NCBI GenBank assembly: GCA_026129905.1
Contig: JAHCHE010000005.1
Coordinates: 124,001-188,000, forward strand
Direction of reading: 5' to 3'
From: Bryobacteraceae bacterium
GTDB taxonomy: Bacteria; Acidobacteriota; Terriglobia; Bryobacterales; Bryobacteraceae
DNA: 64,000 nucleotides
Part shown: piece after piece, positions 1-64,000 of the stretch
How the letters are laid out: every line of letters starts with the position of its first letter
Position numbering within the stretch: position 1 is the first letter of the stretch
Notes under the pieces: model-generated
What the model was told of the DNA's origin: nothing
The model's database searches: none
What the model saw: the letters and a program-made list of their open reading frames with translations, nothing else
Made by a program: the position numbers and the translations under genes

Positions 1-1086
1 GGCGGAAGCCCTGTGCGCATCGAACTGCCGGTGGGGTCCTACATTCCGGAGTTCCACCTGACGGCGGAGCGCGCGGGGCCGGAAGCCGCGCAGATCCGGG
101 TTCCGGAGGCTGAACCTCCGGCGCGGGCAGAGGCCATCGAAACCGAACAGCCAAAACGCGAGACGGCTCCAGCGAAAGCAACGGCGACGCGTTGGTGGGC
201 GGCGGCGCTCGTTCTCGCCATCCTTGCCATCCTGGCATCGAACGCCTGGTGGTGGCGGCGGACGGAGACGCTGGTGCGGGAGGGCTGGGTCGGCGGGGAC
301 AGAGACCTGCCGAAGACACTGCCCTGGTCGGCCCTGGCGGAAGGAACGGAAAGGCCGGTCTTCGTCGTGCTGGCGGATGTCGCGGCAGGCACGTCGCAGG
401 AACTGCTGGGGCGGCCGCTGTCGTTGACCGACTACATGCGGCACAGTTATCTCGAATCGCCGGGGCCGGTCGGCAAGGAGTCCATGGAACTGGCGCGGAG
501 GATGGCGAGCCGGCCGTACACGTCGGCCACGGACGCGGCGCTGGCAGCGCGGTTTCTTCAACTGCACCCCCAGTTGAACCGGCGGATCGCCGTACGTTTC
601 GGGCGGAACCTGCGGATCGAAGACCTTAAGGAAAGCAACGCGATCCTGCTGGGCGGCGGCTATTCCAATCTGTGGGAACGGCTGGTGGCGCCGCAGGCGA
701 ACTTCCGGATCGAGTTCGAGACGAGCGCGGGCATGCACGTGTGCACGAATCGCTCGCCCAAGGCCGGCGAAGCGCGCAAGTACGCGCCCGCGGGGCCGAC
801 GGGCACCACGGGGGTGGCGTATGCCCTGGTCAGCCTTTTGCCCGGACCGCGGGAGAACGGCCACGTGTTGCTGCTGGCGGGGACCAACACGGAAGGAACG
901 CAGGAGGCCGGCGACTTCGTGTCAAGCCGGGAGCGGATCAGCGATGCGCTGCGGAAGATTGGGGTGGACCCCAAGGGTCCGGCCCGTCATTTCGAGCTGC
1001 TGTTGAAACTGGACGCCGTGGCGGGCAGCTCGTACCATTCCGAGGTGATCGCGCACCGGGTGATCGTGAGCGGCGCGGCGGATTGA
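1..1086 (+). CDS. Membrane-anchored protein of unknown function, 5' end missing
   Basis: The frame is open from base 1, so the protein begins outside the window; 361 residues are visible. A GTG at 13 is in frame but is probably internal. The visible part opens with a segment reading IELPVGSYIPEF, a linker I associate with acidobacterial proteins that carry a winged-helix-like or regulatory N-terminus before one transmembrane segment. An Ala/Pro/Glu-rich stretch follows, then one Trp-flanked hydrophobic helix at about visible residues 65-85, then some 270 residues that would lie outside the membrane. No catalytic motif is recognisable. It may be a one-component membrane regulator; the function is inferred only from layout. 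The next gene is a decayed Uma2 frame on the same strand. Confidence 0.6.
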   Translation, partial: GGSPVRIELPVGSYIPEFHLTAERAGPEAAQIRVPEAEPPARAEAIETEQPKRETAPAKATATRWWAAALVLAILAILASNAWWWRRTETLVREGWVGGDRDLPKTLPWSALAEGTERPVFVVLADVAAGTSQELLGRPLSLTDYMRHSYLESPGPVGKESMELARRMASRPYTSATDAALAARFLQLHPQLNRRIAVRFGRNLRIEDLKESNAILLGGGYSNLWERLVAPQANFRIEFETSAGMHVCTNRSPKAGEARKYAPAGPTGTTGVAYALVSLLPGPRENGHVLLLAGTNTEGTQEAGDFVSSRERISDALRKIGVDPKGPARHFELLLKLDAVAGSSYHSEVIAHRVIVSGAAD

Positions 1087-1163
1087 GGGACCGCTCCCGG
1101 CTCAGGGACGGCGCGCGGTTGCCGTGACCGGTTCGCTCCAATAGGATGTTGGCAGGAGCGTGC

Positions 1164-1461
1164 ATGAGCAGTGTCGCGCAGTCGTTGGTGACGTGGGCGG
1201 AATTCCTCCGGTTGCCGGAGCCCCCGGGCGGGCAAGCGATATGAACTTCACGTGGAGGTCCTTTCACCCTCGAACACCTCCGCCAAAGTGAACCGGCAGC
1301 GGATCATCGCTCTGTCGGCGGGAACACAGGAGTTCTGGGTGGTGGACCCGGGGGCGCGGACTGTTCACGTGACCAGTCTCGGGGGCGCGGCGGGCCAAGC
1401 CGTTTCGTCGACAGTGCTCGGCGGCACGGTCGAGGTGGACCAGATTTTCGCTGCGTTGTGA
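1164..1461 (+). pseudogene. Uma2-family (DUF820) protein, internally deleted and frameshifted
   Basis: An ATG at 1164 opens a frame reading MSSVAQSLVTWAEFLRLPE followed by PPGGQ, the typical start of Uma2/DUF820 restriction-endonuclease-fold proteins. It stops at TGA 1242. In the +1 frame, codons from 1237 read RYELH, the residues expected next, and then jump at 1252 to VEVLSPSNTSAK, a motif normally lying in the middle of the family where the catalytic Asp/Glu/Lys cluster sits. The frame continues with EFWVVDP and ends at 1461. About 80-100 family residues are therefore missing between ELH and VEVLSPS, and one base shift separates the halves. An intact Uma2 is about 190 residues. The remnant is unlikely to be functional. 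Confidence 0.75.
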
Positions 1462-1489
1462 AAGGGCGGCGCCACTCGTGGCGACGCGG

Positions 1490-3415
1490 CTACTGCTGGA
1501 GCGCGGGGATCGGATCGGGAGGCCGGGAGACTCTGCCCGCTTTCGCCTCGTCGATCTGGATGTTGTGGGTCCGGAGCGTGAGGCCAAGGGACTGGTCGAG
1601 ATCCACGCGGGCCTTGGCGTACGTGGCGAGGGCGGCCACCTCGTTGGACTGGGCCTGGGCGAGGTCGCGCTGATACTGAATCACGAAGAAAACGGTTGAG
1701 GCGCCGAGCGCGTATTTCTTCTGTTCGGCTTCGAGGGTCTGCTCCTGCAGGATGCGTTCCTGCACGGCGGCGTCGTAAAGGGCGCGCGCCTGCATCACGG
1801 CGATCTGCGCGTTCTGCACCTGGACGCGGATGTTGTTTTTCAGCGAGCGCTCGCGGAGTTCCTGCTGGCGAAGCTGGAGCGAATCGCGAATGTAGTCGGA
1901 CTGGGCGGAGCGGTTGCGGATGGGGATGCTCAACTGGAACGCGATGCCGTAGTCGGGGAAGTTGCGGCGGAGAAGCTGGCCGAGATTGCTGCCGAAGCCG
2001 CCGACGAAGTAGGGGTCGGCGGGCTGGGTGATGCCGGGGCGGTGCAGGAAGTTCGGCTCGCCAGCGAGGGCGTTGTTGTTGAAGAAGGCGATGGCATCCA
2101 GCGAAGGCAGCAGCGCGCTCCTGCTGCCGGCCATGCCGATGCGGGTGTTTTCGATGTTGACCTGGGTCTGCTCGACCTCTCGGCGGTTCACCATGGCAGT
2201 ATCGACCAGGTCTGCGATCGGCTGGAGGGGCTCCTGCGGCGGGATGTTGATGCGGTCGGTGGCGATAACGCGGGCGGAGGAAAGCATCGGGCTTTCGACG
2301 CCGTTTTTCGAGAGCGAGTTCTTGAGCACGGTTTCCTGCTGAAGGAGGCGGGTTTCCGAGGCGGTGAGTTCCTGTTGGCGCCGGGCGACCTGGGCTTGGG
2401 CGCTGACGATTTCGATGGGCGCCAGGGTACCGATCTCCACCTGCTTCTTGTTGTCGTTGTAAAGCTTCTCGGCCAGCGCCAGCGCCTGCTGCTTGACCTT
2501 AACGTCCTCGGTGAAACTCACCAGGTCCCAATAGAGCTTGACGACCGAGGCCACGGTGGCGATCACCTGCTGCTCGAACACCAGGTCGGTGACGTGGAGA
2601 TTGTTCTTGGCGATGCGGATGTTGCGGTTGTTCACGGCCCGGCCGAAACCCTGGAGGAGGCGCTGACTGATCTGCAACTGCCAGTTCGAGGAGAAGAAGG
2701 GGTTGAGCGCGCTGGCGAGGTTGTTGCTTTGGGAATAGTTGCTGTTCCACCCGAAACTGGCGGTGGTGCCGGTGAGCCAGTTCTGTTCAAAGCCCATGTT
2801 GCCGGCGTGGTTGTCGAAAACGAAGGAACTGACGCCGCCGGTGGTGATGGTATTGCTCTGGGGGGTGGAGCGGTGGCTGAAGGCGTAGCGGAAGAAGAAC
2901 CGCGGGTCCAGCACGGGGGTGGCGACGCCGGTTTGCGTGATGATGGCGCCGCCGGCTTCGGTGGCGGTGGTTCCTGTATCCTGACCTCCCCCGCCGCTGC
3001 CGGAAGTGCGCACGCCGGCGCTGGTACCGGCGGCGGTTCCGGTGACCTGGGCTTCGACGCTGGCGGCGCCCTGGGTAACCGATTGCGGGACGCCGCGGAG
3101 GAGTCCGCCCGCCTCGGCGCGCATCAGGTCCGCGCGCGCGATCTGCGGTCCGTAGCGCTGGATCTCGATGTCGAGGTTGTTTTCGAGCGCGAGCGCGATG
3201 GCATCGTTCAGCGACAGGTAGAGCCGGCCGGCGCGGACCAGCCTTTCAAGGCGCTCGGTGTTGGTGAGATTCACGGGCGAAATCGTCTTGGCGCGATAGG
3301 GATCCGTGACCCAGGAATGCTCCGGGTGCTGCCAGGAATACTGCTGGGCCAGGCCCGCCGGCGCCGCCATCAACAGGGCGCACAAGATTGCTGCAATCGA
3401 CTGCACGGTTTTCAT
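1490..3415 (-). CDS. TolC-family outer membrane efflux protein
   Basis: The 641-residue protein starts with a signal peptide ending near AGLAQ and contains the outer-membrane efflux pattern: LSLNDAIALALENNLDIEI near residue 70, long amphipathic helices, and a second repeat with ALYDAAVQERILQEQTLEAE. Such proteins trimerise into an outer-membrane channel with a periplasmic alpha-barrel and serve RND, ABC or MFS pumps. It is longer than E. coli TolC because of a Gly/Thr/Ser-rich insert at about residues 125-165. An AGGA ribosome site lies about 9 nt before ATG 3415. No adaptor or pump gene is adjacent, so its partner must be elsewhere. It is divergent from truA. Confidence 0.9.
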   Translation of the reverse strand: MKTVQSIAAILCALLMAAPAGLAQQYSWQHPEHSWVTDPYRAKTISPVNLTNTERLERLVRAGRLYLSLNDAIALALENNLDIEIQRYGPQIARADLMRAEAGGLLRGVPQSVTQGAASVEAQVTGTAAGTSAGVRTSGSGGGGQDTGTTATEAGGAIITQTGVATPVLDPRFFFRYAFSHRSTPQSNTITTGGVSSFVFDNHAGNMGFEQNWLTGTTASFGWNSNYSQSNNLASALNPFFSSNWQLQISQRLLQGFGRAVNNRNIRIAKNNLHVTDLVFEQQVIATVASVVKLYWDLVSFTEDVKVKQQALALAEKLYNDNKKQVEIGTLAPIEIVSAQAQVARRQQELTASETRLLQQETVLKNSLSKNGVESPMLSSARVIATDRINIPPQEPLQPIADLVDTAMVNRREVEQTQVNIENTRIGMAGSRSALLPSLDAIAFFNNNALAGEPNFLHRPGITQPADPYFVGGFGSNLGQLLRRNFPDYGIAFQLSIPIRNRSAQSDYIRDSLQLRQQELRERSLKNNIRVQVQNAQIAVMQARALYDAAVQERILQEQTLEAEQKKYALGASTVFFVIQYQRDLAQAQSNEVAALATYAKARVDLDQSLGLTLRTHNIQIDEAKAGRVSRPPDPIPALQQ

Positions 3416-3479
3416 GAATTTACTTCCTGCTCGTTGGAATCAATGCCTACTGGAATATATACGCGACCGGGAGGCGGTG

Positions 3480-3507
3480 TTGTTCCTTTAAACCTCAATG
3501 TTATAGT
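3480..3507 (+). promoter_or_regulatory. Possible promoter for truA
   Basis: TTGTTC at 3480-3485 and TATAGT at 3502-3507 are separated by 16 bases. TATAGT lies exactly 6 bases before an in-frame TTG at 3514, which could act as a leaderless start for truA; otherwise the transcript has a leader of about 70 bases to ATG 3586. This is motif matching only. Confidence 0.35.
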
Positions 3508-3585
3508 AGGCTTTTGCGCGCGGGCAAGGCGGAGGCCTCCGGTGAGAAGAGCCTGCCCGGCGCGGCCGCGGCCGACGCCAAACCG

Positions 3586-4329
3586 ATGAGGCGTATCAAA
3601 GTCACCCTGAGTTACGACGGGACGGACTTTCATGGGTGGCAGATCCAGCCCGGGCTGCCGACGATCCAGGAGGCGGTGGAGCGCGTCGTCGCGGAGATCG
3701 AGGGCGCTCCGGTGCGGGTCACCGGGTCCGGGCGTACCGACGCGGGCGTCCACGCGCTGGCGCAGGTGGCGGCGTTCTCGCTTCGCAATCCCATTCCGAC
3801 GGACAATCTCCGCCGGGCGATGAACCGGCTGCTGCCGGCCGAGATCCGCATTCTGGCGGCGGAAGAAACGGCGCCGGAGTTCCATCCCATGAGAGACGCG
3901 ATCGCGAAAACGTACGAGTACCGGATATTCCGCGCCGAGGTCTGTCCGCCGTTCGAGCGGCGCTACCTGCATCACTATCCCTATCCTCTGAACGTGGATC
4001 GCATGGCCGAAGCAGCGCCGCTGTTCGAAGGCGAGCACGACTTCACGTCGTTCGCGGCCTCCGACAAGAGCGACGAGCTGGGACGGTCGAAGGTTCGGGC
4101 CATCTTCTCGTCGAGCATCGAGTGCTTTGCGGACCGCATCGTTTATCGCGTGCGCGGCGGCGGCTTTCTCAAGCACATGGTTAGAAACATCGCCGGCACG
4201 CTGATCGAGGCAGGCAAGGAGAACCTGGGCGTCAAGGAACTCACGGTCCTGCTGCGCGGCGATGCCGGCGTCAAAGCGGGACCGACCGTTCCGCCGAACG
4301 GTCTCTTCCTCATCGGCGTCGAGTACTAA
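3586..4329 (+). CDS. truA: tRNA pseudouridine(38-40) synthase TruA
   Basis: The enzyme isomerises uridines 38-40 in the anticodon arm of many tRNAs. The protein of 247 residues begins MRRIKVTLSYDGTDFHGWQ, the usual TruA start, and has the catalytic-loop motif GSGRTDAGVHALAQVA with the nucleophilic Asp in RTDAGV. Later motifs include the KTYEYRI and FLKHMVRNIAGTLIEAG segments. ATG 3586 was chosen because family homology begins there, although the frame is open back to TTG 3514 and no clear ribosome site precedes 3586. The gene is divergent from the TolC-like gene and convergent with the IlvD/Edd gene, so it stands alone. Confidence 0.95.
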   Translation: MRRIKVTLSYDGTDFHGWQIQPGLPTIQEAVERVVAEIEGAPVRVTGSGRTDAGVHALAQVAAFSLRNPIPTDNLRRAMNRLLPAEIRILAAEETAPEFHPMRDAIAKTYEYRIFRAEVCPPFERRYLHHYPYPLNVDRMAEAAPLFEGEHDFTSFAASDKSDELGRSKVRAIFSSSIECFADRIVYRVRGGGFLKHMVRNIAGTLIEAGKENLGVKELTVLLRGDAGVKAGPTVPPNGLFLIGVEY

Positions 4330-4448
4330 GGCGCCGGGCGCGCGGCTCCAGCCGAGCCAACGCGCTCCGCGTATCGATAAAACGCTCGCCAAATGTCCTG
4401 AGAATGAGCAGGCCGGCGACCAGAGCGGAAGTCCGCGCGTTCAATCGG

Positions 4449-6191
4449 TTAGGGGACGGCAGGCGAGGGCGGCTGTCCGCTTTCGACACGCGAGCGTCCG
4501 AGTGCGGACGCCAGGGTCAGGAAGTCGAAGTCGCAACCGAGGTTGGCCTGGGTGACGTGTTCGAGGAACAGGCGTCCGTAGCCGCGGTCGTAGTGAGGCG
4601 GCGGGGGCGTGAAGGCGGCGAGGCGGCGCTCGATCTCAGCGGCGGGAACGCGCAGGTTGAGGCGGCGGTTGGGCGCGTCGAGTTCGATCTCGTCTCCGGT
4701 TTCGACGACCGCCAGGGGCCCTCCGATGGCGGATTCGGGCGCGACGTGGAGGACAACCGTACCGAAGCTGGTTCCGCTCATCCGGGCGTCGGAAATGCGC
4801 ACCACGTCCGTGACGCCGCGCTTGAGCAGGACCTTGGGCATGGGCATGTGGCCCCATTCGGGGAAGCCGGGGCCGCCCTTGGGGCCGGCGTTCTTCATCA
4901 CCAGGACGGAGTGCTCGTCGACGGGGAGGTCCTCGCTTTCCACCTGCTGTTTCATCTGTTCGTAGCGGTCGAACACGAATGCCTTGCCGCGATGGACCAG
5001 CAGGTGAGGCGACGCAGCGGTCGGCTTGATGACGGCGCCATCCGGACAGAGATTGCCGTAGAGGATGGCCGTACCGCCTTCGGGATGCAAGGGCGCGTCG
5101 AGCGTGCGGATGACGGCGCGGTTGTGGCACTCGGCGGAGGCGACGTTCTCGGCGATGGTCCTGCCGTTCACGGTGAGACAGGCGCCGTGGAGGAGCGGGA
5201 GCGCCTCGCGCATCACGACGGGAAGGCCGCCGGCATAGAAGAAGTCCTCCATGAGGAACTCGCCCGAGGGCTTGACGTTGGTGATGTAAGGGCTGCGGCG
5301 GGAGAGGCGGTCGAAATCGTCGAGCGCGAGGCGGATGCCGAGGCGGCCGGCGATGGCGATGAGGTGAACGACGGCGTTGGTGGAACCGCCGAGGGCCATG
5401 TCGACGACGATGGCGTTTTCAAATGCCTCGCGGCTCATGATGCGGGAAGGGCGGAGATCTTCGGAGACCATTTCGACGATGCGGCGGCCGCTGCGTTCGG
5501 CGATGGCGAGGCGTCGGGAGTCGGGCGCCGGGATGCTGGCGCAGCCGGGCAAGGTCATGCCGAGCGCTTCGGCGATGCTGGTCATGGTGGAGGCGGTGCC
5601 CATCACCATGCAGTGGCCGGCGCTGCGCGCGATGGCGCCTTCGATCTCGCACCACTCCTCGTCGCCGACTTCGCCGATGCGATGGAGGTCGTAGAGCTTG
5701 CGGCCGTCGGTGCCGGAGCCAAGCTTGCGGTTCTTCCAGACGCTGCTGAGGGCGGGGCCGCCGGGGACGACGATGGCGGGCAGGTCCGCGCTGGCCGCGC
5801 CCATGAGTTGGGCGGGGGTGGTTTTGTCGCAGCCGCACAGCAGGACGACGCCGTCCATGGGATAGCCGCGGATGCATTCCTCGACGTCCATGGCCATGAG
5901 GTTCCGCAGGAGCATCGCGGTGGGCTTGACGAAGGGCTCGCCGAGGGAAATGGTGGGGAATTCGAGCGGAACACCGCCGGCTTTCCAGACGCCGCGCTTG
6001 ACGGCTTCGGCGACTTCGCGCAGGTGGCGGTTGCAGTGGTTCAGCTCGCTCCAGGAATTGCAGATGCCGATGACGGGCTTATCTTCAAAAATGTCGGCAT
6101 TAAGACCTTCGGAGCGGAGATAGGCGCGGCGGGCGAAGGCGTAATATTCGTTTTCAAAAAACCAGCGGCTGCTGCGTAATTCTCGTTTCAT
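4449..6191 (-). CDS. IlvD/Edd-family sugar-acid dehydratase
   Basis: The protein of 580 residues belongs to the Fe-S dehydratases that remove water from dihydroxy acids or aldonic acids. It shows ICNSWSELNHCN near residue 43, VLLCGCDKTTPAQLMGA near residue 120 (cluster-ligand Cys), CTGHCMVMGTASTM-like text (here AGHCMVMGTASTM) and a C-terminal GPKGGPGFPEWG. The motif wording and length resemble the arabonate/xylonate/gluconate dehydratase branch more than biosynthetic IlvD. It sits 55 bases downstream of a rhamnonate-dehydratase-like gene on the same strand and has a GAGGAA ribosome site, so the two probably form a sugar-acid operon. The exact substrate cannot be read from the sequence. Confidence 0.85.
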   Translation of the reverse strand: MKRELRSSRWFFENEYYAFARRAYLRSEGLNADIFEDKPVIGICNSWSELNHCNRHLREVAEAVKRGVWKAGGVPLEFPTISLGEPFVKPTAMLLRNLMAMDVEECIRGYPMDGVVLLCGCDKTTPAQLMGAASADLPAIVVPGGPALSSVWKNRKLGSGTDGRKLYDLHRIGEVGDEEWCEIEGAIARSAGHCMVMGTASTMTSIAEALGMTLPGCASIPAPDSRRLAIAERSGRRIVEMVSEDLRPSRIMSREAFENAIVVDMALGGSTNAVVHLIAIAGRLGIRLALDDFDRLSRRSPYITNVKPSGEFLMEDFFYAGGLPVVMREALPLLHGACLTVNGRTIAENVASAECHNRAVIRTLDAPLHPEGGTAILYGNLCPDGAVIKPTAASPHLLVHRGKAFVFDRYEQMKQQVESEDLPVDEHSVLVMKNAGPKGGPGFPEWGHMPMPKVLLKRGVTDVVRISDARMSGTSFGTVVLHVAPESAIGGPLAVVETGDEIELDAPNRRLNLRVPAAEIERRLAAFTPPPPHYDRGYGRLFLEHVTQANLGCDFDFLTLASALGRSRVESGQPPSPAVP

Positions 6192-6246
6192 TATTCCTCG
6201 TTTCGCGCGCGGCGAGAGACGCCAGCGGGCGGCGCGGGCGGCCGCG

Positions 6247-7500
6247 TCAGCTTGCCTCGATATCCCAGCCGAAGCCGGGCTCGTCGGAAGGCTCGGCGTA
6301 GATGCCTTCGGGGCCGCGGGTGATGCGGTTGTCCTCCTCGTAGCGCTTATAGACCTCGGGCGGGCCGCCGGGCGCGGGCATGAAGAGTTCCGCCCAGGGG
6401 CTGTTGACGGTGGCCATGATGAAGTGCATCGAGTCGCGGCTGCCGCCGCCGTGCGGAATCACCGGGATGTCGTAGGCCGAGGCGAGGGCGGCGATGCGCC
6501 GCAGCTCGGTGAGGCCCCCGCACCAGTGGATGTCGGGCTGCCATATCTCGGCGGCATTGTGAGCCAAAAGCTGGCGGAAGCCGTAGCGGGTATATTCGTG
6601 CTCGCCGGTGACGATGCGGGTGGACTTGATGATCTGGCGCAGGCGGCCGAAGCCCTCGTAGTCGTGGGGCTGCAGCACTTCCTCCATCCAGTAGACGCGG
6701 TAGGGCTCGAGCAATTCGGCCATTTCGATGGTGTAGCGCTCGGTCCAGGCCATCCAGCAGTCGAGCATGATGTCGCCGTCGGGGCCGAGAGCCTCCCGGG
6801 TCCGCTTGACGAGTTCCGTGTTCTTTTTCTGGCCGTCGCGGCCGTCGGCGGGGCCGTGAGGCATGGCGAGCTTGAGGCGCTTGTAGCCGAACTCGATGTG
6901 CTGCTCGATGTCGTTGCCGGTGCAGTAGGCGGGGATGCGCGGCTTGGTTTTGCCGCCGAGGAGTTTGTAGACGGGCATGCCGGCGGCCTTGCCGATGAGG
7001 TCCCAGACGGCGAGGTCGACGCCGCTGATGGCGTTGATGACGGCGCCGGCGCGGCCATAGGACATAGTGGAGCGCCAGAGGATGTCCCAGATGCGCTCGA
7101 CGTCGAAGGGGTCTTTGCCGAGCAGGAGCTTGGTGAGGTGGCCTTCGACGATGGCGCCGCCGGCGGGACCGCCGGTTCCGTAACCCTTTAGCCCTTTGTC
7201 GGTGGCGATTTCGACCCAGAAACTGGGCAGCTTTCCGGGGTCGGGCTGAAACAGCGACCGCATGGGCTTGTATTCCTCGTAGATCGACATGGGATTGGCC
7301 ACTTCGACGCCGCCGGTGGACCAAGAGCCGGCGGCGGGCTTGTAGTCGGGCACGGGGCGGCGCTGGCGGACATTCACCAGGCGGACGGAGGTGATTTTCA
7401 TGCCGCTGGCGGCGGCGGGGCGCGGCTGGGCGCTTAATGAGGCTCCGGCCGCGGCGACGGCGGCCGGGGCGTGGGCTAGAAAGCTTCTGCGGCGCATGCG
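6247..7500 (-). CDS. Enolase-superfamily dehydratase resembling L-rhamnonate dehydratase, Tat-exported
   Basis: Enolase-superfamily sugar-acid dehydratase of 417 residues. Text closely parallels E. coli RhmD (YfaW) as I remember it: an N-terminal ANPMSIYEEY segment, LMLDCWM-like IMLDCWMAW, GEHEYTRYGF, WQPDIHWCGGLTELRRIA, VIPHGGG and a C-terminal DEPGFGWDI. The start is ATG 7500, preceded by a strong AAGGAG 8 nt upstream; an in-frame TTG at 7518 overlaps that site and is rejected. The N-terminus reads MRRRSFLAHAPAAVAAAG, a twin-arginine signal, so export of the folded enzyme is predicted, which is unusual for E. coli-type RhmD. It is first in an operon with the IlvD/Edd gene. Substrate assignment to L-rhamnonate is inference. 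Confidence 0.85.
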   Translation of the reverse strand, partial: RMRRRSFLAHAPAAVAAAGASLSAQPRPAAASGMKITSVRLVNVRQRRPVPDYKPAAGSWSTGGVEVANPMSIYEEYKPMRSLFQPDPGKLPSFWVEIATDKGLKGYGTGGPAGGAIVEGHLTKLLLGKDPFDVERIWDILWRSTMSYGRAGAVINAISGVDLAVWDLIGKAAGMPVYKLLGGKTKPRIPAYCTGNDIEQHIEFGYKRLKLAMPHGPADGRDGQKKNTELVKRTREALGPDGDIMLDCWMAWTERYTIEMAELLEPYRVYWMEEVLQPHDYEGFGRLRQIIKSTRIVTGEHEYTRYGFRQLLAHNAAEIWQPDIHWCGGLTELRRIAALASAYDIPVIPHGGGSRDSMHFIMATVNSPWAELFMPAPGGPPEVYKRYEEDNRITRGPEGIYAEPSDEPGFGWDIEAS

Positions 7501-7626
7501 TTTATCTCCTTCGTTCAAGCGTCGTTGGAGCGGATTCTTCCGTGGCCGGCGAGGCCGGTTAAAGAAGATGCCAATCGTTGCCGATTATTGGTTGGGAATT
7601 CGTGTGATGTCAAGGAGACCCTCGCT

Positions 7627-10047
7627 ATGACCGCTCGACGGAGCTTCGCCCTAATCGCCGCGTGGGGACTGGCGGCGGCGCTCCTGCCGGCTCAGGACAA
7701 GGTGGCCCAGTTCTCCGTCCTGACGGACTACTCGCTGGCGCTGTTCAAAGTGGACGGCAGAAACTACTACGGGAAGGCGACGTTCTCGTGGCCGGAAGGC
7801 ACGACGCACGTGCTGGAGTTTCCCTCGACGGAAGGATATCAGTACGCCGCCGGCGGCGCGAGCCGCTTCGGGTTCCAGGGCTGGGAAGACTCGACCGGGC
7901 TGCTGCCGAATCCGGACAACACGGTGCAGGTGGTGGTAGCGAACGCGGCCATCAAGTACTACAAGCTGCGGCTGGAGGCCGAATACCGGGTGAAAGTGAA
8001 CTTCTGGAAGGGCGAGGCAACCGGGGCAGGAGGCGTGCCGCCGGCGGTGTGCGGCCCTCCGGACGGCGCCCCGATCAGCAGCTTCCGGCCCGGCGTGGTG
8101 TTGATCGGCGACGCGTGCCTTTCCCAGGACGCGGAACTGTGGATGGTGGCGGGAACGTACAACCTGGCGGCGTTTCCGTATCCGGGGTTCGCGTTCACCG
8201 GGTGGAGCATCAACGACGGCGGTCCCAACGCGTTTCTGCGGACGCTCGACGTGCGGACGCCGCTGGTGGTGGCCGTCTACTTCCGCCCGGCCAAACGTCT
8301 CAAGTTCATCACGGAACCACTGGGATTGCAGGTGCTGCTCGACCGGACAGCCACGCCGACGCCGGCGGTCCTGCCGTGCGCCGAGAACCAGACGCTGCCG
8401 CGGAGCGCGCCTCCGGGCATTCCGGCGATGTGCATCGGGGAGGTGGATTGGGCGCTGAACTCGCAGCACGTCATCGGAGCAACGTCTCCGCAGAAGGACA
8501 GGATCGGGAAATACTGGGTCTTCAAGGCGTTCAACAACGGGATGGAGAATCACGCGCTGTACACGGTGCGGTCGCTACTGCCGGAGACGATTACCGCGAA
8601 GTTCGTCCAGGGGGCGCAGGTGAGTTTCCTGACGACGCCGACGGGGCTGAAGCTGACGGTGAACGGGCGGGACAACTGGCCTTCCTATAATTTTGTGGCG
8701 GCGGCGGGCGACAAGTACACGGTGACGGCGCCGGCGCGACAGACCGGACCGGACGGGCGCACGTACGTGTTCCGAGGCTGGTCCAACGGCGGGGAGGCGA
8801 CGCAGGAGGTGACGGTTCCCGCCGATGCGGTGGAGCGCGGATTCCGGATCACCGCGACCTACGAGATGCTGGGCCGGACGCTGATCTCGACCGAGCCGGC
8901 GGGAACGCCGGTGGAAGTGGACGGCGCGACGTGCGACACCCCGTGCGCAATCGACAAGCCGGACGGGACGGAGGTGCGGCTGGCCGCGCCGGCGCGGCGA
9001 TCGATCTCCCACGTACACCGCCTCGAGTTCGCGGCATGGTCGGATGGAGGGCCCAGGGAGAGAACCCTCAAGATCTCGGGCCGGGAGCCGCTGCGGCTGA
9101 CCGCGAACTACACGACGTATTACCGGCTGGAGACGGCCTCGCAGCCGGCGGGCGGCGCGAGCTTCGCGCTGACCCCGGCCTCGGCGGACGCCTTTTATGC
9201 GAAGGACGCCTGGGTGACGGTTGCGGCGAAAGCCCACGACGGCTACCGTTTCCGGCGCTGGGGCGGCGATCTGGATCACACGTATGACGTGGCGACGCTC
9301 CAGATGACGGTTCCGCACTCGCTGATCGCCCTGCTGGACGAGGTCCCGTACATCCCGCCTGCCGGGGTCCGCAACGCGGCCGGACTGACGCCGAACGAGG
9401 AAGTGGCGCCCGGTTCGATTATCTCGATCTATGGCGGCGGGCTGGCGCCTTACCTGGCAGGCGGCGGGCAGAACCCGCTGCCACAGACGATTGCCGGCGT
9501 CACAGTGGAGGTGGCATCGCGGCTGTTGGCGCTGCTGTTCGTCTCGCCGGCGCAGATCAACGCGGTGTTGCCGTACGATCTGCCGGAGGGGACGCACAGG
9601 TTGACGGTCCATCGGGACAGCCTCGCGGACGTGACGGGAGAATTTAAGGTCCTGCGGAACTCGCCCGGCCTGTTCACGCGCCTGTTCGACGAAAGGCTGT
9701 TCGTCATGGCGTCGCACGAGGACGGCTCGGCGGTGACGCTGGAGAGTCCGGCGGCGCGGGGAGAAACGATCCGCATCTACGGGACCGGTTTCGGGCCGTA
9801 CGATCGGGCGGCGCCGTACGGGTTCAACTTGCCGGGCTCGCCACGGTTCACCCTGGCCGATCCGCTGGAACTGTTCGTCGCGGGAAGGCCCGTCAAACAT
9901 GAATGGGCGGGCGGCGCGGCCGGCTATGCGGGCGCGGACGTTCTGCACCTCCGGATCACGGACGAACTGCCGGCGGCGGCGACCGTGGATCTGAAGGTAC
10001 GGATCAACGGCCGGGAGAGCAACGAGATTCTGTTGCCGCTCAAGTAA
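7627..10047 (+). CDS. Secreted protein with InlB-like beta repeats and Solibacter-type C-terminal domain
   Basis: The protein has 806 residues. The start at ATG 7627 is fixed by AAGGAG at 7612-7617 and opens a signal peptide ending at about LPAQ. The body has repeated modules of about 80 residues with the pattern of a hydrophobic strand, 'FRGWS(N/D)GG' and 'TATYE', as in bacterial InlB B-type and PEGA-like repeats (for example near residues 220, 330, 430 and 520). The last 240 residues, from VRNAAGLTPNEEVAPGS through SIYGGGLAP to the C-terminus, match the Solibacter uncharacterised C-terminal domain (TIGR03437) found in many paralogues of that lineage. It is likely an extracellular adhesin-like or carbohydrate-interacting protein; no enzyme motif is visible. 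Confidence 0.85.
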   Translation: MTARRSFALIAAWGLAAALLPAQDKVAQFSVLTDYSLALFKVDGRNYYGKATFSWPEGTTHVLEFPSTEGYQYAAGGASRFGFQGWEDSTGLLPNPDNTVQVVVANAAIKYYKLRLEAEYRVKVNFWKGEATGAGGVPPAVCGPPDGAPISSFRPGVVLIGDACLSQDAELWMVAGTYNLAAFPYPGFAFTGWSINDGGPNAFLRTLDVRTPLVVAVYFRPAKRLKFITEPLGLQVLLDRTATPTPAVLPCAENQTLPRSAPPGIPAMCIGEVDWALNSQHVIGATSPQKDRIGKYWVFKAFNNGMENHALYTVRSLLPETITAKFVQGAQVSFLTTPTGLKLTVNGRDNWPSYNFVAAAGDKYTVTAPARQTGPDGRTYVFRGWSNGGEATQEVTVPADAVERGFRITATYEMLGRTLISTEPAGTPVEVDGATCDTPCAIDKPDGTEVRLAAPARRSISHVHRLEFAAWSDGGPRERTLKISGREPLRLTANYTTYYRLETASQPAGGASFALTPASADAFYAKDAWVTVAAKAHDGYRFRRWGGDLDHTYDVATLQMTVPHSLIALLDEVPYIPPAGVRNAAGLTPNEEVAPGSIISIYGGGLAPYLAGGGQNPLPQTIAGVTVEVASRLLALLFVSPAQINAVLPYDLPEGTHRLTVHRDSLADVTGEFKVLRNSPGLFTRLFDERLFVMASHEDGSAVTLESPAARGETIRIYGTGFGPYDRAAPYGFNLPGSPRFTLADPLELFVAGRPVKHEWAGGAAGYAGADVLHLRITDELPAAATVDLKVRINGRESNEILLPLK

Positions 10048-10163
10048 GCATCCACGACCGCCCGAGGCGCGACGACGGGGCCGAGCGGCGTGGCCCGGGA
10101 GTTCCCGTGATTGGTTGCAATCAGGTTGCATATAGGCTTCAGGTCTGTTAATGTTTCAGCAAG

Positions 10164-10916
10164 ATGACACCTGTTCTGCAGCCGTTGCCGCTGCCACGGG
10201 TCGAGGTCAGGTCGCCGGTCGCGGACGCGGTGGTTGGCCCTCGGCGGATCGTCAACTGGTTGTTCGGGCTGATCGTATTGTTGGTGGCCGCGTCGCTGGC
10301 CGGACAAGTAGCGAAGTACTACTTCGGGCATGATCACCTGCTCGGGCTGGTCCGGCTGTTCCATCTGGACGCGGAAGCCAATGTTCCCACGTGGTTTTCC
10401 TCGGCCGGCCTTGCCTGTTGCGCGGTGTTGGCGGCGATTATCACCCTGCAGGTGAGACGGACCGGCGGGCGACGAATGCTCGAGTGGGCTGGGATATCGG
10501 CGATCTTTTTGGGGCTGTCGATTGACGAAGGGGCGCAGATTCACGAGCTGGCATCTCCGGTCATGGGGCGCCTCGGGTTTGTCGAGCGCACTTTCAGCGC
10601 CGAGTGGGTGGCGCTGGCCGTGATCGTTGGCGCGGTTCTCGGCATCGCGTACTGCCGGTTCTTCTTTACGTTGCCCAGAGCGACGCAGGCCCACTTCGCG
10701 CTTGGCGCGTTGCTCTACGTCGCCGGCGCCGCCGGCGTGGAGACCGTGGCCTGGACGCTGGTGGACAGCCCGGGGCAGACGACTTTCGTGTACGAGCTTG
10801 TCGCAACGCTGGAGGAGGCGCTGGAGATGACGGCAATCGTGATCTTCCTGCGCGGGCTGCTGCTTCACCTCGCTGCTAACTTCCGCGACTTCACCGTGCG
10901 CTTCGCACGGGACTAA
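10164..10916 (+). CDS. Polytopic membrane protein of unknown function
   Basis: The 250-residue protein has about six hydrophobic segments: near residues 28-50, 78-98, 107-125, 150-170, 178-200 and 215-240. Polar residues lie inside or beside them in two motifs, LGLSIDEGAQIHE near residue 118 and TLEEALEMTAI near residue 218. Clustered Asp/Glu/His in membrane segments can bind metal or act catalytically, but I cannot place the family. No ribosome site is obvious before ATG 10164. It lies alone between the secreted repeat protein and the DUF507 operon. Confidence 0.7.
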   Translation: MTPVLQPLPLPRVEVRSPVADAVVGPRRIVNWLFGLIVLLVAASLAGQVAKYYFGHDHLLGLVRLFHLDAEANVPTWFSSAGLACCAVLAAIITLQVRRTGGRRMLEWAGISAIFLGLSIDEGAQIHELASPVMGRLGFVERTFSAEWVALAVIVGAVLGIAYCRFFFTLPRATQAHFALGALLYVAGAAGVETVAWTLVDSPGQTTFVYELVATLEEALEMTAIVIFLRGLLLHLAANFRDFTVRFARD

Positions 10917-10984
10917 CCGAGAAGCCGAGGAACGCCAGAAGCCCGGGCGGGGCGCACACCAGCGGGAACCGTGAGAGTAGGCGT

Positions 10985-11014
10985 TTGACACGTCTGTTTC
11001 AGCGTCGCTACACT
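10985..11014 (+). promoter_or_regulatory. Strong sigma-70-type promoter for the DUF507-ribokinase operon
   Basis: A perfect -35 box TTGACA at 10985-10990 and TACACT at 11009-11014 are 18 bases apart. The expected transcript start near 11021 leaves a leader of about 25 bases before ATG 11046. Confidence 0.65.
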
Positions 11015-11045
11015 GAAATGTCGCTCTGCCTCAAATGAGCCAGTA

Positions 11046-11633
11046 ATGCTACTATCCAGGGAGTTTATCGGCTACCTCGCGCGTGAAATTGTAAAGAGAC
11101 TCGCTCCTAAAGTTTTCGAAGCCAACAACCCCCCGACCGCCATCGCTACCGTCGCCAAGGTGATCGAGGAAGACCTCCTCACCGAGGACCGGCTGAACGA
11201 CGAAGTACGGGAGATTCTGAGCCAGTACAGCGATTATATGCGTCAGGAGGGCATCTCCTACCAAGAGATGTTCCGGAAGATCAAGAACACCCTGATCGGG
11301 CAGCGAAAGGTGATCCGCGCCGCCGGCCGCGACACCGGCGACCCGATGAAGCTGTCGCGCGACAAGATCAACGACCTGTCGCACAAACTCGTCACGACGA
11401 TGCGCAAGGGCCGCAGCTTCCGGCTCAAGATGGACCCCAACGACGTGCGCCTGGAGATCGTCCGCGAGATCACGGACCTGCTGATGGCGGAAGAAAAGGT
11501 GGACCGGGCGGCGCGGGCGAAGATTCGTTCGCAGAAGCGCGAGATACCGGAAGGCAGCGAGGAGTGGGACCTGCTCCACCGGCGATACTACGCCGAAGAA
11601 CTGAAGAAGCTCGGCATCGACCTCGCTCCATGA
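11046..11633 (+). CDS. DUF507 family protein, tandem-duplicated
   Basis: The 195-residue protein matches DUF507, a short helical family of unknown function seen in Acidobacteriota, Aquificota and deltaproteobacterial lineages. Two related halves are visible. Residues 1-90 begin MLLSREFIGYLAREIVKRL and contain VIEEDLLTEDRLNDEVREIL. Residues 101-195 begin MKLSRDKINDLSHKLVTTM and contain EIVREITDLLMAEEKVDRAA. The C-terminus is Arg/Lys-rich and ends with ELKKLGIDLAP. The gene follows a good promoter and its stop overlaps the start of the ribokinase gene by ATGA, so translation is probably coupled. Confidence 0.85.
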   Translation: MLLSREFIGYLAREIVKRLAPKVFEANNPPTAIATVAKVIEEDLLTEDRLNDEVREILSQYSDYMRQEGISYQEMFRKIKNTLIGQRKVIRAAGRDTGDPMKLSRDKINDLSHKLVTTMRKGRSFRLKMDPNDVRLEIVREITDLLMAEEKVDRAARAKIRSQKREIPEGSEEWDLLHRRYYAEELKKLGIDLAP

Positions 11634-12583
11634 CCTTCCCGATTGTAGTCGTCGGCAGTCTCAACATGGACTTTGTGGTCACGGTGGAGCGTCTGCCCGC
11701 TCCGGGCGAGACCGTCCTCGGCGGGCAGTTCCAGATGATTCCCGGCGGAAAAGGGGCGAACCAGGCGTGCGCGGCGGGCCGGCTTGGGGCGGGTTCAACC
11801 GGGACGCGGATGATCGGGCGAGTGGGTTACGACCTTTTCGCCGATCACCTGAAGGCGAGCCTGGCGGCGGCCGGGGTGGACGTCAGCGGCGTACACGCGA
11901 CGAAATCGCAGCCGACGGGCGTTGCGCTGATCTGGGTGGAGCGCACGGGGCAGAACTCGATCGTGGTGGCCTCCGGAGCGAACCTGGCGCTGGCGGCGGC
12001 GGATGCCGAAGCAACGCGGCCGAGTTTCCGCGGGGCGAAGGCGGCGCTGTTCCAACTGGAGAGCCCGCTGGACACGGTGGAGGCGGGGCTGAAGATCGCG
12101 CGAGAAGAAGGCGCGCTGACGATTCTGGATCCGGCGCCGGCGCAGCGGCTATCCGAGAGCCTGCTGCGATTGGTGGACATTCTCACGCCGAACGAGACGG
12201 AAGCCTGTCTGCTGTTGGGACGGCCGCCGGGCCGGGTGACCGTGGACGATGCGCCGGCCATCATCGCGCAACTGCTGGCGGCGGGTCCGAAAGCAGCCGT
12301 ACTGAAGTTGGGCGACCTGGGATGCGTGTATTCGGACGGCTCGCGGACGCTGGTGAGTCCGGCGTTCCAGGTAGAGGCGCGCGATGCGACGGCCGCCGGC
12401 GACACGTTCAACGGAGCGCTGGCGGTGGCGCTGGCGGAAGGCAAGGACATGCCGGAGGTGCTAAGGTTCGCGAACGCGGCGGCGGCGATTTCGGTGACGC
12501 GGCTGGGCGCGCAGGCATCGATTCCATCGCGGGGCGAGGTGGACGTCTTCCTGTCGCGAGCGGCAAGAGAAACCGGCCCCTGA
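11630..12583 (+). CDS. rbsK: Ribokinase (PfkB family)
   Basis: The enzyme of 317 residues phosphorylates ribose, or a related sugar, at the 5-hydroxyl with ATP. It has the N-terminal VVGSLNMDFVV signature, the sugar-binding GGKGANQACAAGRLG segment near residue 42, LTPNETEA near residue 190 and the C-terminal catalytic DATAAGDTFNGALA with the base Asp. ATG 11630 overlaps the DUF507 stop by four bases. No ribose transporter or regulator is near, so the sugar source is unclear. A different pentose or nucleoside-derived substrate is possible, but the wording is that of ribokinase rather than fructokinase. Confidence 0.9.
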   Translation: MTFPIVVVGSLNMDFVVTVERLPAPGETVLGGQFQMIPGGKGANQACAAGRLGAGSTGTRMIGRVGYDLFADHLKASLAAAGVDVSGVHATKSQPTGVALIWVERTGQNSIVVASGANLALAAADAEATRPSFRGAKAALFQLESPLDTVEAGLKIAREEGALTILDPAPAQRLSESLLRLVDILTPNETEACLLLGRPPGRVTVDDAPAIIAQLLAAGPKAAVLKLGDLGCVYSDGSRTLVSPAFQVEARDATAAGDTFNGALAVALAEGKDMPEVLRFANAAAAISVTRLGAQASIPSRGEVDVFLSRAARETGP

Positions 12584-12587
12584 AGCC

Positions 12588-14267
12588 TCAGCCAAGGTCG
12601 TAAACAACAAACTGGCGGTTCTCGAACACAGGGCGGCGGTCCTTGACCTTGTTTTCGGGTCCGACGACGACGTAGCGGATGCCGCGCTCCTTGTACCTGG
12701 GGAGGTGTTCGGTCTTGAAGCCGGGGGCGACAGTATCCTGCCAGCGGCGCCACCACTCGTGCGCGAACTCCTTCACCATGTTCACTTGGCCACCGCTTTT
12801 CCAGTCCACGTAGATGGCGCGGAGCGCGCGGCTCCGAAACACGCCGGGATGCGGGCCGCGGCCGGCGTCGGGGAACAGGAAGACAGCGTCGCGGGGCGTC
12901 TGGGAGCGGGCCCAGGCGCAGAGTTCGCGCAATTCGGGCGTTTCGATGGAGGGCTCGGCGGCGACGACTTTGGCGTGATAAGGCAGAAGGAAAAAAGGTA
13001 AGACCAGCGCGGCGCTCCAGGCGGGCCAGGATAGCGCCGGGCGGCGCTCATCGAGCCACGCAGCGGCGGCCGCCAAGGCCGCGAGGACAAGCGCGAGCGC
13101 GAACCGCCGCCGGGTCAGAGGATCGTTTAGGTCCGGCAGGAGCAGCATCGAGACGCGCGGCTGGATCACGGCGGCGAAAGCAAACATGCCCCACAACAAA
13201 GCTTCCGGGAGGCGCCGGAGCGAGGCGGCTTTAAGCGCCGCGGTGATCGCCAGAACGATGGCGAAGGCGGTGACGAACAACAGTGCGCGCATGGGCTGGA
13301 ACTTCGGCATCAGCGCCCATTTCCAGCGGTCGAGGAGCAGGTAGCTAGCGGGCATGCTGAGCATGCCGATAAGCGGGAGTCCGGCGGCGAAGAACTGCAG
13401 GCCGGCCGGCATCTGCTTGCGCAGGCGGAGAAATGCGGCGATGGAGACCGCCCAGACAAAGAGGTAATGTCCGATCCAGTCGCCGACCCAGGCCGAAGCC
13501 CAGCTATAGGAAGCCCGCATGCGCTGAAGCTGTTCGAGGTCCGGATCGATGCGGCCGAGCGGGGGGTGGGATTCGGCGACGCCGAACTGAAGACGGGAAA
13601 GGACAAACAACGCCACGGCGGCCAGAGCGAGGGGCGCCAGCCCGTAGATGCGTTTCTTCATCACGTCCGGGCGCGTGGGCCACAGGTCCATCGCGAAGAA
13701 GACCAGCCAGAAAGGGTAGACGGTGGGAGGGTGGTAGAGAAACGCGAGCGATCCGAAAGCGCCGGAGGCGAGATAGCGGCCGTGGGCGGCGCAGCCGACA
13801 GCGAGCAGGATCAGGGGGACGGCCGAGGCTCGAGGCTTCGGTTCGTACTCCACGGTCAGCACGGCGGGGCCGAGGATCTGCGCCCCAAGGGCGTAGACGC
13901 CCGCGACGAGCAACGCCGGGCGGGTGGACAGTCCCGCGGCGGAGGCGATGAGGAAGACGCCTAAGATGCCGAGGGCGCGGTGAAACAGGTGCTCGGCCGC
14001 GAGGACCTGCTCGAAATCGAGGCCGGAGATCCAGCGGCCGGCGAGGGCGAGTTCGTCCCAGACGGTGAAGGTTACGTGGTGCCGGACGGCGACCGGGTCC
14101 TGCGCCAGCGCTCCGGGGTCCCACAGATGCTCGAGGATGGGGACATAGATCTGGCTGTCCTGGCGCAGGTAGGTGTGGCCGGGGAAGACAAGGTAGCTGA
14201 GGGCGGCCAGCAGCGCCACCGCCGCCGCCATCTTCAGGCCGAATGCCGTTCCCGCGGGCGCCTTCAT
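12588..14267 (-). CDS. GT-C-like polytopic membrane protein
   Basis: The protein of 559 residues has roughly ten to twelve hydrophobic segments and a soluble C-terminal domain of about 120 residues. An acidic loop follows the first membrane helix (GHTYLRQDSQIYVPIL), as in GT-C glycosyltransferases that use lipid-linked sugars. The C-terminal part contains ELCAWARSQTPRDAVFLFP and RAIYVDWKSGGQ, a form seen in proteins annotated as DUF6798. Transfer activity is not proven by any motif here. It starts 4 bases after the stop of the MFS gene and is the last gene of a long leftward run. Confidence 0.7.
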   Translation of the reverse strand: MKAPAGTAFGLKMAAAVALLAALSYLVFPGHTYLRQDSQIYVPILEHLWDPGALAQDPVAVRHHVTFTVWDELALAGRWISGLDFEQVLAAEHLFHRALGILGVFLIASAAGLSTRPALLVAGVYALGAQILGPAVLTVEYEPKPRASAVPLILLAVGCAAHGRYLASGAFGSLAFLYHPPTVYPFWLVFFAMDLWPTRPDVMKKRIYGLAPLALAAVALFVLSRLQFGVAESHPPLGRIDPDLEQLQRMRASYSWASAWVGDWIGHYLFVWAVSIAAFLRLRKQMPAGLQFFAAGLPLIGMLSMPASYLLLDRWKWALMPKFQPMRALLFVTAFAIVLAITAALKAASLRRLPEALLWGMFAFAAVIQPRVSMLLLPDLNDPLTRRRFALALVLAALAAAAAWLDERRPALSWPAWSAALVLPFFLLPYHAKVVAAEPSIETPELRELCAWARSQTPRDAVFLFPDAGRGPHPGVFRSRALRAIYVDWKSGGQVNMVKEFAHEWWRRWQDTVAPGFKTEHLPRYKERGIRYVVVGPENKVKDRRPVFENRQFVVYDLG

Positions 14268-14271
14268 GTCA

Positions 14272-15477
14272 TCAGAGGGCCGCGATCCGGCGGTGGACCA
14301 GGAGGAAATAGAGCCCGAGAAAGACCATGAGGACGCCCGCCACGCCGAGGACCAGGGGCGCGGTGAAGATGGGAACCAGGGCGCCGGTCAGCAGGCTCCC
14401 GATGGGTACGCCGCCGCGGAAGGCCACGTTGTAGACGCTCATGACGCGGCCCCGGACCGCGTCGGTGGTGATGAGTTGGACGAGCGAGGTTACCAGGGCG
14501 AAGACCGCGATGAGCGCCCCGCCGGCGACGAACAGAAGCACGCAGCTCAGCGTGAGGTTTTTCGACGCGGCGAAGCCGGTCATGGCGATCCCGAACAGGA
14601 TCAGGCCGGCGAGCGCGAAGAGGCCTTTCCGCTTGTGATACCCGAGGACCGCGACCAGTAGGGCGCCGCAAACAGATCCCGCGCCGGAGATGGAAAGAAA
14701 CAATGTGTAGATGTTGGGCCCCTGGCGAAAGACGTCGCGGGCGAAGACCGGGAGGAAAACCACCAGCGGGATGCCCAGGGCCGTCATGCAGAAAGCGAGC
14801 ACGATCAGCGCCTCCATGCCTCCCTGCCGCCGGATGAAGGAGATGCCATGCTTCATGCTGGCGAGAATCGACTCGCCGGTGTGGCACGGCACAAAGCGCG
14901 TGGTGACAACCGCCAGGGAGGCGATCACGGCCAGGAAGGAGAGGCCGTTGAGGGTAAAGCACCAGACGGCGCCGAAGTAGGTGAGCGCGAGGCCTCCGAG
15001 CATCGGGCCGATCACGCGGGCGAGGTTGAACTGGATGGAGTTCATCGCGATCGCGTTGGGCAGGTCCGCCGGCTTCACCAACGTCGGCAGGAGCGCGGCG
15101 TAAGCGGGTCCGCCGAACGCTTGAGCGAAACCGACGATGAACGAGAGACACAGGATATGCCAAACCCGAACCACGTCGAGAGCGAACAGGGTGGCCAGAG
15201 TGAAGGCGCAGCTCATCTGGATCACCTGGCCCACGATCAGCAGGGTGCGCCGGTCCATGCGGTCGGCCACGACGCCGCCCACCAGCGAGAAGAGGAAGAT
15301 GGGGATCTCGCCGAGAAAGGCGTCCAGGCCCAGCATGAAGGGGGAATTCGAGAGCTGGAGGACAAGCCAGCTCTGGGCCAGCTTCTGCATCCAGGTGCCG
15401 ACGCTGGACGTGCAGGCGCCCAGCCACATGAGGCGGAAATCGCGGTATTGAAAAGCCCTGAAGACGCGGGTGATCAA
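14272..15477 (-). CDS. MFS transporter, EntS-like (MFS_3)
   Basis: The 401-residue permease has about twelve membrane helices. It opens with FQYRDFRLMWLGACTSSVGTWMQKLAQSWLV, characteristic of the MFS_3 exporters related to EntS. The loop between helices 2 and 3 contains GGVVADRMDRRTLL, the conserved MFS A-motif. A second-half signature, TTDAVRGRVMSVYNVAFRG, is also family-typical. It is probably a proton-driven exporter of a small molecule. It follows the VOC gene by 12 bases and precedes the GT-C-like gene by 4, suggesting one transcript. Confidence 0.9.
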   Translation of the reverse strand: MITRVFRAFQYRDFRLMWLGACTSSVGTWMQKLAQSWLVLQLSNSPFMLGLDAFLGEIPIFLFSLVGGVVADRMDRRTLLIVGQVIQMSCAFTLATLFALDVVRVWHILCLSFIVGFAQAFGGPAYAALLPTLVKPADLPNAIAMNSIQFNLARVIGPMLGGLALTYFGAVWCFTLNGLSFLAVIASLAVVTTRFVPCHTGESILASMKHGISFIRRQGGMEALIVLAFCMTALGIPLVVFLPVFARDVFRQGPNIYTLFLSISGAGSVCGALLVAVLGYHKRKGLFALAGLILFGIAMTGFAASKNLTLSCVLLFVAGGALIAVFALVTSLVQLITTDAVRGRVMSVYNVAFRGGVPIGSLLTGALVPIFTAPLVLGVAGVLMVFLGLYFLLVHRRIAAL

Positions 15478-15489
15478 ACGTACTGCCGT

Positions 15490-15864
15490 TCAGGGAAGGG
15501 GCTGCTGCCGGTGAATCAAATGGAGGTAGTTTCCGTCCAAATCGGCGAAAAAGACGAGCCGGTTGCCGCCCGTTTCGAAGGGCTCGGTGTGGAATTTCAC
15601 GCCGCCGGCTTTGAGCTGCTCGTAGGCGGCATCGAAGTCGTCGGGGATGATAGCCAGGTGGCGGATGCCGGGCGTCTTCATGGTGAGTTCCACCCGCTCG
15701 CCTTCCGATGGAATGATCTCCAGCACCGTGCCGTTCGGCGCTTTGACGAAATAATTGCCGGCGTAGGTATAGTTGATCTTGAAACCGAGGACATCGACGT
15801 ACCATTGCGCCAGCTTCCGCGGATCGGGCGAAGCGAGAGCCGTGTGCTCAAGTCCTTGGAACAT
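15490..15864 (-). CDS. VOC-superfamily (glyoxalase/bleomycin-resistance fold) protein
   Basis: The 124-residue protein has the paired beta-alpha-beta-beta-beta modules of the VOC superfamily. It begins MFQGLEHTALASPDPRKLA with His at the first metal position, continues with WYVDVLGFK, and has a Glu-containing strand LEIIPSEGERVEL, a second module IRHLAIIPDDFDAAYEQL, and FFADLDGNYLHLIHR at the end. Metal ligands His/Glu/His/Glu appear largely conserved, so it may be a metal-dependent lyase, dioxygenase or resistance protein; substrate is unknown. It has no ribosome site. A TACAAT box lies exactly 6 nt before the ATG, which suggests a leaderless message. Confidence 0.85.
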   Translation of the reverse strand: MFQGLEHTALASPDPRKLAQWYVDVLGFKINYTYAGNYFVKAPNGTVLEIIPSEGERVELTMKTPGIRHLAIIPDDFDAAYEQLKAGGVKFHTEPFETGGNRLVFFADLDGNYLHLIHRQQPLP

Positions 15865-15876
15865 AGCCGGATTGTA
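15865..15876 (-). promoter_or_regulatory. TACAAT box 6 nt before the VOC start (probable leaderless promoter)
   Basis: On the minus strand TACAAT (15871-15876) is followed by six bases and then ATG at 15864. With transcription starting 6-7 bases after the box the message would begin at the start codon. No Shine-Dalgarno sequence is present. Confidence 0.45.
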
Positions 15877-15881
15877 ACAGT

Positions 15882-16376
15882 TCAGAAGATCTCGAAGCAG
15901 AAGACGGCCTGGGAGCCCTCGGGCGAAAGACAGTACTGGCCGTTGTCGAGGACTTCGTTGGCTTCCAGCCAGAAGAGCTTGCCGGCGAGCTTGCGGACCA
16001 TCAGGTGCTTGGGGTGGGGTCCCTTGCGGAACTGCTCGCGGGCATCCTTGGGAAAGGCGATCTCCCGCTGGCCCTTGACGACGTCGAGCTGGTAGAGGGC
16101 AAGCTTCTGGGCCGGGATCTTGTCGGACTCGAAGATGAAGATGGGCTCGGCGAGAGGGGTTTTGACGGGGGAAGCGGCGCCGGCCAGGAGGTTCGCGGTT
16201 TCCCTCTTGCGGTCCTCGACGCGGGCCTCGCCGGCTTCCAGTTCCACCAAGTCCCCGGCGTGCAACAAATACGGGATGTCGGGCTTAGGCGGACGGGGGC
16301 CGTCGTATTCCTGCGGGAGGGCGGCGGGCGCCAACAGCAACAGCCCGGCCGAGAAAGCGATCCAGAGTTTCCCCAT
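15882..16376 (-). CDS. Secreted protein of unknown function
   Basis: The protein has 164 residues with a signal peptide (MGKLWIAFSAGLLLLAPAALP). The mature part is charged and mostly beta by appearance, with YLLHAGDLVELEAGEA near residue 40 and a C-terminal half containing KLFWLEANEVLDNGQYCLSPEG. The C-terminal phrase 'LSPEGSQAVFCFEIF' and the IPYLLHAG segment look like those of small acidobacterial secreted proteins annotated only as hypothetical. It starts 9 bases after the HAD gene stop and is preceded by a TAGAAT box 6 nt from the ATG. Confidence 0.7.
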   Translation of the reverse strand: MGKLWIAFSAGLLLLAPAALPQEYDGPRPPKPDIPYLLHAGDLVELEAGEARVEDRKRETANLLAGAASPVKTPLAEPIFIFESDKIPAQKLALYQLDVVKGQREIAFPKDAREQFRKGPHPKHLMVRKLAGKLFWLEANEVLDNGQYCLSPEGSQAVFCFEIF

Positions 16377-16388
16377 GATTCGATTCTA
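16377..16388 (-). promoter_or_regulatory. TAGAAT box 6 nt before a secreted-protein start (probable leaderless promoter)
   Basis: On the minus strand TAGAAT (16383-16388) is followed by CGAATC and ATG at 16376. This is the same spacing as at 15871 and 41136. The box overlaps the last codons of the HAD gene, so the gene could be transcribed independently of the upstream run. Confidence 0.45.
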
Positions 16389-17039
16389 TCCGCGCGCCAG
16401 GCGGCCAAGCCAGACGTCGAGGCGAGCGTCGAGGAAGTTGGCGATCTGGAAATCGGCGCCGTCGAGCCGGGGAGTGGTGGTCGAGACGCCGATCACCGCC
16501 CCGGCGCCGGCGGCGCGCGCGGCGCGGACGCCGACATCGGAGTCTTCGAAAATCACGCATTCCGAGGGGGTCGCGCCGAGGGCTTCGGCGGTTCGCAGAT
16601 AGATCTCCGGATCGGGCTTGGGGTGGCTGACCTGGGCGGCGTCCAGAACCGCCTTGAAGTACGGAAGCAGGCCCGCGCCTTCGAGGATGAAGCGCACGTT
16701 GGCGGGTTCGGCGTTGGACGCGAGGCCGATGGGGACGTGGCGCGTCCGGCGGCAGAAGTCGACCACGCCGGGCACCAGAAATTCCGCCAGGCGCGGCGCC
16801 ATCAGTCCGCGGTAAAGCACTTCCTTGGCGGCGCCGTGACGGAAGATCTCGTCGTCGGTCAGGCCGTCGCCGAAGAATCCGCGGACGATGTCGGCGTTGT
16901 GCTTGCCGAGCATCGCCGCTTCGACGGCTTTGAGGTCGCGGTGAATGCCGTGGCGGCGAAGATATTCGAGCCACGCCTGATTGTGCAGCGGCGTGGAGTG
17001 AATCACCACGCCGTCCATGTCGAGGATGTAGGCAAGCAT
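16386..17039 (-). CDS. HAD-superfamily hydrolase, beta-phosphoglucomutase-like
   Basis: The protein of 217 residues has the HAD motifs in order: DMDGVVIHS (nucleophile and acid Asp at the N-terminus), a helical cap, LASNAEPANV (motif II Ser/Asn), KPDPEIYLRTAEALG (motif III Lys) and IFEDSDVGVRAARAAGA (motif IV). This arrangement is that of the beta-phosphoglucomutase/phosphatase group acting on sugar phosphates. The start at ATG 17039 lies 5 bases after the aspartate kinase stop; a longer open frame upstream overlaps that gene and is not used. Phosphatase or mutase activity cannot be separated by eye. Confidence 0.88.
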   Translation of the reverse strand: MLAYILDMDGVVIHSTPLHNQAWLEYLRRHGIHRDLKAVEAAMLGKHNADIVRGFFGDGLTDDEIFRHGAAKEVLYRGLMAPRLAEFLVPGVVDFCRRTRHVPIGLASNAEPANVRFILEGAGLLPYFKAVLDAAQVSHPKPDPEIYLRTAEALGATPSECVIFEDSDVGVRAARAAGAGAVIGVSTTTPRLDGADFQIANFLDARLDVWLGRLARG

Positions 17040-17044
17040 GGGGG

Positions 17045-18490
17045 TCAGGCGGGGCGCACGTTGACCTTTTCGGCCATGCGGCATTCTGCGTGAACGGCCT
17101 GCACGGCCTTCTCGAGGCCGTCGCGGCGCACGACGATGGCGATGGTCAACTCGCTGGAGCCCTGCGCAATAGCGATGATGTTGACGCTCTGCTTGGAGAT
17201 GGCGTTGAAGACGCCGCCGGCGATGCCGGGCGTTCCCTGCATGCCTTCGCCGACGACGGCCAGCAGTCCGACGTTCTCGTCCACTTCGATGGGCTTGAGG
17301 TAGCCGTGGATGAGTTCCAGCGAAAGACCCGCTTCCAGGGCCTCGACGGCCGTTTCCAATTCCTCTTTGCGGACCAGGAAGCAGAAGCTTTGTTGATAGC
17401 TGGAGCTGGAGAAGGCCAGGACCTCGGTATTCGTGCCGGCGAGCGCTTCCAGCGCCCGGGCCATGACGCGAGCGCCCGAGACGGCGGCGCTGGCGGGGTC
17501 GACGGAGACCAGCGCGACTTTGTTCATGGACGTTACGGCGCGGGCGCCGGGCGCGGCCACCGTGAGGGCGGCGATGCGGGTTCCGGGCTTTTCGGGCGCG
17601 AAGCTGTTCTTGCTCCAGACAGGGATCTGTTTGTCGATGAGCGGGGCGAGCGTACGGGGATGCAGAACCTTGGCGCCGTTATAGGCCAGTTCGGCCGCTT
17701 CCCGGTAGGTCACTTCGTCGAGCACGGCGGCGTCGGGTACCAGCCTTGGGTCCGCCGTCATGATGCCGTCGACGTCGGTCCAGATCCAGAGCTCGGAGGC
17801 GTCGAGGGCGAAAGCCAGGATGGAGGCGGTGAAGTCGGAGCCGCCGCGGCCGAGCGTCGTAGGGTGGCCGTCGACGGTGGCGCCGTTGAAGCCGGTCGCG
17901 ATGGGGATGCGGCCTGCCTCGACAGCGGGCAGGAGCCGGCCGCGCGCCTTCTCGCGCGTGGGGTCCATCACCGGGGAGGCGCTGCCGAAAACCGCATCGG
18001 TGACGATGACCTCCTCGCAGTTGACGGCCTCGGCGGGGACGCCCTCCGATTCCAGGTACGCCGCCATCAGAACCGAGGACAGGTGCTCGCCGACCGCGAT
18101 CCCTTCGTCCACCGAACGCGGCGGCCTCTCGCCCAGCATGAGCATCCCGAAAGCGATGCGCTGAAAGCGGCCGATAGCGGCCTGCATCGCGTCGAGCGCG
18201 GCCTGCTGGGCGCCGGGCGGCAGCAGAGCGCAGCAGGTATCGACGTGCTTCGTCTCGAGGGCGCGGAGTTTCGCCTCCATGCCCTCGCGATCGCCGACTT
18301 CGGCGCGCTTGAGGGTGTCGATCAGAAGGTCGGTTACCCCCGACATGGCGGAAACGACGACCACAACGGGCCGAGTTTTTCGCGCGTCGGCGGAGATTCG
18401 GGCGGCCGCCCGGATCCGGTCGGCCGAACCCATGCTGGTCCCGCCGAATTTCATCACTAGCAAATCGTTCAACGGATTAGGTCCTTTCAC
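17045..18490 (-). CDS. lysC: Aspartate kinase, monofunctional with two ACT domains
   Basis: The enzyme phosphorylates L-aspartate, the first step toward lysine, threonine and methionine. Of its 481 residues, the N-terminal kinase domain begins [15 protein letters not shown] and includes [21 protein letters not shown] and [17 protein letters not shown]. The C-terminal 170 residues carry two ACT repeats ([17 protein letters not shown] and [19 protein letters not shown]) for feedback inhibition. The size and ACT layout are of the LysC/AK III type, with no homoserine dehydrogenase fused. Start GTG 18490 overlaps the cytidylate kinase stop as GTGA, implying translational coupling; ATG 18457 is an alternative. 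Confidence 0.93.
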
Positions 18491-19599
18491 GTGCGCTGGC
18501 GCACGAGGGTAACAATGGCTTCCTCAACCTCGTCGAGGGACAGGCCGGTCGTATCGAGATACGCGGCGTTCGGGGCTCGGACGAGGGGAGAATCGGAGCG
18601 GCCGCTGTCGCGCGCGTCGCGTTCGCGCATGTCGCGCGCGACCTGGTCGAGCGTCATATCCCGCCCCCGCTCGTGGAGTTCGCGGAGGCGTCGGCGGGCG
18701 CGGGTGTCGGGGTCGGCGTCAAGGTAGACCTTGACTTCGGCATCGGGGAACACGACCGATCCGATGTCGCGCCCCTCCATCACCACGCCGCCGGCGGCGC
18801 CCATGCGGCGCTGCTTTTCGACCAGGGCGCGGCGGACGCCGGGAATGGCGGAGACCCGTGACGCGAGGTCCGAGACTTCGTGAGCGCGGATAGCCTGAGT
18901 GACGTCCTGGCCGTCGAGGAGCACCTGGTCCGGGGCGGTTCGGAGCTCGATGCCGGCGTCGCGCGCGAGGCGCTCCACCTCCGCGTCACCGAGCGGCGCG
19001 GCAGTCCGCAAGACCAGCAGGCCCACCGCGCGGTACATCGCGCCGGTATCGATGTAGAGAAAGCCCAAACGCGCGGCGAGGCGGCGCGCAATCGTGCTTT
19101 TACCGGCGCCGGCGGGACCGTCGATGGCGATAACCGGGCGCCGGACAGCCGTCAGAGGATTCACAGCAAACATATAGTCCGCTACGGGCCTGCCGCCAAT
19201 CAAGTGTTCCTGGATGATGCGCTCGAGAACCTCGGGCGTAGCCGAGTGATACCAGATGCCATCGGGATAGACGACGGCGATGGGACCATTGCGGCAGATA
19301 CGGAGGCAGTTGGCTTTCGTGCGGTAGACGCAATCGTCGCCGGCGGTGAGGCCAAGTTGTTGCAGGCGCTTCTTCAGGTAGTCCCAGGCGGGTAGGTTAA
19401 CTTCCTTGGAGGCGCATTCCGGCTTGGTCTGGTCCGCGCAGAGGAAGATGTGGCGGCGGAGCCGGCCGACGCCGAGCGAGGAGGCGAGACGCGCCAGTTC
19501 GGAGTTCGGGGCGCCAGAGGTTGACGGCGCCGGGTCCGAGGTGGATTCATCCGCCGATTCGGGAAGCGCCGGCTCGGCCGGGGCGTTGTCCTGATTCAT
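18487..19599 (-). CDS. cmk: Fusion of [2Fe-2S] thioredoxin-like ferredoxin domain with cytidylate kinase
   Basis: A single 370-residue frame. Residues 1-45 are an Ala/Ser/Pro-rich tail. Residues 48-146 match the thioredoxin-like [2Fe-2S] ferredoxins: candidate cluster ligands C54, C62, C98 and C102, followed by [13 protein letters not shown] and [12 protein letters not shown], wording very close to the Aquifex/Azotobacter ferredoxin fold. Residues 156-370 are a complete (d)CMP kinase: P-loop GPAGAGKST at about 161, [27 protein letters not shown] and the DRxxRxDSxPL-type segment [14 protein letters not shown]. The kinase converts CMP or dCMP to the diphosphate. The ferredoxin part may sense redox state or oxygen, which is inference. 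The stop overlaps the aspartate kinase start (GTGA). Confidence 0.9.
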
Positions 19600-19630
19600 T
19601 CGGCCATTGGGTCCCTACAATGTTAGTGAG

Positions 19631-20005
19631 ATGACGGCCCGGGAATTCGACGAAATTGTGGAGCGCGCCGTGCGCAAAATTCCGCGCCGCTTCCGCAGCC
19701 GGCTTCACAACGTCGTCTTTCTGGTCGAGCCGGAGGGCCCGGACCCGAGGCTGCTCGGCCTTTACCACGGCCGGCCGCTGACGCATCGCAGCGTCGTCGA
19801 GAGCTTTCAGCTTCCGGACCAGATCACGATCTACCAGAAGCCGCATGAGCGCCTCGCCCGAGACCGGCATCACCTCGAAAAACTCGTCGAAGATACAGTA
19901 TGGCACGAGGTGGCGCACTACTTCGGAATGGACGAAGGGCAGGTGCGCCGAGCGGAGCGGCGGCGAGCGAGGCTGGACCGGGAACGGCCGCGGAGCGAGA
20001 GGTAG
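19631..20005 (+). CDS. Minimal zincin-like metallopeptidase family protein
   Basis: The 124-residue protein begins MTAREFDEIVERAVRKIP and ends with the zinc-site motif DTVWHEVAHYFGMDEGQVR, giving HExxH plus a downstream Asp. This matches the small PF06262-type 'possible zinc metallopeptidase' family, which acts in the cytoplasm on unknown substrates. A TACAAT box at 19616-19621 lies 9 bases before ATG 19631, so the leader is very short or absent. An upstream in-frame TTG at 19607 is less likely. It is divergent from the ferredoxin-cytidylate kinase gene and ends at a strong hairpin. Confidence 0.85.
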   Translation: MTAREFDEIVERAVRKIPRRFRSRLHNVVFLVEPEGPDPRLLGLYHGRPLTHRSVVESFQLPDQITIYQKPHERLARDRHHLEKLVEDTVWHEVAHYFGMDEGQVRRAERRRARLDRERPRSER

Positions 20006-20006
20006 T

Positions 20007-20037
20007 TACTTCCTGGCGATTTTTGCGCCAGGAAGTA
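20007..20037. terminator. Bidirectional terminator hairpin
   Basis: A perfect 12-bp stem (TACTTCCTGGCG at 20007-20018 paired with 20026-20037) has the 7-base T-rich loop ATTTTTG. It begins 2 bases after the metallopeptidase stop and lies 40 bases before the glycosyltransferase stop on the other strand, so it can serve both convergent units. There is no long T tract. Confidence 0.65.
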
Positions 20038-20076
20038 GTTAGAGAGATTGCGGCGGAAGAGGGCGGGCCGGAATGA

Positions 20077-21270
20077 TCAGTCGAGCGATTCGTCCCGCAA
20101 TTGGCGGTACAGCATCTCATAGCGCCGCGCTACGTGCTCGATCGAGTATTCCTCCCGAACGCTCTCGCGGCCGGCCGCGCCCAACTTCGCGCGCCAAGCC
20201 GGGTCCTCCAAGAGGCGGTTAAGTTCTCGCGCGACTGCCTGCTCGTCGTCCACGGGCACGCGAATGCCGTTCACGCCGTGCTCTATCAACTGACTCATCG
20301 CCGGAATATCGGTTACCAGCGAGGGAAGACCCACCGCCATTGCCTCAATGAGCGAGCACGGGATGCCCTCCTCCGAGGAAACCAGGGCGAAGACATCGCT
20401 CGCCTGAAGCCATTGTCGAACCCGCTCCGTTCCCGCCATTCCCGCAAGTACGACCCTGCTTTCCAGACCGGCCTCACGGATGCGCTCCACCACCTCGGGG
20501 CGGGCCGGTCCGTCGCCGACCAGGATCAGCTTTGCCGAGGGCCGCCGTGGCGCGAGCCGGGCGAAACCCGCCACAAGCAGCGACAGCCTCTTGCTCGGTA
20601 CGAAGCGTCCAGTGAACACCACAACGCCGGCATCGGCCGCCAAGCCGAGTTCCCGGCGAAGGCGCCGCCGTTCCTCGGCGTCGCAGGGGCGGAAATCCGC
20701 CGGATCCACCTCGCACGGGAGCGTGACGATTCTGTCGGGGGAAACGCCCAGCTCAGTAAACTCCCGCACCATGGCGGGGTTCAGCGCGATTACCCGGCTG
20801 GAGAACCGGCGCAGCACGCGCAGTTCGAGCCGACCGACAGCCGTCGCTTCCAGTTCCCGCAAGTCCCCGCTGCCGCCAAACATCGTGACGGTCCCCTTGC
20901 CGAGGAAGCGAGCCAGCGGCAAACCGATCAGCACCTGCAAGCCGCCGAGCAGGAAATGAGCGATGTCGTACGTGCGCCGGTCCTTCAACAGCGTCCAAGC
21001 CACGTTGAGCGCGAAAACCCGCCCGCGCCACGAGGAGGGCCATCTCGATCCGAAGGCCCGAACCGGTGTTCCACGAGCGTCGATCCAGCGCTCGGCTGCA
21101 GGCATCGGATCCCCTCCGGAACACAACACGCGCACGGAATGCCCATGGGCGAGCAAGGCTCCGGCGAGTCTCTGGCCGTGAATCTCGGCGCCGCCCACGA
21201 CAGGCGGAAAGAAATACGAGATCAGGATTACCGAAACCGGCCATTCGATGCCGGTTGAGCCGGTGGTCAT
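20077..21270 (-). CDS. GT4-family glycosyltransferase
   Basis: The 397-residue enzyme has a GT-B fold. The N-terminal domain opens with ILISYFFPPVVGGAEIHGQRLAGAL, containing the acceptor-side GG loop. The C-terminal domain has VVFTGRFVPSKRL and the donor-binding E-x7-E motif in SSEEGIPCSLIEAMAVGLP. Such retaining enzymes transfer a sugar from a nucleotide donor to a lipid, polysaccharide or natural-product acceptor. ATG 21270 overlaps the stop of the SIR2-fold gene as ATGA. It is the last gene of the methyltransferase/SIR2/GT operon. The sugar and acceptor are unknown. Confidence 0.93.
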   Translation of the reverse strand: MTTGSTGIEWPVSVILISYFFPPVVGGAEIHGQRLAGALLAHGHSVRVLCSGGDPMPAAERWIDARGTPVRAFGSRWPSSWRGRVFALNVAWTLLKDRRTYDIAHFLLGGLQVLIGLPLARFLGKGTVTMFGGSGDLRELEATAVGRLELRVLRRFSSRVIALNPAMVREFTELGVSPDRIVTLPCEVDPADFRPCDAEERRRLRRELGLAADAGVVVFTGRFVPSKRLSLLVAGFARLAPRRPSAKLILVGDGPARPEVVERIREAGLESRVVLAGMAGTERVRQWLQASDVFALVSSEEGIPCSLIEAMAVGLPSLVTDIPAMSQLIEHGVNGIRVPVDDEQAVARELNRLLEDPAWRAKLGAAGRESVREEYSIEHVARRYEMLYRQLRDESLD

Positions 21271-22547
21271 GTCACAGGCGCGGCAACGTTGGCTGCGACG
21301 GGAGCGGCATCCTGGCCGAGGGCGGCGTGAAGACGCGCCATCGCCTCGCCCGCCGGAAGCCGTACGAACAAATCCTGGTTCTGCGGCGCCTCGACCGGAT
21401 AGGGAATGGCCGATCCGTCCGGAGCTATATAACGTTCGGGATCGATGAAAATCACCCGAAGTCCGAGCTCCCGCGCCCGGATCTGGGCGAGCCTCCGGTC
21501 CGCGTGCACCCCGATCACCAGGAGCGACTTTGCGCGCGGGTCGAATTCGATCTGACGCAGAAGGGAGTCCTTCATGCAAGTGAAATAGGGTTCTGTGTCG
21601 TAGCGCCGAAGCGACATCTCGTCCACCCCGGCCTCTGCGCACAGACAGTCGAAGTTGTTGGTGATGAACGGTCCCACGAACCATCGCCGACGCCAGAGGT
21701 CGTGGGCCTGGCGGTAGAACGGCGTCGGCTCAGCGACGATGCATGCCCGGTAAATCGCGGTCATCTCCCGGTATTTCTCCTCCGGCGTTGAGAACAGGCC
21801 GAGGATCGAGTCCTCCTCCGCACGGAACACGAACGAGAAGTCCGCTTTCGAGACTCCGTAGATCTTGTGCAGCGTCGACAAGTGGGGTATGCCCGCCTCC
21901 GTCGAAGGCCCGCATCCCAGCTCCAATTGCGCCGGCAGATGCTCGACAATCTGCTCCGGCTCGACCATCGTCGGCGAGCCTTTCGGCAGGATCGCTCGAA
22001 GACCGACATCATAGAACCACCGCCAAGGCCGCTCGATCAGACCGTCGGGCAACTCGTAGGCCGCCGTCTGCACGCGAAACTCAAGGTGTTGGTGCGTCGG
22101 CGGTAACGCGTTGCCTCTTCGCTCATCCTCAGGGTGCGTAGGCCAGAGCCGCATCGCGGCGACGAGGTCTCCGCGACGCCATTCCTCGAAGCCCGACTTC
22201 CATCCGGACATTTTCCATCCGCCGAAAGCCAGACTGGCGTGGATCGCCTCCCAGTAGGGACCAACCTCCTCGTCAACGCTGGTCAGGTTCAGTGAAAGGT
22301 ATGCGTTGCGAAGGACGAACGAGCGTCCGTCGAGGTCGTACTCGTCGTAGAAGTGGATGAGCCTGCGCCGCCTGTCGCCGGGATGTTTCCACCCTGAAAG
22401 CGCGGCATTGGCGGGATCCTGGTGGCGGCGCCAGATCGACTCAGTCCATTTCCGATGCCAGCCGGAGCGGTCGCTGTTCATATGCCGGTGGAATCGATCC
22501 TGTTGCCTGGGAGTCAACTCTTCGATCAGGACAAATGGGAACTTCAT
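21267..22547 (-). CDS. SIR2-fold protein with novel N-terminal domain
   Basis: The protein has 426 residues. The C-terminal half shows a Rossmann-like sirtuin pattern. LELGCGPSTEAGIP at 208-221 corresponds to the GAGxSxxSGIP NAD loop. FITNNFDCLCAEAG at 294-307 corresponds to TQNxDxLHxxAG, with Asn298 and Asp300 kept. SLLVIGVHADRR at 341-352 and LRVIFIDPE at 363-371 correspond to the later NAD-binding strands. The catalytic His-Gly segment and the zinc-ribbon cysteines of true deacetylases are not seen. Residues 1-200, rich in Trp and Arg, match nothing I know. ATG 22547 and the stop both overlap neighbours by ATGA. NAD binding or hydrolysis is inference; sequence-only recognition is moderate. 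Confidence 0.7.
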   Translation of the reverse strand: MKFPFVLIEELTPRQQDRFHRHMNSDRSGWHRKWTESIWRRHQDPANAALSGWKHPGDRRRRLIHFYDEYDLDGRSFVLRNAYLSLNLTSVDEEVGPYWEAIHASLAFGGWKMSGWKSGFEEWRRGDLVAAMRLWPTHPEDERRGNALPPTHQHLEFRVQTAAYELPDGLIERPWRWFYDVGLRAILPKGSPTMVEPEQIVEHLPAQLELGCGPSTEAGIPHLSTLHKIYGVSKADFSFVFRAEEDSILGLFSTPEEKYREMTAIYRACIVAEPTPFYRQAHDLWRRRWFVGPFITNNFDCLCAEAGVDEMSLRRYDTEPYFTCMKDSLLRQIEFDPRAKSLLVIGVHADRRLAQIRARELGLRVIFIDPERYIAPDGSAIPYPVEAPQNQDLFVRLPAGEAMARLHAALGQDAAPVAANVAAPVT

Positions 22548-23677
22548 GGCTTCTTCTCCGCAAGAACGATCAGATCCGGACCTTGCAGCGTGTCGTCCAC
22601 CCAGACCAGTTCTTCCCGCGTCAGGAAGCCGGCCAGAAGCTGTACGCTGCATTCCGTTTTCGCCGCCACGATCCGGAATCCGGCGTTCGTCAGCAGAACT
22701 TCCAGCGACCGCCGCGAAAACAGATGCAGGTGATCACTGCGAAACGAGCGGTATGAGCCGCCGAACGCACGAATTTCAAGCGCGTCCATGCTGGGGAGCA
22801 TCAGCGCCAACAGGCCGCCAGGGGCCAGAACTTCACGCGCGCCGCCGATCTCGGCTGCCGGATCATCGACATGCTCAAGCACGAATTGGTAGAGCGCCAA
22901 ATCCTGCGAACCGGGCGACACCGCCCCGGCGGCAAGAGCTTCGCGCAGTGTCCCGGCGAAGGTCGACATGCCGTACAGACGCCTGGCCATCTCAACGGCA
23001 TGTGGGTTCAGATCGACCCCGAAGGTGATACAGCCGAGATTTTCGGCTGCCCTCCGCGTGTAGCCAAAGCCGCTGCCAACCTCCAGTATCCGTTTCGGCG
23101 CCCGTCCGAGTCTCGCGGCGATCCAGCGAATGACCTCCGCGCCCCGCCTTTCCCGATACTCGCGTTCGCCGCTGTAATCGGAATACCCGGCCCCGTCCAT
23201 GCCTTGGCTTGTATAGTAAGAGGCGGCCGCATACACGTCCGGAGCGGCCATCCCCACCAGCAAAGAACCGTGACCGCACCCCGCACACCGTCCGTAGATA
23301 AGCGGTGGTTTTTCGTTCCCGATCCGGCGGGCGTACTTCGGCTCCGCGGCGCCGTCGCCGCAGATGCGGCAGCGCTCCCAGGTCTCCGCCGAATTGGAAG
23401 CTTCTGCGGGAACCTGGAGATTGTACGGGGAATAACGGTCAAACGCCGCGCCCAGGGTCCGGACGCGCAGGCCGACATCGCGGCACTCGGGGTTCCACAG
23501 CCGCCCGTATTCCCGAGTGACGCTGCGCCAGGTCTCAGCGTCGATCCGCAGCACCCGCAGAATCGAAGAGACGTGCTCTTCCGGATCGTCGTAGCGGAGA
23601 GCACCATCCTTGGTGATTGTCCAACGCGCCACCCTGCCGCTCCCGTCCCTCCGATTAGAATCCGTCGATCCAATCAT
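22544..23677 (-). CDS. Class I SAM-dependent methyltransferase with zinc-ribbon
   Basis: The 377-residue protein has three parts. Residues 1-100 are an unfamiliar N-terminal region. At 103-134 there is a four-cysteine ribbon (CRIC and CAGC, C103/C106/C131/C134), as in the C- and N-methyltransferases of unusual-sugar and polyketide pathways. From about 195 there is a Rossmann methyltransferase domain with ILEVGSGFGYTRRAAE (SAM motif I), FGVDLNPHAVEMAR, and YQFVLEHVDDPAAEI. A late HLHLFSRRSLEVLLTNAGF is typical of sugar methyltransferases. ATG 23677 is the only good start. It is the first gene of the operon and its stop overlaps the SIR2-fold gene start by ATGA. Confidence 0.88.
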   Translation of the reverse strand: MIGSTDSNRRDGSGRVARWTITKDGALRYDDPEEHVSSILRVLRIDAETWRSVTREYGRLWNPECRDVGLRVRTLGAAFDRYSPYNLQVPAEASNSAETWERCRICGDGAAEPKYARRIGNEKPPLIYGRCAGCGHGSLLVGMAAPDVYAAASYYTSQGMDGAGYSDYSGEREYRERRGAEVIRWIAARLGRAPKRILEVGSGFGYTRRAAENLGCITFGVDLNPHAVEMARRLYGMSTFAGTLREALAAGAVSPGSQDLALYQFVLEHVDDPAAEIGGAREVLAPGGLLALMLPSMDALEIRAFGGSYRSFRSDHLHLFSRRSLEVLLTNAGFRIVAAKTECSVQLLAGFLTREELVWVDDTLQGPDLIVLAEKKP

Positions 23678-23757
23678 GTCAAGGGGGCCGCCTGGCGCAG
23701 ACCTGTTGTAACGACGCGAGTCTCGAAGGACCGCGAACGGCCGCGAAGGTTAGCGAC

Positions 23758-23816
23758 GGTTGTGGGGCAGGTAGGCCGAAGGCAACCTGCGGCCGATTGG
23801 CAATCGGCCGGCGGCT
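23758..23816. repeat. Dispersed hairpin repeat, copy A
   Basis: This 59-base segment is nearly identical to 59075-59135: both start GGTTGTG, then GGCAGGT, the shared core CCGAAGGCAACCTGCGG, and CCGATTGGC(A/G)ATCGGCC. Two hairpins form: GCAGGT paired with ACCTGC, and the 9-bp GGCCGATTG/CAATCGGCC. It lies between the methyltransferase start and the regulator stop, in the only real gap of that region. Confidence 0.75.
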
Positions 23817-23826
23817 GAACTGCAGG

Positions 23827-25173
23827 TTAGGCGTCTGCCTGGTCCGCGGCGCCGGCCAGCCCGTACTCCTTCAGCCGGTATTGCAGGGTGCGCACGCTGA
23901 TGCCGAGTTGGGCGGCGGTGCGCGTCCGGTTCCCCGCATTGGCGGCGAGCGCGTCCAGGATGACCTGGCGCTCGATATCGCGGAGCTGCACCGGGCGTTC
24001 GGCGGCGGCTGCCAGGGGCAGGTCGGCCGCCTCGATCGCGTCCTCGGAGAGAATAGCCATCCGCTCCATGAGATTCTCCAGCTCCCGGACGTTGCCCGGC
24101 CAGTCGTAGCGCCGGAGAACGTCCTCGGCCTCCGGCGCTATGCGAAGGGGGCGCTTGCCCAGGGAGCGGGCGGCGCGCTCGAGGAAGAAGCGAGCAAGGC
24201 GCAGGGCATCCTCGCCACGATCGCGCAGCGGCGGGATCTCGATGGGAAACATGTTGAGGCGGTAGTAGAGGTCTTCGCGGAACTTGCCGTCCTCCACCTG
24301 CCGCTTGAGGTTGCGATTGGTGGCGGCGATGACCCGCGCGTCGGCGGCGATCTCGCGCGTTCCGCCGACCCGCTCGAACCGGCGCTCCTGAAGCACGCGC
24401 AGCAGCTTTGCCTGAAGATTGCCGTCCAGCTCGCCGATTTCGTCCAGGAACAGCGTTCCGCCGTGCGCGCGCTCGAACCGGCCGACGTGCTGCGCCACCG
24501 CCCCGGTGAACGCCCCCTTCTCATGGCCGAACAGCTCGCTTTCGATCAGGGTGGGGGACAGGGCGGCGCAGTTGACGGCGACGAACACGCGGGCAGTCCG
24601 CAGGCTGTGATTGTGAATGCACCGGGCGACCAGTTCCTTGCCTGTCCCGCTCTCGCCCGTCAGCAGCACCGCCGCATTGGTCGGCGCCACCTTGCGGGCC
24701 AGATCGAGGACCTTCCTCATCCGGTGATCCTCGGCGATGATGTGGCCGCAGTTGAAGCGCGCCGACTGGTCCTCGCGAAACAGCGCGCTTTCGTGTTGGG
24801 AGGTCACCGATTCAAACACCTTCCGCGCCAGCAGCCGCAATTCGTCCGGATTGCCCAGCGGCTTGCCGAGAAAGTCGAAGGCGCCCAGCTTCATCGCCTC
24901 GACGGCCGATGTGACGGTGCCGTAGCCGGTGATGAGGATGACCGGGGTTTGCGGCGCATGCTCGCGCAGCCAGCGCAGGATCTCGATCCCATCGCCATCC
25001 GGCAGTCTGAGGTCCGTGATCACCAGGTCGTACTGCTTGCGGTCGCACAGGTGGAGGGCCACTTGTTTGCCGGAAGCGGCCGTTACCTGGTAGCCTTCGC
25101 CCTTCAGGATGGTCTCCAGCAGCTTGCGAAAGCCGGGATCGTCGTCAACCACCAAAATCTGTTGCGCGTCCAT
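23827..25173 (-). CDS. NtrC-family sigma-54-dependent response regulator
   Basis: The 448-residue activator has three domains. The receiver (1-120) has ILVVDDD, phosphoacceptor Asp in [12 protein letters not shown], Thr in VILITGYG and Lys in FLGKPL. The AAA+ domain (about 140-375) has Walker A GESGTGKE, the sigma-54-contacting GAFTGA loop, Walker [11 protein letters not shown] and sensor/arginine-finger elements. The C-terminal Fis-type helix-turn-helix reads [25 protein letters not shown]. It drives open-complex formation at -24/-12 promoters when phosphorylated. Its start overlaps the upstream kinase gene by 29 bases, so the pair form a two-component operon. No target promoter was identified with certainty. 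Confidence 0.95.
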
Positions 25174-26380
25174 TCGGCGTCTGCGGCAACCGGACGGTCG
25201 CCGTCACTCCTCCTTCGTCTCGATTCGCGATTTCCAACTTGCCGCCAAGCAGCGTGACGAGGTTTCTCGAAATGGCCAGGCCCAGGCCGGTTCCCGAAGC
25301 CTTCGTTGTCAGGAAAGGCTCGAACAAGCGCCGCTCGACGTCCGGGGACAGTCCAGGACCGTTGTCCGTCACCGCGATCACCACGTCCGAACGGGCCGGC
25401 GCCGCGATCGACAAACGAACGCGCGCGTCCGGCCGGTCCTCGACCGCCTCGATGGCGTTCCGCACCAGGTTCAGCAGCGCCTGTTCGAGCAGCGCCGGAT
25501 CGCTCACCAGTCGAACGGCCGGCGCGTCCACGCTGAACTCGGCCGCGGCGCCGGCCATCCAACGGGCCGCATGACCGCGGAGCCTGTCGCTGAGCGCGCC
25601 GAGATCGACCGTCTGAAGCTGCACGCGCGGCGGCCGGCCGTATAGAAGCAGATCCTTGACAAGCTGTTCGAGCCGCGTGGTTTCCAACAGGACCGGCGCC
25701 AGCAGGTCGTCGTGCGCGCCACGCAGACGTTCACCGAGCAACTGGGCGAATCCTTTAATGGTCCCGAGCGGGTTGCGGATCTCGTGCGCCAGGACCGCCG
25801 AAAGCTGTCCGATGCGCGCCAGGTGTTCCAATTCCGCTTGCCGTTGTTCGGCGCGCGCGGCGCGGCGAGCGTTCCATGCCAACCCGAACGAGAGCGCGAT
25901 CACGACCAGCGACGCCGCGCACGCGGCCCATACGTTCTGCTGGGCGGGCCGGATCAGCCCGGCGACGGTTTCGTCGGAGAGATCCACCCGCGCAAGGAAA
26001 ACCTGCTGTCCCACGTGGCAGGGCAGCCAGGCTCGAAACACATCCTCGCCGTCCACTCTGGCGCGCTCCACGCGGAATAACTCGCGGCCCTCGCGGAGAG
26101 CGGCGGGCGCCTCCGACGACGGGTCGTCGTAGGCGAACAGTTCGACGCCGACGACAGCGGGATCCTCGTCGGCCAGGGCCTCGCGGATATGCTCCAATTC
26201 GGAAGGCGCGCGGAGCGTCTCCAGCCGGGCCGCGACGCCGGCGGCGCGGCTGCGAAGATAGGCCTCCTTTTCCTGTTCAATCTTCCGCACGGTTCGCAAG
26301 GCGCCAAGCAGCAGAATGGCCGACAATGCTACCGCCAGAAGCGGCAGCAGCCATCGCGATATGGCGGAGCGCCGAGTCAT
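25145..26380 (-). CDS. Membrane sensor histidine kinase (NtrB/ZraS-type)
   Basis: The kinase has 411 residues. Membrane helices at about residues 9-27 and 160-182 bracket a periplasmic sensor region of about 130 residues. The dimerisation domain has VLAHEIRNPLGTIKGFAQLLG with the phosphoacceptor His. The ATPase domain has N box NLVRNAIEAVED, G1 DNGPGLSP and G2 GTGLGLAISRNL. ATG 26380 is supported by an AGGA site 8 nt upstream; the open frame upstream of it is ignored. It phosphorylates the adjacent sigma-54 regulator. The stimulus is unknown, but the divergent genes encode secreted Cys-rich and cytochrome-maturation-like proteins. Confidence 0.92.
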   Translation of the reverse strand: MTRRSAISRWLLPLLAVALSAILLLGALRTVRKIEQEKEAYLRSRAAGVAARLETLRAPSELEHIREALADEDPAVVGVELFAYDDPSSEAPAALREGRELFRVERARVDGEDVFRAWLPCHVGQQVFLARVDLSDETVAGLIRPAQQNVWAACAASLVVIALSFGLAWNARRAARAEQRQAELEHLARIGQLSAVLAHEIRNPLGTIKGFAQLLGERLRGAHDDLLAPVLLETTRLEQLVKDLLLYGRPPRVQLQTVDLGALSDRLRGHAARWMAGAAAEFSVDAPAVRLVSDPALLEQALLNLVRNAIEAVEDRPDARVRLSIAAPARSDVVIAVTDNGPGLSPDVERRLFEPFLTTKASGTGLGLAISRNLVTLLGGKLEIANRDEGGVTATVRLPQTPNGRATDFGG

Positions 26381-26426
26381 CGTTCCTGCGTTGCACGCCG
26401 CGGGCCGCGTGACACGCGCCGCAAAC

Positions 26427-26473
26427 GCGCAAAGTTTGCAGCTCAGACCGGGCACGGCGCGCAAGTCTTGCGC
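26427..26473. promoter_or_regulatory. Pair of similar dyads in the divergent control region
   Basis: GCGCAAAGTTTGCAG (26427-26441) and GCGCAAGTCTTGCGC (26459-26473) share the same half-site GCGCAA and are each palindromic (the second perfectly, 7+1+7). Their centres are 32 bases apart, about three helical turns, so both face the same side of DNA. They lie between the histidine kinase and the Cys-rich secreted gene and are candidate binding sites for the NtrC-type regulator. Confidence 0.45.
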
Positions 26474-26563
26474 ACTATCTTCACTATAAGATCCAAAACT
26501 GCTGTAATGGTGACAGTTTGGATTGCGGCAGACTCCGTGCAGCGCTGTTTCGCGGAGGTAATT

Positions 26564-26839
26564 ATGAAATTCATCGGATCGGCAATCCTAGCGCTGATCC
26601 TGGCGGGCGGAGCGATGGCGCAGCCGCCCAGCGGTACAGGTCGGTTTTTCAAGGACGAGAACAAAGACGGCAAGTGCGACGTCTGCGGGCGCGAACCCGG
26701 CCAGTGCCGGCCGGCGATGAGAGGGAACCGGCAGGGCCGGGGCGGTTGCTGCGCCCGGGAGGCTCGCGGCGGGCGCGGTTGCGGCCGCTGGCAGCAGGCC
26801 CCGGCGGAGAAACCGGCGCCGCCCGCCGAGCAGAAGTAG
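26564..26839 (+). CDS. Small secreted Cys-rich protein
   Basis: The 91-residue protein has a signal peptide (MKFIGSAILALILAGGAMAQ). The mature part holds FKDENKDGKCDVCGREPGQC, which resembles an Asp/Asn-rich calcium or metal loop next to a CxxC, then CC in GGCCARE and a Pro/Ala/Lys tail. GGAGGT lies 4 bases before the ATG. It may bind metal in the periplasm. It is the first gene of a rightward group with an OB-like protein and a CcmH-like protein, divergent from the two-component pair. No named family is recognised. Confidence 0.75.
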   Translation: MKFIGSAILALILAGGAMAQPPSGTGRFFKDENKDGKCDVCGREPGQCRPAMRGNRQGRGGCCAREARGGRGCGRWQQAPAEKPAPPAEQK

Positions 26840-26865
26840 AGCCAGCCGAAACGGAGATGCCCGCC

Positions 26866-27246
26866 ATGCGGCGATGCCTTTTTCTGATCCTGCTCGCCTC
26901 CGGCGCCTTGTCCGGTCAGACCCGGTTAGCGGACAGTCCGAAAGTGGTGGTGAAGGGTGTGATCGCCAAGGTAGCGATCGCCCCTGGCCAGGGCATGCCG
27001 TCGCTGGAATTGAAGACGGAGGAAGAGACCCGGCGCGTGCTTCTAGGATCGATGCGGTACCTGATGGAAAACGACTTCAACCCAAAGGCTGGCGCGACCG
27101 CCGTCGTCAAAGGATTCCGGCTCGGCGACGAGATTGTCGCCCAGGAGATCGAGATTCCTGCCGAGAAGATCGTGTTGAAGCTCCGCGCCGACGACGGGAC
27201 CCCCCTGTGGCGGCGCGGACCGCGGAGGCGAGGAAGAGGAAGATGA
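26866..27246 (+). CDS. Secreted OB-like small protein of unknown function
   Basis: The 126-residue protein has a signal peptide (MRRCLFLILLASGALSGQ). The mature region is a five-strand-like pattern, VVVKGVIAKVAIAPGQGMP, LELKTEEETRRVLLGSM, then GATAVVKGFRLGDEIVAQEIEI, similar to periplasmic OB-fold (BOF/DUF5666-like) domains, with an Arg-rich tail. ATG 26866 was chosen because GGAG lies 9 bases upstream; ATG 26857 is an alternative overlapping that site. Its stop overlaps the ccmH-like start as ATGA, so the two are translated together. The function is not known. Confidence 0.75.
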   Translation: MRRCLFLILLASGALSGQTRLADSPKVVVKGVIAKVAIAPGQGMPSLELKTEEETRRVLLGSMRYLMENDFNPKAGATAVVKGFRLGDEIVAQEIEIPAEKIVLKLRADDGTPLWRRGPRRRGRGR

Positions 27247-27620
27247 AACACATCTCGGGCCTGGCGCTCTGCGTATTGGCCGCATGCGTGGCAATGGCGG
27301 CTTCCGACCCCCGCGCCCGGAAGTTGGAGGAGATGTTGATTGCCCCGTGCTGCTGGTCCGAATCGGTGGCCCTCCACCGCAGCGAGACAGCCGCGGCAAT
27401 GCGGGCGGAAATCGAAACCATGGTCAAGGTAGGGAAGTCCGACCGGGAAATCCTCGACCATTTCATCGGCCGGTACGGCCAGCGGGTGCTTGCCGAGCCC
27501 GAGGGCTACAATCGCGTGTTCGTTTATCTCATCCCCGCCGCGGCGGCGCTTGCGGGGTTGTTCGTCACGGTGCTCGTTATCCGCCGGCTGCGCTACGGGG
27601 CCCCTCCTCAAACCGCGTAG
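27243..27620 (+). CDS. CcmH-like cytochrome c maturation protein with Cys-Cys motif
   Basis: The protein has 125 residues: a signal peptide, then the CcmH/CycL helical bundle with KLEEMLIAPCCWSESVALHRSE, MVKVGKSDREILDHFIGRYG and EPEGYN, and a final membrane anchor at about 95-116. Canonical CcmH reads LRCxxCQ and reduces apocytochrome c thiols; here the cysteines are adjacent (C36-C37), a variant I associate with acidobacterial and some deep-branching homologues. It probably acts in haem-ligation thiol chemistry or as a diverged thiol protein. ATG 27243 overlaps the preceding stop. No other ccm gene is present nearby. Confidence 0.85.
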   Translation: MKHISGLALCVLAACVAMAASDPRARKLEEMLIAPCCWSESVALHRSETAAAMRAEIETMVKVGKSDREILDHFIGRYGQRVLAEPEGYNRVFVYLIPAAAALAGLFVTVLVIRRLRYGAPPQTA

Positions 27621-27668
27621 TCACCGGCTGCGCTCCGCGCGCCGGCGCGGCGGCGCTCGGAATTGAGT

Positions 27669-27706
27669 GAGGAACTCGCCCTGCTTCCGCCGCAAGCGAG
27701 TTCCTC
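27669..27706. terminator. Terminator-like hairpin between convergent genes
   Basis: GAGGAACTCG at 27669-27678 pairs perfectly with CGAGTTCCTC at 27697-27706, leaving an 18-base loop. It lies between the CcmH-like stop (27620) and the stop of the minus-strand small gene (27723). No T tract follows on either side. Confidence 0.5.
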
Positions 27707-27722
27707 TGCCGGAAGGTTGGGG

Positions 27723-27983
27723 TTAACGGCCGCGTCCGCGGTTCTGGGCGCCTCGCTGTTGGCCCCGCGGTCCGGTGTTGTCGCACGTCCCGTTGTTCTT
27801 CCCCTTACGCTGGCCCTTGGCGCCATAGCCGCTTCCATCCTGCGGCCTCGATCCCTGGTTGCCGGCGCCGTTGCCCGGCCCGTAGCCTCGCTGAACGTTC
27901 TCCGTCGAGGGAATGAGCTGAGCCGGCGCCGTGGCGGCAAACACGGCCGCCAACAGTCCCGAAAGCATCAACTTTTTCATCAT
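27723..27983 (-). CDS. Small secreted Gly/Arg-rich protein
   Basis: The 86-residue protein has a clear signal peptide (MMKKLMLSGLLAAVFAATAPAQ). The mature part is low complexity, rich in Gly, Asn, Gln and Arg, ending in GAQNRGRGR, with a single Cys. AAAGGAGG lies 11 bases before the first ATG, so the frame is well supported despite its length. No family is recognised. It resembles the small secreted protein at 26.6 kb only in being short, exported and basic at its end, and may belong to the same envelope programme. Confidence 0.65.
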   Translation of the reverse strand: MMKKLMLSGLLAAVFAATAPAQLIPSTENVQRGYGPGNGAGNQGSRPQDGSGYGAKGQRKGKNNGTCDNTGPRGQQRGAQNRGRGR

Positions 27984-28156
27984 CGCTAGTCTGGCCTCCT
28001 TTCAGGCTTCGCTGAATGGTGGGGCAACACGGAGACCAAACAAAAACTTATGAAACTAAAGCACTTATCGGCTCGAAGGCGCCGCGGGGGTGCACCGTCT
28101 GCGCGATCCGCGGGGGACTGGCTGCAAGGTTTGCGGCGCTGCGGCCACAGGCGCGC

Positions 28157-29599
28157 TCAGCAGACCTGGTCATATGGCAGGCCGAGGAGGGAAGCGAGTT
28201 TCGAAAGCCGGGGGCCGAGATGGCCGAGTCCGACGGCGCAGTGGTGGGCGGGGCCGTGCGCGGTCCAGTCGTGGACGAACCGCCGGGCGCCGATAGCGAA
28301 GCGGTAACGGCTGTTCGTGTTGCCGATTTCGAGGATGGGTCCGGGGACCGATTCGGCGTGCGCGGCGAGGAGTTTCAGTTCGCCGCCGGCGGACTGGACG
28401 ACCGACAGCAAGGTGACCGGCCCGTGTTTCACCGCCATTTCGACCGATAGGCCGCTTCCCACCTTTCCGTGAAAGGACGCGAGAGGGCGGACCTTGGTTT
28501 TGCCCTCGGCGATCGCGATGTGACCGGGGCCGTCGTGTCCCATCAGGACCACGTCGTCGTTGAAGTCCATGGCGTAGAATTCGGTGAACGAACCGCCGGC
28601 GCCGAAGGCGTCCATGATCTTCATCGCCTGGGCGTTCTTGACTTCGTACTCGCCGGCGACGGGGATGCCGCGAGCTGTCAACAGGCTGTTGCCGAGAATG
28701 ATGGAGCTGATGGTCTCTTCGTTGGCCGCGTTGCCGGTCCCGCTGTAGAAATACGCGAGCGAACCCAGGTCGCGCGACGCCGCCAGCCTGTCGAGCGCGA
28801 CCGACGTGCGGGCAGCGCGAGCCAGTTCCTCGCGCGAGCAGTCCGGCTGGATGTCGAATGCCTCGTGAAAATGCGCGATGCGTGCGTCGATCTCTCCGGC
28901 CGAGACCCGTGCGCGGAGACCGGCCAGCTCATCCACCTCGATCATTTCGACGTGCCCTCCGAAATACGCGCACTGCTGCGTGAGGTCGCAGTAGATGTCG
29001 AGCATGCCGCCGTAGTAGTGGCCCATCAGTCCGAGCCGGTTATGCTCCATCACCCGCGCCACGCGGGCCGCCGCGATCCACTCCTCGATTTCGCGCCAGG
29101 CGGCGGGATCGTCCTCCAGCATGCCGGTCACCTGGAAGAACGGGATGCGGCAGCGCTGAAACACGTTGGCGATCTCGGGCATCGGACAGGCCTGGCAGAA
29201 GGCCAGCCATTCGCCGGTCATGCGGGCGCGGTCGCCCATCCGGTTGAAGGCTTCGTAATCGATCGCCGCGGCCGGAGCGAGATTGAGAACGATTACCGGA
29301 GCCCTGGCGCGCCGCACGACGGGCAGCACGGTGGACGACAGCGCATAGGTGGTGACGTAAAGAAAGATCAGGTCGACATCGGAGCGGCGGAATCCGTGGC
29401 CGGCATCGAGAGCTTTCCGGGGCTCATCGATCAAGCCGGCGTTCACGACCTGCGCGCCGAGCGCGGCAAGCCGGCCGGCGACGCGTTGCAGATAGCCTTT
29501 GAGGCGGTCCTCCAGGCCGGGGAACTGGGGCCAGTAGGCGTCCAATCCGATTCCGAAGAGGCCGATGCGCGGGGCTGCGTGTTCGGAGCGCTGATTCAC
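28157..29599 (-). CDS. L-fucose/L-arabinose isomerase-family protein
   Basis: The 480-residue protein follows the AraA-like fold: IGLFGIGLDAYWPQFPGL at the start, FLYVTTYALSSTVLPVVRR, RLGLMGHYYGGMLDIYCDLT, a central GNAANEETISSIILGNSLL, and MGHDGPGHIAIAEGKTKVRPL. The last segment carries the family's metal-binding His, and the mid-protein EYEVKNAQAMKIMDAFG supplies Glu. Such enzymes interconvert aldoses and ketoses using Mn. The substrate could be arabinose, fucose or another sugar, as this branch is poorly characterised. It is flanked by unrelated genes on the same strand, with no kinase or epimerase partner. Confidence 0.8.
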   Translation of the reverse strand: MNQRSEHAAPRIGLFGIGLDAYWPQFPGLEDRLKGYLQRVAGRLAALGAQVVNAGLIDEPRKALDAGHGFRRSDVDLIFLYVTTYALSSTVLPVVRRARAPVIVLNLAPAAAIDYEAFNRMGDRARMTGEWLAFCQACPMPEIANVFQRCRIPFFQVTGMLEDDPAAWREIEEWIAAARVARVMEHNRLGLMGHYYGGMLDIYCDLTQQCAYFGGHVEMIEVDELAGLRARVSAGEIDARIAHFHEAFDIQPDCSREELARAARTSVALDRLAASRDLGSLAYFYSGTGNAANEETISSIILGNSLLTARGIPVAGEYEVKNAQAMKIMDAFGAGGSFTEFYAMDFNDDVVLMGHDGPGHIAIAEGKTKVRPLASFHGKVGSGLSVEMAVKHGPVTLLSVVQSAGGELKLLAAHAESVPGPILEIGNTNSRYRFAIGARRFVHDWTAHGPAHHCAVGLGHLGPRLSKLASLLGLPYDQVC

Positions 29600-29684
29600 G
29601 CAATCATTGTCGCTCGAGTCGCCCCGCGGCGCGGGTCAGGCGGAAGATGTCGAGCGCCGCGGGGCCTGATTCCAATGGGCGGCG

Positions 29685-32309
29685 CTAGCGGAAATTGTCC
29701 ACCAACATCAGGTCGCTGCCGGATTGGTCGTACTGCGAAAAGAGCAGGTGGGCGCCGTCGGGCGACACGGCAAGTCCCGGGGCGGCGCTCCTGTCGAATT
29801 TGCGGAGGAGAGTGGATTCGCGGTCACCCCATCGGAGGAACCGGAGCGTCCGGAGCTCCCTATCGCCGATCCAATAGAGGCCCAGACGGGTGACGCAGAA
29901 ACTATCCCGGTTGAGGAGAGCCGCGATCCGGGTCTCCTCCCCGGTCGCGAAGGCCAGTCTCCACAGCGCCGTCGGGTTACCGCCGTCCTTGGCGTAGATC
30001 AGGAATCTGCCGTCGGGAGATTCCATTCCCATGTAGCCGCCAGCCTGGGTCACCTGGATGGGGGCGCCTCCCCGGGAGGGCATTCTCCAGATCTGGAAGG
30101 GCCCGTCGCCGCGCCGGGCGAAGTAAATCCACTCACCGTCGCGCGACCAGAAGGGAACGTTGTCCATCTCGCTGCCGCGCGTCAACTGACGCGGGTTTTC
30201 GCCGCTCGGATCGACGACATGGATATTCCAGGAGCCTCCTTCGTTGCTGTGGTAGGCGATGTAGCGGCCGTCCGGCGACCAATTTGGCGAGCCGCTGTAC
30301 GCGGATGTCGCCGTCAGCGCCACCGGGTTTGAGCCGTCGGCGTTGCTTACCCAGACGTTGATGCTTCCGCGCCGCGACGATTCGAAAGTAATCTGCGAGC
30401 CATCGGGGGAGTACCGCGGGCGCATGTCGTCGCGCGTCGAGGACACCAGCAACTCCGGCGGTTTCGAGACATCCCGGAGGGAGGTACTCCAGATGTTGGC
30501 GTCGTCGATCGCGCGAGAGTAGATCATCCTCGGCGCGAGGTTGCGGTTGGGTCTGGAGATCGTCAGGTCCGCGACAGTGACATCGCCGGCAAAGGCGAGC
30601 CGGCGCAGCGGGCGCGCCCTGGCCGCGTCTGCCTGCCAGAGCGAATGGTTTCCCAACGGCCCGCCGCTGAAGACGATCGACTGGCCGCCGGCAGTAAAAA
30701 CCGGGCTGTGCGCGTACCAGTGCGGCGGCGCGCCAATCTTCCTCGGCTCTCCGGCCGGCCGGAGGTCCTTGTTCAACGGAAGAACCAGGAGGTCGTTGAC
30801 GAAGTCCGCCCTGCCGCGGAGGAAGACGAGCGCTCGCCCGTCGGGCGAGATGACGCCATCGGAATCTCCGCTGGCCTCCGGCGGAGGCGAAGTGAGACGC
30901 CGCCGTTCGCCGCTATCCCCCGATAGCAGGAACAGCCCTCGCCGGTCCTGTTCGGACTCGCGAAACGAGGTTAGCAGCCATTTCCCGTCCGGAGACCAGG
31001 AAAGTCCCGATCCGAGGTCCCCTTCCAGGACCTTCTTCACGGGTCCGCCGAGCGGCGCCATCAGGCAAAGCGCGGCGCGATGGTTGGCGAAGTGCTTGTG
31101 GAATGCGATCCATCGTCCGTCCGGCGACCAGGCAGGGTGGTCGTCCTCGGCGGGATCGTTGGTCCGTTGGGTCTGGAAAGCGGAGTCGATGTGCTGAACA
31201 TAGATGTCGAACTGATCCTGCCTGGGGCCATCCCAGGTGAACGCAACCTGGGTTCCATCCGGGGAGATGGTCGGATTACGTTCCCGGCCCGGGAACGTTG
31301 TCAGCGCGCGCGGAACAAGGTCCGGAACCGCTTCCTCGCGGCGGAACCAGCGGTCTCCCAGCAGGAGCGCCGCCGCCAGCAGCGCCGCCAGCAGGCCCAG
31401 GCCCGCTGCCAACCCGAGGCGCTGCCGGGGCAACTGGACTCGGGTCAGGTGGGCGCTATGGGTGGACAAGTCCTGGCGGGCATCCTCGAGCGCGAGCTTG
31501 ACGTCCGCCATGCTGTGCCAGCGCTCCGCCGGATTCTTTCGGAGGCACCGCCAAATAATGCGGTCCAACTGCCGCGGGATGCGGTCCAGGGAAGGCGGGT
31601 CGCGCGTCATGACCGCGACCAGCATCGAGGCCGGCGAATCGCCGGGAAATGCCCGGCGGCCGCTCGCCATCTCGTACAGGAGCGCGCCGAAGCTGAAGAT
31701 GTCGGCGCGCGCGTCGATCGGCTTGCCTTCCGCCTGCTCCGGGGCCATATAGGCGGCGGTTCCGACGATCATGCCTTCGCGCGTCGGCATGAGCGCCTCG
31801 CCGGTGACAGTGGGAAGATTGTCGGAAGCGCCCGAGCGTTCCACCAGCTTGGCGAGTCCGAAATCGAGAAGCTTTACCACCCCCTCGTCGTTCACCATGA
31901 TGTTGCTCGGCTTCAGGTCGCGGTGAACCAGGCCCGCCGCATGCGCTCTGGTCAGCGCGTCGGCCGCCTGAATGGCGCACGCCAGGGATTTGGACAACGT
32001 CATCCCTTTTCGGCGCAGGATTTCATTCAAGGTCAACCCGCTGACGTACTCCATCACGATGAAGTCGAAGCCCGCGTCGTTGCCGATATCGTAGATGTGG
32101 ACGATGTTGGGGTGGTTGAGCGCCGAGGCTGCGCGGGCTTCGTTTACAAAACGCTGCCGTTGCGCGGGAGTGCAAGGCTGTCCCGGATGGAGGACTTTCA
32201 CCGCCACGAGCCGGCCGAGGTGGGCGTCGCGGGCCTTGTACACCTCGCCCATGCCCCCTTCCCCCAGCTTCTCGAGAATCCGGTAATGCCGTAGCGTCGT
32301 GCCGACCAT
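29685..32309 (-). CDS. Receptor-type Ser/Thr protein kinase with TolB/WD40-like propeller
   Basis: The 874-residue protein has a cytoplasmic kinase domain (about 10-275): LGEGGMGEVYKARD glycine loop, catalytic Lys in LVAVKVL, VHRDLKPSNIMV, LLDFGLAKL and YMAPEQAEGK. One membrane helix lies at about 326-345. The exported remainder has at least seven PD40 blades of the form SPDG(R/T)xIAF. It should phosphorylate cytoplasmic targets in response to a signal sensed outside. ATG 32309 was chosen by kinase homology and a GAGGGA site; the open frame upstream is ignored. It is a paralogue of the next gene on the right, with near-identical C-terminal SDLMLVDNFR. Confidence 0.93.
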   Translation of the reverse strand: MVGTTLRHYRILEKLGEGGMGEVYKARDAHLGRLVAVKVLHPGQPCTPAQRQRFVNEARAASALNHPNIVHIYDIGNDAGFDFIVMEYVSGLTLNEILRRKGMTLSKSLACAIQAADALTRAHAAGLVHRDLKPSNIMVNDEGVVKLLDFGLAKLVERSGASDNLPTVTGEALMPTREGMIVGTAAYMAPEQAEGKPIDARADIFSFGALLYEMASGRRAFPGDSPASMLVAVMTRDPPSLDRIPRQLDRIIWRCLRKNPAERWHSMADVKLALEDARQDLSTHSAHLTRVQLPRQRLGLAAGLGLLAALLAAALLLGDRWFRREEAVPDLVPRALTTFPGRERNPTISPDGTQVAFTWDGPRQDQFDIYVQHIDSAFQTQRTNDPAEDDHPAWSPDGRWIAFHKHFANHRAALCLMAPLGGPVKKVLEGDLGSGLSWSPDGKWLLTSFRESEQDRRGLFLLSGDSGERRRLTSPPPEASGDSDGVISPDGRALVFLRGRADFVNDLLVLPLNKDLRPAGEPRKIGAPPHWYAHSPVFTAGGQSIVFSGGPLGNHSLWQADAARARPLRRLAFAGDVTVADLTISRPNRNLAPRMIYSRAIDDANIWSTSLRDVSKPPELLVSSTRDDMRPRYSPDGSQITFESSRRGSINVWVSNADGSNPVALTATSAYSGSPNWSPDGRYIAYHSNEGGSWNIHVVDPSGENPRQLTRGSEMDNVPFWSRDGEWIYFARRGDGPFQIWRMPSRGGAPIQVTQAGGYMGMESPDGRFLIYAKDGGNPTALWRLAFATGEETRIAALLNRDSFCVTRLGLYWIGDRELRTLRFLRWGDRESTLLRKFDRSAAPGLAVSPDGAHLLFSQYDQSGSDLMLVDNFR

Positions 32310-32409
32310 ATTCCCTCGCTCGGCGTTGACTAATGCTGAAAGTCGCGTCCTATTATGGCATGTTATGGCACGGAATGCGGGGGGGCGACCGCAACAAAAA
32401 GAGCACGGC

Positions 32410-35037
32410 TCAGCGGAAGTTGTCGACCAACATGAGGTCGCTTTCGGAGCGGTCGAATTGCGAAAAGAGAATATGGCCGCCATCGGGAGACAAGGAGAGC
32501 CCGCCGGCGGGCGGCCGGTCTAGGGTTCGGATAACGTGAGTCCCCCCGGTGCGGAAGTCGAGGAAGTTCAGCGTGCCCAAGTGCGGATCGCCGATGAAAT
32601 ATACGCCGTCGTCAACCGGGAAGAAGCTGTTGCGGACGACCGGCGAGACCAGTTTGCTTTCCTGGCCTGTTTCGAGCGACCGCTTCCACAGGCCCGTTCG
32701 GTAACCGGCGTCCTTCGTGAAGAAGAGGAACTTGCCGTCCCGGGATTCGATGGCCATATAGCCGCCGTCGTTGGTCACCTGCACGGCGTCGCCACCGGCG
32801 GCCGGCATCTTCCAGACCTGATAGATCTCGTGTTCGCGCGAAGCGAAATAGATCCACTTGCCGTCGCCAGACCAAACGGGGGCGGCATAGGTAGCGTGGC
32901 CGAGAGTCATCCGCCGGGGATTCTCGCCCGTCGCGTCAATGGTGTAGATGTTCCAGTTCCCCTCGCTGTTGCTTTCGTAAGCGACACGAAGGCCGTCCGG
33001 GGACCAGGCGGGCGCGCCGCAATTCGCGTCGGTGGCGGTCAATGCCACCGGGTTGCCTCCGGCGGCGTCGCAGACCCAGACGTTTACGTTACCCGAGCGA
33101 GCAGACTCGAATGCGATCCGCGATCCATCCGGGGAGTACTGTGCGTGCGCGTCAGGTCGAGTAGAAGCTGCGATCGGAGTCGGAGCGTCGGCGAGACCGC
33201 CGCGCAGTCCGAGTCTCCAAACGTTAGACTCCTCGACGCGGCGCGAGTAGACGAGACGCGTGGTTGCGCTCAGTGGGGGACGGGTCAACGTGAGTTCCCC
33301 CACGCCGCTCTCGCCGGCGAAGGCCAGCCGCCTGGGGGGCCGCGACCCGTCGGCCGGCAGCCGCCACAGTGCATGCCCGCCGGAAGTCCCTCCGGAGAAG
33401 ATAATCTCGCGGCTATCGGAGCTCCACTCGGGACTGTGGCATCGCCAGTAGCCTGGGATGGGCATTCTGACCGGTTCGCCCCTGGGCCGAAAGTCTTCGT
33501 CCAACCGCAGGACATAAAGTTCGGACGATTCGTTGGCGATCAGCCGCACAAAGACCATGGCTCGACCATCGGGCGAAACGACCGCGTCGGCATCGCCGGG
33601 CGTTTCCATCGGCGCGGTCGTCACGCGGCGGCGCTCCCCGGTCTCGATGGAATGGAGGAAAATGCCACGTTGACCCTGAGCGTCCAATCGAACGGGCAAG
33701 ACCAGCCACTTACCATCCGGGGTCCACGAGAGGCCGCCATGCAAGTCGTCCTGACCAATTCGCCGCGCACGGCCGCCCAGCGGTGAGATCAGATAAAGCG
33801 CCACCTGCCGCATGGCAAGGTGCCGATGAAAGGCAATCCAGCGTCCATCGGGCGACCAGGCAGGGTGGTCCTCCTCCGCCAGGTCGTCGGTGAGACGAAG
33901 GAGGGTGGAAGAGTGGATGTGGCGCACGTAGATATCGAAGTTGTCCTGCCGTTCGCCGTCCCAGGCGAACGCCACCTGGCTTCCGTCGGGGGAGAGGGTA
34001 GGATGCCGTTCCGTTCCGGCCAGCGACGTAAGCGGCCGCGGGCTCAGATCGGCCTCGTCGCCGCCGCGGGTGACGCGTAAGGCGGCCAATATAATCACCG
34101 CCGCCGCCACGAGCGCCACGGCAGCGAGGGCTGCCATGACCAACGTGCGGCTTCGCTCCGGCGCCGGCGGCGCCTCCATACCGGGCGTCGAGTGGTCGTG
34201 GTACAGGTCTTCCAGAGCGATCTTCAGGTCGACCATGCTTTGCCAGCGCTCGGCGCGATTCTTGCGGAGGCAACGGAGGATCACGCGATCGAAAGGCTTC
34301 GGCGCCTCGCTGGTGGACGGAGGATCTTTCGTCATCACCGCGACCAGAGTCGAGGCCGGCGAATCGCCTGGAAACGCACGCTGCCCGGAGACCATCTCGT
34401 AGAGCACAGCGCCGAGGCTGAAGATATCGCTGCGCCCGTCAATGGCTTTGCCCTCGGCCTGTTCCGGCGCCATGTAGGCGACTGTACCAAGGATCACACC
34501 CTCCCGCGTCGGCGTCGCCGAGTCGCCAGGCGGAATGGTTAGCGCCTCATCCAGCGAAGCGGCCGGCTCGATCAGCTTCGCGAGGCCGAAATCCAAGAGC
34601 TTGACGACGCCTTCGTCGCTCACCATCACGTTGCTGGGTTTCAGATCGCGGTGAACAATGCCGGCGGCGTGCGCCTTTGCCAAAGCGTCCGCGATCTCGA
34701 TCGCGTAGTTCAGCGCCTTGGATGCGGGAAAAGGCTTCTTTCGGAGGAGTTCCATGAGCGTCTTGCCGCTCACATACTCCATGGCGATGAAATCCACGCC
34801 GGCGTCGCTGCCAACGCCGTAAATGTGAATGATGTTCGGATGGTTGAGCGCGGAGGCCGCCTTGGCTTCGTTCAGAAAGCGTTGCCGCTGCTCGGCGCTC
34901 GCCAGTTGAGACTTGCTCAACACCTTTACCGCGACGAAGCGGCCCAGGTGGGTGTCGCGCGCTTTGTACACCACGCCCATCCCGCCTTCTCCCAACTTCT
35001 CGAGGATCTGGTAGTGCAGCAGCTTCTGGCCAATCAT
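32410..35037 (-). CDS. Receptor-type Ser/Thr protein kinase with TolB/WD40-like propeller (paralogue)
   Basis: The 875-residue kinase has the same plan as its downstream neighbour: LGEGGMGVVYKARD, VAVKVL, VHRDLKPSNVMV, LLDFGLAKL, YMAPEQAEGKAIDGRSDI, a membrane helix at about 300-320, then propeller blades with SPDGSQVAFAWDG, SPDGRWIAFHRH and others. The two proteins align from end to end, and their DNA is similar to the last codons, so this is a tandem duplication that has since diverged. The pair are separated by about 100 bases, and the downstream copy may have its own promoter (CATAAT on the minus strand near 32352-32357). Confidence 0.93.
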   Translation of the reverse strand: MIGQKLLHYQILEKLGEGGMGVVYKARDTHLGRFVAVKVLSKSQLASAEQRQRFLNEAKAASALNHPNIIHIYGVGSDAGVDFIAMEYVSGKTLMELLRKKPFPASKALNYAIEIADALAKAHAAGIVHRDLKPSNVMVSDEGVVKLLDFGLAKLIEPAASLDEALTIPPGDSATPTREGVILGTVAYMAPEQAEGKAIDGRSDIFSLGAVLYEMVSGQRAFPGDSPASTLVAVMTKDPPSTSEAPKPFDRVILRCLRKNRAERWQSMVDLKIALEDLYHDHSTPGMEAPPAPERSRTLVMAALAAVALVAAAVIILAALRVTRGGDEADLSPRPLTSLAGTERHPTLSPDGSQVAFAWDGERQDNFDIYVRHIHSSTLLRLTDDLAEEDHPAWSPDGRWIAFHRHLAMRQVALYLISPLGGRARRIGQDDLHGGLSWTPDGKWLVLPVRLDAQGQRGIFLHSIETGERRRVTTAPMETPGDADAVVSPDGRAMVFVRLIANESSELYVLRLDEDFRPRGEPVRMPIPGYWRCHSPEWSSDSREIIFSGGTSGGHALWRLPADGSRPPRRLAFAGESGVGELTLTRPPLSATTRLVYSRRVEESNVWRLGLRGGLADAPTPIAASTRPDAHAQYSPDGSRIAFESARSGNVNVWVCDAAGGNPVALTATDANCGAPAWSPDGLRVAYESNSEGNWNIYTIDATGENPRRMTLGHATYAAPVWSGDGKWIYFASREHEIYQVWKMPAAGGDAVQVTNDGGYMAIESRDGKFLFFTKDAGYRTGLWKRSLETGQESKLVSPVVRNSFFPVDDGVYFIGDPHLGTLNFLDFRTGGTHVIRTLDRPPAGGLSLSPDGGHILFSQFDRSESDLMLVDNFR

Positions 35038-35112
35038 CGATGATCGGTGATCAAAGCCATTATCACACGGGTCTGGTCGCGGGCGGCTCCGAAAGATGCG
35101 TTGGCGACGGCG

Positions 35113-35607
35113 TTACCGCGCGTGAAGAACAGAAACAGGCGTCACCCGTACTAGAACCTCTGCCAGTACCGCTGGCCGAGGGGCGCGGCGGAAGTAGAAC
35201 AGGTGCGAGAGGCAGCGGCAATCGGAAGCTCCGAAACGCCGTAACGGCACGGAGGCGGCGTCGAGTTGCGCAAGGCGGGCGGCCCAGAGGTGTTCGCGGT
35301 TCTCCCGGCCCGCGAGCCACCAGACCTCCCGGGGTTGTAGAAGTGGAACAACGTAATCCAGATGCCAGTGGCGATGGGCGGCGGGTTTCAGATGGTGGGC
35401 AATCCGGGCCGCCAATCCGCCGGGGCCGCGGGCGCTTCCGACGTAGGCGTAAACGCCGCGGCGGAGCTCCAATTCGCCGAGTGCGCCAACGCGCACGGCG
35501 GAAGGAGTCCGCGCCGTGAGGATCAGGACGTAGTCGCCGGCGGCGCGGACGAGCGGCTGAGGGATAACAGACCGCGGCATGGTCGGGGAGAGCGGCGAAA
35601 TCGCCAT
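35113..35607 (-). CDS. GIY-YIG/DUF123-type protein
   Basis: The protein of 164 residues has the small DUF123 version of the GIY-YIG nuclease fold: GDYVLILTART, LRRGVYAYVGSARGPGGLAARIAHHL with the paired G-Y-Y/Y-G motif, HWHLDYVVPLL, and a C-terminal FGASDCRCLSHLFYF. Archaeal and bacterial DUF123 proteins keep this set, but activity has not been shown. ATG 35607 and ATG 35580 are both possible; homology starts after the second, near DYVL. It lies upstream of the two kinases on the same strand with a 75-base gap. Confidence 0.8.
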   Translation of the reverse strand: MAISPLSPTMPRSVIPQPLVRAAGDYVLILTARTPSAVRVGALGELELRRGVYAYVGSARGPGGLAARIAHHLKPAAHRHWHLDYVVPLLQPREVWWLAGRENREHLWAARLAQLDAASVPLRRFGASDCRCLSHLFYFRRAPRPAVLAEVLVRVTPVSVLHAR

Positions 35608-35707
35608 CGCAGTTCTTCAGACCGATCCTTCGGCGGCGCGGCACAACGCTGCGGGCGAGCGTTGGCATCGCCCGCCTCGCAGCGTCATTCTGCCTCACAG
35701 AATCGAA

Positions 35708-38215
35708 TCAACGTTCCAATCGACCGTAGTAGGTGATCACCTGGCCCCACTGAAACTTGTCAGCCTGGCTGAAGCGAACGTCCCACGGGGCTTTCCCCAT
35801 CGCATCAAAGTGCTTCGGCGCGGGGAAACCCTGGAGCATTGCCAGCATCCGCTCCTCCATCAACGGCCTGACCAGCCCTTGCACTGCCGCAGTCACCCCG
35901 GCCTCACAGGGACTGGGCGGCGGTCCGGGGGGAGGCATTGTCTTCGGAACCAAGGGACAACCGGCCAGTTGGGAGCTCACGATCGTGAAATCCCACTGTG
36001 GTCGCCCGCTGTAACCCGGAATCAGCCGATTGTTGTCCCGTTCCGGCGCTATATTCATCTCGAAATCCGGATCGTAGAAATCCAACAGAACGCGCAGCCA
36101 GACGTTGGTCCCGTCCGGACCGTTGGTGTCTCCGATGAACTGGATCTCGTACTGGCTCATCTGATAGGTCAGCGGCGCGCGCCCATCTTGGATCGGCGGC
36201 TGCTGGGGCTGCGGATCAGGCGGTATCCACGTGAATGGGAGCATCGTAGGCCGCATGAGGATCGACACGTTCGGGCTCGATATCGAGCCGAACGCCGGAT
36301 GCAGGTTGCCCAGCGTCAACGCATGCAGCGGCGGACGGTCATTCGGATCGCAGCCCGCCGGGAGATTCAGATCGTTGCACCCAGGCTCCAGCGTGCTGAA
36401 TAGCAGCGCGGTTGGATAACGCTCCCGCAGAACCTGGTTGAGTGCGCCCGTGGTTACGCTGTAGGAGACGTGGAAAGGGTTCCCGAAATATCCCCGGTCC
36501 CCCGAACACGCTGCGCCCCCTGGCAGCATCGCACCAGGCCCGCACGGGAATATGACGGGAGGGGAATACACGAACGTCGGCTGCTTGAACTGCCCGAACC
36601 CGGTGTTGAGCTTCACATCCGAACCAAGAGCTCCCTGGATCCGGTCCGCCGTGCCGTCAAGGTTTTCGAAAGGCATCTCGTAACGGAGGTCCACGGTCAG
36701 GGAATCCCCAAAGACTCCGGTCTGGAAGCGCGAAAACAGCAGGTCCAGCGCCCGCGCCTGCTGTGTGCGCGGATAGCCTTGTTCCCAGGTCGCATCCAGC
36801 GCTGCACGCATCGGGTCATGGAACTCTTTCAACATGGTTTCCACGTGGCCGCGGAACGCCTCCTCACCGCACGTTCCGGCGCCTGTGTTCACAAGCTCGC
36901 CGTCGTCGAGGCTGAACACGGGATCCAGCCTCGAAGAGGCCTCCACGCGCAGTGTCTCCGGTATGCGGCCGGGCCTCACAGCATAGCTCTGATGGTCATC
37001 CGTACGCGCCAATATTGCGTCGACCTCCAGCGCCGGGCAACTGGCCCACGTGTTCAATCCAGGCGTGCCCGTTACCTCGTTGTCGCTCACGCGCGCCTGC
37101 GGCCGCAGCATACATCCCTGGTGATCCACACTCCACCGGATGAGAAGGCGCCGCAGCGCTCCGTCCACGGTTCCGTCCAGCCGCAGCGTCCGGGTCCGAG
37201 CATCCACGACGGCGTCGTCATTGAGCGCAAGGTCCACCGAGTCGATTCCCTCCATTCGGAGATCCTCGCTCACGCCGCGAATCTCGGCCGCGCACACCTC
37301 GAAGTGTTTGTCCCGTGGAAGCTCCTTGACACACGATTGATCGGCGTACTCGCACGCGGCGAACGTTACCAATCCACTGGCGACCAGCCCGAGTCCCGGC
37401 ACGAGATTGATCAAGTCCGTGGGATCCGCTCCCTCGCAGATTTGCTTGGCGGCGTGGTAGCTGGTGTGTAGCAAGCCGGCCTCCACGAGGATGTCGCGGT
37501 ATGCCGCGGTCGCCCTGATATTCTTCACGCTTGCGAGGTCGACACATGCTTTCTCCGGATTCGCGTACTCCGTTACGGGATTGTGGACCCTTACCTGTCC
37601 CGAAAAATTGCCCGCGAGGTCCTCGTTGAACCGGGCGAGGCTGGGCTGCGGCAGCGACGACACGTGCGTTTGCTCGAGCGCATCCAGCCCGCTCCAGGTG
37701 AGTTCGAATCCCAGGCTGCGGCTGATTGCTTTTCCCCCATACTGACTTTCTATCTCCCCGTCCTGCCGCTTGTCGAACAGCACAATCCGCGTACGCGCCG
37801 CCGTGGTCCAGGTCGGTACGTGCACCAGTTCGGCCAGGATCGGTTTCTGGATGTGATGTTGGTCGGTGAAGAACGACGCGTAAGGTAGCCAGGACGGCCA
37901 GAAGCCCATGCCGGCCGGGGGCGCGGGTCCAATTGGGATCTCAACGTCAAAACAGCAGCCACCCGCTATCGGGGCTGAAAACCCGTTCACCAGCACCACA
38001 TAATCACTCGCCTTTCCCGGCGGAACTTCCACAACTCCAAGGACGTGGACCGTCTGATTGGCGATGTCGTAAAACGCCGCTCCCTCGGCGAGTTCAAATC
38101 CGTGCCCCGGTTGGGAGATCGCAACGGACGGTCTCGAAGACGGCTGACCTTTCACGAACGTGGATCCGGGTCCGGCCGTCAGTCCACAAATCAGCAGGAA
38201 ATGTTTCAATCTCAT
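35708..38215 (-). CDS. Large secreted protein of unknown function
   Basis: The protein has 835 residues with a signal peptide (MRLKHFLLICGLTAGPG). The mature chain is mixed beta-type with many cysteines (for example GGCCFDVEI, EKACVDL, SCVKELP and CSGDRGYFG), suggesting disulfides outside the cytoplasm. Extended segments such as VNPSILMRPTMLPFTW-like text and repeated amphipathic strands in the last 350 residues could form a beta-sheet or lipid-binding fold, but I recognise no family or catalytic motif. ATG 38215 is supported by GGAGGAG upstream. It is divergent from the TPR kinase gene at 38380. Confidence 0.75.
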   Translation of the reverse strand: MRLKHFLLICGLTAGPGSTFVKGQPSSRPSVAISQPGHGFELAEGAAFYDIANQTVHVLGVVEVPPGKASDYVVLVNGFSAPIAGGCCFDVEIPIGPAPPAGMGFWPSWLPYASFFTDQHHIQKPILAELVHVPTWTTAARTRIVLFDKRQDGEIESQYGGKAISRSLGFELTWSGLDALEQTHVSSLPQPSLARFNEDLAGNFSGQVRVHNPVTEYANPEKACVDLASVKNIRATAAYRDILVEAGLLHTSYHAAKQICEGADPTDLINLVPGLGLVASGLVTFAACEYADQSCVKELPRDKHFEVCAAEIRGVSEDLRMEGIDSVDLALNDDAVVDARTRTLRLDGTVDGALRRLLIRWSVDHQGCMLRPQARVSDNEVTGTPGLNTWASCPALEVDAILARTDDHQSYAVRPGRIPETLRVEASSRLDPVFSLDDGELVNTGAGTCGEEAFRGHVETMLKEFHDPMRAALDATWEQGYPRTQQARALDLLFSRFQTGVFGDSLTVDLRYEMPFENLDGTADRIQGALGSDVKLNTGFGQFKQPTFVYSPPVIFPCGPGAMLPGGAACSGDRGYFGNPFHVSYSVTTGALNQVLRERYPTALLFSTLEPGCNDLNLPAGCDPNDRPPLHALTLGNLHPAFGSISSPNVSILMRPTMLPFTWIPPDPQPQQPPIQDGRAPLTYQMSQYEIQFIGDTNGPDGTNVWLRVLLDFYDPDFEMNIAPERDNNRLIPGYSGRPQWDFTIVSSQLAGCPLVPKTMPPPGPPPSPCEAGVTAAVQGLVRPLMEERMLAMLQGFPAPKHFDAMGKAPWDVRFSQADKFQWGQVITYYGRLER

Positions 38216-38319
38216 CTTCTTCTCCTCCTCCGGCGGCGCGCCGGCCGCCATCCTCAAGAACGGAAAACCTCGGAAAACCCGGACACGCATTCTCGGCCGG
38301 CCGGATGACGATTCCGAGT

Positions 38320-38325
38320 TATAAT
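38320..38325 (+). promoter_or_regulatory. Consensus -10 box for the TPR kinase
   Basis: A perfect TATAAT lies 55 bases before ATG 38380, in the divergent gap between the secreted protein and the kinase. No good -35 box is seen at the usual distance. Confidence 0.4.
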
Positions 38326-38379
38326 CGTCACGACGCTCTGAAACCGCGGGACCTGGAAAATCACTTTGTAGGGGGCTGG

Positions 38380-41133
38380 ATGCAGGTACTCGCAATCGAT
38401 GCCGTAGCCTGGGGCGCGCTGAATCGTCTGCTCGACATCGCACTCGATCTGCCCGCCGCTGAACGTTCCGATTGGGTCGAATGCCTCGGCCCCGAATACG
38501 AACAACTGAAGCCGCGCCTTCGCGATCTACTTCAGCGCGCTGAACAGGAGGGCGCCGGCGGAATCCTGGATACAATCCCCAAAATCGGCGACGAATTCAC
38601 CGTCAACGGCGACGCCGATCGGGCCGCGCACGCTCCCGGCGACGCCATCGGCCTGTACCGGCTCGAGCGCGAGCTCGGCGAAGGCGGCATGGGCACGGTC
38701 TGGCTTGCCCACCGGCCCGACGGCTTCATCAACCGCCCCGTCGCGCTAAAATTGCCTCGCGGCTCGTGGCGCCGCAATGCGCTTGCGGAACGTCTGGCGC
38801 GCGAGCGTGAGATCCTTGCCGGCTTGAATCACCCTCACATCGCCCGGCTCTACGATGCCGGCCTCACCGCCGACGGCCAACCGTATCTCGCCCTGGAATA
38901 CGTCGACGGCCTACGCATTGACGAATACTGCCGGCAAGCGAACCTGGATGTCAAAGGGCGCCTTTCGGTCTTCCTGCAGGTTCTCTCCGCCGTCGCGTAT
39001 GCGCACTCCCAGCTTGTCGTTCACCGGGATATCAAGCCGTCTAACATCCTGGTGACCAACGACGGGCAGGCGCGGCTCCTTGACTTCGGCATCGCCAAGC
39101 TGCTCGAACAGGGGCAGGCGCGCGAGACGGAACTGACCGAGCTGTCGGGCCGCGCCCTCACTCCCGATTTCGCCTCGCCGGAACAGATCGCCGGCAAGCC
39201 GGTTGGCGCGGCGTCCGACGTCTACTCGCTCGGCGTCGTGCTCTTCATGCTGGTAACCGAAGGAAGGCCCTACCGGCTCAAGCGCGATTCGCGCGCCTCG
39301 CTTGAAGACGCCATCCTTCATGCCGAGCCGCCGAGGCCGAGCGAAGCCGCGGCCGAACCGTCCTTTCGAAAGTCCCTGCGCGGCGACCTCGATTGGATCG
39401 TCCTGAAATCGCTCGCCAAGGAACCTGAGCAGCGCTATCCGTCCGCCGCGGCCTTGCAAGCGGACCTTGTCCGTTACTTGCGGCACGAGCCCGTGGAAGC
39501 CGGCCCGCCAAGCGCCGCTTATCGCATGACCAAGTTCGTCCGCCGCCACCGCCTTGCCGTGGCCTCGGCGGTCCTCGTCACCCTCGCCCTGATCGGCGGC
39601 CTATTCGGCGCCACCGTGGGCCTGCTACGTGCGCGCGCAGCCGAGGCCGAAGCCCGCACCGAGGCCGCCACGGCTGAACGCGTGTCGGCGTTCCTCGTGG
39701 ATCTGTTCCAGACCTCCACCCCCGAAGAGGCGAAGGGCCGGGAGCTGACCGCCCGCGAGATCCTCGAGCGCGGCGCGGCCCGGGTTCACGATCAACTGGC
39801 GGACGAGCCGCTCGTCAAGGCGCGCCTCCTCCGCACGATCGGATACGTCTACACCAACCTCGGACTGTATCCCCAGGCCGGCCCCTTCCTCGAAGAGGCC
39901 ATAAAGTTGGCCCGCTCCCTCGGGAATAGAGGCCGCCATGAGCTGGCTATCGCTCTGCACCGGCAGGCGAACCTGCACCGTCTCACCGGCGATGTCACCC
40001 GCGCCGAAGCCGAATTCCGCGAGGCGATTGCCATCCTGGAGAGCGCCGTCGGCCCCAGCCACCCCGACCTTGGGCCTGCCTTAAACAGCCTGGCGATCCT
40101 CGTGCGCAGCCGCGATCCCGAAGAGGCGCTTGTGATATACCGGCGCGCCTACGACCTGCTTGTTGCCGAGCACGGCGAGCCGAACGGAGAGGCGGGCGTC
40201 GTGCTCTCCAACATCGGCTCCCTCCACCTGCGCGCGCGACGGTGGCGCGAGGCGCAAGACAACCTGGAAAAGGCTCTGCCGCTGGTGATCTGGTTTCACG
40301 GCGAGAACGACCACAGGGTCGGCGGCGTCGCGGGCAACCTCGCCATTGTCCACAAAGAGCTCGGCAACTACGAGCGCGCCCTGGAACTCTCCCGGCAAGA
40401 CCTCGATCTGTCTTCCCGCGTCCTGGGACCCACGCACCCCGCCATCGGCGCCATCTGGCTGAACCTGGCCCGCGTCACGGCCAGGATGGGAGACGAGCAG
40501 GAAGCCCTCGCGCAGACCGAGCAGGCTCTCGAGATCTTTCGCCGCCATCTCCCTCCCTCCCACGCCTTGCGAGTCACGGCCGAGAACACGCGCGGCCTGT
40601 CTCTGTTTCGACTTGGCCAGCGCGCTGAGGCTCGCCGGGTATGGGACGAGCTTCTCACCGTGTCATCCGAAAGCGTCGACGCCAGGAAATCCCTCCTGAC
40701 CACTCGGCTCATGCTCGCCGAATTTCATGGCCTTTCCAATCGTTTCGAGGAGTCGCTGGCGCTCGCCCGCGGCGTGCTCGCCGATCCCCTCATCGCCACC
40801 GATCCTCACCTGGAGGCCGAAGCCCGTTGGGTGACGGCCTGCGCACTGGCTCGCAGCGGTTCCTTCGAAGAGGCGGACGCCGAGAGCCGCCAGGCCCTCC
40901 ACCTTCACGCGACAACCGCTCCGACCCTGGAGCCGGTGACCCTGTTCGCTCACGCGAAATACCTCGCGTGCGCCGGCGACGAACAGCGCAGCGTGCAGCT
41001 TCTTGCCCGGGCGGTCGAGCAGGGCTTTCGCGATGCCGCCGTCCTCACCGACCCGGCCTTCGCCGCCCTCCACCCGCGCAGCGACTTCGCGCCAGTGGCC
41101 GCCGCCATCCCGGCGTCCGATCGCAGCCGGTGA
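38380..41133 (+). CDS. Ser/Thr protein kinase with C-terminal TPR array
   Basis: The 917-residue protein begins with a helical 80-residue region common before acidobacterial kinases, then a kinase domain at about 92-370: RELGEGGMGTVWLAHR, Lys in PVALKL, VVHRDIKPSNILV, LLDFGIAKLL and TPDFASPEQIAGKPVG. A membrane helix follows (LAVASAVLVTLALIGGLFGA, about 388-412). The extracytoplasmic part is a TPR/NB-ARC-like repeat array of about 450 residues with blocks such as GPSHPDLGPALNSLAI and GPTHPAIGAIWLNLA. ATG 38380 has AGGGGG just upstream; the long open frame before it is antisense to the neighbour. The ECF sigma gene follows after 14 bases, a pairing common in this lineage. Confidence 0.93.
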   Translation: MQVLAIDAVAWGALNRLLDIALDLPAAERSDWVECLGPEYEQLKPRLRDLLQRAEQEGAGGILDTIPKIGDEFTVNGDADRAAHAPGDAIGLYRLERELGEGGMGTVWLAHRPDGFINRPVALKLPRGSWRRNALAERLAREREILAGLNHPHIARLYDAGLTADGQPYLALEYVDGLRIDEYCRQANLDVKGRLSVFLQVLSAVAYAHSQLVVHRDIKPSNILVTNDGQARLLDFGIAKLLEQGQARETELTELSGRALTPDFASPEQIAGKPVGAASDVYSLGVVLFMLVTEGRPYRLKRDSRASLEDAILHAEPPRPSEAAAEPSFRKSLRGDLDWIVLKSLAKEPEQRYPSAAALQADLVRYLRHEPVEAGPPSAAYRMTKFVRRHRLAVASAVLVTLALIGGLFGATVGLLRARAAEAEARTEAATAERVSAFLVDLFQTSTPEEAKGRELTAREILERGAARVHDQLADEPLVKARLLRTIGYVYTNLGLYPQAGPFLEEAIKLARSLGNRGRHELAIALHRQANLHRLTGDVTRAEAEFREAIAILESAVGPSHPDLGPALNSLAILVRSRDPEEALVIYRRAYDLLVAEHGEPNGEAGVVLSNIGSLHLRARRWREAQDNLEKALPLVIWFHGENDHRVGGVAGNLAIVHKELGNYERALELSRQDLDLSSRVLGPTHPAIGAIWLNLARVTARMGDEQEALAQTEQALEIFRRHLPPSHALRVTAENTRGLSLFRLGQRAEARRVWDELLTVSSESVDARKSLLTTRLMLAEFHGLSNRFEESLALARGVLADPLIATDPHLEAEARWVTACALARSGSFEEADAESRQALHLHATTAPTLEPVTLFAHAKYLACAGDEQRSVQLLARAVEQGFRDAAVLTDPAFAALHPRSDFAPVAAAIPASDRSR

Positions 41134-41135
41134 AA

Positions 41136-41147
41136 TATAATGGCGCC
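41136..41147 (+). promoter_or_regulatory. TATAAT box 6 nt before the sigma factor start (probable leaderless promoter)
   Basis: TATAAT at 41136-41141 is followed by GGCGCC and ATG 41148. It starts 2 bases after the kinase stop, so the sigma factor may be transcribed separately from the kinase. Confidence 0.45.
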
Positions 41148-41684
41148 ATGGAAGCGGTTCGGAGGGCGCCTGATCCTGCCGCTTGGGATTTGAATCCGTT
41201 CTTTTCTTCCTTCTATCCACAGTTGCGATCCATCGCCCGCGCTCGGCTCCGCGCCGGCCGCGATTCGCTCCTCGACACCACATCTCTCGTCCACGAGTTC
41301 TACATCCGGCTCGTGGAATCCGGCAACATCCGGGCCGAGGAGTGGCCCCGCTTTCTCAGCTATGCGTCCCGCGCGATGCGCAACATTATTGTCGATTCCC
41401 TTCGCCGCCGCGGCGCCGCCCGTCACGGCGGGGACCTCAGGCAGACGGGAACGAATCAGGCGGCGAGTCACCTCCCCGCGTCCGGCGAAGAGGAAATCCT
41501 CGCCGTGCATCAGGCCCTCGAACAACTCGAGGCCATCGATTCGCGCTCGGCCCAGATCGTGGAAATGCGGTACTTCGGCGGGATGACGGAAACGGAGATA
41601 GCCACCGCGCTCGGCCTGACGGAGCGGACCGTTCGACGCGGTTGGCAAAAGGCCCGGCTGCTTCTGGCTCAGGCGCTCGGGTGA
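41148..41684 (+). CDS. ECF-type RNA polymerase sigma factor
   Basis: The 178-residue sigma factor has region 2 (FYPQLRSIARARLRAGRDS, SLVHEFYIRLVE, FLSYASRAMRNIIVDSLRR) and region 4 (LEQLEAIDSRSAQIVEMRYFGGMTETEIATALGLTERTVRRGWQKARLLL). It resembles the acidobacterial/planctomycete ECF groups (TIGR02999-like) encoded beside TPR kinases. It directs RNA polymerase to a dedicated set of promoters, perhaps under control of the upstream kinase, which is inference. No anti-sigma factor is adjacent. ATG 41148 has no ribosome site, in keeping with a leaderless start. Confidence 0.92.
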   Translation: MEAVRRAPDPAAWDLNPFFSSFYPQLRSIARARLRAGRDSLLDTTSLVHEFYIRLVESGNIRAEEWPRFLSYASRAMRNIIVDSLRRRGAARHGGDLRQTGTNQAASHLPASGEEEILAVHQALEQLEAIDSRSAQIVEMRYFGGMTETEIATALGLTERTVRRGWQKARLLLAQALG

Positions 41685-41728
41685 CGGGTTCCTGGGAAAC
41701 ACCGTCGCCGGAGGAGCGTCTACTAATA

Positions 41729-42454
41729 GTGAGATACCGGGTAGCGTTCACAAAGAGGTTTCAATCCGAAGGCCGCGAATCCCAAATGGACCCAACGGCG
41801 GAGCTCGATCTCCTTCTGCCGGATGGCACGGTGGCCGAGAAACTGTTCGTCGAGCGGCTGGAGCCCGCCTCCCAGCACAGCCAGGAAGTCCTGGACGAAG
41901 ACGACGCGTTTCTGGCGATGGCCACTCCGGAAGTGTGGGAGTACGACATTGTGGATGGAAGCCAGGGCGAGTTTGAGGCCGCGATGCGGGCGTCCGAGGT
42001 CGTCTTCGAGTTCGAGGTCATCGACGAGGACGAGACGGAACCCGGGGATGCCACGGGCGCGCCTCTGAAAGACGGGGATGCGTACGCGCCCGAAGGAACC
42101 GCGGAGCGGCAGGAGGTTACGCGGGGCGGGTCCGGCGCGCGCGGCGTGGACGATGGTCCGGCGGGAAGGGCGACCGGCAACCCCAGCGCGGGCGGATCGA
42201 GTCCCGGCAAACCCTACTTTGGCGTCAACGACGCACTGGGAATCGAGGATGCGGGCGACGGCGGACTCGACGACTTGACCGTGACCGAGGCTACCGATCC
42301 AAGCCTTGGGCTGACGAATCGCGGCCGGAAACGCCCGCAGGATTGGGCGGCCAACACCGGCCCGACTCGCGAGGCGGACCGCGGCGTCGAGACGGACTAC
42401 GCGACGGACAAAGCCAGTACGCTCGGGCCGGACAAGACCACGCGGCGCAGGTAG
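41729..42454 (+). CDS. Acidic, largely disordered protein of unknown function
   Basis: The protein has 241 residues. The first 105 look folded: MRYRVAFTKRF, LDLLLPDGTVAEKLFVERLEP, WEYDIVDGSQGEFEAAMR and VVFEFEVID. The remainder is Gly/Asp/Glu/Thr-rich and low complexity, ending in TTRRR. GTG 41729 is preferred because it adds a plausible beta-strand start and has GGAGGAG about 12 nt upstream; ATG 41786 would give 222 residues. The folded part may be a small beta domain. It follows the sigma factor by 44 bases on the same strand, so it may be a regulon partner. No family is recognised. Confidence 0.65.
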   Translation: MRYRVAFTKRFQSEGRESQMDPTAELDLLLPDGTVAEKLFVERLEPASQHSQEVLDEDDAFLAMATPEVWEYDIVDGSQGEFEAAMRASEVVFEFEVIDEDETEPGDATGAPLKDGDAYAPEGTAERQEVTRGGSGARGVDDGPAGRATGNPSAGGSSPGKPYFGVNDALGIEDAGDGGLDDLTVTEATDPSLGLTNRGRKRPQDWAANTGPTREADRGVETDYATDKASTLGPDKTTRRR

Positions 42455-42475
42455 TAGCCCAGGGGCGGAAGACGG

Positions 42476-44311
42476 TCAGGAAACGTGGGCGATCGCCTCG
42501 ACCCATCGGCCCAGGCGCATGCCCGCGAAGTCGATGTCGGCCGTGATGACAAACCGGCCCGGCGTTGCCGAGGGAGTTACGGCGAGCGACGCGGCGCCCT
42601 CGGATTTCGAGTTCAATCTCAAACGGTACGCGTTTCGATCGGACGTCCAGCCGGCAGGCAGGTGCGGGCGCACGATAAGCTGCTGCGCGGACCGGGCGTG
42701 GTTGAATACCACGGCGCGCAACTGGAAAGGGCGGCCGGGCTCGGCGCGGAATTCGTAGGGCGCGAGACGGGCCCAGTTGTCGTCCAAGCCGAAGTTGATG
42801 TCGGGCCAGGGAAACAGCTCTTCCATGGCGGCCATGCGGCGGCGCAGGGATTGCTCCATGTAGTCGAACTGTTCCGGCGAGAAACGGAACAGCGGCTCGA
42901 CGTGCTGGTTCGCCAGCCAGACATCCTTCGGAAGTCTGCGCAGCGTCTGGAGGCAGCCCAGGTAGCCGTGGCCGTCCGCCAGCCAGTTGCGGTTCCACAG
43001 GCAGTAATCGTCGATCCCCGAAGGCGTGAACGAATCGCCTAAGAAGAAGATCGATTCGGCGCCATCGCGCTTCACCAGCAGCGCATCATGGAGCAAGGTC
43101 TGCCCGGGGAAATAGAAAAACGTCAGGTCGAATTCGCGCCACCGCATCGAGGCGCCGTCCGCCTGCGGCTTGCCGGCGGAGATGGGATGCGGCGACAGGC
43201 AAGGCATCCGGTAAGCGGCGGGATTGCGGAGAATCTCATCGAGTTCGCCGGTAAAATATACCGAACAGCGGAATTGATCGGCGCAGGCTTGCGCGCGGTC
43301 GGTGTGATCGTCGTGGTAGTGGGTGATGAACACGCCTTCGAGCGCGCGAATACGCCCGCCGGCCTGAAGAGCCTTTATTTTGTCGATCACGGCATCATAG
43401 CCGCAGTCGATCAGAAACGCCGATCCGGTATCGGACACGAGCAGGCGGGAGTTGCCGATCGCCAGGGCCCAGTCCGGCAATATCCGGGTTTCGGCCATCG
43501 GCATCCATTCGGGAACCTCTCCCTCGAGTAGTTTGGCGGAGCGGAGGCGGAGGCTGTCGTCGCCAAAATACCAGCGCAGCGCGTCGGTTTTGAAATGCTC
43601 GCGCACGGAAGCTTTCAGCCGTTCGATGAGGCGGTCGATTGCTGCACGGGGTCGTCGAATCACCGGACCGCGGACGGGCACGAGAATGTCGGGGCCGCGT
43701 TCGGCCACCCGGCGAAGGCTGCCGATCAATTCGCCGGCGCGCGCCGCGTAGCCGTGATAGCCGCGCAGTTTCGCTTCCGGCACGGCGTCCTGGAGACTGT
43801 AGAGGTCGAGCAGTTGTCCGTCTCCGGCGATCAGGTCGCCGGTGCAGGCGATGCGGCGACCGCGGGTCTCAATCAGGTACGACACGGCGCCGGAGGTGTA
43901 GCCGGGCGTGCCAAGGACATCAATGGGAAGGCCCTCGAAGTCGATGCGGTCGCCATCGCGCACGGTCCGGGCAACCGGGAGCGGCTCGGTCAGCACTTTG
44001 CTGTTGCGCATCGCGTAGTCGTGAAAGCGCTGTCGCTCGAAGGCGCTCCAGAATGCGCCCGGGTCGCCGATCAGCGCTTGCTCCTGGGCCGGCGCGACGA
44101 CCGCGCGCGCTCCGGCCGCGGCCCAGCAGACGTCTCGCCGGAAGTGCGTGAGGAGGACGGTTTCGGCTCCACCGGAGGGGTCGGCATAGATGGCCAGACG
44201 GCGGTTCCCATGTGCGATGGCGACGGCGTTCACGACGCCCGGAACGATCCGCAGCGAAGGGCCCTGCGCGCCTGCGGCGCCCGCCAGCAGGAAGCCGCGC
44301 CGGGTGATCAT
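42476..44311 (-). CDS. Fused double metallo-beta-lactamase-fold protein
   Basis: The 611-residue protein opens with MITRRGFLLAGAAGA, a twin-arginine-like signal. The first beta-lactamase-like unit (about 20-240) has lost most of its HxHxDH motif (THFRRDV remains) but keeps TPGYTSGAVSY and CTGDLI. The second (about 280-500) has an intact ITHYHDDHTDRA, PGQTLLHDALL and FLGDSFTP, and should bind two metals. The last 110 residues form a beta domain. The substrate is unknown. The gene is 6 bases after the cyclic-nucleotide-domain gene on the same strand, so the two may be co-transcribed. Confidence 0.82.
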   Translation of the reverse strand: MITRRGFLLAGAAGAQGPSLRIVPGVVNAVAIAHGNRRLAIYADPSGGAETVLLTHFRRDVCWAAAGARAVVAPAQEQALIGDPGAFWSAFERQRFHDYAMRNSKVLTEPLPVARTVRDGDRIDFEGLPIDVLGTPGYTSGAVSYLIETRGRRIACTGDLIAGDGQLLDLYSLQDAVPEAKLRGYHGYAARAGELIGSLRRVAERGPDILVPVRGPVIRRPRAAIDRLIERLKASVREHFKTDALRWYFGDDSLRLRSAKLLEGEVPEWMPMAETRILPDWALAIGNSRLLVSDTGSAFLIDCGYDAVIDKIKALQAGGRIRALEGVFITHYHDDHTDRAQACADQFRCSVYFTGELDEILRNPAAYRMPCLSPHPISAGKPQADGASMRWREFDLTFFYFPGQTLLHDALLVKRDGAESIFFLGDSFTPSGIDDYCLWNRNWLADGHGYLGCLQTLRRLPKDVWLANQHVEPLFRFSPEQFDYMEQSLRRRMAAMEELFPWPDINFGLDDNWARLAPYEFRAEPGRPFQLRAVVFNHARSAQQLIVRPHLPAGWTSDRNAYRLRLNSKSEGAASLAVTPSATPGRFVITADIDFAGMRLGRWVEAIAHVS

Positions 44312-44317
44312 GCGGGG

Positions 44318-44824
44318 CTACGCAGCGGAACTCGAAGCAGGCGGATCAATCTCATGAGCCGCCACCGCCTGGCTTTTGGCGCCGCAGAACTCCGCCAGGC
44401 GGAGTTCGATAGCTAGGATTCGTCTGCCGGCGACCTGGGCAACACCCCGGTAGACCAAGGCGGCGAGTTTCGGATCTCTGGCGCAGACTTCGGCCAGTCT
44501 GGCGCCGTCGAGACAGATGACGCGCGAGCGCTCCTGGGAGCGGACCTGAAAAAAACGATAGCGGAAGTCGAGCAAAGTGGACCAACCGAACACCTCGCCT
44601 GCACCAAGGCTCTGTATCAGCACCGCATAGACCGGGGTTCCCAGTTCCACGCGAAAGCTGCCGGCGGTGATCAGGCAGAACTGACGCGAGCCGTCGCGGG
44701 CGCGGAAAACGACTTCTTCAGGCTCGAAGGTCGTCTCGTGAGCGAATGACGTAAGCTTTCGCAGCATCGCTTCCGTCATGCCCAGGGTGAACGGATGGTT
44801 TTTCAAGTGTTCGTAGAGCGGCAT
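44318..44824 (-). CDS. Cyclic-nucleotide-binding-domain protein without DNA-binding domain
   Basis: The protein has 168 residues that form one cNMP-binding jelly roll: YEHLKNHPFTLGMTEAML, FEPEEVVFRARDGSRQFCLITAGSFRVEL, LGAGEVFGWSTLLDF and the C-helix YRGVAQVAGRRILAIELRLAEF. The helix-turn-helix of Crp/Fnr is absent, and the phosphate-binding RxA motif is not clear, so it may sense a ligand without touching DNA. ATG 44824 has AGGGGGG just upstream. It precedes the double beta-lactamase-fold gene by 6 bases and could regulate it or act with it. Confidence 0.82.
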   Translation of the reverse strand: MPLYEHLKNHPFTLGMTEAMLRKLTSFAHETTFEPEEVVFRARDGSRQFCLITAGSFRVELGTPVYAVLIQSLGAGEVFGWSTLLDFRYRFFQVRSQERSRVICLDGARLAEVCARDPKLAALVYRGVAQVAGRRILAIELRLAEFCGAKSQAVAAHEIDPPASSSAA

Positions 44825-44929
44825 ATCCCCCCTATGGGGCTTATTCCCCTGTCCAAAGCGCACAGGGTACACCAAGTTCATCTCTTGCCGAGAACACAAG
44901 CAATTTGGATTCCACTGCCAAGTCAGGGG

Positions 44930-44958
44930 TTTACCGGGGGCGTGAATGTTGATATAAC
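44930..44958 (+). promoter_or_regulatory. Possible promoter for the first HpcH/HpaI aldolase
   Basis: TTTACC at 44930-44935 and TATAAC at 44953-44958 are 17 bases apart, with transcription expected near 44965, a short leader before ATG 44979. The boxes are moderate matches. Confidence 0.4.
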
Positions 44959-44978
44959 CTTACAGCAACTGTAAATCT

Positions 44979-45794
44979 ATGACCGATAAACCATTCGTTG
45001 AAGCGCTGCGCGGCGGCGGCCGCGTATACGGCACGGCCATCCTATCCACCTCGCCCCACTGGCCCGAAGCCGTGAGAACCTCGGGGCTGGACTTCGTATT
45101 TATCGACACCGAGCACATCCCGATCGAGCGCGCGACCCTGTCGTGGATGTGCCGGACCTATCGCGCGCTCAACCTCGCGCCGGTGGTGCGGATTCCCGCG
45201 CCCGACCCCTACCAGGCCGCGATGGTTCTGGACGGCGGGGCGGGAGGCGTGCTGGCGCCCTACATCGAGACGCGCGAACAGGTCCGCGCTCTGCGTGGCG
45301 CGGTGAAACTACGGCCGTTGAAGGGCCGGGTGCTGGAAGAGGCGCTGGCCGACGCCGCGCGCTTGCCGCCGGAATCCGCCGCCTATTTTCACGAGAGGAA
45401 CGCCGGCAACGCGCTGTTGATCAACATCGAGAGCACGCCGGCCATCGAGGCGCTCGATGACATCCTGGACGAAGGCGGCGTGGACGCTGTAATCGTCGGA
45501 CCGCACGACCTTTCGTGCAGCCTGGGCATTCCGGAGCAGTACCAACATCCACGCTTCGAGGAAGCGATCCGGACAATCATCGCCAAGTCGAGAGCGCACC
45601 GGGTGGGCGCCGGGGTTCACGCGTTTTGGGACAGCGTCCCGCAGCAGATCGAGTGGGCCAGGCGGGGCGGCAACGTGATCCTGCACTCGACGGACTTCCT
45701 GCTGTTCCGCAAGGCGCTGTGGGGTGAACTCCAACAAATCCGCGAGGCGCTCGGCGACGGCGCCGAGAGCGGCGGACCGGTTTCGATCGTGTGA
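44979..45794 (+). CDS. HpcH/HpaI-family aldolase
   Basis: The enzyme of 271 residues belongs to the metal-dependent class II pyruvate aldolases that cleave 2-keto-3-deoxy sugar acids or hydroxy-keto acids. It has FVFIDTEHIPIE near residue 37, VVRIPAPDPYQAAMVLDGGAGGVLAPYIET near 68, the metal Glu in LLINIESTPAIEALD and Asp in VIVGPHDLSCSLGIP. It differs from the second aldolase at 51.6 kb and lacks the RYPPxGxRG loop, so the substrates probably differ. It stands alone with its own promoter and ends 2 bases from the stop of the next minus-strand gene. Confidence 0.88.
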   Translation: MTDKPFVEALRGGGRVYGTAILSTSPHWPEAVRTSGLDFVFIDTEHIPIERATLSWMCRTYRALNLAPVVRIPAPDPYQAAMVLDGGAGGVLAPYIETREQVRALRGAVKLRPLKGRVLEEALADAARLPPESAAYFHERNAGNALLINIESTPAIEALDDILDEGGVDAVIVGPHDLSCSLGIPEQYQHPRFEEAIRTIIAKSRAHRVGAGVHAFWDSVPQQIEWARRGGNVILHSTDFLLFRKALWGELQQIREALGDGAESGGPVSIV

Positions 45795-45795
45795 G

Positions 45796-47508
45796 TCAGG
45801 CGGACGTCGAGGATGCGCCGGCGCCAAGCTCCTGGAAAACCTTGCGGAGTTGCTCGTGGCGCTGCATCAGAGCGAGGTAGCGCGCCTCGTCGGGGCCGTC
45901 CTTCGCGCGGATAACGCGGAGCAGCGCCCGCTTGTCCTGGTCGGGCCAGCGGGCAAGGCCGCGAACGAGGCTGAGGACGAGAGCCAGGTTCTGGAAGCCG
46001 GGCCGGGACGCGTCGGCCTTTGACGCGCCCAGTATTCGCGCCAGTGACGCGGTCGCCGCCCGGCGCATCTTCACCGCGTCGCCGCCATAGCGGGCCGCCA
46101 TCCGCCGCTGAACCGCGAGCGCGACGTTTCGCGCGCCGAACCGGTCCCAACCGCCGGGCGAGGCCGCATCGGTCTCGAAGACCAGGGCGCTTTCGGCGAG
46201 TTTGCGCAGCGTCCGGGCCGGCGTCCGGTAGTCCGCGCGATCCCGGAGCTTTTTCTCCTCCTTCTCGGCGAGGCCGGCCTGTTCCGGCTGGACGGGCCGG
46301 AAACCGATCTTCCGATAGAACCAGAACGCGCCGGCCTCGATGGCCTCCTCGTTGTCGCGGCCGATCTGGTAAGGGTCGATCGAGAAGCAGCGGATGCCAA
46401 GCAATTGCCGGCACAGCCGCAACAGGCGCGCGAAGACCCATGCCGTCTCGCCGTTGCGGAACGTGTAGTACATATTAAAGCCCAATTCCATGCGTTCGAA
46501 TAGCGAAAGGCCTTCAAAATAGCCCACGGGCGCCGCGTTTTTGACAATCACGCCGCAATGGCAGGCGCGCAGCGGCAGGCGGAATTGGGGTAGCGCGCCA
46601 GATAGATAGATATCGACGCCGCGGCCGGCGTCCGCTTTCCACACCGCCGAGGAGTCGCCGAAGGTGAAGCCGTGAAGCTCACGACACCGGACGGCGGAGG
46701 CGGTGACGGCGAGGTCCAGGTAGCGCTCGGCCTCGCGCCGTGACAGCCGGACGACCGGAAGCGGCGGCTCGGCCAGTTCGCGTTCGAGCGAGACGTCGCG
46801 CCGTTGGATGAGGGGTGCGTCGTGCACGTAAGGAACAGCGGCGGGAAATCGCAGGAAGGACCGTGCGGCGCGCGACCGGGCAAGGTCCCATTTCAATATC
46901 AGGCGAAGCGAGTCGTAAAGCTCGACTTTCCGCTCCAGGGGGAGTTGGAGCGACGAAAACCGCTCCACCAGCCAGCCCAGAGTTCCCTGCCCCGGCGGGA
47001 CCGCGGATTCCACCCACTGCCGGTATGGCGCATCGGCCTCGACATAGGCATCGTCTTCGAGCAGGGGGAGAAAACGGGGAAGGATTCTACCGATCGGGCT
47101 TGGATCCTCGTACCAGTCCCAGTCGACGTCGAGTTCCCCCGGATACAGCCGCGCCAGCCGCAGAACGGCGCCCAAACTGAAGAGCGCGGAGAAGAGTGTT
47201 CCTCCGATGCCTGAGACTTCCGGCGCGTCGAACGCTTCCGCGGCGCCCGATTCCGGAGGCAACGACGAGACCAGCTCCGGTAAGCGCCGGAGAGCCTGCT
47301 CCGCCGCATCCGCGACGGTCTCCGAAGGCGGCCAGGCCCGCAGGAACATCAGGATTTCGTGGAACTGGATGAGGTCGGCAGGGCTGGAAAATGGACCCCC
47401 TGCGGTCTCCTCGATCAAATCGGGGAGGCGGCGCGCCTCGTCGTGTCCAAAGGAATTTTTCAGGCGGCGGAGTTCGCCGAGCGGGTGGGGAGCATCCGAA
47501 GACGACAT
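45796..47508 (-). CDS. Large protein with embedded GNAT-like domain
   Basis: The 570-residue protein is mostly helical. Residues about 310-410 resemble an acetyltransferase core: CHCGVIVKNAAPVGYFEGLS, ETAWVFARLLRLCRQLLG, RCFSIDPYQIGRDNEEAIEAGAFWFYRKIGFRPV, the last phrase being the GNAT-typical 'neeai..GAfwFYrKlGF'. The N-terminal 270 residues and the final 150 have no family I recognise. An N-acyl transfer role is plausible, but the acetyl-CoA R/QxxGxG/A motif is not evident. It is single, convergent with the aldolase and divergent from the ThuA-domain gene. Confidence 0.7.
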   Translation of the reverse strand: MSSSDAPHPLGELRRLKNSFGHDEARRLPDLIEETAGGPFSSPADLIQFHEILMFLRAWPPSETVADAAEQALRRLPELVSSLPPESGAAEAFDAPEVSGIGGTLFSALFSLGAVLRLARLYPGELDVDWDWYEDPSPIGRILPRFLPLLEDDAYVEADAPYRQWVESAVPPGQGTLGWLVERFSSLQLPLERKVELYDSLRLILKWDLARSRAARSFLRFPAAVPYVHDAPLIQRRDVSLERELAEPPLPVVRLSRREAERYLDLAVTASAVRCRELHGFTFGDSSAVWKADAGRGVDIYLSGALPQFRLPLRACHCGVIVKNAAPVGYFEGLSLFERMELGFNMYYTFRNGETAWVFARLLRLCRQLLGIRCFSIDPYQIGRDNEEAIEAGAFWFYRKIGFRPVQPEQAGLAEKEEKKLRDRADYRTPARTLRKLAESALVFETDAASPGGWDRFGARNVALAVQRRMAARYGGDAVKMRRAATASLARILGASKADASRPGFQNLALVLSLVRGLARWPDQDKRALLRVIRAKDGPDEARYLALMQRHEQLRKVFQELGAGASSTSA

Positions 47509-47628
47509 GTGGTTGGAGCTATTCGATCATACCTGTCCGCCGCGGGACGCGCCACGGGCCGGCAAATTCGGTATACATTGTACGAGCGCGTCGCGGGACC
47601 CGATCGCCGCCGCGCACGGAGCCAAAAC

Positions 47629-48573
47629 ATGAAGAACAGCCTGTGTTTTCTCATTCTTTCGTTGGTGGCCCAACCGGCGGGCGCCGCCGGTCCGCTGCGG
47701 GTGATGCTGCTCGATGGCCAGAGCGGAGGACCGTATCACGCCTGGCAGTTGACGACGCCGGTGCTCAAGAAACAACTGGAGGAGGCCGGGCTGTTCCAGG
47801 TGGACGTCGTGACCGCCCCGGAATCGGGCGGTAATTTCAGCAATTTCAATCCTGATTTCAAAAAATACCAGGCCATTATTTCCAATCTCGATTCGCCCGA
47901 GTGGCCGGCGGACCTGATGGCGAGCTTCGAGCAGTACGTCAAGGAGGGCGGCGGGCTGGTCATCGTGCACGCGGCGGACAACGCCTTTCCGAACTGGAGG
48001 GCCTACAACCTGATGATCGGCATCGGCGGCTGGCGGGGGAGAGACGAAAAAGCGGGCCCGCTGTGGTATTTCAAGGACGGCAAGCTGGTCTCGGATCCTT
48101 CGCCGGGCAGCGCCGGATCGCATGGGGCGCGCCTGCCCTATCAGATCGTGACGCGCGACGAAAACCACCCCATCATGAAGGGTCTGCCGAAAGCCTGGAT
48201 GCACGCAGCCGACGAGCTGTACGCCACGATGCGCGGGCCAGGCGAGAACATGACCGTGCTGGCCACGGCGTACGCCGATCCGGCGAACAAGGGCACCGGC
48301 CGCGACGAGCCGGCGCTGATGGTTTTGAGCTTCGGCAAAGGGCGGATTTTCCACACGATTTTCGGCCACGACATCGCATCGATGAGTTGCGTCGGCTTCA
48401 TCGCGACCCTCCAGCGCGGGACGGAATGGGCCGCGACGGGAAAGGTAACGCAGAAAATCCCGGTGTCGTTTCCGACGGAAAAGACCGTCAGCTATCGCGT
48501 GGATTACGCGGCGATGGACCCGGCGTTCAAGGGACCGCCGCCCGCGCCTCCCCGCCCGGCCGGGACGAAGTAA
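47629..48573 (+). CDS. Secreted ThuA-domain protein
   Basis: The 314-residue protein has a signal peptide (MKNSLCFLILSLVAQPAGAAG) followed by a ThuA-like class I glutamine-amidotransferase-fold domain: VMLLDGQSGGPYHAWQ, YQAIISNLDSPEWP, YVKEGGGLVIVHAADNAFP, PYQIVTRDENHPIMKGLPKAW and GKGRIFHTIFGHDIASM. ThuA proteins take part in trehalose or other sugar use, and in Acidobacteriota and Planctomycetota they are often exported. No nucleophile Cys is placed at the usual elbow, as in other members. The role is unproven. ATG 47629 matches the signal sequence; no clear ribosome site is seen. Confidence 0.88.
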   Translation: MKNSLCFLILSLVAQPAGAAGPLRVMLLDGQSGGPYHAWQLTTPVLKKQLEEAGLFQVDVVTAPESGGNFSNFNPDFKKYQAIISNLDSPEWPADLMASFEQYVKEGGGLVIVHAADNAFPNWRAYNLMIGIGGWRGRDEKAGPLWYFKDGKLVSDPSPGSAGSHGARLPYQIVTRDENHPIMKGLPKAWMHAADELYATMRGPGENMTVLATAYADPANKGTGRDEPALMVLSFGKGRIFHTIFGHDIASMSCVGFIATLQRGTEWAATGKVTQKIPVSFPTEKTVSYRVDYAAMDPAFKGPPPAPPRPAGTK

Positions 48574-48597
48574 GTTTTCATTCGACCCGCGGGGGAG

Positions 48598-51156
48598 CTA
48601 CTCGTGGCGCAGCGCGACGACGGGGTCCACCAGGGCCGCTTTCAGCGCGGGCCCCATCGACGCGGCCAGGGCCGTGGCCGCCAGTACGATCGCGACAACC
48701 GCGAACGTGAGAGGATCGTGCGGCCGGACGTCATACAGCAGGCTCGCCATCAGCCGCGTCAAGACAAGCGCCGCGGCGAGACCGGCGGCGATGCCCGCCG
48801 CCGCAATGAGCATGCCCTCCCGCATCACCATGCCGACGACGCGGCCGCGCCGCGCTCCGAGGGCCATGCGGACGCCGATCTCGCGCGTGCGCTCGGCCAC
48901 CGAATAGGCAATGACGCCGTAGACGCCGACGATCGCCAGCAGCAGGGCGGCCGAAGCGAAGGTCCCCAGCAGGAACAAGTTAAAGCGCCTTGGCGCGATG
49001 GAATCGGCCAGCGCCTGCTCCAGCGTCTTCATGTCGTAGACGGGCTGGCTCGGGTCGATGTCGGAAATCCGTTTTCGGATGACGGGCGCCAGAACCGATG
49101 GATCGCCGGCGATTCGCACCGCGACGTCGGCGCCCCGCAGGAACGGAAGTTGCTGGTAGCGGACGTAGACCTCGGGCGGAGGCTCGGCATCGAGCTTCGC
49201 GTACTTGAGATCGGAAACGACGCCGACCACGGTGACAGGCTGAGGGACCCGGAGGGAACGGCCGATGGGGTCGGCGTCGCCGAACGCCTGCCGGGCCATG
49301 CTCTCGTTGAGAAGCACGGCGCCGGCGGGATCGGCGTCGGTGAGCCAGCGGCCTTTAACCAGGCGCGCGCCGACGGCCTGCAAGTAATTCGGCGACGCCG
49401 CATTGAGGCGGATGACGCGGGTCTGGTCCGGAGAGGGGTCGGCGGGGAACGCGGGCGCGCCGGAGAAGAGAAACCAGTTCGACAGGCCCGCCGACTGTAC
49501 GCCGGGAGTTGACGCCAGGCGGAGGAGCAGTTCGCGCACGTACGCTTCGCAAGCGGCCCGGTCGGCGTACTGCGGGCCGGCGAGGCGGATCTTCATCGTC
49601 AGAACGCTCTCCGGCGCAAAGCCCGGCGGACGCGCATTCATGCGCCAGAAGCTTTTCACCATCAGGCCGGCGGCAGCGAGGAGCACGATGGATAGGGCGA
49701 GTTCGACGGCCACCAGCAGCCGGCGCATGCGGATCCGTTGGGAACCGGCCGACGCGCGGGCGCCTTCCTTCAGCGCGCTTTGCAGGTGAGTTCGTCGGAG
49801 CGACAACGCCGGACCGGCGCCGAACAGCATCGCGGCCCCCATCGCGACCGCGGCGGCGAACGCCAGCGCGTCGCCGTCCATTCCGGCCTCGGCAAGCCTC
49901 GGGACCGCGTGCGGCGAGAGCCCAATGAGCGCCCTGACCGCCCCGGCCGCAAAGGCGACCCCGGCCACCCCGCCCGCGACGGCGAGTGCGAGACTCTCGA
50001 ACAGTAGCTGTCGGACCACGCGCGCGCCTCCCCCGCCCACCGCCATGCGGATCGCGATCTCCCTCTGGCGGGCGGCGGACCGCGCCAGCAGGAGACTCGC
50101 GATGTTCACGCAAGCGATCAACAGCACGAATCCCCCGGCGGCCAGCAGCACCAAAAGGGTGGGCCGCGCTTCGGCAACGAGCTTCTCCCGGAGCGGCTCG
50201 ACGCGAAGCTTCACCGGCCGTGCGCCGAGGGGTCGGGGTTCTCCCGCGCGTAAGGCCCTCTCTTCCAGTGCGTGAAGTTCCGCCAGCGCATGCCCGGGTC
50301 CGATGCCGGGCCTCAACGCCGCCACGACGTTGGCAATGCGCCAGCGTTCGGCGTCCCGCGGCGGCATCGGGATATAGACGGCCGGTGGCTGGGGCTGGAT
50401 AGTAACCCACCACATGGGGAACTGGAAACGGAAGTTCTTAGGAAGCACTCCCGCGACGGTAGCCTGGCGTCCGTCGAGGAACACCGAACCTCCAACGATC
50501 CGCGCATCCCCGGAGAACTCGCGCTGGAACAAATCCCAGGCGAGCACGACGGCATCCTGCTCGCCCGGTGCGAACAGCCGGCCCATCGCCGGTTGCGCGC
50601 CGGCGAGGGTCCAAAAATCGCCCGCGACCGCGACGCCGGTCACCTGACTTCCATAACCTGGCCCGCTGAGCGTGGCTTGCTGATAGCCGTAAGCGGCCAT
50701 CGCAGCGTACGACTGTGCGTGATCCCGCCATTCGTAGAAATCGTTCAACGAGACGATGTCGCGCTTGATGTTGGGATCGTAGTCGGCTAGCCAGACCAGG
50801 CGGTCCGGGTTGGGATAGTCCAACGGCTTCAACAGCACGGCGTGGGCAACGCTGAAGATCGCCGTGTTCATGCCGATGCCAAGGGCAAGCGTGACAACGA
50901 TCACGAGCGTGAATCCGGGATTTCGCCACTGCATCCGCAGGGCATCGCGCGCGTCGCGCAGCAGTTGCTCCAACCAGACCCAGCTCCAGACCTCGCGGGT
51001 TTCCTCGTTCACGCGGGTGACGCTGCCGAACTTGCGAAGGGCCGCCCGGCGGGCTTCCTCGGGCGCCATGCCGCGCTCGATATTTTCCTCCGTCTCTCGG
51101 CGGATATGATCGCGGATCTCGGCGTCGAGTCCATCGAGCATCCGGCGGCGGGTCAC
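48598..51156 (-). CDS. ADOP-type ABC transporter permease
   Basis: The 852-residue protein is an 'acidobacterial duplicated orphan permease'. It begins with a helical segment [20 protein letters not shown] and [16 protein letters not shown], then a first membrane helix [20 protein letters not shown], a MacB-type periplasmic domain, three helices, a second MacB-like periplasmic domain with [16 protein letters not shown], and three last helices including [26 protein letters not shown]. No ATPase is nearby, as usual. It may act in transport or mechanotransmission. Start GTG 51156 overlaps the PadR stop as GTGA; ATG 51141 is an alternative. Confidence 0.93.
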
Positions 51157-51515
51157 GGCTTCACCTCGCCGGAGACGGGGCGGAGAATGCGGGCGATGGC
51201 GCCGGCGAGCTTTTCCCACTTGGTGGTTTCGGCCCGGAGCTGTTTGCGGCCTTTCGAGGTGAGGCGGTAGTACTTGGCGCGACGATTGTTCTCCGACAGG
51301 CCGTCTTCCGCCGCGATCCAGCCGCGTCGGACAAGGCGGTGCAGCGCGGGATAGAGCGACCCTTGTTCCACCTGCAGGACGTCGTCGGAGTTGCGCTCGA
51401 TGGTTTTGGCGATGGCATGGCCGTGAGCCGGGCGGGCCAGCAGGGTGCGCAGGATCAGCAGGTCGAGCGTGCCCTGGAGGAGATCGATCCGGTTCTCTTC
51501 ACGCCGTGTAGACAT
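51153..51515 (-). CDS. PadR-family transcriptional regulator
   Basis: The 120-residue repressor has the PadR winged helix: [59 protein letters not shown], then the wing [16 protein letters not shown] and a short C-terminal helix. PadR proteins act as dimers on operators and are released by ligand or stress. It is the first gene with the ADOP permease and the two are joined by a GTGA overlap, the standard acidobacterial pairing, so it probably controls that permease and itself. Confidence 0.93.
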
Positions 51516-51610
51516 TCTAGGTGAAGCATACGCCCCGACGGGTAGAATGTCAAGGGGAGCGAGTTCAGGCGGCTCCTTCAGTACAATGGCAATCTGACGA
51601 AAGGCTGCTC

Positions 51611-52390
51611 ATGAAGAACCTGAAGAAACGGCTGCGGGAGGGCGAGGCGCTGAACGGATGCTTCCTCAACCTCGGCTCGGCGCTCACCGCCGAAATGGCC
51701 GGAAAGTCCGGGCTGGATTTCGTCGTGATCGACATCGAACACGGCTCGGGAACGGAAACCGACATCCTGCATCAACTACAGGCGCTGGAACACACCGGGG
51801 CGGGAGCGGTGATCCGGGTGGAATCCCACGAACGCCAGCGATCGCACCGGGTGCTGGATCTTGGGGCCGAGGGCATCATGTTCCCTCGGGTGAACTCCGC
51901 GGACGAAGCCAGGAAGTGCGTCGCCGCGCTCCGGTATCCGCCCGACGGCGTGCGGGGCGTGGCGTCCATGAACCGGGCCTGCGAGTTCGGCGCCAGTTTC
52001 CGGAAGTACGTGGATTCATCGAAGGACACCCTTCTCGGCGTGCTGCAGATTGAGACGGCGGAAGCGGTGCGCAACGTGGAGGAGATCGCGGCGGTGGATG
52101 GGGCGGACGTTATGTTCATCGGACCGCTGGACCTGTCGATGAGCCTCGGGATTCTCGGGCAGTTCGATCACCCGGCCTTTAACGAGGCTTTGGAGGCGAC
52201 GGCGAACGCCGCGCGCAAGCACGGCAGGTCGACCGGGATCCTGATGCCGAAGCAGGACGACTTCGACCGCTACTACGGGCTTGGTTTCCGGTTTCTGGCC
52301 TGCGGTTCCGACGGCGCGATGGTGAACAACTCCGCCCGCAGCCTGGCCCAGGCGATGTCGGAAGCGCGGAAGCGGCTCTCTACGCCGTGA
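51611..52390 (+). CDS. HpcH/HpaI-family aldolase, RhmA-like
   Basis: The enzyme has 259 residues. Motifs: FVVIDIEHG near residue 37, VIRVESHERQRSHRVLDLGAEGIMFPRV near 68, LRYPPDGVRGVASMNRA near 110, metal Glu in LGVLQIETAEAV and Asp in VMFIGPLDLSMSLGILG. The RYPPxGxRG loop and overall order resemble 2-keto-3-deoxy-L-rhamnonate aldolase (RhmA), which yields pyruvate and lactaldehyde. A TACAAT box lies at 51582-51587 and a GAAAGG site about 8 nt before ATG 51611. Its 3' end overlaps the MFS gene tail-to-tail by 11 bases; that transporter may supply the substrate. Confidence 0.88.
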   Translation: MKNLKKRLREGEALNGCFLNLGSALTAEMAGKSGLDFVVIDIEHGSGTETDILHQLQALEHTGAGAVIRVESHERQRSHRVLDLGAEGIMFPRVNSADEARKCVAALRYPPDGVRGVASMNRACEFGASFRKYVDSSKDTLLGVLQIETAEAVRNVEEIAAVDGADVMFIGPLDLSMSLGILGQFDHPAFNEALEATANAARKHGRSTGILMPKQDDFDRYYGLGFRFLACGSDGAMVNNSARSLAQAMSEARKRLSTP

Positions 52391-53666
52391 CCGCCTTCGG
52401 CGCGTACTTCCGGCGCACCAGGAACAGGTAGCAGGCCGTGCCGATCACCAGCCAGATGCCGATGCTGCGGATCGGGGCGTCGAAGCTGCCGGTGGCGTCG
52501 ATCATCCACCCGGTGAGCGCCGTGGCGACGATGCCCGCCAGGTTCGCCGCCGTGTTCTGAATCCCGACCACCATCGCGATTGAGCCGCCGGGAATCAGCG
52601 ACTGGGTCAGGGCCCAGTAGTTCGCGGTGGCGAGACCGAGACCGGACAGGGAGAAGATGGTCAGGAAGATCTCGATGGAGGTGGAGTCGGTGAAAAGACT
52701 CAGGGTCTGGGCCGAGGCGCAAACGAATCCGCCGACCGTAAACGCCTTGCGCACGTTGATCGCGTCGTAGCCCCGCTTGATGAAGAGGTCCGCCACCCAC
52801 CCGGAGACCGCGGCGACGATGGCCATGCCGGCGAAGGAGGCCCCGCTGAACCAGCCGGTCTGGGTGATGGACATGTTATGTTCGCGTTCAAAATAAGTTG
52901 GGATCCAATTCATGTAGTAATACACGAAGTACATGTAGCAGAACGTACCCACGATCACGCCCCACATCACCGGGCTTCGCATAATCTGTCCGGCCGAGAT
53001 GCGCTGCTGGTCGGCGGAAGCTTTGCCGGCGCCCTGGGCCGGACGCGGCAAGGCGGCGATGTCGTCCTTCTTGACCCACGCCATCCACGGGATGAGCCAA
53101 ACCAGACTCAAGCCGCCGATCAGCAGAAACATGATTCGCCAGCCGAACGCGGCAACCAGGTAGGCCGCCAATGGCAGGCCCAGCGCCGGACCGATTTTGG
53201 TGCCGGCCATGTACAGGCCCACCGCCAACCCCCGGTTTTCCTCGTCGAAATGCAGCCGGATGTACCTCATGCTGGCGGGCGTTACCACGCTTTCCCCGAT
53301 GCCGAGAAGAATCCGCAGGAGAATCAGCATCGCCAGCGTGTTGGTGAGGGCCATTGCCGCCGAGGAGAGGCTCCAGAGCAGAAAGCCAATGATGTAAGGG
53401 AGGCGGACGCCGTAGCGGTCCACCAGCACGCCGGATGGAATCTGGAGCAACGTGTAGGACCAGAAGAATGCCGAAAGAGCCCAGCCTAGCTGCGTCTCCG
53501 TCCAGCCGAACTCCTTGCCCATGACCAGCTTGGCAACGCCCAGGTTGACCCGGTCGAAATAGGCAATGATCATGCCCAGACTCAACAGCCCGACGACGGG
53601 CCAGCGAAGCCGGTTCGCCGCCGCCCGAAGCCGCGCTGACGTCGCGGAAGAGGGGAGGGTACTCAT
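52380..53666 (-). CDS. MFS transporter, anion:cation symporter (sugar-acid) type
   Basis: The 428-residue permease has twelve predicted helices. Signatures include IIAYFDRVNLGVAK in helix 1, LLQIPSGVLVDRYGVRLPY (A-motif), ILLGIGESVVTPASMRYIR and MNWIPTYFEREHNMS, typical of the ACS branch that carries glucarate, galactonate, hexuronate or rhamnonate (as RhmT) with protons. Convergent overlap with the RhmA-like aldolase makes a shared pathway likely. The substrate is inferred, not seen. ATG 53666 is the sensible start. Confidence 0.9.
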   Translation of the reverse strand: MSTLPSSATSARLRAAANRLRWPVVGLLSLGMIIAYFDRVNLGVAKLVMGKEFGWTETQLGWALSAFFWSYTLLQIPSGVLVDRYGVRLPYIIGFLLWSLSSAAMALTNTLAMLILLRILLGIGESVVTPASMRYIRLHFDEENRGLAVGLYMAGTKIGPALGLPLAAYLVAAFGWRIMFLLIGGLSLVWLIPWMAWVKKDDIAALPRPAQGAGKASADQQRISAGQIMRSPVMWGVIVGTFCYMYFVYYYMNWIPTYFEREHNMSITQTGWFSGASFAGMAIVAAVSGWVADLFIKRGYDAINVRKAFTVGGFVCASAQTLSLFTDSTSIEIFLTIFSLSGLGLATANYWALTQSLIPGGSIAMVVGIQNTAANLAGIVATALTGWMIDATGSFDAPIRSIGIWLVIGTACYLFLVRRKYAPKAVTA

Positions 53667-53760
53667 CTATGAGTGACGATGGCACACCCCGGCAGTGGAG
53701 TCAAGGCGAGCCTGAAAACAGTACAATCCTGTTCAGAATTTGCCCCAGAGAACGGCGAAC

Positions 53761-54195
53761 TCAGCCGCCGGCTTGCCGCAACACCCGGGCTGCCCGCCGG
53801 GTAGCTCGAACGCCGATCAGATCGGCAACCTTGGTCAAAAGGTCGGGAAGATCCTGCGATGCGATCAAGATCATGCCGTCAACGTCCGGCGCGCCTGTCT
53901 TGTAAGTTGTTGTGAGGAGTGCAGTAGCAGGCTTGTAAGGGGTGATCTGGGCATGCGCCAGGACACGCCGCCCGGCTTCGGGCGATTCCAGGGAAAGATC
54001 GCTTAGAACGAGTTCGTACTCGCTCTCTTCCATCTTCCCAAACGCTTCGGCGGCCGAAGCCGCGGATTCGACCTCGTAGCCTCCCGCTTGCAGTACCGTC
54101 TGCAAAGCCAAGCGGGAAGCCGGATCGTCATCTACTAATAGAACTCTCGCCAGCGTGACGGCTGCGCGTCGAGGCTCAGTTACGCAACTTGCCAT
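53761..54195 (-). CDS. Stand-alone receiver-domain protein, degenerate
   Basis: The 144-residue protein is a CheY-like receiver: ARVLLVDDDPASRLALQTVL near residue 17, phosphoacceptor-like Asp66 in LVLSDLSLESPEAG, and a Thr-rich ALLTTTYKTG at the next strand. The conserved Lys-Pro that should follow is replaced in MILIASQDLP, so phosphorylation switching may be altered or lost. There is no output domain. The C-terminus is Arg-rich. ATG 54195 is preceded only by AGAAG. A small hairpin at about 53719-53735 on the minus strand follows its stop and may terminate it. No partner kinase is adjacent. Confidence 0.75.
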   Translation of the reverse strand: MASCVTEPRRAAVTLARVLLVDDDPASRLALQTVLQAGGYEVESAASAAEAFGKMEESEYELVLSDLSLESPEAGRRVLAHAQITPYKPATALLTTTYKTGAPDVDGMILIASQDLPDLLTKVADLIGVRATRRAARVLRQAGG

Positions 54196-54344
54196 CTTCT
54201 AATAACCGTTGATCCCCCGGTTATTTCCCACCGACCTCACCCAAGGATAGTGTAACCGAAAGACGCAAAAATGGATATCGGAAAATGAGACCGGCGTACT
54301 AGCACCGTGCTCACGGGCTGCCGCGGCGTACCAGCCCGAAGGTG

Positions 54345-54971
54345 TCAGGGGCGCCGCTTCAGGGCAATCAACACGCCGTCTCGCAGCGGGATCAGCGTGG
54401 AGAAAAAGTCTTTGTGCATCATTAGTTTCCGGTTGAATTCAACGATTGTACTCGAAGTGGAATCGGAGGGGTGCAGTACGCGCTCGTGCCACAAAGCGTT
54501 ATCGGTGGCGAAGATGCCGCCCGGGCGGAGTCGGCTTGGGACAGCGCCTAAGACATCGATGTAGCCTTCCTTGTCAACATCGTTGAAAACAAAGTCGAAA
54601 ACGCCTGTGGTCGACGCTAGGGCCTGAAGCGCGTCGCCGACGTGAATCTGGATCCGGTCCGCGACGCCGGCCCGCTCGAAGTACGCTTTGGCCCGGCGGG
54701 CGTTCTCGGCGCTGCCATCGGAGTAATGGACCTCGCCCCCCTCGCCGGCGGCGCGAGCGAGCCAGATAGTTGAGTACCCGATGGCCGACCCGAGTTCGAA
54801 AATCCTTTTGGAATCGGTGGCCATCACCATTTGGGCGAGCAGACGTCCGACTTGCGGGCCGATGATGGGAATGCCGCGCTCGGCGGCGTAGGCTTCCATT
54901 TCGACCAGTACCGGGTCTCGAGCCGGCAGCAGGCCGTCAATGTACGCCTCGATCTCAGGATTCACTATCAC
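54345..54971 (-). CDS. O-methyltransferase (class I SAM, Methyltransf_3 type)
   Basis: The 208-residue enzyme follows the COMT-like plan: IEAYIDGLLPARDPVLVEME, IIGPQVGRLLAQMVMATDSKRIFELGSAIGYSTIWLAR (SAM motif I), GEVHYSDGSAENARRAKAYF, FDFVFNDVDKEGYID (metal-binding Asp) and FATDNALWHERVL. These use Mg to methylate catechol-like or CoA-linked hydroxyls. GTG 54971 was chosen with AAAGG 7 nt before it; TTG 54986 and GTG 54965 are alternatives. It overlaps the end of purB by 17 bases and is probably co-transcribed. Confidence 0.88.
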   Translation of the reverse strand: MIVNPEIEAYIDGLLPARDPVLVEMEAYAAERGIPIIGPQVGRLLAQMVMATDSKRIFELGSAIGYSTIWLARAAGEGGEVHYSDGSAENARRAKAYFERAGVADRIQIHVGDALQALASTTGVFDFVFNDVDKEGYIDVLGAVPSRLRPGGIFATDNALWHERVLHPSDSTSSTIVEFNRKLMMHKDFFSTLIPLRDGVLIALKRRP

Positions 54972-56274
54972 GAAAGACCCTTTCAAAGATGCTGTCGACG
55001 TGGCGGAGCTGCCGGTCCAGAGAAAAGCTGCCGGCGATCTGTTCGGCGGAGAGGCAGGCGCGGATTTCCGGGTCCGCCTCGATCGCCTGGCGGAAGTGGC
55101 CGTCCTCGAGCCACGCCTTCATGGCGTGCTGCTGAACGAGCTTGTACGCCTTCTCGCGGAGCATGCCGGCGGCCGCGAGATCGAGCAGCGCCTGGCCGGA
55201 GAAGATGAGGCCTCCGGTGGAATCGAGGTTCCGCCGCATGCGCTCCGGATAGACGCGCATGCCCTTGACCAGCCAGACGGTCTTGCCGAGCAGGTAATCG
55301 GTGAGAATCGTCGAGTCCGGAAGGATCACGCGCTCAACCGAGGAGTGGGAGATATCGCGCTCGTGCCAGAGCGCGACGTCCTCGAAGGCCGCCTGGACGT
55401 TCGACCGGACCACGCGCGCCAGGCCGCAGATCTGCTCGCAGACGATCGGATTTCGCTTGTGGGGCATCGCCGAGCTGCCTTTCTGGCCTTCGGCGAAGGG
55501 CTCCTCCGCCTCGCGAACTTCGGTCCGTTGCAGGTGGCGGATTTCGAGCGCGATTTTCTCCAGCGCCGCGCAGATCAGGGCCAGCGCCGAGCAGTAGTTG
55601 GCATGGCGGTCGCGCGAGATGACCTGGTTGGTGATCGGCGCGGCATCGAGGCCGAGCTTGCGGCAGATCCGCTCTTCCGCTTCGGGCCCCAGGTGACCGA
55701 AGTTGCCCACGGCGCCGGAGATCTTGCCGACGCGCATCTCCTCCGCGGCGGCGCGGAAGCGCTTCCGGTTGCGCCGCATCTCGTCGTACCAGAGGGCGAG
55801 CTTGAGGCCGAACGTGATCGGCTCGGCGTGGACGCCGTGCGTGCGGCCGACCTGGACGGCGTGGCGGAATTCCTCGGCCCGCGCTTTCAGGGCGTCGCAC
55901 AAGGCGGCGATCCCCGTCAGGATGATATCCGAGGCCTGCTTGATCTGGAGCGCCTGCGCCGTGTCGACCACGTCGTTGGAGGTCAGGCCGAAATGCAGCC
56001 AGCGCGAATCGCCGGCCGCTCCGGCCGCCGCCATGGTTTCGGCCACGGCGGTAGTGAAAGCGATCACGTCGTGCTTCACTTCGCGCTCGATCTGAAGGAT
56101 ACGGTCCACGGAGAAACCGGCGTGCCGCCGCAGCGCCCGCGCCGCTTCAACCGGCACATCGCCGAGTTCGGCCAGCGCCTCGGCGGCGGCGAGTTCCACC
56201 TCCAGCCACTGGCGGAATTTGTTCTCGAGGCTCCAGATCCGGCCCATTTCGGCTCGGGTATAGCGTTCGATCAT
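54955..56274 (-). CDS. purB: Adenylosuccinate lyase PurB
   Basis: The enzyme removes fumarate from SAICAR and adenylosuccinate in purine synthesis. The protein of 439 residues starts MIERYTRAEMGRIWSLENKF, includes HFGLTSNDVVDTAQALQI, VGRTHGVHAEPITFG with a catalytic His, and the signature SSAMPHKRNPIVCEQI with the catalytic Ser loop. AGGAG lies 5 nt before ATG 56274. The C-terminus ends near FERVFRDSES and overlaps the O-methyltransferase gene. The upstream YycJ-like hydrolase ends 22 bases before its start, so three genes are likely to form one operon. Confidence 0.96.
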   Translation of the reverse strand: MIERYTRAEMGRIWSLENKFRQWLEVELAAAEALAELGDVPVEAARALRRHAGFSVDRILQIEREVKHDVIAFTTAVAETMAAAGAAGDSRWLHFGLTSNDVVDTAQALQIKQASDIILTGIAALCDALKARAEEFRHAVQVGRTHGVHAEPITFGLKLALWYDEMRRNRKRFRAAAEEMRVGKISGAVGNFGHLGPEAEERICRKLGLDAAPITNQVISRDRHANYCSALALICAALEKIALEIRHLQRTEVREAEEPFAEGQKGSSAMPHKRNPIVCEQICGLARVVRSNVQAAFEDVALWHERDISHSSVERVILPDSTILTDYLLGKTVWLVKGMRVYPERMRRNLDSTGGLIFSGQALLDLAAAGMLREKAYKLVQQHAMKAWLEDGHFRQAIEADPEIRACLSAEQIAGSFSLDRQLRHVDSIFERVFRDSES

Positions 56275-56296
56275 GCGCGCTCCTATGGAATGCGAA

Positions 56297-57100
56297 TCAG
56301 AACTGGAAGACTTCCGTCTGGCGGCCGGGCTCGACAACGACCAGACGGCTGTCCAATGCCCGGTCGGCGAGCGCCTGCATGGCCGTTACGCGGGCGATCT
56401 CGGGATGGTTGTTATGCTCGCTCAGGTGCCCCAGCACCAGGACGCGGGTGGACCCGTCGAGCCCGTCGCGGACGAAATGCGAAGCGACATCGTTGGAGAG
56501 GTGGCCGCGACGCCCCATCACCCGCTGCTTCACCGACCAGGGGTACGGCCCGACCTTGAGCATTTCGAGGTCATGGTTGGATTCGAGGATGAGCAGTTGC
56601 GTGCCGCGAAGGTGGAACTTGACCGATTCCGGAACGTAGCCAAGGTCGGTGACCAGCCCGACTTTCACCCCATCCGCCTGGAAGCAGAATCCGACGGGGT
56701 CGCTGGCGTCGTGGGGAATGGTGAAGCTTTGCGCCTGGATGTCGCCGATGGTGAAGCCGGTTCCGGCCTGGAACTCGACGATTTTGGGTTGGAAGTCGGC
56801 CCAGGGGATCGTCGGCGCGGTGAGACTCGTCATGTAGATGGGGATGCCGTGCGCCTTGGCGATCACGGCCAGGCCGGAGACGTGGTCGGTGTGCTCGTGC
56901 GTGACGACGATGGCGTCGAGCGCGGCCGGCCTTTCGCCGATGGCGGCCAGCCGCTCGAAGGTCGCCTTACGGCTCAGTCCCGCGTCCACCAGGATGCGCG
57001 TCCTTTGGGTCCCGATAAACGCGCAATTCCCGGAACTGCTGCTGGCCAGAATGCAAACCTTGACGATGAGACCTCCGCGGTAAGTACCCTTGTAGCACAT
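56297..57100 (-). CDS. YycJ/WalJ-like metallo-beta-lactamase-fold hydrolase
   Basis: The 267-residue protein has VCILASSSSGNCAFIGTQRTRILVDAGLSRK at the start and the intact dimetal motif VVTHEHTDHVSG, then DLGYVPESVKFHLRG, LILESNHDLEML and MGRRGHLSNDVASHF, which matches the YycJ/WalJ-like family of putative nucleases or hydrolases. ATG 57100 is used, although family homology begins 13 codons later, right after a GGAGGT site that is followed by no standard start codon. It precedes purB. Confidence 0.87.
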   Translation of the reverse strand: MCYKGTYRGGLIVKVCILASSSSGNCAFIGTQRTRILVDAGLSRKATFERLAAIGERPAALDAIVVTHEHTDHVSGLAVIAKAHGIPIYMTSLTAPTIPWADFQPKIVEFQAGTGFTIGDIQAQSFTIPHDASDPVGFCFQADGVKVGLVTDLGYVPESVKFHLRGTQLLILESNHDLEMLKVGPYPWSVKQRVMGRRGHLSNDVASHFVRDGLDGSTRVLVLGHLSEHNNHPEIARVTAMQALADRALDSRLVVVEPGRQTEVFQF

Positions 57101-57175
57101 CCGCCGGTCCCTCGGCCGCCAGTTGCCGGGCGCGGGCCGGAATGCGACGATCAACCAGTAGGGGCTGATGTTCTC

Positions 57176-58987
57176 TTGAGGTTCTGCCGGGCGGGGATAC
57201 TCGTGTTGCTGCCGTGCGCCCTCGCCGCTTCCGATGCGGCGGCGGAGGAAGAGGCGCCCGAGCAGCCGCTTTTCAGGCAACAGATTGTCGTCACCGGGAC
57301 GTACGAGCCTGTGCCGCTCGAGGAGGCGGACCGTCCGGTGACGGTGATCGACGCCGAGGCGCTGCGGCCGTTGACCAACACGTGGGCGGACCTGCTCCGG
57401 CTGGACGCCTCCGTCGATTTGCGCCAGAGGTCGCCGAACGGCCTGCAAGGGGATCTTTCAATTCGGGGCGCGACATTCGGACAGACGCTGGTCCTGCTGG
57501 ATGGGCTTCGCCTGAACGACGTGCAATCGGGGCACCACAACCTCGACGTGCCCGCGCCGCTTGAAGCGCTGAAGGAAGTGCAGACGCTGAAAGGTTCGGG
57601 CTCGACGCTGTACGGCTCCGACGCGGTGGGCGGCGTGGTCAACTTCATCACCCGCGCCCCCGAGCATTCCGAGATGCGCGTCCGGGCAGCGGCGGGCAAC
57701 CTCGGCGTCAACCAGCAGCAGGCGGTGGTGACGCTCGCGGGGGCCAACGCGTCGCAGCAGTTCACCGGGTCGCGGGATTTTTCGTCCGGCTTCATGCCGA
57801 ATCGCGAATACCGCAACCTGTCGCTTGGGTCGGCAACGCGCGTACGGTCGGCGCTCGGCTGGACGAACGCGCGGCTGTTCCATCGGGATTCCCCGTTCGG
57901 GGCGGAGAACTTCTACGGGCTGTCCAGTTCCTGGGAAAGAACGCGGACGTGGTGGGCATCGGCGCGCCAGGAACTCGGCTCGAAGACGGAGGCGTCGTTC
58001 GCTTTCCGCAGGCACACGGATCTGTTCGTGTTCGACCGCCGCCGGCCGGGGCTGTTCACCAACCGGCATGCCGTGGAGAGCTACCAGTTCGCGCTGCGGC
58101 GGCGCGACGTCATCCGGTCCAACGCCAAGCTGCACTACGGCGCGGAGGCCTACGGAGATTCGATCGCGAGCAGCAATCTGGGCAACCACGACCGGATGCG
58201 CGGCGCGGCGTATGTCGCTTTCGATGTGCGAACGGCCGGCCGCTTTTCCTTTTCCGCCGGCGTGCGCGACGAGGTGTTCGGGCCGTTCCGCCATGAGGCT
58301 TCGCCGACCGTGACCGCGGCGGCATGGTTGACCGAGACGGTCCGCGTCCGCGGGGTTGCGAGCCGCGCCTTCCGCCTGCCGACGTATACGGAGCTCTATT
58401 ACTGGAGTCCGGACAATCGGGGCTCGCCGGATCTCCGGCCGGAGCGCGCGTGGAGCTACGAGGGCGGGGTGGAATGGACCACCGGGCGGGCTCGCGCCGA
58501 GCTGACGGTATTTCAGCGGCGGGAAACCGACGGCATCGATTTCGTGCGCGCTTCGGCGGCGGACGTCTGGCGCGCCACCAACTTCCAGCGCCTGCAATTC
58601 ACCGGGGTGGAGGCTTCCGTCCGGCTGCGCGTCGCCGGCGCGCACACAGCGGAGCTTCACTACACAGGGCTGCGAGGGGCGCAGGACGCGCTCGGTGGCT
58701 ACATGTCGAAGTACGTCTTCAACTACCCCGTCCACAGCGGAATCGTGGCCTGGCAGGGTGCGCGCGGGGCGCTCACCGGGCGGACGCGCTTCGGCGCGGC
58801 GCAGCGCTTTGGGCGCGATCCGTACGCGGTGTGGGACGTCTATGCCGCGTGGAACCGCGGACGGGTTCGCCCGCTGTTTCAGATGACCAACCTGCTGGCC
58901 ACCCGCTACGAGGAGATCCCGCTGGTAGCGATGCCGGGCCGCGCCATTGTCGGCGGGATCGAAGTGGTGGCGTTTGGTCTGCGATAA
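57176..58987 (+). CDS. TonB-dependent receptor, BtuB/vitamin B12-like
   Basis: The 603-residue outer-membrane receptor has a signal peptide (MRFCRAGILVLLPCALAASDA) if TTG 57176 is used. The plug has FRQQIVVTGTYEPVPLEEA, LLRLDASVDLRQRSPNGLQGDLSIRGATFGQTLVLLDGLRLNDVQ and LYGSDAVGGVVNFITR. The barrel follows, including VRGVASRAFRLPTYTELYYWSPDN and LRPERAWSYEGGVEW. The form resembles cobalamin or siderophore receptors of the BtuB type. No ATG fits the signal sequence; TTG is the best choice, with AGGGG upstream. No cobalamin riboswitch was seen in the 75-base gap before it. Confidence 0.88.
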   Translation: MRFCRAGILVLLPCALAASDAAAEEEAPEQPLFRQQIVVTGTYEPVPLEEADRPVTVIDAEALRPLTNTWADLLRLDASVDLRQRSPNGLQGDLSIRGATFGQTLVLLDGLRLNDVQSGHHNLDVPAPLEALKEVQTLKGSGSTLYGSDAVGGVVNFITRAPEHSEMRVRAAAGNLGVNQQQAVVTLAGANASQQFTGSRDFSSGFMPNREYRNLSLGSATRVRSALGWTNARLFHRDSPFGAENFYGLSSSWERTRTWWASARQELGSKTEASFAFRRHTDLFVFDRRRPGLFTNRHAVESYQFALRRRDVIRSNAKLHYGAEAYGDSIASSNLGNHDRMRGAAYVAFDVRTAGRFSFSAGVRDEVFGPFRHEASPTVTAAAWLTETVRVRGVASRAFRLPTYTELYYWSPDNRGSPDLRPERAWSYEGGVEWTTGRARAELTVFQRRETDGIDFVRASAADVWRATNFQRLQFTGVEASVRLRVAGAHTAELHYTGLRGAQDALGGYMSKYVFNYPVHSGIVAWQGARGALTGRTRFGAAQRFGRDPYAVWDVYAAWNRGRVRPLFQMTNLLATRYEEIPLVAMPGRAIVGGIEVVAFGLR

Positions 58988-59056
58988 GCGGGCCGGCGGC
59001 GCGCTGGAGCGCTGGGTTTCAGTCCGCGGCGGTCCCCATCGAGCGCTTGTCAGAAA

Positions 59057-59215
59057 ACAACCGTTCCAAACGGCGGTTGTGCGGCAGGTTGACCGAAGGC
59101 AACCTGCGGACCGATTGGCGATCGGCCAGGCGGCGGTTGGCAACCGCCGCCTGGAGTTTCCACATTTGCTGGTGGGGCAAGCGTCCACGCTTGCGAGCCG
59201 GCTTTCATGCCGGCT
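59057..59215. repeat. Array of six hairpins including dispersed repeat copy B
   Basis: In order: ACAACCG/CGGTTGT (59057-59080), GCAGGTTG/CAACCTGC, CCGAT/ATCGG, CCAGGCGGCGGTTG with its perfect 14-bp partner (59126-59154), GCAAGCGT/ACGCTTGC (59177-59194) and AGCCGGC/GCCGGCT (59196-59215). Bases 59075-59135 repeat 23758-23816 almost exactly. The region between the receptor stop at 58987 and the VapC remnant holds only this array; 58988-59056 shows nothing else. Confidence 0.75.
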
Positions 59216-59307
59216 TGGTCCTGGAGGGCCCTGTCCAGCGGCGCCACGACCTGGGCGCCGTTTCCCGCCAGGAACGCAACCCACGTGCTCGTGTCCGCGG
59301 CAATCAC
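59216..59307 (-). pseudogene. VapC-type PIN-domain toxin, N-terminal remnant
   Basis: GTG 59307 opens MIAADTSTWVAFLAGNGAQ and VVAPLDRALQDQ, the start of a PIN-domain nuclease with its first catalytic Asp. After about 30 residues homology stops at the hairpin array, and the rest of the roughly 130-residue toxin is absent. GTG overlaps the antitoxin stop as GTGA, the usual vapBC layout. The frame runs on to 59050 through repeat sequence only. Confidence 0.65.
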
Positions 59308-59501
59308 CGGTCCGCCTTCAAGTCAGCGAGCGCGCGCGGGAATCGGACCTTGCCTCGAAGCTGCCGGAGCCGCGAGTACGCATGCGACGCGGCAACCAAT
59401 TCAAGGCCGGTCCGAACGCTCTGCGTGATGCCGGTTCCGCTCGCCTTCCGCGCATTCGCAAGAAGCTCCGCCGGCACTGCGACCGTAATCTTTCGGGCTA
59501 C
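59304..59501 (-). pseudogene. VapB-type antitoxin with lost start codon
   Basis: The minus strand encodes ARKITVAVPAELLANARKAS, GITQSVRTGLELVAASHAYS and RGKVRFPRALADLKADR, a short antitoxin of the type found before PIN toxins. The position where homologues start (M-A-R-K) is GTA at 59499-59501, not a start codon. The only other candidate is CTG 59508-59510, overlapping the preceding stop. With the toxin truncated, the pair looks dead. It follows the caspase-TPR gene by 5 bases. Confidence 0.6.
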
Positions 59502-59506
59502 GCCCT

Positions 59507-62269
59507 TCAGGTTCGACCCTTCAGTTTCCGTCCGATGCGCTTGCGTTCTCCGCCGTCGGGCGCATACTCGATCGCGGAACGGTACGCTGCCTCCGCTTCC
59601 GTTTCGCTGCCCCTGGCCGCGTGTAGATCGCCGATCGCCTCGAAGATCCGCGACCCGCGCGGCTGGCGCTTCAGCGCCTGGTTGAGTTGATCGAGCGCGG
59701 CGTCTGTCCGGCCCGCCTGCTGGTAGAGTTCGGCTAGCGCGAGACGGGCGGCAACGTAGTCCGGCCGCAGGCGCACGGCCGTTTCAAACTGGCTCACCGC
59801 CCCCGTCGTATCTCCGGTACGAGCGAGGGCGCGCGCAAGGCTGAGGATGGAGGGGAGGTACTCCGGTTCTTTGGCGAGCGCTTCGCGCCAAAGCTGAATC
59901 GCCTCGGCCGCGCGGACGGGTTCTTCCGCCAGCAGCACCGCGAGGTTGTGCCGCGCCGAAAGGAACTCCGCGTCCTTTTCGAGCGCCGCGTGGTACAGAC
60001 GCTCTGCCTCCTCGCGCCGGCCCGCGGAGGCTTTCAGGAAGCCCAGGGCGTTGTACGGTTCGGGGCGGTCGGGCGTCAGATCGATGGCCTTCCTATAGGC
60101 CGCCTCGGCGTCCTTGCGGCGATTCATCCGTTGATACACGAGCCCGAGGTTGTACGGCAGGTACGAATAGCGCGGCGCCAGCTTCATCGCCCGCTGATAG
60201 GCGCGCACCGCTTCGTCGTAATTGCCGCGCTCGGCGTGGGCGAGCGCGAGATTGTGGATCGGATAAGCCCAATAGGGCGCCAGGCGAATCGCGTCGCGGA
60301 AAGCGGCGATGGCGCGGTCGTAGTCGGCCTGCTCCAGGTAGGCAATGCCGAGTGCGTTATACGAATAGGCGCCGGCGGGATCGAAGCGGACGGCGCGTTC
60401 CAGCAGTTGGCTGGCCTCGTCGTACTGCTTGTCAAACAGCTTCGTGCGGCCGTCGCAAAACAGCTTGCGGCTCCGCAACAGCATCGATTCGGGCGTGAGC
60501 TGAAGGGCCGCGTCGAACCACTCGGCGCCGGCGGCAAAATCGGAGCGCGACTGCGGGATCTGGTCGCCTGTGAGGTAGCGCAGCAGCACCTGCTGGCCGC
60601 GGTTTTCCAGCTCCACGCGGAGCTTGTTCTCCTCCAGCAGGTACGCGTCCGGCGCCAGCGAGCCGCGAAGCCGCGCCAGTACGGTGAAAGCGCCGTCGGC
60701 ATCCCGGGGCAGGATCTTGCCCGCGGCGATGGCGGCGTCCAGCCCGATACCGGCCCGCGCCGGCAGATCGAGGGCGCGCGCAATGCCGGGCGCCCCCCCT
60801 GGCGCGGCGGCCAGAGCCAGAAGCTGCGGCTCCTGCGGCAATCCGGTCCACTTGGCGATCTGGATGCCGTCCTTGTTGACATCGGCCAGCGGGTGCGTGG
60901 TCTCCATCGAGCCGAAGTCCCGTGGATGCTGCCGGTCCATGGTTCCTTCGGCCACCTTGGCGCGCACGTACTCGATCAGCTCATTGAGGTCGACCGTCTG
61001 GTCCTGGTTCCGATCCGCTTCACCGCTTAGCCCGCTGAGGAGGAAATAGCTGAAAGCCCCGTGGCCGCCGCCGAACTGTTCGCCTTCGAAGGAAACTTCT
61101 TTGGCCCGGCTGGCGGTGAACAGAAACAGCTCCCCTTCGGCTTCCTGGAGGCGCTCGACGCTGCTGTTGAGACTGTTGGTGCGGCTGGCGATGGTTCCGA
61201 TGGTGGCGGAGCGGCAGGCATCGACATATGCCATGACGCGTCCCACGTTGGCCAGGTCCTCCCGCACCAGCTTGTTGACGTCGGCCATGGGCAGGGCCGT
61301 CGCGGCGAGGTCCTGCGGATCGCTGTCGTAGGTAACCAGGAACGCGCCCCGCTCGGGCTCGGCGACTCCGTGGCCGGCCAGGAGGAGGATCACGGTGTCA
61401 TTCGGCCCCGCCCGAACCTTGAGGAACGTCTCGAACGCGTTCCGGATGGCTGCCGTCGTGGCAGCTTCGTTGGTGAGTACGGTGATGTTCTCGGGCGGAA
61501 TCGAGCCCCCGCGCGGGCTCTTGAGAAACTGCTCGAACACCTCCGCGTCCTGATGCGCGAAACGCAGCGGCGGAACCTGCTCGGAGCGGTATTTCGAGAC
61601 GCCGACCAGCAGGGCGTAGGTCTTGCCTTCCGTGTTGGCGGCGGCGGGACGCTCATTTTCGAGCTCGAACAACCGGCTGTGGACCCAGGCGGCGTCGGGC
61701 CAGAGCTGGGCCAGTTTCCGGTACTCCTGCGCGGCGTCGGGCCGCAGGTCGTGCTTCTCGAAGACCGCGGCGCGCGCGATGCGAACCACCGGGTCGTCGG
61801 ATTCGGGCGGCAGTTCGGCTAGAATCGCTTTTTGTTGGGCCTCGGGCAGCGTCGGCAGCTTCAGGCCGGGTTGGGTCGTCACTACGGCGCGCACCAGCGA
61901 GGCGCCGTAATGCTGCTGCGAAGCTATCGAGGTCCGATCCACCGTGGGGAGAAAACAGGAGCCGACCGGCTTGGGAGGGGCCAGCGCGCCCGCGCGGACC
62001 CGGAGCTGGCGCTGCTCGACCAACACTTCCGTCTTGGCCTGGAGCGAAAGAATCGCCTTCTCGGGACAGAAGAGCACGCTGGCCGATTCCTGCGCCGCCA
62101 CGACGTCGCCCGGAAACAGAATATCTCCCGCGCGCGCCTGGAGCGGAAGTTGGGCGCCGGACCGCAACAGCAGCCCTCCGGTGGCCGAGAGCACAAGCCC
62201 TGCCGGCTGCGAGGCGGCGACGGCGGTTGTCAGCGCCGCCAGCAGGATGTATCGGCCAGGTGCGCCCAT
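59507..62269 (-). CDS. Exported caspase-like peptidase with FecR-like and TPR domains
   Basis: The 920-residue protein has a signal peptide and a FecR-like beta region (about 25-95, ARAGDILFPGDVVAAQESA). A peptidase C14-like domain follows at about 215-445: KTYALLVGVSKYRSEQVPPL, His300 in LLLAGHGVAEPE and Cys352 in MAYVDACRSAT. Inside it residues 419-430 (DRNQDQTVDLNE) fit a 12-residue EF-hand calcium loop. The last 300 residues contain at least eight TPRs. It may be a calcium-regulated protease or signalling scaffold. ATG 62269 overlaps the receptor stop as TGATG. No substrate is known. Confidence 0.85.
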   Translation of the reverse strand: MGAPGRYILLAALTTAVAASQPAGLVLSATGGLLLRSGAQLPLQARAGDILFPGDVVAAQESASVLFCPEKAILSLQAKTEVLVEQRQLRVRAGALAPPKPVGSCFLPTVDRTSIASQQHYGASLVRAVVTTQPGLKLPTLPEAQQKAILAELPPESDDPVVRIARAAVFEKHDLRPDAAQEYRKLAQLWPDAAWVHSRLFELENERPAAANTEGKTYALLVGVSKYRSEQVPPLRFAHQDAEVFEQFLKSPRGGSIPPENITVLTNEAATTAAIRNAFETFLKVRAGPNDTVILLLAGHGVAEPERGAFLVTYDSDPQDLAATALPMADVNKLVREDLANVGRVMAYVDACRSATIGTIASRTNSLNSSVERLQEAEGELFLFTASRAKEVSFEGEQFGGGHGAFSYFLLSGLSGEADRNQDQTVDLNELIEYVRAKVAEGTMDRQHPRDFGSMETTHPLADVNKDGIQIAKWTGLPQEPQLLALAAAPGGAPGIARALDLPARAGIGLDAAIAAGKILPRDADGAFTVLARLRGSLAPDAYLLEENKLRVELENRGQQVLLRYLTGDQIPQSRSDFAAGAEWFDAALQLTPESMLLRSRKLFCDGRTKLFDKQYDEASQLLERAVRFDPAGAYSYNALGIAYLEQADYDRAIAAFRDAIRLAPYWAYPIHNLALAHAERGNYDEAVRAYQRAMKLAPRYSYLPYNLGLVYQRMNRRKDAEAAYRKAIDLTPDRPEPYNALGFLKASAGRREEAERLYHAALEKDAEFLSARHNLAVLLAEEPVRAAEAIQLWREALAKEPEYLPSILSLARALARTGDTTGAVSQFETAVRLRPDYVAARLALAELYQQAGRTDAALDQLNQALKRQPRGSRIFEAIGDLHAARGSETEAEAAYRSAIEYAPDGGERKRIGRKLKGRT

Positions 62270-64000
62270 CAGAATTCCACCCGCAGCATGAGCTGTACCT
62301 GGCGAGGGGTTTCCACCAGAGGGGCGAGCCCCGGAAAGGTCGATTCCCTGCCCTGGCGGCCGTAAAGAGCGATCCCGAAATCGTCCGACGACAGCGACGC
62401 CGCCGGGTTTCTCAGGTTTGCGTGGTTGAAGATATTGTAGGCGTCCGCCCGGAAGCTGAGCCGTCCCGCTTCGCCGATCCACGGCAGCGCGAACGAGCGG
62501 CTGAGCGAGAGATCGACATTGTACAGGCCCGGTCCGCGAAACGCGTTCCGGCCCGTGTTGCCAAGGCGGCCCGGCGCGGGCTCGCGGAATGCCGCGCGGC
62601 TCAGTAGACGCTGGCCCCCCGGCACGGGAACCGCTCCTCCCACCGCGCCGACAAGGTCCGCCCGATTGTTGACGATCAGCTCGTCGGCGCCCGCGAACCG
62701 TTGGGGCACAAGGACCGAGTACGGAAAGCCGGACCGGAACGCGGCTAGTTGCGAGACCCGCCAGTTGCGCAACAGGCGTCCGGAGCCGGGCAGGTCCCAG
62801 ATGGAGAAGAAGACGAGGTTATGGCGCTGGTCGAAATCGGAGTTGCCGCGGTCCGCGCTGCTGTCGAACTGGCGCGCGAAGCTCGAGATCGCGTCGCGGC
62901 CGGCGCCGGAGGTGGCGCGGGTGAAGCTGAGGTCGAAAAAGTCGCGTGCCAGGGGCTCGCTCTGGTTGTCGATAGCGTGGCTCCAGGTATAGGCGAGTTG
63001 AAGTTGGGACCGGCGGGCGCGATATCGGACCAGCGTCGTCAGCGCGTGATAGCTGGAGCTTCCCTGGTTGGCGCGGTAGGAGATGGGAGGAAGGGCGGGA
63101 TTGAGACGTCCGCCGGGATTGCCGGTTTCCACGGGGCGGCTCAGCAGGCGATTCACCTCATCCGTGGTGATCAGCTTCCGTCCGAGCGAGCCCAAGCCGT
63201 TCACCTCCAGCGCCACCTGCTCGGTGAGCCGATGCTGCAGGCCGGCGAAATAGCTTTGGACGTACGCGTCGCGCAAGCCGGGCTGAAAGAGCGAAACCGG
63301 CGGGAAATCCTGGCTGAAGGCGCGGCCTCGGAAGTCCGCAAGACTTTCGGAGATAGGCCGGAGATAGTCGAAAGACGACACGCTCATGGGAAAAAGCGCA
63401 AGAACAAGGTTGTTGTTCCGCACATTTTCCCAGAGATTATCGAAGGGCCGGTCGTAAAATATCCCATAACCCCCGCGAAGGGTCGAGCGGCCGGCGCCGG
63501 ACAGGTCGTAGGAGACTCCGAACCGGGCGGCCAAGTTGTTGCCGTCGCCGTCAAAGACCTTCTGATCGCCGCCGGATGGCGTTTCGAGGCTTGCGGAGGC
63601 CAGCGCCTCGGCAAGGGGGCGGCCTGACGGGAGGGCGAGCATCGCGTCCTTGACGGCGCCCGTGTTGCGGGGAGCGCCGAAATTTTCGTATCGGAGCCCG
63701 TAGTTCAACGCCAGCCGCCGCGTGGCGCGGAAGGCGTCCTGAATGAAGAAATTGTATTGATTATAGGCGTAATTCCGGTCGAATTGCGGCGTTTGCAGGT
63801 TGGGCAGCGTCTGACGCGACGCGGCGGCCGCGAACAAGTTGGGAGAATCGAAGGCGAATTCGAGGATATCGGAGAAGCCGAACAGCCCATCGCGGCCGGC
63901 CGTGAGCGAGCCTTCCAGACGCCGGACCAGCACGCCGAAGCCGCCCTTGACCACGTGCCGGCCCGCGGACCAGGTCAGGTTCTGGACGATTTCCACGCCG
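62269..64000 (-). CDS. Oar-like TonB-dependent receptor, N-terminus outside window
   Basis: The visible 576 residues form a large beta-barrel: VVKGGFGVLVRRLEGSLTAG, NQYNFFIQDAFRATRRLALNYGLRYENF, STLRGGYGIFYDRPFDN, SYHALTTLVRYRARRSQLQLAYTWSHAIDNQS and a C-terminal aromatic residue (MLRVEF), as needed for barrel insertion. This is the carboxypeptidase-regulatory-domain (Oar-like) receptor family greatly expanded in Acidobacteriota. The gene continues past base 64000; its start and plug are not visible. Its stop overlaps the caspase-TPR start by one base. Confidence 0.9.
   Translation of the reverse strand, partial: GVEIVQNLTWSAGRHVVKGGFGVLVRRLEGSLTAGRDGLFGFSDILEFAFDSPNLFAAAASRQTLPNLQTPQFDRNYAYNQYNFFIQDAFRATRRLALNYGLRYENFGAPRNTGAVKDAMLALPSGRPLAEALASASLETPSGGDQKVFDGDGNNLAARFGVSYDLSGAGRSTLRGGYGIFYDRPFDNLWENVRNNNLVLALFPMSVSSFDYLRPISESLADFRGRAFSQDFPPVSLFQPGLRDAYVQSYFAGLQHRLTEQVALEVNGLGSLGRKLITTDEVNRLLSRPVETGNPGGRLNPALPPISYRANQGSSSYHALTTLVRYRARRSQLQLAYTWSHAIDNQSEPLARDFFDLSFTRATSGAGRDAISSFARQFDSSADRGNSDFDQRHNLVFFSIWDLPGSGRLLRNWRVSQLAAFRSGFPYSVLVPQRFAGADELIVNNRADLVGAVGGAVPVPGGQRLLSRAAFREPAPGRLGNTGRNAFRGPGLYNVDLSLSRSFALPWIGEAGRLSFRADAYNIFNHANLRNPAASLSSDDFGIALYGRQGRESTFPGLAPLVETPRQVQLMLRVEF

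Follow-up and report, generated by a model that had tools for sequence, protein, structure and literature searches.

Sirtuins are known to deacylate or ADP-ribosylate proteins and, in antiphage defence, to cleave NAD; the SIR2 fold is also able to bind nucleotides without cleaving them. SirTM, in which the catalytic histidine is replaced by glutamine, ADP-ribosylates a protein of its own operon according to the part of PMC4518038 considered here. For human FAM118, the cited portion of PMC12700824 describes an activity that needs a histidine and reports that a like-placed histidine matters in SIRT2 and ThsA.

For a three-gene operon of a Bryobacteraceae bacterium, lying in a stretch of 64,000 nucleotides (the window), the methyltransferase and glycosyltransferase families, the core fold and altered motifs of the middle protein, the coupling of the genes, the recurring gene pair and the neighbourhoods with sugar enzymes were computed. 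Gene order, coordinates and the location of all three genes on the minus strand were read from the window sequence. The first gene (22544..23677, minus strand) encodes a class I SAM methyltransferase with an N-terminal extension, which matches PF13489 (Methyltransf_23) in Pfam at E 1.6e-21 and carries a zinc-ribbon-like CxxC...CxxC stretch (C103, C106, C131 and C134; 23276..23371, minus strand) kept in 3/3 orthologues. The last gene (20077..21270, minus strand) encodes a GT4 glycosyltransferase (PF13692 and PF00534), and the zinc-ribbon methyltransferase and GT4 enzyme named in the first-pass annotation were both borne out by these matches. Between them lies a gene (21267..22547 on the minus strand, stop included) for a protein of a family without a name, called SIR2L here, with an N-terminal domain (residues 1-190, 21978..22547, minus strand) and a SIR2-fold core (residues ~191-413, 21309..21977, minus strand). 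The two overlaps said to link the genes are present, each with the minus-strand sequence ATGA, the first joining the methyltransferase stop to the SIR2L start (22544..22547) and the second the SIR2L stop to the GT4 start (21267..21270). In the window, one flank of the operon holds genes for Zincin_1 and a cytidylate kinase and the opposite flank a sigma-54 response regulator together with what we read as its sensor kinase; these surroundings are no glycan cluster, and the operon stands alone. GC3 was 0.72-0.77 in the three operon genes and 0.77-0.89 in 11 other genes measured, and because the two ranges touch, this is only a hint of a foreign origin.

The C-terminal half of SIR2L has a SIR2-type Rossmann core, as had been proposed for the middle gene, by profile-profile and fold comparison with a weak structure model. 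Alignment of the SIR2L family with 10 sirtuins in hhalign gave a probability of 91.4 and was collinear over residues 210-406, column-shuffled controls (n=50) reached at most 2.7, and five other protein families, two of which comprised 2 sequences only, reached at most 0.7. The sirtuin set consisted of the 10 of 15 loci (L019-L033) that passed a motif filter; the remaining 5 were excluded, as were the partial L034 and L035. Structure prediction, which had been set as a check that could refute the annotation, recovered the SIR2 fold, with a model of low confidence (pLDDT 56.9, four sequences); an earlier model (2 sequences, pLDDT 42.4) was not used in fold searches. Foldseek ranked SIRT2 at the top (probability 1.00, E 0.001), in a loose fit (rmsd ~10) and with E 0.001 reached by only 1/764 matches, and also matched a transhydrogenase at rank 12 (probability 0.99). 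VIA-align over Foldseek's 1000 best gave Z 14.7 and rmsd 3.6 with 169 residues aligned, and a BFVD search returned no match at E 0.001. The window protein itself (P0002) gave nothing in Pfam at E up to 10 and, judged by its sequence, does not reach the curated PF02146 cut-off; 6/8 family members matched PF02146 weakly (best E 0.0072). A PDB search with the family profile found adenosylhomocysteinase as best match (E 0.014), which we read as probably generic Rossmann similarity, and the first sirtuin at E 0.039. For the N-terminal domain, searched with 7/8 rows of family alignment A1, the PDB gave no match up to E 10, and Pfam a single hit at chance level.

Five motifs, GCGxS, NFD, RRYD, GxHADRR and DxE, are invariant in 12/12 full-length SIR2L members, the window's included. 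All on the minus strand, they occur in the window protein as GCGPS (21903..21917), corresponding to sirtuin GAGxS, NFD (21648..21656), corresponding to NID, RRYD (21597..21608), lying in the catalytic LHG segment, GVHADRR (21492..21512), at the place of GTS, and DPE (21435..21443), corresponding to N-x-E/N-x-D. Sirtuin GAG has become GCG in every one of the 12, and the catalytic histidine of the LHG segment is absent from all of them; its position in the alignment falls on R315 or Y316, ambiguous by one residue. The only histidines invariant among the 12 are residues 65, 138, 227 and 348, and a four-cysteine zinc module is not conserved, Cys212 of the GCG motif being the sole invariant cysteine. 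Of the features of a sirtuin deacylase, SIR2L has the Rossmann core and lacks the catalytic histidine and the zinc module. The suggestion that the middle protein brings NAD chemistry to the pathway was not supported as stated; the SIR2 catalytic histidine is missing, and such chemistry can be put forward only conditionally.

The same triple in the same order was found in L002, a Myxococcales MAG, whose GT4 is 38% identical to that of the window. A second genome of that class, G1173, carries an ATGA-joined GT2-MTase-SIR2L run (MTase, the methyltransferase), with the GT2 upstream; the 40 kb read contain nothing that matches the GT4. A fixed three-gene system was rejected on these grounds, and because G1173 carries a GT2 without a GT4 match, the core is taken to be the MTase-SIR2L pair with an exchangeable glycosyltransferase. 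The two genes are adjacent in 3/3 loci outside the Streptomyces-type clusters, and a glycosyltransferase lies beside the pair in all three. Of the three-gene neighbourhood in the first-pass annotation, the order stood, as it returns in L002, whereas the recurring unit proved to be the pair (one of the three loci has a GT2 and no GT4); the proposed coupling and conserved neighbourhood are supported by the ATGA joins, the order in L002 and the pair in G1173. It is hardly credible that unrelated genes came to lie together here by chance, a reading that would suit the absence of full-length SIR2L from the near relatives searched but is contradicted by the shared order in L002 and the ATGA-joined pair in G1173.

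The SIR2L family is rare. Among near relatives, a full-length SIR2L was found in the own genome only (1/101, 1/396 and 1/257 genomes searched), and in a further set in 2/317 genomes; short weak matches (E 0.001-0.007) in 4/5 matched genomes of the set of 257 and in 2/4 of the set of 317 were left uncounted. Full-length MTase orthologues were found only in genomes that also have the SIR2L gene, in the set of 317 in the same two. The large genome searches scored 4-7 first-look candidates per genome, so matches may have been missed, and one genome scan was not exhaustive, as it did not return the relative in G1173. That the three genes would not be neighbours in any related genome, named beforehand as a refuting observation, holds for the near relatives but not for distant ones. 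The HK-NtrC neighbours of the operon were traced to 7 relatives (stretches of 8.6-13 kb), and in 7/7 the three operon genes were absent beside the HK-NtrC pair; because the downstream genes differ by eye, a clean empty site could not be shown. In one of the seven, L070, a stretch ~3 kb away remotely resembles a GT4 (26% over 180 residues). Viral contigs gave no match with the single SIR2L protein as query; with the family alignment they gave 2 loci, one of them identical in length and protein to the NA02950 plasmid. Phages gave none. Of the 13 rows of the plasmid search, two (E. coli, E 9) were discarded as chance. No account of an MTase-SIR2L system was found in openly licensed full texts, a scope that leaves preprints and most subscription papers outside.

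The other nine full-length loci, on eight Streptomyces or Kitasatospora plasmids and the viral contig L014, represent a second type of neighbourhood; the Streptomyces homologues were drawn from plasmids, with chromosomes outside the search. Here SIR2L adjoins an aminotransferase (8/9), a UDP-glucose dehydrogenase (8/9), a GNAT (7/9) and an RmlD-like reductase (8/9). Sugar-nucleotide enzymes next to SIR2L are confined to this type, and the glycosyltransferase is found in the three MTase-type loci. Because no plasmid record matches the MTase at E 1e-10, the two types share SIR2L only. In G1136, a related MTase, which shares the N-terminus in an alignment judged by eye, adjoins a GT2 in a heptose-like cluster; an HddA-like kinase, a nucleotidyltransferase and an epimerase lie close by, all three from matches under the NCBIfam cut-offs. 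The sugar setting first proposed for the operon agrees with all three kinds of neighbourhood. SIR2L might instead be catalytically silent and, by binding NAD or a nucleotide sugar, serve the MTase and glycosyltransferase as scaffold or sensor; its lack of the catalytic histidine and of a conserved zinc ribbon would allow this, and translational coupling suits a complex. This is unlikely, however, as the motifs replacing those of sirtuins are invariant in all members and the plasmid clusters keep SIR2L beside other enzymes where the MTase has no match, two observations that an enzyme suits better than a dedicated scaffold.

On the L003 plasmid, AbiV lies ~7 kb from the SIR2L homologue and a Pycsar-like gene elsewhere on the record, and on the L008 plasmid type I-E CRISPR genes begin ~7.5 kb upstream. 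Little was found for the option of a defence system. SIR2-fold NADases do occur in defence, including those in the cited part of PMC12700824, and defence genes lie near these two plasmid homologues, but an antiphage operon with SIR2L as its NADase is very improbable. PADLOC at E up to 1 gave no match for the SIR2L proteins P0002, P0004 and P0010 or for the GT4, and its two matches to the MTase (mad2, E 3.8e-6; MTase_II, E 0.041) were confined to the generic methyltransferase domain. No defence gene was recognised by eye among the open reading frames beside the operons of the window, L002 and L089, and the histidine segment of SIR2L is lost. A defence system was rejected on the PADLOC result for SIR2L and on the absence of the two plasmids' defence genes from the other annotated loci.

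The recurrence of the MTase-SIR2L pairing in distant bacteria suggests a sirtuin-fold step, not described so far, in the synthesis or decoration of sugar-containing molecules. Tentatively, and with a little less than even confidence, the operon is regarded as a small accessory module for tailoring a sugar or small molecule, with a histidine-less sirtuin-fold enzyme that perhaps moves ADP-ribose from NAD. It would make or decorate a surface glycan, a lipid-linked sugar or a glycosylated small molecule, with the MTase and SIR2L as recurring core and the sugar moved by the glycosyltransferase joined to the pair, a GT4 in the window and L002 and a GT2 in G1173. In this reading NAD+, or else a different nucleotide, would be bound by SIR2L; having lost the deacylase histidine, the enzyme might pass the ADP-ribosyl (or ribosyl) moiety on to an acceptor that its partners make or methylate, by analogy with the histidine-less SirTM. 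A broader version, in which SIR2L belongs to a new class of sirtuin-fold biosynthetic enzymes using NAD+ as a building block, is possible but rather doubtful; the remodelled site (the cysteine in GCG and RRYD in the LHG segment) would load ADP-ribose or ribose onto a sugar or small molecule that the partners methylate, aminate, acetylate or glycosylate. Quite improbable is the reading of SIR2L as a protein ADP-ribosyltransferase like SirTM, with the MTase or glycosyltransferase as the partner protein that it modifies and regulates. SirTM, in the part of PMC4518038 cited, also has no catalytic histidine and acts on a protein encoded in its own operon, but no macrodomain was seen among the genes put to Pfam or the annotated plasmid neighbours, the glutamine and zinc-coordinating domain of SirTM have no counterpart in SIR2L, and the partners of SIR2L differ between contexts.

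Compared with described systems, the window operon shares its types of MTase and glycosyltransferase with glycan and heptose clusters that combine Methyltransf_23 with GT2 or GT4; it is isolated, however, and G1136, an example of such clusters, has no SIR2L match at E 0.01. With sirtuins (PF02146), SIR2L shares the SIR2-type Rossmann core and collinear GxGxS, N-x-D and late acidic motifs, but has GCG for GAG, RRYD in the LHG segment and an extra N-terminal domain, and is without a conserved zinc ribbon or, in P0002, a Pfam match. Antiphage SIR2 proteins and human FAM118, as far as the cited part of PMC12700824 describes them, have a noncanonical SIR2 fold, as does SIR2L, whose segment corresponding to the histidine of FAM118, SIRT2 and ThsA contains none. 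In both SirTM and SIR2L the catalytic histidine is replaced and an operon holds the partners, but SirTM, in the section of PMC4518038 cited, has glutamine at that position, keeps a zinc-coordinating domain and acts on GcvH-L, whereas SIR2L has arginine or tyrosine; the partners of SirTM are a macrodomain and GcvH-L, whereas SIR2L neighbours an MTase and glycosyltransferase or sugar enzymes. Set beside these systems, SIR2L would carry the SIR2 fold into sugar or natural-product biosynthesis, as a conserved histidine-less branch of the sirtuins that accompanies genes for methyl-, glycosyl-, amino- and acetyltransferases in three bacterial groups far apart from one another.

The middle gene of the operon, encoding the sirtuin-fold protein SIR2L (P0002; 21267–22547, minus strand), is joined by ATGA overlaps to the methyltransferase gene (MTase; 22544–23677, minus) and to the glycosyltransferase gene (GT4; 20077–21270, minus). 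The assembly holding it comprises 8.57 Mb in 71 contigs, and GC3 of the three genes (0.72–0.77) is slightly low against 0.77–0.89 in 11 other genes. One flank carries a Zincin_1 gene and a cytidylate kinase gene, the other a sigma-54 response regulator gene, beside which we read a sensor kinase gene. The cytidylate kinase (18487–19599) has an N-terminal extension of about 150 residues that includes several Cys and that we take to be a ferredoxin-like domain; Pfam named the kinase part alone (157–367). The product of 28157–29599 matched the L-arabinose isomerase C-terminal domain at 30.5 bits (cut-off 25).

Searches with P0002 by itself found nothing in Pfam, PADLOC and PHROGs; NCBIfam gave only a chance-level match (E 0.17). 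Among eight family members, six matched PF02146 (best E 0.0072), and profile–profile alignment of the family with ten sirtuins (from 15 full-length loci, motif-filtered and script-trimmed) gave 91.4% probability over residues 210–406; in the same comparison, none of five unrelated families exceeded 0.7%, and the highest value among 50 column-shuffled sirtuin profiles was 2.7%. A twelve-row SIR2L profile gave 89.7% (local) and 95.9% (global). When a structure model built from four sequences (pLDDT 56.9) was searched against the PDB, SIRT2 structures ranked first (probability 1.00, E 0.001) with an rmsd of about 10; of 764 matches, one reached this E value. Residues 189–420 aligned to Plasmodium Sir2A, among Foldseek's best 1000, with Z 14.7 and rmsd 3.6 over 169 residues. 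Residues 1–190 are family-specific and had no PDB match by sequence. A canonical sirtuin is encoded separately in the window genome (G000:C12, L024).

The active site is remodelled. In all 12 full-length members compared, the window protein included, SIR2L has GCGxS where sirtuins have GAGxS, NFD instead of NID, RRYD within the segment that in sirtuins holds LHG, G-x-HADRR in place of GTS, and D-x-E close to the position of N-x-E. Cys 212 is the sole invariant Cys, and the invariant His residues (65, 138, 227, 348) all lie outside the catalytic segment. The profile alignment is gapped in that segment, so the counterpart of the catalytic His may be R315 or Y316.

In searches of 101 near relatives, 396 genomes in the phylum and 257 in the order (overlapping samples), the window genome alone had full-length SIR2L; four more genomes in the order gave partial weak matches. 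The genome-collection search returned one locus, L002, from a Myxococcales MAG. Within the phylum of L002, profile searches found SIR2L in 1 of 282 genomes, and within its class at full length in 2 of 317 (partial in two more). The window genome lies outside that class, as it would otherwise have been among the matches of the class search. Full-length MTase orthologues (1 of 61 relatives, partial in five more genomes; 2 of 317 in the class of L002, partial in four more) were confined to genomes with SIR2L in these samples. Of 13 plasmid rows, 11 were real, all Streptomyces or Kitasatospora, eight with at least 80% query coverage; two viral contigs and no phages carried SIR2L.

L002 keeps the gene order of the window (identity: MTase 45%, SIR2L 58%, GT4 38%), with a 48-base MTase–SIR2L gap (27 with an earlier ATG as start) and a SIR2L/GT4 overlap at a GTG start. 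In L089, from genome G1173 of the same class, ATGA joints link GT2 (9642–10361), MTase (10358–11437) and SIR2L (11434–12672); no GT4 match was found at this locus. All three non-plasmid-type loci hold the MTase–SIR2L pair and a glycosyltransferase, the latter from two families and on two sides of the pair. A relative of the window MTase in G1136, also of this class (33–41% identity over about 210 residues; N-terminus similar by eye, ribbon cysteines lacking), adjoins a GT2 in a heptose-like glycan cluster (L099, 5852–12065). Close by are matches to an HddA-like kinase, a nucleotidyltransferase and an epimerase, each under the NCBIfam cut-off, and a further protein without NCBIfam match that is SIS-type in our reading.

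The other type comprises nine full-length loci, L003–L010 on plasmids and L014 on a viral contig. SIR2L neighbours there were aminotransferase III (8), UDP-glucose dehydrogenase (8), RmlD-like (8, the only one of the four in L004) and GNAT (7, in two pieces in one locus). On three Streptomyces plasmids (L011–L013) the cluster is broken or incomplete; the pieces found in L011 and L012 share 82–84% identity with L003, and in L011 the partial SIR2L is followed by a transposase gene. Defence genes were close to two plasmid loci only. Across the intact clusters, SIR2L (45–50% identity to L003) diverges faster than the aminotransferase (75–84%) and UDP-glucose dehydrogenase (79–88%), and its position relative to the aminotransferase gene varies. 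The L003 five-gene cluster lies on NZ_CP054917.1 (L003/L073), a linear plasmid (152 kb) from Streptomyces sp. NA02950. Genes for major capsid, tape measure, terminase and holin are also annotated on it, and on this annotation it is a phage-plasmid whose cargo looks biosynthetic.

Both context types have sugar chemistry in common, and there is reasonable support for the module and for its sugar setting. Class M sirtuins (SirTM) lack the histidine, as does SIR2L, and are reported as ADP-ribosyltransferases rather than deacylases (PMC4518038). Because of the sugar theme and this precedent, we favour SIR2L as an enzyme that would use NAD or another nucleotide to make or tailor a sugar-containing product; that it takes an NAD step we infer. 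The SIR2 fold itself is already known; the literature searched yielded no account of the SIR2L family, of its remodelled site or of the gene setting.
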